Positions 1 to 34,187 of a stretch of DNA of 34,187 bases are shown piece by piece. The notes beneath the pieces were generated by a model. The model did not search any database. It had not been told where the DNA came from and was given only the letters and a program-made list of their open reading frames with translations. Within the stretch, counting starts at the first letter, position 1. Every line of letters begins with the position of its first letter. Origin of the DNA: a virus. The stretch is taken from the IMG/VR virus record IMGVR_UViG_3300031851_000085, positions 1-34,187 of that record. One strand, written 5' to 3'. The position numbers were made by a program, and so were the translations under genes.

Positions 1-3000
1 AGATTTGCTGACTACAATACCATCATTAAAGATGGAAAAATTGTAGATTTTGAAATGGTAGACGAAGGTAAGTTCTACACGCGAGCAAATGTAATTGTCG
101 ATATTTTATCAGTTGGTTCTGGAGCTACAGCAGTCTGTGATATTGTAACTTGGACTAAAGATAGAGTTAATAAACTCAAAGATGTTCTCGATAGTAATAA
201 TGGTTATTACTTTACTAACTACAACACAGACAAAGGCAATGGATATGGCGTATGTGCTAGACCATTTGATTTAACTCAAAGTCTGGTTGATGATGGTAGT
301 CAGCACTCACCCATTTTGGGATTTGCTTACGATGGTCTGCCAATTTATGGACCTTATGGTTTTACTAACCCTCTGGACAAAAATAGTGCTGTTGCTAAGT
401 TATCTTCAGCATATGTTCTTAAATCTAATCGTTTGGGTGGTCCTAGCAGAGAAACATATCCACTAGGTACGTTTATTGAAGATTATGTATGGATGCCAAG
501 TACAAGAACTGGAAAATTGGACTTAGATGAGAATAATGGACGTTTTTGTGTAACACCCGAATATCCAGAAGGAACTTATGCATATTTCACATCAATTGAT
601 GATGACGGTAATCCTGCCTTCCCATACATTGTAGGTGAAAAGTTTTATTCTCTGCCTGTTGATTCTAACTACAATTCAGATCTATCTCAAGAAAATCTAC
701 CTACAAATGTCAAACGACTAAAAACTGCAGATGGATTGGTTAATGGTTCTAACACCATCTTGAAAATCAACTCAGTATCTACTGGTAACGTTGACGGTGT
801 TGATGTAATCGAATCACCAGATAGTTTTAAAGTTGGAAATAAATTCATTACTAATGATAAAGGATCAGGTGGATTTGGTGCATCGGCATTTGTTAAAGAA
901 GTTACAGGTAAGACTGTTACCTCCCTAACATGCAAATCTTTAGATCCCAATAATCTAACTAGTGTTTCGTATTTAAGATTGGTCAGTGCAGCATACCTAT
1001 TCAAAAATGACGTTATAACTCAAGAAGATTCAGATTTTACTGGTACAGTCATTGGTGACGTAATTAATTCTAATAATTTTGTCCTAGAAAATGTTACTGG
1101 TACATATGTACCTGGAAAGAAACTAAATTCGTCTTCTAGTATTCTAAGCATACTATTAGATAAGAATTCATTCTATACTGCTAATTCTGTTTTATCTTTG
1201 ACTGATGGGGATCAAAGTACCTTAGCATCTGGTAGAATTATTGAATTTGTAAGCAATCAGAACACAGTTAAGGTAGAATTGCTTTCTGGCAATTTTATTG
1301 TACCTGAAGATGCAGTTGTTGAATATTTTCTACAGAGCAATACACTTGGAGATACAGTTGGATCTAAAGTTATTACTCAAAGTAATCTAAGTAGGAACCT
1401 GGAAGCATTTTCTGCCGATGATAATATTGCATTGATTGAGACTGATGAACCACACAACGTTGGTGTTGGTAGTCAAATTGATATTACGTTAAATCCTGAT
1501 GTAGCACAGACAACCACAGATTATTATGTAAGAAAACGTTTTTACCAAGAAATCAAATTACAGAAACCAAATTTCGATAGCGTATTGAAAGATAGTGGTG
1601 TTGGTAGAGGAATTCTTTTAAATGGTGGTTTAGGATACACTGCAGGTGAGTTTTTAGACGTTGAACTAATTTTCCTTGATCAAAGTCAAGTAAGATCTGA
1701 TATTGGAGCTCCTGGTGATTCTAAAAATGCTAGAGCTACTCTATTTGTAAGTAATTTTGGTGGTAGTGGATATGGTAGTGTTTCTGTAGTTACCATCACA
1801 AATAAAGGTTCTGATTATATTAAAGGTGATGTCCTAACCGTTGTTGATTCAGATCTTAGTAGAAATCCGAGCGAGTTGTCTACACAAAGACTTGCTATTG
1901 ATGTTGATCACGTAGGTTTGTCTCTACAGAACGATACTATTAAGGTTAATCAAATTAACAAACTATCAATTGATGATTTACTTCTTATTGATAGTGAAAT
2001 TGTAAAAGTTACTGCTATCAATGAGTCCGAAAGAACTATTGTCGTTGATAGAGGACAAGAATCAACCAAGTTAGTTGATCATTACAATAATGCTCGCATT
2101 TCTTTGTATTCTGGTAAGTATAGGTTTGATGAGAATGCTAGACCTTTAGGTGATGGTGCAGATAAACCATATGTAATCAGTTATGATCCTATTACACAAA
2201 ATATGGTCTTGGCATTTAATTATGATGTCACATCACCTAGTGTAGTAACTTTTAGCAGTATTTTCCAAGACGACAGTACCCCTGCTAAGTCTATTGATAT
2301 TTCTGAAGTCAATCAAGGTGAGAATCGCCTTGAGTTCTCCAAAGATATTAACTTCGCAACTTATGCAGCAAATACTGATATCAGGATTCAGAAGTACTAT
2401 CGTTATAAGTTTGACACTAGTCATTCTTCAATGCGTGGCATCTTCCTCGATTTCTCTGCTAGTAGACAAGGTAACCTATTTACTGAAGAAAAAGAAGTTA
2501 GTGGTATTCAACCTGGTAATGTGGGATCTTATGTTGCTATCACTTTAGGATTTGGTCCTGCTATTGTAGGATCTACGCAAAAACGTTATCCAGTTAACTT
2601 TGACACGTATTACTACTTTATTAAAGCAGGTAGTAACGTCAATACTGATAATGCTGCACTTAAAGTAATTGATGATCCTATTGCTGGTTTGAAAAGTGCT
2701 GTTTTTGTTACTCCAAACAAATTTGCATATTCTATTAAAAAATTACCTGATTATGATGGTAAAGGTGATATTTCATACACTACAACATCTGCATTTGCTG
2801 AAGGTAAGATTGTTTCTGCATCTATTGATAATCTAGGTCAAGAATATTCAAGAATGCCAATTATTGAAGGTTGCTTAGTATCTTCAAACAATGAAACAGT
2901 TGTTACAGCAACCATCGATACTATTACTACAGGTATTTCTGCTATTGGTATTACTTCGGGTGGTAAAAAATATATAAATCCAGGAGCAATTGTCACCAAT

Positions 3001-6000
3001 GGTGATGGCGAAGGTGCTGAGTTTAAGGTGTATTCAGAAGCAGGAACAGTTAGAAGAATTGATATTCTTAAACCTGGTAAAGGTTTTACATATCCTCCCA
3101 CAATTTCTGTATATGAAAAAGACGTAAAAGTATATTTTACATCATCTAATATTGGTGTACCTAAGGATATTAAAATTATTTCTAATGGTGGTGATTTCCA
3201 TGCAGACAATACCATTGAAACGGTATTCAGATCTTCATATGCAGTTATTGCAAAAGGTGATATTCCTCAGTTCTTTGATGGAGAGCGTGTTCAGCAACGT
3301 ATTGGAAACACAACTATCTTCTCAGCATATATTTCTAAGGGTGGTTGGAGACAAGGATCTAACATTATACGTCTATCAAAAATTGATGGTGTATTTGATA
3401 CTAATATCGAGTTGACATCTGTATTAGATTCTAGCAGAAGTGTTGAAGTTGATCAGGTACTTTATACTGAATTTGATACTGATGTAAGAACATACTACAA
3501 TAACCTTGGTAGGTATGCATCTGATAGAGGTAAGATTAGCAGCAGGTCACAAAGACTAACTGATTCTTATTTCTACCAAGACTATTCGTATATGATTCAG
3601 TCTAGGACTCCCATTGATGTATGGAGAGACCTAATCAAGCAAACAACCCATCCAGCTGGTTTCCAACTGTTTGGTGAAGTTTTAATTGATAGTACACAAC
3701 AAATTGAAATGCCTGTTGGTCAAACACCAACTACAAGCATTACTATTATTGAATTACCAAAGGTTACTATTAGTTCGGAGTACAAATCCACAGTCCTTAC
3801 TAATACTCTAGTTACTATACATGATCTCAACGTTCGTAGAGGTGTTGGATCTATTTCGATTGATGAATATGATGTTGAGGGTATTCTATCCAAAGAATTA
3901 ATTCTACAGCAAGATTTTGACGGTCGTTATGCAAGTGATGCCGATTTTATTGGAACAGCGAGAGAACTAAGCAGTACACCTACACTTTCTTCATCTGCAG
4001 GTACACTTAATGCTCCTGCTGGCGAAGTATTGAAATTATATGCAACTAAGCAGTTGAGTAATAGTATCAGTGTGCAACCCACCGATTTATTCTCGCAAAC
4101 ATATATTAGTACTTTAAGTGTAGGTGATGTTGAATTTGAAAGTGGTGGTGGCATAGTAGATTTAGGTTCTACGCCAGTCCAAGGATTTGTTTGGGATTAC
4201 TCAAGCACCCAAAAAGTATTTGGTGTCAGGATTTCTGATACTGCTGAGAATCCTTTGCAGAATTGTGAAGTTGGTGATGTATTTACTTACTATCAAACTG
4301 CAACAACTTACTTTACATTTGAAATTACTGAGTTACTTGCACCTGCATATGACGCTGTTACTGGTATTAATGGTAACGGTAATGTCATTGGAAGAAAAAC
4401 GTTTACTTTAATAGATAAAGCAAACAATCTTCCATATACTCCATATAATGAGCAAGAACTATTTCTTACATTGAATGGTGTTGCTCAAGAACCTTTAAAA
4501 TCATTTAAAGTTGAAGGTACTCAGATTACATTTTCAGATGCTCCTCTAGGAGCACAGTATCCTGTAACTGGGCAAGCTACTGATGACACCTATGAAACTG
4601 ATCCTACTAAATTTGTTTGCCGATCATTTAAATTTAAGAATGACTTATATAATGATAGGTATCTCAGAAAGTTAAAAGATATTTCACCTCAGTTTGATGG
4701 TATCACTACTCAGTTCGATCTTTATTGGAATGATGGTACTGTTGTTAAGTCAGCTGACGGTGAAAAGTTTCTTATCTTTATGAATGGTGTGCTACAGAAA
4801 GCAAAAACTACTGAGGATACTCCTCTTGGTAATGCATACTATATTAGGAAAAGAACTTCCGATTCGCAACCTGATGCTATTGTATTTGCTGAAGCACCTA
4901 GAAATTTTGCAGATGATATTGATAGTCCACCAGTCCAATTAGATCAAAGAGAATCATTCTTTGGATATACCGTTGGTGCTTATGATCGTCTGACCATTGA
5001 CAATCGTCTTATTCCATATAGAGGCGTTGGTCCATACTTGGTATTTGATGAAGTTGAAAATACAATCAAGAATATCACTGATGCTAGATTTGCTTATGTT
5101 TTCGTTGATGGTGTACTTCAAAATCCTGATACCTATATTCTTAATGGACCCAACATTACATTTACTGATATTCTAACTAAGTATACTCCAGAAACTGGGG
5201 AAGCAACGTTTAGTAAGGTAGATATCATTTCTTTGTATGGAAGACAGGTTCCAAAAACATTATCTTTCTATGATTTTGATAGATTTGGTTATACTAATGA
5301 ATTAACAATAAACTTTGAAAGAAAAATTACCACTGCTAATGGAACTTCTGAATATCTAAATTTCCAGAACAGTCTTAATTCATTCAATCCATATGCTACC
5401 AAAACTTTATATACACTTGCCGCTGATGGTACTAGAAAACATCTTGGTAAGGTAGATGGTATTTTCTATACTGAATTGGCAGATGGTACAGCAGATGGCA
5501 GTTCTAAACCAGATGTTGTTGCAACCAAATTTAGATTCACGCTTTTAAATGCATCTAATATAGATTTTGAAAACTTTTCTTATGATCCATTAACAGATGA
5601 CGATGATGATTACACTAAAGTTCAAACTATATTTGTAACTGATGGTGATATTATTATTAGTCTCAATAACCTGAACAAAGAATATTCCATCGATGTTTCA
5701 TATAGAACTGATGATGAGGGATTGAGAGAACTTACTAGGGATATTCCTGGATGGTTGCGTGGGTCTGCGATTGGCGATGATGCATATAATACTAAGTATG
5801 AATTGCTTAGTGATATTCTCGAAGGTGATCAAATTTTGGTTGACGGTGAATCTGAAACCAGAACTATTGAATCTATTCCTGCTTTTGCAACAACCAGAAA
5901 CTTTAGGAATGGCGAAGTTGCTAAGTTTGAACACTTTGCTAAGGTAGAAGCAACTAATTATAATGGATTGATTAGAGGTGAAGGTCTTAGTGTTACTTGC

Positions 6001-7812
6001 CAAATTACTGATGGTGTAGTATCTAATATTGGATTTAGTGATCTTGAGTGGAACAAAAGAGACCTTAAGTTATTCTTTGACACAGGTATTCTTCTACAAC
6101 CAACAGCATACCAATACTTTAGTCCACCACAAATTAAATTTGTTGCCCAAGATGGTAATGGTGGTGGTGCAAAAGCAGAAGTTCTTTCTGTAAACGGTCA
6201 AATCTTAGATGTCATTCTGATTGAAGGTGGTTCTGGATATACTTCACCTCCTAAAGCAATTGTAACTAGAGGTTACGATGTATACAGAAAACCAAATCGT
6301 GTAATTAGCACTCTTTACAATTTTACTGTATCAACGCAAGTTGCTAGTGGTGGTTCTCTATCTGTAGTACAAACCGAAGTTGCTCTGTTTAGTGAAGGTG
6401 CTCAGTCTGGTATCTTCTCTATTATTTCTTTTGGTGGTCTTACTGGTGTAGCAACTCAAACTGCTTCTCAGAAAACTACAGAGGTTCATGGTGAAGGTGT
6501 TGAAGCAGGTACTGAACTACGTCCTAATATAGGGCAGATCACTACCAGGCGTCCAATTGATACTAATGTTTCTCAGGCAACTATTCCTGGAACAACTGTT
6601 ACTCAGATTACATTGGATATTACTCCAGTGTCGATTACATCTACATCTACTATTGAGACTCAAGAACTCAATCTTATTGTAGAGATTGACATTAACAAAC
6701 CAGCAGTATTCATTCAAGATTCTGATGCCTACAGTGGCGTTGGTGCTTTCTTGGATTCTGCTTTGTCTCCAAGTGCTACTACAGTATACATTCCAAATAC
6801 TTCCTTGTTCTCAGATCAAGGCAAACTGCAAATTGGTAAGGAAATTGTATCTTACGATTCCAAACTACTTGACAGATTCCTAGATGTAACCAGAGGTATT
6901 GATGGAAGTTTTGCTCAAGCACATCCAGGTGGTCAGTACCTTAGAACACTTCCTGAATCTATCAGTGTATTCTCTGCGGGTGTTCAAACAATTCTGCAAA
7001 GCGAAATTTCTGTTGCAACCACTGACATCTCAGTAGTTGAGCAGACAGCAACTATAACTTCTGAACAGTCAGTAATCTCTCAAGAAAGAATTATTGAAGT
7101 TACTATTAGACATGAAGAAATTACCGCATTCCTTGATGTTGAAGTAGATAAAGAATTACTGATCATTCCCCCAGAATCAGAACTTGATAATTCATCTTTA
7201 GCACTTGGATTCTCTAGCGTCAGTTACATTAGTACTGCAGTTGAAAATATTAGTTCTAATATTACAGCAGTTCAGCATAGTTCTACTATCATTACGGTAG
7301 AGAACAATATTGAATTGGTACAGAACTTACAAGTTGGTACACAAATTACCAAGTTTGATGGGTTTGCTACCATTACTGCTATTTCTTCTGCACTACTAAC
7401 ACCTGAAACTCAGGTTCAGGTATCTGTTGCTCCTGTAATTAATACTATGAATGCCTTGGTGACAAATTCTGTCATCACTGTCATTCTTGCTACTGATACT
7501 ACAGCAAGAGTTGATTTCACCAGAGGTGCTGACGGTGGCATTCTTGGTGGAGAAACAGCGACTGAAAGAAAGGATGCTGCAGCGACTCAGGCAAACAGTG
7601 TAGAAATGACTTCTACAGTGTTTACTACTATTATGAGTAACGTTGATACCTCCGCATCTGGTATCGAGTCTACATATAGTGTAAGTTCGCATCTACCAGT
7701 TATTGGTGGTATTGATAAACCTGCTGATATACAATTAACCAGACAAACTGGTTTAATCGATTACTTTACAGAACTTGTGGTATTAGAAACTTCCGTTGTA
7801 ACTAGAAATTAA
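1..7812 (+). CDS. Giant YHYH-domain virion structural protein (3' part, gp7 position)
   Basis: The frame is open from base 1, so this is the C-terminal 2603 residues of a longer protein; the true start lies upstream. Visible residues ~60-215 form a YHYH-like domain: QHSPILGFAYDGLPIYGPYG at 101-120, then NGRFCVTPEYPEGTYAYF near 179-196. Further on are GxGYT-type beta modules (~535-545, ~970-1040, ~2040-2090), a stalk-like motif with conserved RG and H (~641-697, again ~2261-2315), an FDTSHSSM segment (~804-811), and three tail-fibre NGV-Q motifs (~1481-1520, ~1590-1633, ~1696-1725). The last ~290 residues are rich in Thr, Ser, Val and Ile and poor in aromatics. It precedes gp8 and a 177-aa gene, roughly the T4 gp7 slot, but I see no direct gp7 similarity. 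The inferred role is baseplate periphery or adhesion. The stop overlaps the next ATG (TAATG). Virion protein is near certain; exact identity is not. Confidence 0.85.
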   Translation, partial: RFADYNTIIKDGKIVDFEMVDEGKFYTRANVIVDILSVGSGATAVCDIVTWTKDRVNKLKDVLDSNNGYYFTNYNTDKGNGYGVCARPFDLTQSLVDDGSQHSPILGFAYDGLPIYGPYGFTNPLDKNSAVAKLSSAYVLKSNRLGGPSRETYPLGTFIEDYVWMPSTRTGKLDLDENNGRFCVTPEYPEGTYAYFTSIDDDGNPAFPYIVGEKFYSLPVDSNYNSDLSQENLPTNVKRLKTADGLVNGSNTILKINSVSTGNVDGVDVIESPDSFKVGNKFITNDKGSGGFGASAFVKEVTGKTVTSLTCKSLDPNNLTSVSYLRLVSAAYLFKNDVITQEDSDFTGTVIGDVINSNNFVLENVTGTYVPGKKLNSSSSILSILLDKNSFYTANSVLSLTDGDQSTLASGRIIEFVSNQNTVKVELLSGNFIVPEDAVVEYFLQSNTLGDTVGSKVITQSNLSRNLEAFSADDNIALIETDEPHNVGVGSQIDITLNPDVAQTTTDYYVRKRFYQEIKLQKPNFDSVLKDSGVGRGILLNGGLGYTAGEFLDVELIFLDQSQVRSDIGAPGDSKNARATLFVSNFGGSGYGSVSVVTITNKGSDYIKGDVLTVVDSDLSRNPSELSTQRLAIDVDHVGLSLQNDTIKVNQINKLSIDDLLLIDSEIVKVTAINESERTIVVDRGQESTKLVDHYNNARISLYSGKYRFDENARPLGDGADKPYVISYDPITQNMVLAFNYDVTSPSVVTFSSIFQDDSTPAKSIDISEVNQGENRLEFSKDINFATYAANTDIRIQKYYRYKFDTSHSSMRGIFLDFSASRQGNLFTEEKEVSGIQPGNVGSYVAITLGFGPAIVGSTQKRYPVNFDTYYYFIKAGSNVNTDNAALKVIDDPIAGLKSAVFVTPNKFAYSIKKLPDYDGKGDISYTTTSAFAEGKIVSASIDNLGQEYSRMPIIEGCLVSSNNETVVTATIDTITTGISAIGITSGGKKYINPGAIVTNGDGEGAEFKVYSEAGTVRRIDILKPGKGFTYPPTISVYEKDVKVYFTSSNIGVPKDIKIISNGGDFHADNTIETVFRSSYAVIAKGDIPQFFDGERVQQRIGNTTIFSAYISKGGWRQGSNIIRLSKIDGVFDTNIELTSVLDSSRSVEVDQVLYTEFDTDVRTYYNNLGRYASDRGKISSRSQRLTDSYFYQDYSYMIQSRTPIDVWRDLIKQTTHPAGFQLFGEVLIDSTQQIEMPVGQTPTTSITIIELPKVTISSEYKSTVLTNTLVTIHDLNVRRGVGSISIDEYDVEGILSKELILQQDFDGRYASDADFIGTARELSSTPTLSSSAGTLNAPAGEVLKLYATKQLSNSISVQPTDLFSQTYISTLSVGDVEFESGGGIVDLGSTPVQGFVWDYSSTQKVFGVRISDTAENPLQNCEVGDVFTYYQTATTYFTFEITELLAPAYDAVTGINGNGNVIGRKTFTLIDKANNLPYTPYNEQELFLTLNGVAQEPLKSFKVEGTQITFSDAPLGAQYPVTGQATDDTYETDPTKFVCRSFKFKNDLYNDRYLRKLKDISPQFDGITTQFDLYWNDGTVVKSADGEKFLIFMNGVLQKAKTTEDTPLGNAYYIRKRTSDSQPDAIVFAEAPRNFADDIDSPPVQLDQRESFFGYTVGAYDRLTIDNRLIPYRGVGPYLVFDEVENTIKNITDARFAYVFVDGVLQNPDTYILNGPNITFTDILTKYTPETGEATFSKVDIISLYGRQVPKTLSFYDFDRFGYTNELTINFERKITTANGTSEYLNFQNSLNSFNPYATKTLYTLAADGTRKHLGKVDGIFYTELADGTADGSSKPDVVATKFRFTLLNASNIDFENFSYDPLTDDDDDYTKVQTIFVTDGDIIISLNNLNKEYSIDVSYRTDDEGLRELTRDIPGWLRGSAIGDDAYNTKYELLSDILEGDQILVDGESETRTIESIPAFATTRNFRNGEVAKFEHFAKVEATNYNGLIRGEGLSVTCQITDGVVSNIGFSDLEWNKRDLKLFFDTGILLQPTAYQYFSPPQIKFVAQDGNGGGAKAEVLSVNGQILDVILIEGGSGYTSPPKAIVTRGYDVYRKPNRVISTLYNFTVSTQVASGGSLSVVQTEVALFSEGAQSGIFSIISFGGLTGVATQTASQKTTEVHGEGVEAGTELRPNIGQITTRRPIDTNVSQATIPGTTVTQITLDITPVSITSTSTIETQELNLIVEIDINKPAVFIQDSDAYSGVGAFLDSALSPSATTVYIPNTSLFSDQGKLQIGKEIVSYDSKLLDRFLDVTRGIDGSFAQAHPGGQYLRTLPESISVFSAGVQTILQSEISVATTDISVVEQTATITSEQSVISQERIIEVTIRHEEITAFLDVEVDKELLIIPPESELDNSSLALGFSSVSYISTAVENISSNITAVQHSSTIITVENNIELVQNLQVGTQITKFDGFATITAISSALLTPETQVQVSVAPVINTMNALVTNSVITVILATDTTARVDFTRGADGGILGGETATERKDAAATQANSVEMTSTVFTTIMSNVDTSASGIESTYSVSSHLPVIGGIDKPADIQLTRQTGLIDYFTELVVLETSVVTRN

Positions 7813-8345
7813 TGGCAGAACTACAATTAGCATCACCATACAATCAAGTAACTAAACGTGACGGAACCAATGTTACTGTAGGAAATTTTCGACAGAGAAT
7901 TCCTGCAGGATTTGAGTCCTTTACTAGCGGTACTGTAACATTCACTCTTGCTGATTATGAAGCAATTAAATTTGAAGGTGATCATGTTATAGATGATGTA
8001 ACCAGAGCATATCCTCAACTTGCTATTAGAGATTTTGAATTAAGACCTTTTTCTGGATTCACTCTAGGCGGAGATAGATTCACTTTGGGACCATCACCAA
8101 TGATGATGGGGTTGACCATGGCAAATGGCAATCAAACTATATCCGTAGATGCAGCAAATCCAACGGAAATTGTTGTGCAAACAACTAATAATTTCCTAGA
8201 TTCTGGGCATCTATTTACATCTGCGCGTTCACTTATAGAGTATACTTCTAAAGTAAGTAGTACTCGATTTTTGGGTTACGTTAAAAGCGGACCTAACACG
8301 CTAAATAACAATGATGAGTTGATCCAATTCTCTGGTCCTGAGTGA
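7812..8345 (+). CDS. Small virion-type protein between gp7 slot and gp8 (177 aa)
   Basis: The ATG shares its A with the TAA of the upstream giant gene, so translation is probably coupled; no strong Shine-Dalgarno sequence is visible. The N-terminal half (residues ~20-110) is rich in Gly, Phe, Thr and Met and has no motif I can name. The C-terminal part (~128-175) reads SGHLFTSARSLIEYTSKV then GYVKSGPNT and ends in DELIQFSGPE. This follows the pattern seen in phage stalk modules (hydrophobic LIEY strand, exposed loop, then a G/RG-rich turn) and recalls the EIVSY...TRGIDGS segment near the C-terminus of the preceding giant protein. No signal peptide, membrane segment or Cys is seen. Position suggests a baseplate-associated structural component, possibly a partner of the upstream giant. 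I do not recognise a T4 homologue. Confidence 0.85.
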   Translation: MAELQLASPYNQVTKRDGTNVTVGNFRQRIPAGFESFTSGTVTFTLADYEAIKFEGDHVIDDVTRAYPQLAIRDFELRPFSGFTLGGDRFTLGPSPMMMGLTMANGNQTISVDAANPTEIVVQTTNNFLDSGHLFTSARSLIEYTSKVSSTRFLGYVKSGPNTLNNNDELIQFSGPE

Positions 8346-8405
8346 ACCAAGGATAAATTAGTATAAATAAATCAGATATTAAATAACGTTCTAGAGAAAA
8401 CAACA
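8346..8405 (+). other. Intergenic leader before gp8
   Basis: This 60-bp AT-rich gap holds the late promoter box and, just before the ATG at 8406, an AGAGAAAA stretch that could be a weak ribosome binding site. No terminator for the upstream gene is visible, so read-through from upstream is likely. Confidence 0.6.
8362..8369 (+). promoter_or_regulatory. T4-type late promoter box TATAAATA
   Basis: An exact TATAAATA octamer lies in the only sizeable intergenic gap (8346-8405), 36 nt upstream of the gp8 ATG. TATAAATA is the T4 late promoter -10-like element recognised by gp55 with sliding-clamp activation, and NATAAATA is used by cyanophage T4-like late genes. Start of transcription would fall a few bases downstream. 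It probably drives gp8 and the genes that follow. Confidence 0.75.
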
Positions 8406-10280
8406 ATGGCTGCAATTATCTCAGATAAGTTTAGAATTTTTAATGCTAAACAGTTTCTAGAATCTTTGTCTGAAGGTGCTACAGACACCTCCGACGAGAG
8501 AACTAGAATGTATTTCTTCGTAGGGCGTCCACAACGTTGGGATGCTTATCTGGAGATTTACTCAGCGAACGCAACTGCGTTCTCTGCAGGTCAAAGTGTG
8601 TATGTCAGTTCTGACACAAATGGATCCTATACATGGTCCAACGCACCTTTCCGCGCAACAATCGAAAAGGTTTATGACAACTCATTGGTATTGAGTTCTG
8701 TTACTCCTTCCGTTACTTCTGCTCCACTAACCAACGCTGTTATTGAAGGTTGGAACGGTTCTTCTGACACTGGTGCTGAGGCACGTGCAGGCGTTTACCG
8801 CTATGCAACAGAAGATGCACCTCCAACACCTCTCGACAACCAAGTTGAGAAATACGGTGTATATGACGAAATCATCGCTGCTAAGCGCATCACCGATCAA
8901 TTTGCACGTGCTGTAATTACACGTTATGATTGGAACACGCTTGCTGCAGAAGCACGTTTCGACATGTTCAAGCCTGACTATTCTTCCACAACAACTGGTC
9001 AAGTAGGTAAGCAGTCCACAACTGGTGCTACTACTCTAGGTGCTTCTAAGTTCTACGTTATTAACAGTAACTACGAAGTCTTTAAGTGTCTCTATAACGG
9101 TCAGTTCCCTGGTCAGACAGATCCACAACCTGCATACGAACCCAAGACTACACCTTCTGGTGGTGAAGGTACTTATAACTCAAGTACTGGCATCTTTACA
9201 GAAGAAGCATCTGCAGTTGTTGCTAACGCTGCTGGTTCTGGTTATGTCTGGAAGTACATGTACACCATCCCTACCGATGATGTTCTGCGCTTCTTGTCCA
9301 CTAACTTTATGCCTATCAACCTGAAGGCAGAAACAACACGTGCTGCAACCGAAGCTCTTGCAGTTGATGGTGCTGTAGACATCGTTCTAGTTGAAGATGT
9401 TGGTTCAGGTCTTCCTGATGGTACTCACTATGCACCTATTTCAGGTGATGGTCAGTCTGTTACCGAAGGCGTTGTTAAGGTTGTAGTTACCTCTGGTGCT
9501 ATCGAATCTACCGAAGTTGTAGTTCGTGGCGCTGGTTACACCTATGCTAGTGTTCTCCTTGATGATGGCGCTACTACTGGTGGTGTTAAGTCTGGTCTTT
9601 ATGCCGAACAGTCCCTGACTACTGCTCGCACTGGTGTTACTGGTGTTGGTGCTCTTGAGGTTGTTCTTGCTCCTCAGGGTGGTCATGGTTCTGACTTCGA
9701 GTTGGAATTGAACGCCAAGCGCGTCATGACTAACATCCGCCTTACTTATGCTGAAGGTTCTGGAGACTTCCCTGTCGATAACGACTTCCGTCGTATTGGT
9801 ATTATTAAGGACCCCTACAACTTCGCTACCACAGATTACGCAGTTCTAGATACCCTTAACGGTCTCTATGCTGCTAAAGTCACAGGTGCTACTGCTGATT
9901 TTGTTCCTGACGAACAGATCACACAAGCACTTGCTTCTGGTGGTACTGCAAAAGGTACTGTGGTTTCTTGGACACTTGACAGTGGTTCTACTACCGCTGG
10001 TGTTCTTAAGTATCTCCAAGCACCTGAGCAGCATACCGATAGCGGTATTGTTCGTGCTTTCGATGATAGTGCTTCTATCATCGGTGCTTCTTCACTAGCA
10101 CAGGGTACTGTAGATGATACAGTTACTGCAGTAACACTTCTTGGCGTTCCGTTCACTGACGGTTTCGGTACTCCACAGATTCAACCCAACTCTGGCGAAC
10201 TCATCTATGTTGAGAACCGCCGTTTGATCACCCGTGCTGCTGACCAAATTGAAGACATCAAGTTAGTTATTGAGTTCTGA
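8406..10280 (+). CDS. 8: Baseplate wedge protein gp8 (T4 gp8 homologue, enlarged)
   Basis: Homologue of T4 gp8, a subunit of the baseplate wedge that joins the gp7/gp10/gp6 assembly around the hub. The strongest evidence is the C-terminus (residues 596-624, SGELIYVENRRLITRAADQ and on), which aligns with the C-terminus of T4 gp8 (SGEMIYMENRPPIIMAMDQ). GYVWKYMYTIPTDD at 279-292 matches GYVWEYLFEIPPD, DFRRIGIIKDPY near 460-471 matches GFRQISIITNPL, and FYVINSNYEVFKCL near 216-229 matches the T4 DIVVCNSAPYNA...LVYRCL region. At 624 aa it is nearly twice the T4 protein (334 aa). The extra length sits at ~50-130, in a GAGYTY beta module (~320-420), and in ~475-585 (FVPDEQITQALASGGTAKGTV). Codons look more C-ending than in neighbouring genes. 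The ATG at 8406 follows the late promoter. Confidence 0.95.
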   Translation: MAAIISDKFRIFNAKQFLESLSEGATDTSDERTRMYFFVGRPQRWDAYLEIYSANATAFSAGQSVYVSSDTNGSYTWSNAPFRATIEKVYDNSLVLSSVTPSVTSAPLTNAVIEGWNGSSDTGAEARAGVYRYATEDAPPTPLDNQVEKYGVYDEIIAAKRITDQFARAVITRYDWNTLAAEARFDMFKPDYSSTTTGQVGKQSTTGATTLGASKFYVINSNYEVFKCLYNGQFPGQTDPQPAYEPKTTPSGGEGTYNSSTGIFTEEASAVVANAAGSGYVWKYMYTIPTDDVLRFLSTNFMPINLKAETTRAATEALAVDGAVDIVLVEDVGSGLPDGTHYAPISGDGQSVTEGVVKVVVTSGAIESTEVVVRGAGYTYASVLLDDGATTGGVKSGLYAEQSLTTARTGVTGVGALEVVLAPQGGHGSDFELELNAKRVMTNIRLTYAEGSGDFPVDNDFRRIGIIKDPYNFATTDYAVLDTLNGLYAAKVTGATADFVPDEQITQALASGGTAKGTVVSWTLDSGSTTAGVLKYLQAPEQHTDSGIVRAFDDSASIIGASSLAQGTVDDTVTAVTLLGVPFTDGFGTPQIQPNSGELIYVENRRLITRAADQIEDIKLVIEF

Positions 10281-10282
10281 TC

Positions 10283-10299
10283 TCCTATATACTATAGGA
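10283..10299 (+). promoter_or_regulatory. Short perfect hairpin between gp8 and the next gene
   Basis: TCCTATA and TATAGGA are perfect inverted repeats separated by TAC (7-bp stem, 3-nt loop). They begin three bases after the gp8 stop codon and lie 24 nt upstream of the next ATG. The stem is AT-rich and is followed by AAAATT, not a T-tract, so it is not a good intrinsic terminator. It could be a processing or stability element, or chance. Confidence 0.35.
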
Positions 10300-10323
10300 A
10301 AATTAGATCGTTAGTTGCTAGAA

Positions 10324-13300
10324 ATGCCCCAGAATACTAACTTAAACTCATCGCCTTACTTTGAAGATTTCGATCCTCAGAAAAATTTCTATAAGGTCTT
10401 ATTCAGACCAGGGTTCGCAGTACAGACCAGAGAGTTAATTCAACTCCAATCTGTACTGCAGTCCCAATTAGAAAATTTCGGTAGGAACGTCTTCAAGCAA
10501 GGCGATCTTGTTGTGCCTGGAGAAGTTGGTCTAAACGTTAGACTTAACTATGTTAAACTGTCGTCAGTTTCTGAAGTTGCGGTTGCCGATGATAGCGGCA
10601 ATGTAACATATAAGAAATATGACATTAAAACTCTAATCGGTCTTAAACTGCAGGGTGTATCTTCTGGGGTAACTGCAAGTGTCATTGAAGTTGAATATGG
10701 TTCTGATACAGAATCAGATACCTTATATGTGAACTATCTTAATAGTGGTGCTTCTGGTGATGAAGAAAGATTTAGACAAGGCGAAAACCTTGAAGTTATT
10801 GGTGGCGTAAATTCTCCACTACTAGTTGTTGGTACTGATGGGGTATCACTTCCAACTTCTATCGGTATTACTAATAGTGATACTGGTGCCACAGGTGTTA
10901 TGGATAGTCCTGCTTTGGGTTATGCCTCAGCAGTTAAGGTAGAAGAAGGTATCTATTTTGCTAATGGATATTTTGTACGTAATGCAGCACAACTACTTGT
11001 AATCGACAAGTACTATGATAGACCATCTGCTAAAGTTGGTTTTAAAATTAATGAACTTCTTGTAACTCCAGAACAAGATGCATCTCTGTATGATAATTCC
11101 AGAGGTTCATCAAACTTCTCAGCACCTGGTGCTCACAGACTTAAAATTACATTATCACTGGTTAGATATGATTACTTCCAGTTAACTGATAAGAATTTCA
11201 TTCAGTTGCTTCTTGTTAAAGATGGTGTCATCCAAAAGCAACTGAAAGCAACCGATTACTCATTGGTAGAAGCTGCGTTAGCAAGAAAAACATTTGACCA
11301 GTCTGGTGATTATGTTGTAGATGAATTTCCCATTCAAGTTAGGGAATACTATCAGAAAAATGACAATCTGGGTTTCTATTCTGCTGGTACTGACGGTTTA
11401 GTCAATGGTCTCACTGCTATTGATGCAGAGAAAAAATTAGTAGGTACTGTTGGTTCTGGTAAAGCATATGTAAAAGGATACGAAGTCAAAAACAAAGAGA
11501 CTAAGTATATTGAAATTGATAAAGCAAGGGACGTTCTAAAGAGAGAGAACGAAACTATTAAGACTACTGGTCTTAGTTCTTTCTATGCTACTAATGTATA
11601 TGGCACAATTCCTCTAAACGCTGAAGGCGCTGAACTGACTGCATATCCTACATTATATCTAAACAGTGTATTTAATGATGGTTCTGTTGGACTCAATAAG
11701 ACAGAATCACCTGGAGATCCTAAGCGCACTATTTCAAGAAGGGGCGAAGGATTCACTGTCGAAGATGGAGTTAAAACTTTCTATTGTTCTATTGTAGACC
11801 CACAAAAAACAATTGCTGACTTTGATGATGACGCAATTGGAACAGAACTTACGAAACTTTGGTTTATTAAAACTAGAAGCGACAATGGTTCTATCAATAC
11901 ATATGGTTATGCTGATGTGGTTGCATTCTCTCAGGTTAAAAGACCTGAATTGGGTGGCAATACATATCTAGAAATTACGGTTAAAGGTAATCGTGCTGAC
12001 CTAGATTTGTATCTCACAAACTTTGATAGCACTGATGCTACTGCACAAGTACGATACCTATTTCCAGGTGAAGCACAGGTACAGCAAAATACACAGCAAT
12101 TGCTTCGTGTCCTAGATTACAACGAAACAATTACTCCAGTTATTGGTGTTGCTAAACCAAAGAATATTGCAATTGAAAATATCAGTGACGGTTTTAATGC
12201 TGATACTGATAAGATTGTATCCAAAGGCAAGCTTGCTGGTGGTGTAGAGAAGTACAACACTGTTTTCGACTTATCATATTTTGCTCCTACATTCTTTACT
12301 AGAATCACACTAGAAACACTTGCAGATGCTACTTTTAGTTCTGGTAAGTACATTACTGGTACTGTTAGTGGAGCAAAGGCAGTTATTGAAGGTGGTACAG
12401 AAAGAGTGTACTCATCAACTAATAAGTTGTTTGTTGTTATGGTTTCTGGAACGTTTGTATCTGGAGAAACTATTGTTAATGAAGATGGGGTTACTGCTAA
12501 AATTGCCACAGAAAATACTGTCTCCCACTTTATCATTACAAATAGAGGTGGAAACTATACTTCAGCATCACAGTTTAAATTAGATGGTGTTCTCTATGAC
12601 ACCAACAAAATTGCTTGGGTTCGAGGTGGTGGTGGAACTATTCAGAATGTTTCTATTGAAGATAGAAATGCCGTAAGCACTACCTATTCACAACCTCCTA
12701 TTGTAGAAATTGAAACTACTGCAGTAATTACAGATGTTGCAAAAGTCACACCTGTTCTGTTTAGAGATACTGTATACACATTCGATCCTTCCAACGTTAA
12801 GTCTGTTAATACTACGTTTGGATCAGGAAACAAAAATTCATTCACCTGTGATATTGAACTAGAGAAAACAGGATACGTTTACACAAATTCTGTTACAGAC
12901 TTTACGTTTACTGGATTTGCTGGTTATAAGTTTATTGAATGTAACGGTTTTGGTGGAGACGCTAGTCTGTCTATAACTAAAGGCGATATTATCCAATTTG
13001 CTGATAATGATGGTGATGTATATCGTTACTCTGTACAATATGCAACCAAACCTGATGGTGTCAAAAGATCCAGACTTTACTTGGATAGAACACTACAAGC
13101 AGATGCTGTTAATGCTAGTGTTGTTGTACAGAAACCAATCATTACTAATGCCAATGGCACACTAGTATTCTCAACTGGAGATAAGAAAATTTCTTCATTG
13201 ATTGATTCTAGTGAAGATTCTAAGATCACATATTATTTCCGAAGAGACTTTATTACGTCAGCATCTTCTGGAGCAGGTAATCTAACGTTTGCTGCTCAAC

Positions 13301-16300
13301 TACCATTTGGTACACAAAGATTTGCTGAATTCAGTCAGAAAAATTTCATGATGACTGTATTGGATCCAGGTATTGCGATCCATGGTTTAGATACTGCTGG
13401 TAACTTTGTACCTAATGGTGGTACTCTCAACAAAGGTGATGTTGTTTATATCGATCCTGCGTTTGTTAAAATTACCCAGACTGATTCCGAACTAACTGCT
13501 GGTAGTGTTACTGTTGACTTCCCAGAGAATCATTTCGGTAATGTTGATAGTATTAGATCTAAGGCAGAAGCATATAACGTTGCTAACCCAACTACAACGG
13601 TTGATCTACCCAATAACAACTTCCCAGTCCTCAAACTAACTGCTACATTGCAGGTATCCAAAGCACGTCCTAGACTTAAGACTTGTATTAGAAATAAGCG
13701 TATCATTGTACAGGCAAGTGGAACTACAACCGTTCCATTTAGAGGACAGGATTATGATGGAGAAAACATTCAGATTACTTCATATGCTGATGCATTTAAG
13801 TTGAAGTATGTCTATGAAGGTTCTGTCTCTGCTCCTCCAACTATTGATTCTGTTGGTGGTTTGGTAACAGGTACTGATGTTACTTCTAGATATATCTTTG
13901 ATGATGGTCAACGTGATACATACTACGATGTTTCTCGCATTACACTGAAACCTGGTCAAACTGCACCTTCAGGTCAGTTGGTTATTGCGTTCGATTACTT
14001 CGAGCATTCACAAGGAGATTTCTGTACGATTGATTCGTACCTCCATGAGGCAGGTGTACCTAATACCGAAGTTCCATCATTCAACTCTACTGTTAGTGGT
14101 CTCATCTCCCTGAGAGATGCTATCGACTTTAGACCTAAAGTAGACAACTCTAACATTGTTTCTGGTTACTTGGATAAAACAATCCTATCCAGTAGTGGTT
14201 ATATCTCTTTCTCAGGCACCGCTGGAATCCCCGCTAGCACCCCTGCAGACGATGCTAACCTAAGTTATACAGTTAAGTACAATAAAACCCAATACCTGGA
14301 CCGTATCGACGGGGTGTTCCTTGATACTCAAGGTAATTTTATTGTTAAGAAAGGCAATTCTTCACTGAATCCTTCCAGACCTGAATCTATCAGTGATGCT
14401 ATTTCACTATACTATCTGTATGTTCCTGCATATACTGACTCTAATAGAGATGTGAGAATCATTCCTGTAGAGAACAAGCGTTACACAATGAAGGACATTG
14501 GTAAACTTGACAGTAGAATTGAGAGACTAGAATACTACACTTCACTGAGTGTTCTAGAACAGCAAGCACTTAATATGCAGATCACTGATGAAATTGGTCT
14601 TGATCGCTTTAAGTGTGGTTTCTTTGTAGATAATTTTGAAACTCATAGAGGTGATGTTAAATCTTTTGACCATAAATCTTCTATTGATACTCAGCAGTCT
14701 GTCCTTAGACCACAAGTAAATGAAGAAAGTTTAAATGTAAAAGAAGTAAACACCAGAAACGATCAGCGTGAAGTTGATGGTTATGTAATTAACAACGGTG
14801 TTATCTCACTTCCATATAGTGAAGTTAAACTGGTAGGAAATAATTTTGCTACTAAGACAATTAACCCCAATCCATTTGTTGTCCTACAATACGTTGGCGA
14901 TCTAGATATTACACCTAGAGTTGATTCTTGGTATGATAGATCAATTGTACCTCTAGTTACTGATAACAATACAAATCTATTTGTTCCTTTCCTTGCCAAG
15001 GATGATGTTGTGGAGGCATTCTCATGCATTTATAACTCATTTATTGTAACATGGTCTGGAGCAGAAAGATCATTCTTCAATATCAATCCACTATCTACTA
15101 CAAATAGTGAGGTATCTAATTCCAGAATTGAATCTGCATCAGTTTCTAGTTCTTCAAACATTAGTCCACAGAATAATGAGACACCTAAAGGTGTTGCAAC
15201 TAGTAGCAGACGTGGCAAGCAAATTGTAACTTCACTGAAGTATTTTGCTCGCAGCATCCCTGTTAAATTTACTATTCGTAGAATGAAACCAAAGACTGAA
15301 GTCTTTGTATATCTCGAAGGAAAGAATGTTGGTAGATGGGTCGCACCCGACTCTAGATTTACAGGAATTGCAGGTAACTCTGTTTCGGCATTTGCAGCAC
15401 CAATTATTACAGATGAAAGAGGCAATGCTTCTGGTGTTTTAATTGTTCCTGCTGGAGCTCCTCCAACATTTGCTACTACTTGGACAGGTGATGTATCTAC
15501 AGTCTCATATGATGAGAGCGGTGAAGATATCAGAATTACTACAGGCGAAAAGACTTTACGTTTTACATCTAGCAGTACTAATTCAGACAAGAACGCTGTA
15601 GAAACTTTTGCTGAGACTAAGTTCTATGCATCTGGTTTGCTTCCCGATAATCCTACATCTATTATTTCGACACAACCAGCATACTTCAAAGCAAATGAAG
15701 GTTTGCAGTTAGTTCAAAATAATACAGAGCAAGAACAGAAACCAAATCCTTTGGCACAAACTTTCAAGATTGAAGGTTTTGAAGGTGGTGTATTTACCAC
15801 TGGTCTTGATCTATTCTTTGCTGAAAAGAGTGATACAGTTCCTTTGCGTGTTTACCTCACAGATGTTGAGTCAGAAAAACCAGGCAAGAACATTGTTCCA
15901 GGAACAGAAATTGTTATGGAACCCTATACTTATTTGAAAGTATACTTCTCTAATACTGTCACTGTTCTGAAAGGTGAAACTCTCACTGGCATCAATTCAA
16001 ATGCTTCTGGTCCTATCCTTAAGATTTTTGATAAGAACGACAACGAAGTTACTATCTCCGAAGATAATGAGATTACATTAACAAACGAACAGGTCTATAC
16101 TATTGTTCTTTCTAATCATAACGGTATCAACTTTACTCCAGATGAACGTTTAAGTATTGCTTCTATTATTACTTTCAATAATGCTAACAATACCGAAATT
16201 GTTTCAAGAATTGCAAAAGATTCTGGTGTTGTATCTGCTATCAATATCACCAACGTTGGTGATAACTATGACAGTGCTTCAGTAACTATTGAAAGTCCTA

Positions 16301-18594
16301 GTCTTCCAGGTGGAAACAATGCTACTGCAGCTGTATTTGTATCTGATAGCAAAATCTATGATTCTTTACTTACACTAGGAGGCAGAGGATATACCGAACC
16401 ACCTTCTGTTGTTATTAGAGGTACAGGTACTGGTAATAGTGGTGCCGTAATCGAAACTGAAATTTCTATCACAGAACCAGCAGTTAGAATGGGTATTGCT
16501 GTTGACACAGTTGGTAATGTACCTTCTGTTGTTGCCACTAAGTTTGAGTTTAATTACCCTGTATATCTTCTCAATAATACTGAGTATGCTCTAACAATTG
16601 AAACAGATTCTCAGGACTATTTAATCTGGGCATCTAAACTAGGTGAAACTGAGGTTGCAACTAGTACTACTGTTACGACCAATCCATCTTTGGGTTCTGT
16701 ATATAAATCACAAAATACTAATAACTGGGTAGAAGATTTGTTTGAGGATGTCAAGTTTACTCTGTATCGTGCAGAGTTTGATACGACTAAAGATGCACAA
16801 GTTGAGATTAAGAATACTCCTCTTGGATACAATACCATGCAGGTAGATCCTCTAGAGACATATGCATTCGCTAATGCCAATGCTACTTCATCTTTGTTTA
16901 AGAATAATAACAATATTATTAAGGTATCACATAAGAATCATGGGTTTGAAGAAGATCAATCTTATGTTTTCTTTAGAAATTTAGTCTCTACTGCTGGATT
17001 TACTCAAGGTACTCTTAATAGTTCTTTGTTTAAAGTATCCAATGTAGGTGTTGATACTTTCACGGTCAGTGGAATTGGTAGAGCAGCAGACAGTATTTTT
17101 GGTGGTGGTTCAACTGGTTTGATTGCTGCCAATAAAAAGTATGAAAGATTGCTTGCTCAGATTTCTTACATTCAGACACCAGGAACAAATATTGATACTG
17201 AAGTCAAGACTACTAATATTATTCCTATTGACTCTAATACTCTAAACTACAATTCATATTCTGTATCGAATTATGAGAAAACTTTCTTGAATGAAGAACA
17301 GTTCTTTATCAACCAGAAAGTAATTGCTTCTGGAGTAAACCAATTGATGAACAATTTAGATAATTCATTGGTATACAAACTGAGTCTTTCTACAACTAAG
17401 TCTTATCTCTCACCTGTTATTGATTTAAACAACTCAACCATTAAAATTTCTACTAATAGAATTGAAAATGCTGGTGGTAGCGAAGGTAGATATGGTAAGA
17501 GATATCAACTCATTGAGTTGTATCCTGTTTATAAGTTTAATATTTCTGGCAATGTAGATCCAGATTCAGGTTTAATTATTCCTATTACTGCTGGACAGAC
17601 AGTCAATGGTATTGGAAACGATGCATTGAACATTGATCAGTCAGCAGCAAGCGGTGAAGTTGTACGATATGAATCTACTGGCAATACAGTATATGTTAAA
17701 GTTAAAAACAATAGTGTATATCGCGGTGACGAAAACCTATACTTCTCACAACAATCATCTGAAAATGGTTCTTTAGGTAGTTCTAGTGTTGACCAAGATG
17801 GTAATCCAGTGTGGACACCATATACAATTACAATTTCTTCCAGTGGTCCTTTGGTTGAAAAACCAAATTTCGATTATAGAGAACTGATTACTGCTACAAA
17901 TCCATCTAATGTAACAGAAACATATGATAATTTAATTTCTGGTACGACTGAATTGTGGGATGCTCCTACACAAGTATTGAAGTTGGAAAATGATAGACAA
18001 CCTATCAACAACAATTACACTGCTGACAATGGATCATCTGTATATGCGAGAGCACAGCAAATTGCTGATCAACCATCGGACATCTTTAGAGTAGGTGATC
18101 TAATTAATTCTCCATCTATTAGAGTTGGATTTGAAAACTTCTTTGAAATTAAGAAGATTAATTATACTGATGGTATTGACTATGTTTCTGAAGACAGCAC
18201 TTTAGATAGTTCTGCTATTGCTAAGTATGTAACAAAAGAAATTATTCTGGACAAATCTGCTACAGCAATTGACGTTATTATTACCGCAAATCTTACTGAC
18301 ACTAAGAATGTTAAGATGCTATATAAAACCAAGACTACTTCGGTACAGTCTAAGTTTGATGACATTGAATGGATTCTATTCAATGAAACAGGATACCCAG
18401 ATGAGATAAAAGTTGCTACTCCACAGAATGCAATTTCTGCACAAAAAGAAGAGCAATCTGCATATCAAGAATTCAGATATAGTATTAATACTTTAGATGA
18501 ATTTACTTCATTCGGTATCAAAATTGCTATGCAAACAGATGATCCAGCATTTGTTCCTAAGATTCAAGATATTAGGGTGGTGTCGTCAAGATGA
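10324..18594 (+). CDS. DUF4815-type giant baseplate/tail structural protein (2756 aa)
   Basis: The start is taken at the ATG at 10324 (MPQNTNLNSSPYFEDFDPQK), which matches the usual N-terminus of DUF4815 phage structural proteins; the in-frame TTG at 10315 is less likely. Residues ~1-400 carry DUF4815-like features: FRPGFAVQTRELIQLQSVLQ, VEEGIYFANGYFVRNA, and GSGKAYVKGYEVKNKET. Residues ~1380-1440 contain NKRYTMKDIGKLDSRIERLE, a short coiled coil, followed by GLDRFKCGFFVDNF. RSIPVKFTIRRMKPKTEVFV (~1643) and NPLAQTFKI (~1808) with TGLDLFFAEKSDTVP are further conserved phage structural segments. GxGYT modules occur near 740 and ~1975-2050. The C-terminus (FTSFGIKIAMQTDDPAFVPK) resembles that of other baseplate proteins of this type. 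It follows gp8, the slot of T4 gp9/gp10, though I claim no homology to those. Likely a baseplate periphery protein. Confidence 0.92.
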   Translation: MPQNTNLNSSPYFEDFDPQKNFYKVLFRPGFAVQTRELIQLQSVLQSQLENFGRNVFKQGDLVVPGEVGLNVRLNYVKLSSVSEVAVADDSGNVTYKKYDIKTLIGLKLQGVSSGVTASVIEVEYGSDTESDTLYVNYLNSGASGDEERFRQGENLEVIGGVNSPLLVVGTDGVSLPTSIGITNSDTGATGVMDSPALGYASAVKVEEGIYFANGYFVRNAAQLLVIDKYYDRPSAKVGFKINELLVTPEQDASLYDNSRGSSNFSAPGAHRLKITLSLVRYDYFQLTDKNFIQLLLVKDGVIQKQLKATDYSLVEAALARKTFDQSGDYVVDEFPIQVREYYQKNDNLGFYSAGTDGLVNGLTAIDAEKKLVGTVGSGKAYVKGYEVKNKETKYIEIDKARDVLKRENETIKTTGLSSFYATNVYGTIPLNAEGAELTAYPTLYLNSVFNDGSVGLNKTESPGDPKRTISRRGEGFTVEDGVKTFYCSIVDPQKTIADFDDDAIGTELTKLWFIKTRSDNGSINTYGYADVVAFSQVKRPELGGNTYLEITVKGNRADLDLYLTNFDSTDATAQVRYLFPGEAQVQQNTQQLLRVLDYNETITPVIGVAKPKNIAIENISDGFNADTDKIVSKGKLAGGVEKYNTVFDLSYFAPTFFTRITLETLADATFSSGKYITGTVSGAKAVIEGGTERVYSSTNKLFVVMVSGTFVSGETIVNEDGVTAKIATENTVSHFIITNRGGNYTSASQFKLDGVLYDTNKIAWVRGGGGTIQNVSIEDRNAVSTTYSQPPIVEIETTAVITDVAKVTPVLFRDTVYTFDPSNVKSVNTTFGSGNKNSFTCDIELEKTGYVYTNSVTDFTFTGFAGYKFIECNGFGGDASLSITKGDIIQFADNDGDVYRYSVQYATKPDGVKRSRLYLDRTLQADAVNASVVVQKPIITNANGTLVFSTGDKKISSLIDSSEDSKITYYFRRDFITSASSGAGNLTFAAQLPFGTQRFAEFSQKNFMMTVLDPGIAIHGLDTAGNFVPNGGTLNKGDVVYIDPAFVKITQTDSELTAGSVTVDFPENHFGNVDSIRSKAEAYNVANPTTTVDLPNNNFPVLKLTATLQVSKARPRLKTCIRNKRIIVQASGTTTVPFRGQDYDGENIQITSYADAFKLKYVYEGSVSAPPTIDSVGGLVTGTDVTSRYIFDDGQRDTYYDVSRITLKPGQTAPSGQLVIAFDYFEHSQGDFCTIDSYLHEAGVPNTEVPSFNSTVSGLISLRDAIDFRPKVDNSNIVSGYLDKTILSSSGYISFSGTAGIPASTPADDANLSYTVKYNKTQYLDRIDGVFLDTQGNFIVKKGNSSLNPSRPESISDAISLYYLYVPAYTDSNRDVRIIPVENKRYTMKDIGKLDSRIERLEYYTSLSVLEQQALNMQITDEIGLDRFKCGFFVDNFETHRGDVKSFDHKSSIDTQQSVLRPQVNEESLNVKEVNTRNDQREVDGYVINNGVISLPYSEVKLVGNNFATKTINPNPFVVLQYVGDLDITPRVDSWYDRSIVPLVTDNNTNLFVPFLAKDDVVEAFSCIYNSFIVTWSGAERSFFNINPLSTTNSEVSNSRIESASVSSSSNISPQNNETPKGVATSSRRGKQIVTSLKYFARSIPVKFTIRRMKPKTEVFVYLEGKNVGRWVAPDSRFTGIAGNSVSAFAAPIITDERGNASGVLIVPAGAPPTFATTWTGDVSTVSYDESGEDIRITTGEKTLRFTSSSTNSDKNAVETFAETKFYASGLLPDNPTSIISTQPAYFKANEGLQLVQNNTEQEQKPNPLAQTFKIEGFEGGVFTTGLDLFFAEKSDTVPLRVYLTDVESEKPGKNIVPGTEIVMEPYTYLKVYFSNTVTVLKGETLTGINSNASGPILKIFDKNDNEVTISEDNEITLTNEQVYTIVLSNHNGINFTPDERLSIASIITFNNANNTEIVSRIAKDSGVVSAINITNVGDNYDSASVTIESPSLPGGNNATAAVFVSDSKIYDSLLTLGGRGYTEPPSVVIRGTGTGNSGAVIETEISITEPAVRMGIAVDTVGNVPSVVATKFEFNYPVYLLNNTEYALTIETDSQDYLIWASKLGETEVATSTTVTTNPSLGSVYKSQNTNNWVEDLFEDVKFTLYRAEFDTTKDAQVEIKNTPLGYNTMQVDPLETYAFANANATSSLFKNNNNIIKVSHKNHGFEEDQSYVFFRNLVSTAGFTQGTLNSSLFKVSNVGVDTFTVSGIGRAADSIFGGGSTGLIAANKKYERLLAQISYIQTPGTNIDTEVKTTNIIPIDSNTLNYNSYSVSNYEKTFLNEEQFFINQKVIASGVNQLMNNLDNSLVYKLSLSTTKSYLSPVIDLNNSTIKISTNRIENAGGSEGRYGKRYQLIELYPVYKFNISGNVDPDSGLIIPITAGQTVNGIGNDALNIDQSAASGEVVRYESTGNTVYVKVKNNSVYRGDENLYFSQQSSENGSLGSSSVDQDGNPVWTPYTITISSSGPLVEKPNFDYRELITATNPSNVTETYDNLISGTTELWDAPTQVLKLENDRQPINNNYTADNGSSVYARAQQIADQPSDIFRVGDLINSPSIRVGFENFFEIKKINYTDGIDYVSEDSTLDSSAIAKYVTKEIILDKSATAIDVIITANLTDTKNVKMLYKTKTTSVQSKFDDIEWILFNETGYPDEIKVATPQNAISAQKEEQSAYQEFRYSINTLDEFTSFGIKIAMQTDDPAFVPKIQDIRVVSSR

Positions 18595-18773
18595 TGAAAG
18601 TCCAGGGTCACGACCATCTTTATCGTGACCCCAATACTGGTGCGATAATTAACACACAAACTCCACCTTCTAAAGTATTATCTTCTGCCATAAATGACAT
18701 AAATACTTTGAAGAAAGAACTATATGAAATTAAACAACTCTTAAAAGAGATAGTACGAAATGGGAATTCTTAG
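18591..18773 (+). CDS. 60-aa small phage protein with GHDHLYRD motif
   Basis: The ATGATG start overlaps the TGA of the giant gene (18592-18594), and the 3' end overlaps the next start by 14 bp, so the gene is wedged in a coupled translation unit. An AGGGTGGTG stretch ~9 nt upstream may act as ribosome binding site. The N-terminal half has GHDHLYRDPNTGAIINTQ, a motif I recall from small conserved peptides of T4-like cyanophages but could not verify here. The C-terminal half (~30-56) is a predicted amphipathic helix or coiled coil (INDINTLKKELYEIKQLLKE). It may be an assembly or trimerisation helper for a neighbouring fibre or baseplate protein; no function is established. Either Met (18591 or 18594) could be the start. 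The first codons form a strong hairpin, listed separately. Confidence 0.8.
   Translation: MMKVQGHDHLYRDPNTGAIINTQTPPSKVLSSAINDINTLKKELYEIKQLLKEIVRNGNS
18605..18631 (+). promoter_or_regulatory. Strong 9-bp hairpin inside start of the 60-aa gene
   Basis: GGGTCACGA (18605-18613) and TCGTGACCC (18623-18631) are exact inverted repeats with a 9-nt loop. The stem has 6 G-C pairs of 9, high for this AT-rich region, and starts ~11 nt after the start codon. It also encodes the GHDHLYRDP motif. It could modulate translation or mark an RNA-processing site. There is no T-tract after it, so it is not a standard terminator. Confidence 0.55.
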
Positions 18774-21700
18774 AAACGTAGCTAAATCTGACACCTTTGA
18801 ACGTCAAAGGCAAACTATCAACCAGATTGCTCAAGATATTTACAATCTTGGTGGTGGTGGATCTGATTTGTCTACTGGTCTTCTAAGACTTGGAAATGGA
18901 AGTAGAACAGAACCTTCATTGTCATTTGCAAATGACACATCGGTTGGTATCTATAGACCAGACACAAAGAAACTGGCATTTGTAAATGATGGCAAAAAAC
19001 TACAGCAGTTGCAGAACGAAGCATCGCTGTTTTATAGAAATTTAATTCTACAAAAAAATATTCTTCACAGTGAAGGTTTATCCATCACTGCTAAAGGTCA
19101 AGATTATGATGAGGGATCTTATCAAGATATTGCCGCTATTGGTGGTACTGGTCAGGCAGGAACATTAGACCTAACAGTATCTGGTTTTGATGGAACTACA
19201 ACTCCTGGTTCTGGATATACTTACGTATCTGGTGGACTTGGTGGTGGTGGTACAGAATCATACCAAGGAGTTCAATTAGTTGGTGGTAACGGTTCTGGTA
19301 TTGAAGTCGAAGTTGTTCATGAATCTGGTTCATTTACATCTACAGTAGTATCTGATTATGGATCTGGATATCAAATAAATGACGTTTTAACATTACCAGT
19401 ACAAGTAACTGGTGCTACTGGTACTGCAGATTCAGGTGGTAGTACTATTGTGATGTCCAGTAATGCTGGAATGTTTACTGGATGGACTTGGACACAAACT
19501 GGAGGAACTGCTACATTTGATCCCCCAACAGACCTTGATGGTAACGCCGAACCAATTATCGTTCAAACTGTTGACGATTTAAGTGGAACTGATATTGATA
19601 TCAACGGAACTTGTACCGCTACTGGTACGGTAACGTTTACTCTTACTCCACCGTGGGGTAATGGTGGTTCTGGATATGCATTTACAATTGATGTTCTTGG
19701 TATTATCACAGAAGCTACTGTAAATCAAGCAGGTGAAGGTTACTCTGTTGGAGATACTTTAAGTATCTTTAATTTAGATCTAACAGCAGCAATTCCTTAT
19801 CTTGTAACAACAGTACAATACATTAAACCTGTTTTTGATGCAACTGTTCCATCAGGAACTTTTGTGGCAGGTCAAAATTATAATTTCTCACAGGAAGATG
19901 CATTAAATCCAGGAACATTTGCTAATGTTGCTGTAGTATGTGAAGAAGTATATGACAATGGATCTGAAATTGTCACAGTTACTTTTACTATGGTTGATAC
20001 GAACGAATCTATCAACCAAGGAGATTTGTTTGGTTCTCTAGAAGTTACTGAGATTTCTAGTCCTAATAGATTCCTCATCGATCTGGATGAAGCAGATGCT
20101 GGCACTGATCCATTTCTATATCCAGACTTAACTCTATTTGTTAATAACAAATATGAATTTGATTGGTCTAATGCATCTAGTCACCCATTTAGATTCTCTA
20201 TCCACCCTGATGGTATTCACAACAAATATGAAGAAAGTATAACTGTTGTTGAAGATTCGCTTACTATTACAGTATCGGATGCTTCTTCTATTTTAGTTGG
20301 AATGACTGTCGTTAAAGATACTGAAAATGCAGGTCTTAATGATAGCGGTGATGTGGATGGGGAGGCAGTTGTAGAAGCAGTTAATGGTAATGTAATTACT
20401 CTAAGTGCTCCAGTTACTAGTTCTGGTACTATGCCAGTTATTATTGCTGGTGTAAAGTATGAAGGTTCTGAAGTAGACTATGATGATAGTAATAGCAAGA
20501 CTACTATTGCTGGAAATGATGCAACCCCAACAACGCTATATTACTACTGCGAAGTCCACCCAAACATGGCAGGTTTGACTGGTCAACGTGCTGAAGTAAC
20601 CATTGATCCTAATAATACTAAAGTATTTGGTAGTGGTTTTCAACTTCTAGTAACGTCAATTGTTTCAACAGATAATGTTACTCTAGATGTAAGTAGTGGC
20701 GGTGTAACTGCTTTAGTGGTTACTGCAGATGATGTTCAATCCACAACTGCTACTATACCTACAATAGATGTAGAAGAACTGAACGTTGATACTGATGGTA
20801 AGGTTAATACAGAATATATTCTGTCTCCTACATCAATGAAGATTGAAACTACTGGTCTTTTGAGTCCATTCAATCTTAAAACTGCAAAAGTTAATTTCAC
20901 AACTCCAGGTTCAACTGATCTAGTAAACATTGAAATTTTTACTGACACTGGAGATGTAGTTACATCGGGTCAATTCAAAACTACTGGAGTATTTAATTCC
21001 AGTGATCTACTAAAGATCGATGGTAATAAAATTGAAGCACAGGGTACTAGCGATCTTCTTTTAGATCCTGCACCAAATAGAGTTGCTATCATTGGTGGTA
21101 CACAGGCATTACAAATTCCTGCAGGTAACACTGCTGCTCGTCCTGCACTTGGTCTGACTAATGATGGTGCTATTAGATATAACACCCAGACTACTCAGTA
21201 TGAAGGTTATAGTTCAGCAACTACTTCTTGGTCTTCTCTTGGAGGAATTCGAGATCTAGACGGTAATACTTATATTACTGCAGAAGAATCGGTTGGTGCT
21301 AATGATGATACTTTCTACATCTATAACGGTAATAGTAATACCTTAAAAATTACTCCAACAAAATTTAAGTTTGAAGAATTAAAGCAGATTGCATCTCTCA
21401 ATACATCTGCTCCAACATATACTGAATGGTTCTCTAACACACCTGTAACTCTAGGTCAATACCTCAAGCACAGAAATAACATTTATGAAGTAACTGTTGC
21501 TGGCATTACTGCTACTGATGGCAATGCTCCAACGCATACAACAGGTGCTCAACCAAACAATACTTCAGAACTGACATTTTACACTACGGCAGTAGGAAAT
21601 CTTCTATTCCAAGAAATTGATGAAGTACAAATTGACCCATTTGGTGATACATATCTAACTGTATCTGGAGATCTGAGACTCAGAAATAATGTTGTTGCTA

Positions 21701-22647
21701 CAGACATCAATGACTTGATTCTGAGACCTAATGCTGGTAAGAAAGTTGTTGTTGATGCAACTAGTACGCTAGTTTTACCTGTTGGTAATGAAAACGAAAG
21801 AGGTGCTGCCCAAACAGGTTCAGTAAGATTTAATACAACATCTCTACAGTATGAAGGTTATGACGGCAATAACTGGGGTTCTCTTGGTGGCGTCAAAGAC
21901 GTTGATCAGAACACCTATATCATTCCTGAGACTGCACCTGGTGCCAACGAAAATATTCTTTACTTCTACAACAACGGTGTTAACACCGTCCAGTTAAGTA
22001 CGTCTTCACTTGACCTGACAAATATTGATAGTATTACTTCAATCAATAATACATCTCTCGGATTTGAATTTAAGACACTTACTGCAGATAATGGTTCTAC
22101 TGTTCTACAGAACACATCTGCTGATGAGACTTTCCTTTACAACACCAAACAATACTTTAAGTTTGGTATGTCAGCAGGTCTTACAGTTGACCCACTGGTT
22201 GTCCTAGAAGATAATGGAGATATTTTCTACAATACAGGATTTGGTACTGGTAACGAAACTCCACTCAAATTATTGAATTCTAGTCTCACTGACTTTGAAC
22301 TAAAAGATTATAAGGTACAGACTAGTACACTTGAACTTGTAAAAGGTACACTTGATGTTGGTTCAGCACTTCTTTATAATACTACAACATCTAAAGGTTG
22401 TAAATTGATGGTAATTTTGGAGAATACTATTTCCAATAAATCATCGTTCATGGAATTCAATGTTATTGATGATGGTACTGAAGTATTCTATAACGAATAC
22501 GCTGGTGTAAATACTAGTGAAGATGCTGCAACTGCAGTATTTGATATTGACGTTGATAACAACGCTAGAATTACATTTACATTGACTGAAGATCATACTC
22601 TTAATGATAATATTAAAATCACTGTTGTTGCTCAAATTCTAAAGTAA
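18760..22647 (+). CDS. Fibre-like virion protein with cupredoxin-like domain (1295 aa)
   Basis: The start MGILRNVAKSDTFERQRQTI is of a type I recall from cyanophage structural proteins. Residues ~48-80 (EPSLSFANDTSVGIYRP) match a common tail-fibre N-terminal motif. Residues ~140-230 and ~300-340 are Gly-rich GxGYT-type beta modules. Residues ~455-610 look like a cupredoxin fold: SSHPFRF (His475) and, later, YYYCEVHPNMAG (Cys597, His600, Met603), the pattern of type-1 copper ligands, with a ~70-residue beta insert between. Two homologous C-terminal modules follow: RYNTQTTQYEGYS...SLGGIRDLDGNTYIT (~803-870) and RFNTTSLQYEGYD...SLGGVKDVDQNTYII (~1022-1088). The ATG lies inside the 60-aa gene (14-bp overlap), preceded by AAAAGAGAT. 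Virion role is well supported; copper binding is inferred from motif only. Confidence 0.9.
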   Translation: MGILRNVAKSDTFERQRQTINQIAQDIYNLGGGGSDLSTGLLRLGNGSRTEPSLSFANDTSVGIYRPDTKKLAFVNDGKKLQQLQNEASLFYRNLILQKNILHSEGLSITAKGQDYDEGSYQDIAAIGGTGQAGTLDLTVSGFDGTTTPGSGYTYVSGGLGGGGTESYQGVQLVGGNGSGIEVEVVHESGSFTSTVVSDYGSGYQINDVLTLPVQVTGATGTADSGGSTIVMSSNAGMFTGWTWTQTGGTATFDPPTDLDGNAEPIIVQTVDDLSGTDIDINGTCTATGTVTFTLTPPWGNGGSGYAFTIDVLGIITEATVNQAGEGYSVGDTLSIFNLDLTAAIPYLVTTVQYIKPVFDATVPSGTFVAGQNYNFSQEDALNPGTFANVAVVCEEVYDNGSEIVTVTFTMVDTNESINQGDLFGSLEVTEISSPNRFLIDLDEADAGTDPFLYPDLTLFVNNKYEFDWSNASSHPFRFSIHPDGIHNKYEESITVVEDSLTITVSDASSILVGMTVVKDTENAGLNDSGDVDGEAVVEAVNGNVITLSAPVTSSGTMPVIIAGVKYEGSEVDYDDSNSKTTIAGNDATPTTLYYYCEVHPNMAGLTGQRAEVTIDPNNTKVFGSGFQLLVTSIVSTDNVTLDVSSGGVTALVVTADDVQSTTATIPTIDVEELNVDTDGKVNTEYILSPTSMKIETTGLLSPFNLKTAKVNFTTPGSTDLVNIEIFTDTGDVVTSGQFKTTGVFNSSDLLKIDGNKIEAQGTSDLLLDPAPNRVAIIGGTQALQIPAGNTAARPALGLTNDGAIRYNTQTTQYEGYSSATTSWSSLGGIRDLDGNTYITAEESVGANDDTFYIYNGNSNTLKITPTKFKFEELKQIASLNTSAPTYTEWFSNTPVTLGQYLKHRNNIYEVTVAGITATDGNAPTHTTGAQPNNTSELTFYTTAVGNLLFQEIDEVQIDPFGDTYLTVSGDLRLRNNVVATDINDLILRPNAGKKVVVDATSTLVLPVGNENERGAAQTGSVRFNTTSLQYEGYDGNNWGSLGGVKDVDQNTYIIPETAPGANENILYFYNNGVNTVQLSTSSLDLTNIDSITSINNTSLGFEFKTLTADNGSTVLQNTSADETFLYNTKQYFKFGMSAGLTVDPLVVLEDNGDIFYNTGFGTGNETPLKLLNSSLTDFELKDYKVQTSTLELVKGTLDVGSALLYNTTTSKGCKLMVILENTISNKSSFMEFNVIDDGTEVFYNEYAGVNTSEDAATAVFDIDVDNNARITFTLTEDHTLNDNIKITVVAQILK
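20101..20580 (+). other. Cupredoxin-like (type-1 copper site) domain within the 1295-aa protein
   Basis: The encoded segment runs from the strand LTLFVNNKYEFDWSNASSHP to TLYYYCEVHPNMAG. Ligand-like residues are His475 (codon 20182), Cys597 (20548), His600 (20557) and Met603 (20566). Plastocyanins use His...Cys-x2-His-x4-Met with ~47 residues between the first His and Cys. Here the spacing is 122, explained by a ~70-residue inserted beta module (SITVVEDSLTITVSDASSIL through the IIAG end). The Met spacing (x2 rather than x4) is shorter than in plastocyanin, so the site could be altered or non-functional. Confidence 0.6.
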
Positions 22648-22648
22648 A

Positions 22649-23155
22649 ATGCCAGTTATCCAAAAACTAGATAGCAACCAGGGTTTTTCTGTCGATCAAA
22701 AAGTGATCGTAGATGAACTCAGAAATGCTAAAGACTTAAACAGTTTAGAAATTAAAAATAGAAATTACGAAGAAAGTTATACATCATATAACATTCTCCG
22801 AGGTTCTAATACTGCTATTCTTTCTACAGATTTGGTAGGATCTCAAATCATTTTGCCAGATAATACAATATCTTTTATTACAGGAAAAATTGTAGCTGCT
22901 AATGAAATTGGAAATGCTTTTTATAATGCAAAAATTGAATCATGTGTAAACACTGATAATGTTGGCGCAAGTACTGTTCAAGGAAGCATGATTACTGTCA
23001 TTAAAGATAGTATTCCTGGTGGACAAACTTGGGATATTGAACCTTTTGTAGGTGGTGGAAACAACAAGTTTAGTTACTCAACTACAAGAGCAGGAACAAC
23101 TCTATCAATTAGATGGTTGGTTTATACAGAAGTAATCAATATCGAATGGCTCTAA
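22649..23155 (+). CDS. 168-aa protein resembling a free-standing tail-fibre C-terminal domain
   Basis: The ATG is one base after the TAA of the 1295-aa gene; no strong ribosome binding site is visible, so coupling is likely. The N-terminal ~50 residues are charged and helical-looking (VDQKVIVDELRNAKDLNSLE). Residues ~63-168 form a beta domain: VGSQIILPDNTISFITGKIV, a loop with Cys, then QTWDIEPFVGGGNN and finally TTLSIRWLVYTEVINIEWL. This LPDNT...WDI...TLSIRW pattern is one I associate with C-terminal domains of phage tail-fibre and other virion proteins, here encoded as a separate small gene. It sits directly upstream of the giant fibre, so it could cap or attach a fibre. No enzymatic motif is seen. 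Confidence 0.8.
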   Translation: MPVIQKLDSNQGFSVDQKVIVDELRNAKDLNSLEIKNRNYEESYTSYNILRGSNTAILSTDLVGSQIILPDNTISFITGKIVAANEIGNAFYNAKIESCVNTDNVGASTVQGSMITVIKDSIPGGQTWDIEPFVGGGNNKFSYSTTRAGTTLSIRWLVYTEVINIEWL

Positions 23156-23156
23156 T

Positions 23157-23164
23157 GCTAAATA
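23157..23164 (+). promoter_or_regulatory. Possible late-promoter variant GCTAAATA
   Basis: GCTAAATA differs from the TATAAATA box in its first two positions and keeps TAAATA. It lies in the 44-bp gap before the giant fibre gene, 35 nt from the ATG, nearly the same distance as the box before gp8 (36 nt). Downstream, AGGCGGAG (23181-23188) is a good ribosome binding site for the ATG at 23200. The sequence alone does not prove promoter activity. Confidence 0.4.
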
Positions 23165-23199
23165 ACAACAGGGAAATAGTAGGCGGAGCTCAGTAGAAC

Positions 23200-26100
23200 A
23201 TGAGTTTTAACATTAATTCTGATAAAGAATTTATCTCAGGGTCAAGACCTCAGTTTATTGGTACAACACAGTTTTCTATTCGCGCTGGTACAGGCGTTGA
23301 TGAAAAAGAAGTAATCAGAACACTTCTGGATTCGGAAGAAAAACTTCCACGTGTTGGTATCAATAGAACTGGGCAGCGAGTCAACAATATTGCAATTTTG
23401 ACTCAGGGTTCTGGATATACTGTAGAGCCTACTGTAACTGTCGGTCCTCCGCCTCAAGGCGAAAATGCCAAACAAGCATTAGCATCTGCCTTTATTTTTA
23501 ACGGTCGTATTGTTAACATTGCTGTTAACGATCCTGGTAGCGGTTATAGTACTGCGCCAAGTGTTGTCATTACTGGTGGTAATGGTGCTGGTGCATCTGC
23601 TGAAGCATTCCTTGATACTGTTGATTTTGAACTTGATATCAACGGTGCAATCAGAACTTCTACGTCTATTATTTCCGACACGGCAAGAATTCTGAACCTG
23701 GATATCGATAACTTCGTTACTCCAGACCTTAATTTAAGGGGTCCTAACCTTAAAAATTATGTTAACAACACAGGTACAATCTGGGTTGCTAATACAATTG
23801 TCCAAAAAGATGTCTATAGGTACTTTGGTGCCAACGTATATCAATCACTAAATGCTGGACAGACTGGTCCTAATGCTCCTGAGCATTTGGATGGTATCGT
23901 TCTAAACAACGAAGTAAACTTCAAGCATATTGGTTTCCGTGTTGTAGACGAAAATGCATTTGGTTATAATGAAACTGGTGAAGCAGGTATATTCCCAAGG
24001 TCTATTACTCCATTGTTGGGTGATAGATCAGATAAGATTGCTACTACAGAATACGTACTAAACCTAGCAACCAATGACGTTGGTGGTCGTATCTATGTTT
24101 CTTCGCAGATTGGTAATGACCTTAACGATGGTCGATCTGCTGTAAACCCTGTACGTAGTATTAAGAAGGCAGCACAATTAGCATGGGAAACTCCTGGAGT
24201 TAAAGAAACAATTATCGTTTCTGGTGGAGATTATGTAGAAGATAACCCCATCTCCTTGCCGCCTGATGCATCAGTTGTTGGTGATAACTTACGTCTGGTA
24301 ATTGTAAGACCTAACAATCCTGGCAAGCACATCTTCAAGTTTGGTGATAAGAACTATGTTATCGGTGTTACCTACCGAGATAAGATTGATGCTAACGGTG
24401 ACGCGATCTCCACGTGGGACTTCGCGATGGTGTTTGATGACAAGCAAAGGATTAATGTCGATTCTGAAGTCAATGGAGACTTTGGCGTTAACTTCCCAAT
24501 TGGTCATCAGGTATTTGGTCCCGATAAATTTAGAATTGATTTCCAAAATAACACTGGATTGTCGCAACTTGTTTCTGGTCTAGAAGCAGTTGGTGTTAAC
24601 ACTGGTGCTAGAGGCGACATCTCTAATGTTGTTTTCAGTACAATTATTGGTAATAATGCATACCAAAATGGTTCATTAGATGTTGAAATTACTAGTGGTT
24701 CCTTCCTAGAGGGTGAAGGATTTAGATATATTATTGGTGGCACCCAAGGTGCTTCTCTTACTTCATCTACAGGAACAGTAGGTGTTAATCAATTTGCAAT
24801 TACTAGCAATCCTACGCCAGCTGGACTGATTGTTGGTGCATATATTTACTTAGATGGCACTGCTAACTCAGAAGTAGGACAAGGATTCTACGAAATTATT
24901 CAAATTGACGATGACAATGAACCCACTCAATGGGAAATAACTGTTGCTCCACTTCTTTCTTCCATTGGATGGAGAGACACTGCTGCAGGTAATATTAACA
25001 TTTATGCAGCATCGATCACAGAAGGTTCCTTCGACTCTACCAAAATTAGATCGATCCGAGCAGAAGGTGAAGTTGTATTCCAGGATGATGATTACACTAC
25101 ACCACTTCCAATTGTCAGAATGGATTTCTCCCTACAGGGTGATCCAAGTATTGCAACTGGTGGTTTCCAAAATACACAATTTGGTGACGCAGAAGATCTA
25201 GGTGGTGTTGTATTCTATACAAGTGCTCTTTCTGGTAGACAAAATTTCCACGACTTTAAAGAAGGTCAAGAAATTTTAATCGAAGGTCTATCTACTTCAG
25301 CACCTGATTTATCATTCCTTAATGGTAGACAAAGAATTTATAAAGTTATTGAAGATGCTGATGGTCGAGCAAGACGTTTTGTTATTCCTAAAAAGGTTCC
25401 TGCAGGTCTAGGTCTTAACGCAAACAACAATTTTGATCCAGGTCAATTTGCAGTTGTCAAATCTGCATCCAGATCAGTAACACTATCTCTACTCAACTCA
25501 CCAAACAAATTCCCACTAGCTCAACCTGTTGATAGAAGATTCCAGGATGCTGCTATTTTTATTAGAAATAATAGAGAATTTATTGCTGATGAAGTTGTAG
25601 GTAGAATCAATAGAGAATTTGCACAAGATTATCATTCTGTTTACAGCATTGGTGGTCAATCATTTGGATCATACACAGCATCGGATGCTACATATAATCC
25701 TGCAACTGGTGAATTTGTAATCACCATGGCAAGTCATGGGTTGTCTGTTGGAGAAGGAATTAGAATTGCAGACAATTCATTCGTATTCACATGTGCGATG
25801 GATGGCAATGCTACAGAGCATTCTTTGCCAGAATCTACACAATATGCTAGCGGTAAGTCTCTACCTATTCTAGAATCGACTACAAACACTGTTACGGTCA
25901 ACGTAGGTGCATCTGGACCAAACCAATACTATACGCCTTCTAACGCCAGTTACGACCCAACCCTAGGTACTCTACAACTTATTATTGGAAGCCACTCATT
26001 AACACCAGGAGAAGGTGTTGTTATCGATAACAACTCCCTATCGTTTAAGTGTGCGATGGATGGATATGATTCTGTTAAGACATATCCGAGAGCAGGTATT

Positions 26101-29100
26101 GACCCTTATGCTAGCAGATCAATTCCTATTACATCTGTAACTGCAGATTCTATTACTTTACAGGTTGGTATTTCTAGAGAAAACTTCTCTATGACTCCGA
26201 CTGCTGTAACTTATAATGCAGCAACAGGTGATATGACTGTTGATGTTGGTCAGCATGGTCTAGGTGTAGGACGTAGCGTTGTTCTTAATGACAACTCATT
26301 CACCTTCACATGCGATCTGGATGGAAATACGGTACAAAAGACATACCCACGTCCAGGTCAAGATCCTTATGCTGGTAAGTCTATTGCAATTACATCAGTT
26401 GGTACTACATCACATACCCCAACTGATGTAGATTACGATGCTTCTACTGGTGATATTGAAATGACTATTAATAGTCATGGATTCTCAACTGGAGATTATA
26501 TTAAAGTTGATGATGGATCTTTGGTATTCACCTGTGCTCTTGATGGAAACGTAGCACAGAAAGCATACCCACGTGCTGGATTTGATCTTCCAAGTGGTCG
26601 TTGGTTAGAAATCACTGTAGTTGATAGTTCTAATATTCGTTTCAATGTTGGTCCTTCTAGTTACACAGGTTTACATACTTGGATCTCTGCAGCTGCTGAT
26701 GCTGTCAAGCGTCAAGATGGCACATTCACTATCAATGTAGGAGATGCTGGTGCTGCTTCGGGTAGCAACCACGTATGGATTGCTGCTGCTTCAGGTGCTA
26801 TTAAGCACGAACCAAGAGCAAATCATCTGTTCCAGGGATCAACAACTAATGCTATCAGACACCTTCCTCAGTCTGCTCATACGTTTGTAAGGTCAACATC
26901 TAATGGTATTACAACAGGTGGTTCATCATTCAAGATCTACCTTGGCAACACTGATCATATCCACACCTACGTAAGTGGTGGTACTGTAACATTTGGTGGT
27001 AATGACTACGCTATTACTAGTTTCGATTACGATTCTGTAGTTACTGGCGTAGCAGAAATCACAACTACATCCTCTATTCCAGGTTTGGCAGAAGATGATA
27101 TTGTAAAACTTGCTGACCTCTTAATTTCGTGTGATGCAGGTACAAAAGTATATCCATCTTATAGTTCCCCAACATCAGGTAATAATGTTAACCTGAGTAA
27201 TGGAGATGAGCAATGTAGGCAGGACTTGAATCACTTCATGAATGCAGTCATTCGTGACTTGGAATTTGGTACTAATCATAACGTTATTGATTCTGCTAAG
27301 AAGTTCATTGTTAATGACAAAATTACATACATTGAAGATGAAATTGTCCAGAACGTTCGTGCTATCGAATATGCTAGAGAACTGATTAGATATGCAGTCT
27401 GTAATTGGAGAACTGAGAATAGAACTCCTGCAGATCCTATCTACACTCCTGTGTATTCTGGTGTTACAAGATATTTTGATGACACTGTTATCACATCAAC
27501 AGCAGGTACTCCTGCTTGTGCTAACGTCATTTCAGCAATTGATGTTCTATCTTATTTGTGGGTAGATGTTATCACCAACAATGCATCTGGTACACAACTA
27601 GATGCAGCATACCTGATTGCTCGCAATGCGGATCTAATTGCTGATCAAGCATTGTTGGATACCAAGTCAGCATATCCTACTCTTAATCTTTCCGATGTAA
27701 TGGAAAGAAAGTGTAAGCGCGACATCAAGATTGTTCTTGAAGGTCTTGCTAAAGATTTGGTGCTAGGTGGCAACTCTGGTATCGTTGCTGTTGCCGAGTC
27801 TTACTTTGCTGGAGCTGCGCTAGTAGCAATCCCAGAAGCACAAAGAGAAGAAACTATCTACGCATACCAAAGAGTTCAATTGCATGCTATTGCTGCAATG
27901 AGAAATTGGACTGGTGGTAATGTAATTGATGTTACTCCTAATACTGCTCAGTACAATTCTTCGACTGGTCAACTAAGTCTGACGATTACTGATCCTGGAC
28001 TTACTATCACTGCTAATGACAGAATTGCATTTAAAGAAGGAGCACTTACATTTAACTGTGCATATGGTGGCGGTGGAGATCATTCCAATCCAAGACCTGG
28101 CGATGCCAATTATGGTAAGTCTCAACCTATTATTAGTGCATCTTCTGCTGGTGGTGTGACAACTATTGTTTGTAATGTAGGTAATGCTGGATTGGCTGCT
28201 GGTCTAACTCACACTCTGACTTCTGCATTAACAGATGGTACGATTATCATCTATGACCCAATCGAAACTACTTCAGTAATCCCACAGTTTGAAGACTGGA
28301 ATATCCTAATTGATATTAACGGAACTGCATCTTCTATCCAAATTACTCCTGAGAGTGCTACATATGACCCTGCAACAGGTTTGTTTGTAGTTACCTCTAC
28401 TGGTCATAGTGTTGCACAGGGAGACCAAGTTCAGATTGCCCCTGAGTCTGTTGTGTTTACATGTGCCATGGATGGCAACCAGACTGAACATGCACTACCA
28501 TCTTCTGGTCAAGATGCATATAACAATATTCTAACAGTTGATTCTGTAACCGCAAATACATTCACAATTGATGTTGGTGAATCTGGTTCCGACATTCAGT
28601 TTACTCCATCTGATGTTTCTTATGATCCTGCAACAGGTGATTTAGAAATTAATGTAGGACCCCACACATTGTCTGTAGGAGAAGGTATTGTCATTGCTGA
28701 TAATGCATTCACCTTTACCTGTGATATGGATGACAATCAGTCACAGAAAACATACCCACGTCTCGGCATTGATCCTTATGCTGGTAGGTCTATGCCTATC
28801 ACATCTACATCAGCAACTACAATTACTGTAAACGCAGGCGCTTCTGGTCCTAATAAGTTCTTTACACCTTCTGCTGCTGTCTATGATCCAGCAACAGGTG
28901 CCATGACTCTCACGGTTGGACAGCATGGTTTGGGGCAGTGGCGCAATGTAACAATTGCTAATAACTCATTCACCTTCACATGTGCTGCTGACGGAAACGC
29001 AACACAGCATACATATCCACGTTCTGGTCAGGATCCATTTGCAGATAACAAGTCTATCGCGATCACTGATGTTGGTTTTACAGCACATACAGTTACCGAT

Positions 29101-32100
29101 GCTGACTACAACGCATCAACTGGTAATGTCGAACTAACCATCAGCAATCATGGTTTTGCTAATGGTGATTATATCATGGTTCTTGACGGAACCTTGCAGT
29201 TCACTTGTGATCTAGATGGTAATACAGTACAGAAAGCATACCCACGTGCTGAATATGATTATCCATCTGGGCGCTGGTTACCGATTAGTAATGTAACTAC
29301 AAATACATTTGATATCAACGTTGGTCCTTCTTCCTATAAAGGTGCTCACACATTTACTGGAGCTACCTCTAGTGGTGTTCGCAGACAAGACGGAACGTTC
29401 ACTATCAACGTTGGTACATCATCCGACACAAGCGTACATACCTTTGTGGGAGCAACTACTGATGCAGTAAGACATCTTCCACAATCTACACATACGTTTA
29501 TTACTGCTGCTGCAGATTCAGTTAAGCACTTACCACAATCTGCTCACACCTTTGTGAGAGCAAATCAAAATGCACTGGAAGTTTATCCTCCAGGTTCTGC
29601 ACCTCTATGTGCAAGCATTGCATCAAACATTGCCACTTCAATGAATCTGTTTGAGTCTATTCTTGATGGAACGATTCAAGCAGGAGCAACAACACCAACA
29701 TATGGTACGTTGTATGTTACAGACAATGTAATCACATATCCAGATTCTTTCATCTATGATCTAGATGATGTCAGAATGGCTGTTCGTGGTACATATAACG
29801 ATAACCCGATTATTGAGGCATCTCCATACACCCAAAACGCATCTGTTATCTCCTTCCTAGGTGGTGGCGGTGCTGAGATTGATGGTGACAAGGTTAAGCA
29901 ACCTAACTGCCCCTTCCCTGGTCTTGAGATCGACGGAACAGCATCTTTCCCCAATCAGGGTAAGTCGATGGTTGCATCGGCGTTCACGATCGTTTCTTTC
30001 GGTGGTACAGGTTATAAGATTATTAATGATGGTTACACCCAGTTAGTTTCTGTATTCTGTATTTTCTGTGCTGATGGTGTTCTTTCTGAGTCTGGTGGTT
30101 ATTGTTCCATCACGAACTCTGCTACAAACTTTGGTATCTATGCTCTGAGAGCAACTGGTTTCCGTAGAGATCCATACGTCTTTGACGCTGGTTACTTTGC
30201 TAGTGGAACTTATATCCGTGCAACTATCACTAATGTCTCGCAGACACCTACAGGAAGAACAATCTTTACGATTGAAAACCTAGGTCGCGAACCTCTGGAG
30301 CACTATATCCTCAAGGTTGATGGTTACACTAACTCCGATGAAGATACCGAATACTTTATCGACGAAATTACTCAAGTTGGTGCAGGTCCACCGTTCACAT
30401 CTACATGTATCTTTGATGACGGTTCTGGTGGTGCAGTAAGTCTTATCGATAACGCCACTGGTCAAGCCGTTACGCCTGCTGCTCTTGATGGTGCCACAGT
30501 TAATCTTCATAGACCATCTATTGTTAACTCCTCGGCACATACCTGGGAATTTGCTGGTTCGGGAACGAACTACTTGGCACTACCAGAAAATGGTGGTGTT
30601 AAAGTTGAAGCAAATGAGCAATTCAACGAAAATTATGGTCGTGTTTATTGCTCTGGTACTGATGAACTTGGTGACTTCAAGGTTGGTACATTTGCTAAGA
30701 TCGAGAACAGAACTGGTAACATTACCTTCACGGGTACAGTTACAATTTCGGAAGTTGAATTCTTGAAACTGAAAGGTGGCGACGTTGTTGTCACAGGTTT
30801 CGATGATGCTAATACACTTGGTGGTGCTAATTCTTCTAACAGTAAGATCCCAACACAGAAGGCAGTTAGAGACTTCATCACTAATAACCTTGGTGCATAC
30901 ATCCAGAAAGAATATTCAACCAACTCTGTTCCTAGAGCACTGGTCGAACTAACTGATTCTGGTAAGATTTCACTTGATCAGATTCCTGCACTACGTCCTT
31001 TCCAAGTCTTCACGATTGCTGATCAAGCAGAAAGACTTGCAATTGAAGGAGCTCTTGCTGGTGATATTGCAATTGAACAAGATACATCTACATCGTTCAT
31101 TCTAAACAATGATAACGGTAGTCAGTTCTTGTCATTCCAAGTTGACCCAAGTCTAACATTTACTCTCAATGATATTTTTGAGGGTAGCGTTTCTGGTGGT
31201 CAGATTCAAGCAACGGAATACAGACAGGGTGTTCTTTACCAAATCAATATCACTGATCCTGGTAGTGGATACACACAACCTCCAGTTATTACAATCTCTG
31301 GTGGATCTCCACAAGCAGGTTCAGTTTCTGCTATTGCTGGTTGTACTATTGCTAATGGTCAACTTGTCACCATTACTATCCTAGAGCAAAACAGTTACGT
31401 TGGTGGTAAAGGATACAGTGTTGCTCCCGTTATTAACATTGCTGCTCCTCCAGGAGGAGGTACACAAGCAACAGCACTTGGTCTAATTGAAAGTAGACTT
31501 TACGGTAATATTGTCAACAACGTCAAAATTACTGATACAGATACATTTGATTCTAGCGATATTCCTAATGTTAGTGTTAACATTAATAGAGCAATCAACA
31601 CATCTTCCAGTAATATTAACAACTGGGTGAGTCTATCAACCACTACTGTTGATGCTAGAGATATTACAGGTGGTCCTATTGCAACTGACTTGCTGTCAAC
31701 CAATTCAACTTCTGCAAACTCAAACACCTTCTTGAGAGGAGACCAATCTTATGCATTGGTAGTACAATCAATTAAAGGTCCAGAAGAAAGATACTTCGCG
31801 AAACTAGCTGTTCCAGCACAAAGTGGTGGAGTCAGTATGATCTTCTCTACCAACCAGAATGCACTGAAAGGTCATATTGTTAAGAACAGTGTTACTGGTA
31901 TTCAAGAAGATACGATTATCAATTCTGTTATTACAGAAAATAGTCTCACCACACTCACTTTTGATCAATCAAAAGCACTGACATCTACAATTCCAGCTGG
32001 AACAATTATTGAGTTTACTAGAGCTGCTTCTCCAATCAGATTTGACTCTACGTTTACTCAAGGTAACTTTGTTGAAGAAGTTATCATTGCTAACGGTGGT

Positions 32101-34187
32101 AGTGGATTTACTAACGGTACATATTACAACCAATTGATTACTGGTGGTACTGGTACTGGATTTAAACTAACACTTATTGTTGCTAATAATGCAGTTGATG
32201 AAGTCATCATCACTACAGGCGGTACTGGTTATACAACCGACTTCCAAGTTAATACTGCTCCAACTGATCTTGGTAGTGGTACAGGATTAGATCTCAGATG
32301 TAAGATTTCTACAATCAATAGACAGTATGCAAACGTTACTGTTGATATTGATAGAGTAGTTCAAGCATCACTTGACCCAGAATATGGTACAACAGGTGTT
32401 GCTAGATTTGATAAGGCACAGTTCTTTATCGGTGATGCAGGTGATGGTTCTATCAGACTGAAGACTGCTTCTAACAGTATTGACTCTGGTCTAGACGCTG
32501 ACCTTCTGGATGGCAAGCAAGGTTCGTTCTATCAGAATGCTGGTAGTTTGACTGCTGGTACAATTGATTCTGATAGATTAGCAGGAACCTATAATATTAA
32601 TATTTCTGGTCAGTCCCAGAAATGTATCAGACTACTAACTGCTACTTCTCAACCATCTTCCAACCCATCTCCTAATACTTTCGCTGAAGGTATTATTGTT
32701 AACACCAAGAACAACAACAGTAACCAGCTTCTAGACGGTGGCACCAAGCATATGGTGCTGACGCTAAGACCTGGACCTGACGCTACTTTTGGTGGTATCA
32801 GACAGTTGGCATTTACTGATAATGACAACATGTGGTTGCGTGGTTCAGGAACGGGTGTTACCACATTCGGTACATGGGCACAAATTTGGACATCTGAAAA
32901 CGACGGTATTGACACTGGTCTAGATGCTGACAAACTAGACAACCGTGAAGGTACTTGGTATCAGAATGCACTAAACATTAACTTCGGAGAAATTTCTGCT
33001 AATAGAGTTCCTACTTTCTTGAAGGCAACTGGATTCAGAAATGAAATCAAAGTTAAATCTTTTAATGGAGATCCTAAGTATCAGATTTACGTCTCTGGTA
33101 AAGTTCTAACTTCTCTGCCTGCTCCTAACCCATTCACTCCTGGTAGCACGGTCAATATCTACAACGCACAATCTCAAGCAGTTGGTCTAATTGAGATTGA
33201 TAACGTTATTGTTAATGATGACCTTAATGATAACAGAAATGATTACACTATCCTAATTGGTAGACTAACTAACGGCAACTTCACTGGAGCGGTCACAATT
33301 GGTACTGCTGCCGTACCTGTTGTATTCCATGACTTCAGTATCTACGATGGCAATACTATTGACGTTGTAACTATCGAAAGTGATGGTGGAACAGGTAATC
33401 TTCGCTTAGGTAGAAAAGATAACGTTGCTTCAAACCCTGGAATCTATTTCAGTTCTTCATCTCTTGCTGCTAACTACAATGCATCTATCGTTGCAACTGG
33501 TGGTACTGCAACTGATGGTTCTGGTACACTGAATGTTCAGGTTGCATCTGCGGATGGTTTTGGTGTTAACGGTAACGTTGTTTGGAACGAAGGTAACGTC
33601 CAATTCAATTCAACCAATGTTCTAGGAACTGCGGTTATTCGTGACAATACTGGATCATTTGAAGCACACAAAATTACTTTGGTTGCTGATGCAAATGGCA
33701 TTGAAGGAGAAGTAGTTGGTAAAGCAACTGCTAACGTCCTCAAAGAAGGTGATACGATGTCTGGCACACTGAACATCAGTGGTGCTGCATCCAATCTTTC
33801 GGTTCAAGGAACTACAGGTCTAACAGGTAATGTCACACTAACAAGTGATCTTACAGTTGCAAGCGACGTTCTCTATGTTGATTCTGCTAATGAAGAAGTT
33901 GGTGTTGGTACAAACAATCCATCAGATAAGTTAAGTCTAGTTGGTGGTTCTTTCTCAGTCAATTCTGGATCGGGTGGTAACTCACTTACAACAGCACAGG
34001 GTCTTGGACTTACATATGACTCTGCCACAAGTCGTGGTTATATTATTGCTAAGTCCACCACAACTTCCACAGACATCACTTTCGCTACTTCTAATAGCGG
34101 AACACTACTTGATAAGATCAGATTAGATGCGACAGGTGATTTCTTCCCATTGACTGCTACGCAAGATCTGGGTCTAAATTCTACTAA
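23200..34187 (+). CDS. Giant tail-fibre/adhesin protein, 3' end beyond window (at least 3662 aa)
   Basis: The ATG at 23200 has AGGCGGAG about 11 nt upstream. I translated the frame to the window edge and found no stop. Order of parts: GxGYT beta module (~68-134); QIGNDLNDGRSAVNPVRSIK and GGDYVEDNPISLPPDASVVG (~294-397), a pectate-lyase-like beta-helix entry; helical segment with IRNNREFIADEV (~778-814); four Cys-containing repeats (~828-1155) and a His array (~1191-1244); helical region with DEQCRQDLNHFMNAVIRDL (~1297-1571); a diverged fifth repeat (~1582); the same four-repeat block again (~1718-2046) and His array (~2080-2133); beta-helix-like SVISFLGGGGAEIDGDKV (~2216); TQKAVRDFI (~2553); more GxGYT modules; two DADLLDG/DADKLDN units (~3098, ~3241); GDTMSGTL (~3517); VGVGTNNPSDKL (~3567). 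The last motifs usually precede a C-terminal peptidase S74 chaperone, which would lie outside the window. Probably the host-recognition fibre. Confidence 0.92.
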   Translation, partial: MSFNINSDKEFISGSRPQFIGTTQFSIRAGTGVDEKEVIRTLLDSEEKLPRVGINRTGQRVNNIAILTQGSGYTVEPTVTVGPPPQGENAKQALASAFIFNGRIVNIAVNDPGSGYSTAPSVVITGGNGAGASAEAFLDTVDFELDINGAIRTSTSIISDTARILNLDIDNFVTPDLNLRGPNLKNYVNNTGTIWVANTIVQKDVYRYFGANVYQSLNAGQTGPNAPEHLDGIVLNNEVNFKHIGFRVVDENAFGYNETGEAGIFPRSITPLLGDRSDKIATTEYVLNLATNDVGGRIYVSSQIGNDLNDGRSAVNPVRSIKKAAQLAWETPGVKETIIVSGGDYVEDNPISLPPDASVVGDNLRLVIVRPNNPGKHIFKFGDKNYVIGVTYRDKIDANGDAISTWDFAMVFDDKQRINVDSEVNGDFGVNFPIGHQVFGPDKFRIDFQNNTGLSQLVSGLEAVGVNTGARGDISNVVFSTIIGNNAYQNGSLDVEITSGSFLEGEGFRYIIGGTQGASLTSSTGTVGVNQFAITSNPTPAGLIVGAYIYLDGTANSEVGQGFYEIIQIDDDNEPTQWEITVAPLLSSIGWRDTAAGNINIYAASITEGSFDSTKIRSIRAEGEVVFQDDDYTTPLPIVRMDFSLQGDPSIATGGFQNTQFGDAEDLGGVVFYTSALSGRQNFHDFKEGQEILIEGLSTSAPDLSFLNGRQRIYKVIEDADGRARRFVIPKKVPAGLGLNANNNFDPGQFAVVKSASRSVTLSLLNSPNKFPLAQPVDRRFQDAAIFIRNNREFIADEVVGRINREFAQDYHSVYSIGGQSFGSYTASDATYNPATGEFVITMASHGLSVGEGIRIADNSFVFTCAMDGNATEHSLPESTQYASGKSLPILESTTNTVTVNVGASGPNQYYTPSNASYDPTLGTLQLIIGSHSLTPGEGVVIDNNSLSFKCAMDGYDSVKTYPRAGIDPYASRSIPITSVTADSITLQVGISRENFSMTPTAVTYNAATGDMTVDVGQHGLGVGRSVVLNDNSFTFTCDLDGNTVQKTYPRPGQDPYAGKSIAITSVGTTSHTPTDVDYDASTGDIEMTINSHGFSTGDYIKVDDGSLVFTCALDGNVAQKAYPRAGFDLPSGRWLEITVVDSSNIRFNVGPSSYTGLHTWISAAADAVKRQDGTFTINVGDAGAASGSNHVWIAAASGAIKHEPRANHLFQGSTTNAIRHLPQSAHTFVRSTSNGITTGGSSFKIYLGNTDHIHTYVSGGTVTFGGNDYAITSFDYDSVVTGVAEITTTSSIPGLAEDDIVKLADLLISCDAGTKVYPSYSSPTSGNNVNLSNGDEQCRQDLNHFMNAVIRDLEFGTNHNVIDSAKKFIVNDKITYIEDEIVQNVRAIEYARELIRYAVCNWRTENRTPADPIYTPVYSGVTRYFDDTVITSTAGTPACANVISAIDVLSYLWVDVITNNASGTQLDAAYLIARNADLIADQALLDTKSAYPTLNLSDVMERKCKRDIKIVLEGLAKDLVLGGNSGIVAVAESYFAGAALVAIPEAQREETIYAYQRVQLHAIAAMRNWTGGNVIDVTPNTAQYNSSTGQLSLTITDPGLTITANDRIAFKEGALTFNCAYGGGGDHSNPRPGDANYGKSQPIISASSAGGVTTIVCNVGNAGLAAGLTHTLTSALTDGTIIIYDPIETTSVIPQFEDWNILIDINGTASSIQITPESATYDPATGLFVVTSTGHSVAQGDQVQIAPESVVFTCAMDGNQTEHALPSSGQDAYNNILTVDSVTANTFTIDVGESGSDIQFTPSDVSYDPATGDLEINVGPHTLSVGEGIVIADNAFTFTCDMDDNQSQKTYPRLGIDPYAGRSMPITSTSATTITVNAGASGPNKFFTPSAAVYDPATGAMTLTVGQHGLGQWRNVTIANNSFTFTCAADGNATQHTYPRSGQDPFADNKSIAITDVGFTAHTVTDADYNASTGNVELTISNHGFANGDYIMVLDGTLQFTCDLDGNTVQKAYPRAEYDYPSGRWLPISNVTTNTFDINVGPSSYKGAHTFTGATSSGVRRQDGTFTINVGTSSDTSVHTFVGATTDAVRHLPQSTHTFITAAADSVKHLPQSAHTFVRANQNALEVYPPGSAPLCASIASNIATSMNLFESILDGTIQAGATTPTYGTLYVTDNVITYPDSFIYDLDDVRMAVRGTYNDNPIIEASPYTQNASVISFLGGGGAEIDGDKVKQPNCPFPGLEIDGTASFPNQGKSMVASAFTIVSFGGTGYKIINDGYTQLVSVFCIFCADGVLSESGGYCSITNSATNFGIYALRATGFRRDPYVFDAGYFASGTYIRATITNVSQTPTGRTIFTIENLGREPLEHYILKVDGYTNSDEDTEYFIDEITQVGAGPPFTSTCIFDDGSGGAVSLIDNATGQAVTPAALDGATVNLHRPSIVNSSAHTWEFAGSGTNYLALPENGGVKVEANEQFNENYGRVYCSGTDELGDFKVGTFAKIENRTGNITFTGTVTISEVEFLKLKGGDVVVTGFDDANTLGGANSSNSKIPTQKAVRDFITNNLGAYIQKEYSTNSVPRALVELTDSGKISLDQIPALRPFQVFTIADQAERLAIEGALAGDIAIEQDTSTSFILNNDNGSQFLSFQVDPSLTFTLNDIFEGSVSGGQIQATEYRQGVLYQINITDPGSGYTQPPVITISGGSPQAGSVSAIAGCTIANGQLVTITILEQNSYVGGKGYSVAPVINIAAPPGGGTQATALGLIESRLYGNIVNNVKITDTDTFDSSDIPNVSVNINRAINTSSSNINNWVSLSTTTVDARDITGGPIATDLLSTNSTSANSNTFLRGDQSYALVVQSIKGPEERYFAKLAVPAQSGGVSMIFSTNQNALKGHIVKNSVTGIQEDTIINSVITENSLTTLTFDQSKALTSTIPAGTIIEFTRAASPIRFDSTFTQGNFVEEVIIANGGSGFTNGTYYNQLITGGTGTGFKLTLIVANNAVDEVIITTGGTGYTTDFQVNTAPTDLGSGTGLDLRCKISTINRQYANVTVDIDRVVQASLDPEYGTTGVARFDKAQFFIGDAGDGSIRLKTASNSIDSGLDADLLDGKQGSFYQNAGSLTAGTIDSDRLAGTYNINISGQSQKCIRLLTATSQPSSNPSPNTFAEGIIVNTKNNNSNQLLDGGTKHMVLTLRPGPDATFGGIRQLAFTDNDNMWLRGSGTGVTTFGTWAQIWTSENDGIDTGLDADKLDNREGTWYQNALNINFGEISANRVPTFLKATGFRNEIKVKSFNGDPKYQIYVSGKVLTSLPAPNPFTPGSTVNIYNAQSQAVGLIEIDNVIVNDDLNDNRNDYTILIGRLTNGNFTGAVTIGTAAVPVVFHDFSIYDGNTIDVVTIESDGGTGNLRLGRKDNVASNPGIYFSSSSLAANYNASIVATGGTATDGSGTLNVQVASADGFGVNGNVVWNEGNVQFNSTNVLGTAVIRDNTGSFEAHKITLVADANGIEGEVVGKATANVLKEGDTMSGTLNISGAASNLSVQGTTGLTGNVTLTSDLTVASDVLYVDSANEEVGVGTNNPSDKLSLVGGSFSVNSGSGGNSLTTAQGLGLTYDSATSRGYIIAKSTTTSTDITFATSNSGTLLDKIRLDATGDFFPLTATQDLGLNST
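24079..24420 (+). other. Pectate-lyase-like beta-helix entry in giant fibre
   Basis: Encodes YVSSQIGNDLNDGRSAVNPV, then IKKAAQLAW, IIVSGGDYVEDNPISLPPDA and VVGDNLRLVIVRPNN. The pattern G-x-D-x-NDG-S, P-x-x-S/T-I-x-x-A, G-x-Y-x-E and a following VVGD is the usual first coils of right-handed parallel beta-helix proteins and is common in phage tailspikes. Confidence 0.65.
25681..26664 (+). repeat. Four-unit Cys-containing repeat block A in giant fibre
   Basis: Four diverged in-frame units start at 25681, 25939, 26200 and 26422 (spacings 258, 261, 222). Each follows a YdPaTGd...H-G-l...G...FtCamDGN...YPR pattern, with the Cys and usually a His conserved. The block is followed by the 54-bp array at 26770. 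Confidence 0.85.
26770..26931 (+). repeat. 54-bp tandem repeat array A (18-aa His units)
   Basis: His codons lead units at 26770, 26824 and 26878, exactly 54 bp apart. Units read HVWIAAASGAIKHEPRAN, HLFQGSTTNAIRHLPQSA and HTFVRS..., with a second His at position 13 in the first two units. Confidence 0.75.
27943..28200 (+). repeat. Diverged single repeat unit of the same family
   Basis: Encodes QYNSSTGQLSLTI and then LTFNCAYGGG, so the Cys is retained, but the His before the glycine and the YPR motif are altered. It lies just upstream of block B and is the most diverged of nine units. Confidence 0.6.
28351..29337 (+). repeat. Four-unit Cys-containing repeat block B (copy of block A)
   Basis: Units start at 28351, 28609, 28870 and 29095 (spacings 258, 261, 225). 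Each corresponds in order to a unit of block A, at an offset of 2670, 2670, 2670 and 2673 bp. Unit 1 of both blocks has CAMDGNxTEHxLP, unit 2 has GIDPYA, unit 3 has QHGLG, and unit 4 has QKAYPRA and PSGRWL. DNA identity runs reach 20 bases (AACTCATTCACCTTCACATG in unit 3). Confidence 0.85.
29437..29598 (+). repeat. 54-bp tandem repeat array B (18-aa His units)
   Basis: Units begin at His codons 29437, 29491 and 29545, exactly 54 bp apart: HTFVGATTDAVRHLPQST, HTFITAAADSVKHLPQSA and HTFVRANQNALEVYPP. It follows block B as array A follows block A. Confidence 0.8.

Follow-up and report, generated by a model that had tools for sequence, protein, structure and literature searches.

Does a structural protein of a phage particle carry a type-1 copper site? 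The question arises from a 1295-aa protein encoded on the forward strand at positions 18760 to 22647 of a 34,187-base virus record, which as a whole is called the window here and was treated as one contig in our searches. The genes of the window run from a 2585-aa protein with a YHYH domain through a 177-aa protein, the baseplate wedge subunit gp8, a 2759-aa protein, the 1295-aa protein and a 168-aa protein to a giant open-ended protein. Gp8 (8406 to 10280, forward strand) provides context and was recognised by PF09215 (E 2.4e-12) and phrog_438 (E 4.4e-166). The 1295-aa protein matched phrog_6005 with 1440 bits, the best stretch being residues 390–1295, and a homologue from Synechococcus phage Sf-CH3 was 76% identical to it over 100% of its length. 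The order of the large ORFs matches that of S-PM2 and Syn1, in which the orthologue (T4-like gene clusters GC829 and GC1069, respectively) sits after gp8 and before gp13 and a giant protein that is called tail fiber in S-PM2. Full-length homology and synteny with gp8 and the following giant protein place the 1295-aa protein in phrog_6005, and the window contains the baseplate region of a T4-like cyanophage. Both orthologues are annotated 'virion structural protein'. In the accessible part of PMC3037559, virion proteomics of S-SM1, together with earlier data for S-PM2 and Syn9, is transferred to orthologues, and the annotation presumably derives from that work. A search of PDB sequences returned no solved relative of the whole 1295-aa protein at E 1 or better.

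A preliminary description of the window had pointed to a plastocyanin-like copper motif in this protein, and the residues that it named, His475, Cys597, His600 and Met603, were all found in place, as were the motifs SSHPFRF and YYYCEVHPNMAG that contain them. Their codons start at positions 20182, 20548, 20557 and 20566, respectively. The predicted ligand His475 (20182 to 20184, forward strand) is residue 40 of the structural model described below and directly precedes a strand (model residues 42–45). The Cys597-x2-His600-x2-Met603 ligand loop (20548 to 20568, forward strand) begins with a Cys that ends the strand at model residues 157–162, and it precedes the last strand (177–181). The spacing of this loop is of the amicyanin type, unlike that of plastocyanin. 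His475 and Cys597 are 122 residues apart, and the earlier calculation that removal of a 70-residue insert leaves 52 was correct. Subtraction of the 77-residue structural insert (residues 489–565) leaves 45.

We asked how natural relatives compare by searching a viral collection with a back-translated pattern for the loop, YYYCxxHxxM[GA]G, which returned at least 120 stretches. The 122 places among the matches listed were nearly all compact domains of about 100 residues belonging to one family. An upstream His was present 30–62 residues before the loop in 108 of them, while nine had too short an upstream sequence, two were compact with a longer spacing and three were split. Because the sample of 108 was picked by its loop, the conservation of the loop within it is uninformative; the upstream His, however, lies outside the pattern by which these domains were picked. 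Spacing between this His and the Cys was 45–56 residues in the un-inserted relatives, and was 50 in 48 of the 108. Chance occurrence of the motif was rejected on two grounds, the upstream His in 108 of the 122 listed places and the retention of the ligands in a sample picked without them (see below).

An HMM built from the 108 natural un-inserted marine viral domains matched the 1295-aa protein in two pieces that meet at HMM position 63, with HMM positions 14–63 at residues 455–502 and positions 63–99 at residues 573–610. This protein was the best of the 261 frames of the window (full-sequence E 3.2e-14 in this small search). All remaining matches in it reached 1.1 bits or less, and the protein yielded a single cupredoxin-like unit. 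The two-piece match indicates that the split by a domain of about 70 residues is real, as had been proposed: the HMM pieces abut, and the approximately 77 residues between them resemble a beta-barrel. The N-terminal half of the cupredoxin-like domain, which contains His475, comprises residues 436–488 (20065 to 20223, forward strand), and the C-terminal half, which contains Cys597, His600 and Met603, comprises residues 566–618 (20455 to 20613, forward strand).

AF2 predicted residues 436–624 of the window protein with a pLDDT of 94.4 and a natural un-inserted domain, which came out as a beta-sandwich, with a pLDDT of 96.4. Foldseek searches of the PDB with the compact and split models found nothing at E 0.001 or better; the leading rows were mostly antibody-type Ig folds for the compact model; for the split model they were beta proteins, those of phages among them. 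When the compact model was re-aligned by VIA, the first seven rows were copper proteins. The best of these were 2dv6, 6tfo and 6tfd (Z 7.5, 7.2 and 6.9), and amicyanin entries followed at Z 5.3–4.8, the leading ones at 5.3–5.1. Close behind the leading amicyanins came the non-copper protein 2yhg (5.1), the Ig domain 2cpc (5.0) and then a mixture of cupredoxins and Ig domains, with a pseudoazurin that has an amicyanin loop (4.9) and AcoP (4.7) in lower rows. The best amicyanin row has coinciding ends, with model residue 100 at chain residue 105, so that Cys87, His90 and Met93 of the compact model would lie opposite amicyanin residues 92, 95 and 98, which we take to be its ligands, if the end of the alignment is ungapped. 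For the window model, 2dv6_A was the fourth row (Z 6.6), with 85 residues aligned over model residues 1–187 and both halves covered. In BFVD, 53 viral models matched the compact domain at E 0.001 or better, and the named models among the best 50 of these 53 include tail-fibre and baseplate-connector proteins. A VIA Z below 8 may reflect a common arrangement, and all cupredoxin Z values obtained here are below 8. Hence the fold is well supported only jointly with the ligand pattern. In the fold search that the preliminary description had proposed, copper proteins thus lead the VIA order for the compact model, but with Z values of this size, and the Foldseek matches were not significant.

The inserted beta-barrel comprises residues 489–565 (20224 to 20454, forward strand). 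An HMM built from 77 rows, the window included, finds it at residues 492–565, and model residues 54–130 match phage barrels in VIA: the tail tube 9n71 (Z 7.5), the decoration protein 8eci (Z 7.3, with an rmsd of 1.8 Å over 65 residues), the tailspike 4ru4 (Z 6.8) and 7vul (Z 5.9). Phage capsid barrels were also among the matches (Z 7.5 to 5), and Uba1 entries reached Z 5.4 and below. Several unrelated phage entries thus agree, all with Z below 8, and by sequence 8eci reaches E 2.5. A weak, possible second copy of the barrel, free-standing at residues 216–295 (19405 to 19644, forward strand), scored 4.4 bits with the insert HMM, with an independent E of 0.01 in a search of five proteins and 0.54 in a search of the whole window. 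The barrel looks like a mobile phage module, because the isolate S-WAM2 lacks the insert at this place and has the barrel elsewhere. Entry through a surface loop away from the site would probably explain why the insert was tolerated.

Sequence comparison with known cupredoxins gave a mixed result. PF00127 did not match anywhere in the window, and no Pfam copper family matched the window domain. Among 66 compact members, PF00127 gave weak matches to 17 (best E 0.0018), TIGR02656 to five (best E 0.06) and TIGR02657 to one (E 0.12). The domain stays outside these three families. The strongest Pfam E-value was that of PF25489 (At5g54830-like), which matched eight of the 66 compact members (best E 1.9e-5) and four of 77 split members. 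Against PDB sequences, the compact profile placed a plastocyanin first (E 0.22), mixed with antibodies; the split-family profile found LIM kinase and the decoration protein 8eci (E 0.11–2.5), and phmmer with the window domain found only a nanobody and carbonic anhydrases (E 0.63–1.2). We also aligned profiles with a set of 29 cupredoxins, consisting of 12 phage PetE sequences and 17 amicyanin-like sequences, all 17 of which are below the TIGR02657 cut-off. The compact-family profile put His, Cys, His and Met opposite their counterparts in the 29 (score 28.1, probability 47%); the probability was 32% with the amicyanin-like set alone and 3.5% with PetE alone. The maximum in 100 column shuffles was 22.95, and a reversed alignment scored 10.4. 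The score is partly loop-dependent, falling to 17.9 over 23 columns when the loop was masked. No proper alignment was obtained between the split-family profile and the cupredoxins (3–16%, score at most 25.4), the insert being placed over their first part. By sequence and model, the ligand set occupies the strand and loop positions of a type-1 copper site, and the un-inserted relatives are in register with the 29 cupredoxins. The proposed ligand set is thus supported, and so, jointly with it, is a cupredoxin-like fold, but PF00127 fails to recognise the window domain.

The part of the preliminary description that linked the motif to plastocyanin and host electron transport found no support. The loop is of the amicyanin type, whereas that of the 12 phage PetE sequences is Cys-x2-His-x4-Met, and the PetE profile matched poorly. 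A separate PetE-like frame of 109–129 aa is present in 15 of the 17 phage records with the relative, and phages of non-photosynthetic hosts, SAR11 and Methylophilales, have relatives of the domain. For the same reasons we rejected acquisition of a plastocyanin for photosynthesis. An enzyme of the nitrite reductase or multicopper oxidase kind was also rejected, since the protein has a single cupredoxin-like unit and, of 2dv6, just the N-terminal part is matched. Eight weaker PF00127 places, two of them over the cut-off, were observed in frames of 285–977 aa of these phages.

Loss of the residues in close homologues had been named as a result that would speak against the copper motif; instead, S-RIM44, Sf-CH3, Sf-FR1 and an IMG/VR relative (L004) keep all four. 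For more distant relatives we assembled two samples. In the first, compact domains were picked independently of the ligands by the stretch between the His and the Cys, which returned at least 120 stretches; from the 122 places among the matches listed, 27 incomplete ones and four duplicates were dropped to leave 91. All four ligands were present in 85 of these 91 domains. The remainder consisted of one split domain with an intact loop (L132) and five domains that lacked both the Cys loop and the His. The second sample contained split domains found by a motif C-terminal to the loop (at least 120 stretches), together with 20 starting rows similar to the window domain, and comprised 112 distinct domains after eight short or unrelated and 20 identical ones were dropped. 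Cys was present in 77 of the 112 and was always accompanied by the upstream His (Fisher p 2e-15, kinship ignored). These were 76 His-Cys-His sites with Met (45), Glu (29) or Val (2) as the axial residue, and one domain (L276) in which the loop His is more distant. In the 35 domains without Cys, both His residues were retained in one, only the upstream His in 11 and neither in 23, such that 12 still had the upstream His. On a quick tree of the 112 rows we counted 12 changes of Cys and 11 of His, the states clustering by kinship. When only supported branches were considered, three independent pairs were available for Cys against His, on average 2.7 concordant and 0 discordant, a comparison without power.

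We found that many of these proteins contain a second, compact copy of the domain, near residues 260–415 in uncut proteins. We started from 93 distinct split-domain proteins and excluded 21 that are cut; the 72 that were used have the ORF start inside the locus, apart from two (L216 and L220) that are cut but extend far enough for an upstream copy to be visible. A second copy was present in 46 of the 72. At least one His-Cys-His site was found in 69 of the 72, comprising all 46 two-copy proteins and 23 of 26 one-copy proteins (kinship ignored). In the compact copies of the 46 two-copy proteins, Cys and the loop His were each present in 45 of 45, the upstream His in 45 of 46 and the axial Met in 43 of 45, Gln taking its place in two of 45, and the ligand columns were among the best conserved. 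The exception, L323, has a compact copy that lost all ligands and a split copy that keeps His-Cys-His; the other 45 compact copies are intact. The split copy lacked Cys in 23 usable proteins, and 20 of these 23 have a second, intact copy. The second-copy HMM was built from ligand-bearing domains and favours intact ones, yet the ligand-free copies of L323 and S-WAM2 score 37 and 23 bits, respectively.

Loss of the split-domain Cys was more frequent with a second copy, 20 of 46 two-copy proteins against three of 26 one-copy proteins (Fisher p 0.008, kinship ignored). With the isolates and the window added, the numbers were 26 of 53 and three of 27 (p 0.001). On supported branches, three pairs were available for this comparison, of which on average 0.3 were concordant, 0.1 discordant and 2.6 without difference, and the tree therefore gives the association with redundancy no support, although this comparison has no power either. 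A compact copy accompanies the lost split site in the same protein of six isolates (ACG-2014h, S-H9-1, S-H9-2, Syn1, Sf-CH1b and S-RIM32); in Syn1, the one of the six in which it was read, the ligands are present in that copy. The site is dispensable, since three single-copy relatives (L223, L250 and L321) have lost the ligands, and the only copy in this protein of the isolate S-WAM2 has neither insert nor ligands. In the window protein the single copy is intact, which fits the pattern in which one site is kept.

Among phage records, 48 contain a domain similar to that of the window protein, and every one of them bears the name Synechococcus phage, Prochlorococcus phage or Cyanophage. The compact domain was found in 72 phage records, 60 of which bear these names; four Pelagibacter (SAR11) phages and four Methylophilales phages also have it. 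A search of bacterial and archaeal genomes with a loop-demanding pattern gave 130 confirmed stretches, of which 80 were kept and 36 were read. Judging from the N-termini, several of the 36 are plainly phage-like, and others, from SAR86, K189A, Woeseiaceae and Poseidoniales, appear to start like lipoproteins. Others of the 36 sit in giant flavobacterial frames. The compact profile matched 17 of 40 genomes of a SAR86 family and 12 of 60 of a Poseidoniales family; many such genomes are environmental assemblies, in which phage contigs may be included.

We put the probability at about 0.6 that residues 436–618 are a cupredoxin-like beta-sandwich, split by a separate phage beta-barrel that lies between His475 and the Cys-His-Met loop, with a site of His475, Cys597, His600 and probably Met603, and that they constitute a copper-binding module of the baseplate or fibre region. 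The analysis itself shows the ligand residues, the split, a confidently predicted fold and the keeping of one His-Cys-His site in most relatives. As to the filling of the site with copper, its place in the virion and its role in infection, we infer the following. Each domain would bind one copper ion, probably acquired from sea water outside the cell after lysis. Once bound, the ion would stay in place as a cofactor and lock, or give shape to, an exposed module of the baseplate that serves for binding or packing.

Other explanations must be weighed against this copper-binding module. It is rather unlikely, in our estimation, that a cupredoxin-derived fold serves purely for binding or packing, binds no metal in the virion and retains its His, Cys and Met residues because they pack the core or form hydrogen bonds. 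Such a module would fit the persistence of ligand-free domains (35 of 112 split domains without Cys, and the S-WAM2 copy) and the scarcity of free copper in the host cytoplasm, in which virion proteins fold. It does not account for the ordered and often all-or-none loss of the ligands, in that none of 77 Cys residues occurs without the upstream His and all five loop-less compact domains also lack the His. Nor does it explain why each of the 46 two-copy proteins has kept one His-Cys-His site. That an Ig-like beta-sandwich of phages resembles cupredoxins by chance seems improbable: Foldseek rows for the compact model were mostly Ig folds and Ig rows were close behind in VIA, but full structural alignment raised the copper proteins to the top, and the ligand columns were among the most conserved in a sample picked by other criteria. 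The Ig-like structural rows are likely analogues.

The remaining two explanations accept the metal and differ in its use. A working redox centre would pass or store an electron, for example in sensing of the host envelope or as a trigger of baseplate change. Type-1 copper proteins are usually electron carriers, and the apparent lipoproteins of SAR86, K189A and Poseidoniales that have the domain might act as redox partners or have an analogous function. The variable axial residue (Met in 45, Glu in 29 and Val in two of 76 sites) and the non-photosynthetic bacteria among the hosts both argue against such a centre, to which we assign little likelihood. That Met, Glu and Val are all accepted as the axial residue suggests metal binding and not a finely tuned redox potential; an electron-carrier role is less likely and unsupported. 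By analogy with a Trojan horse, copper displayed on the tail might instead be recognised by, or compete for, a host copper-uptake receptor. We consider this very improbable, as a type-1 site holds its copper tightly and partly buried and would be poor for display; the gene position in the baseplate or fibre region and the analogous iron-binding HxH motifs of tail fibres, as presented in the accessible part of PMC11705849, are in its favour.

If the copper-binding module is real, a blue-copper-type site in the particle would, as far as our search of the open-access literature shows, give virions a cofactor of a new type, the known tail metal being iron in His pairs, and phage particles would be tied to marine copper chemistry. 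Many marine virus particles may carry copper. More tentatively, and at rather less than even odds, virions of abundant marine phages (T4-like cyanophages, pelagiphages and Methylophilales phages) could have real type-1 copper centres in baseplate and fibre proteins. The particles would then amount to an oceanic copper-binding pool and would employ the metal for attachment or in the working of the baseplate, and surface lipoproteins of SAR86 and Poseidoniales would share the module. The domain would also provide a lead for recurring marine phage domains annotated just 'structural', 'hypothetical' or 'tail fiber', and it cautions that plastocyanin-like matches in viral contigs need not be photosynthesis genes.

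Cupredoxins and phage petE are both known already, and our search of the open-access full-text literature turned up no publication that describes a virion protein with a cupredoxin or a copper site. The best structural match of the compact model, and the best cupredoxin match of the window model, is over most of the domain and is to the N-terminal cupredoxin of the Hyphomicrobium denitrificans Cu nitrite reductase, a three-domain protein (2dv6, 6tfo and 6tfd). That cupredoxin is part of an enzyme, presumably has no inserted phage barrel, and is only 16–18% identical, with Z under 8. The amicyanin loop is Cys-x2-His-x2-Met, and the likeness to amicyanin lies in this short loop, shared with the 17 amicyanin-like sequences, and in a profile that is in register; amicyanin differs in being a free periplasmic electron carrier. 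Plastocyanin/PetE (PF00127), the phage petE products included, has the same ligand types and differs by its longer loop and by being encoded in separate frames. Viral plastocyanin is mentioned among photosynthesis functions in the accessible parts of PMC2186209 and PMC5504273, and the viral NirK described in the part of PMC8115048 available is distinct from the domain analysed here.

The barrels of the Bridgette decoration protein, the Mystique tail tube and the LKA1 tailspike, and the Uba1 domain, resemble the predicted structure of residues 489–565 at Z 7.5 or less; unlike the known phage barrels, the one in the window protein is nested inside another domain. The nearest idea concerns phage tail fibres: for iron-binding HxH motifs such as those of T4 gp37, which are presented in the accessible part of PMC11705849, the Ferrojan horse proposal likewise envisages a metal site in the host-contacting end of the virion. 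In gp37 the iron is held by paired His residues of a trimer, whereas the predicted site of the window protein would be formed by His, Cys, His and Met of a single chain and would be of the copper type.

We examined the axial position of the split domains, the cupredoxin-like domains that are interrupted by an inserted beta-barrel. Among the matches listed, 29 of the 112 split domains sampled contained Glu at this position, including those at the relatives' loci L209, L220, L230 and L232, and the loop of the axial-Glu domains was often longer. Twenty-one of the axial-Glu cases fell within the 72 usable proteins, and all but one of these 21 were two-copy proteins, in which the split domain is accompanied by a second, compact copy.

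We also found domains from which ligands were missing. The upstream His and the entire Cys-His-Met loop were both absent, together, from five viral compact domains among the matches listed (L150, L155, L162, L170 and L184). In the isolate S-WAM2 (L022), the orthologous domain contained neither the insert nor the ligands, and a copy of the inserted barrel was present at another place in the same protein (residues 152-214). In the window itself, a window-only search with the compact-domain HMM yielded a weak partial match at 2368-2547 (+) in ORF 1-7812 (domain E 0.002). This match lacks the Cys-His-Met loop and is possibly a worn-out cupredoxin-like domain. Near its N-terminus, the 2585-aa baseplate-region protein (ORF 55-7812) carries a YHYH domain at 256-597 (+), corresponding to residues 68-181 (PF14240, E 1.8e-26). 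Next to the 1295-aa virion protein, the 168-aa protein encoded at 22649-23155 (+) gave a hit to PF06184 (Potexvirus coat) that fell short of the cut-off (E 0.012) and is probably due to chance.

A phage-like protein 215-265 aa long recurs at L324, L325, L326 and L327 and carries the compact domain at its C-terminal end; the N-termini of these four proteins are alike, with 'GFRY' near residue 20. The compact domain of L124, whose fold was predicted, is likewise the end of a 246-aa frame. The same compact copper-type domain lies in the C-terminal part of proteins that appear to be lipoproteins, from SAR86, K189A, other Gammaproteobacteria and Poseidoniales (L344, L349, L356, L357, L365, L369, L372, L373, L392, L397 and L403).
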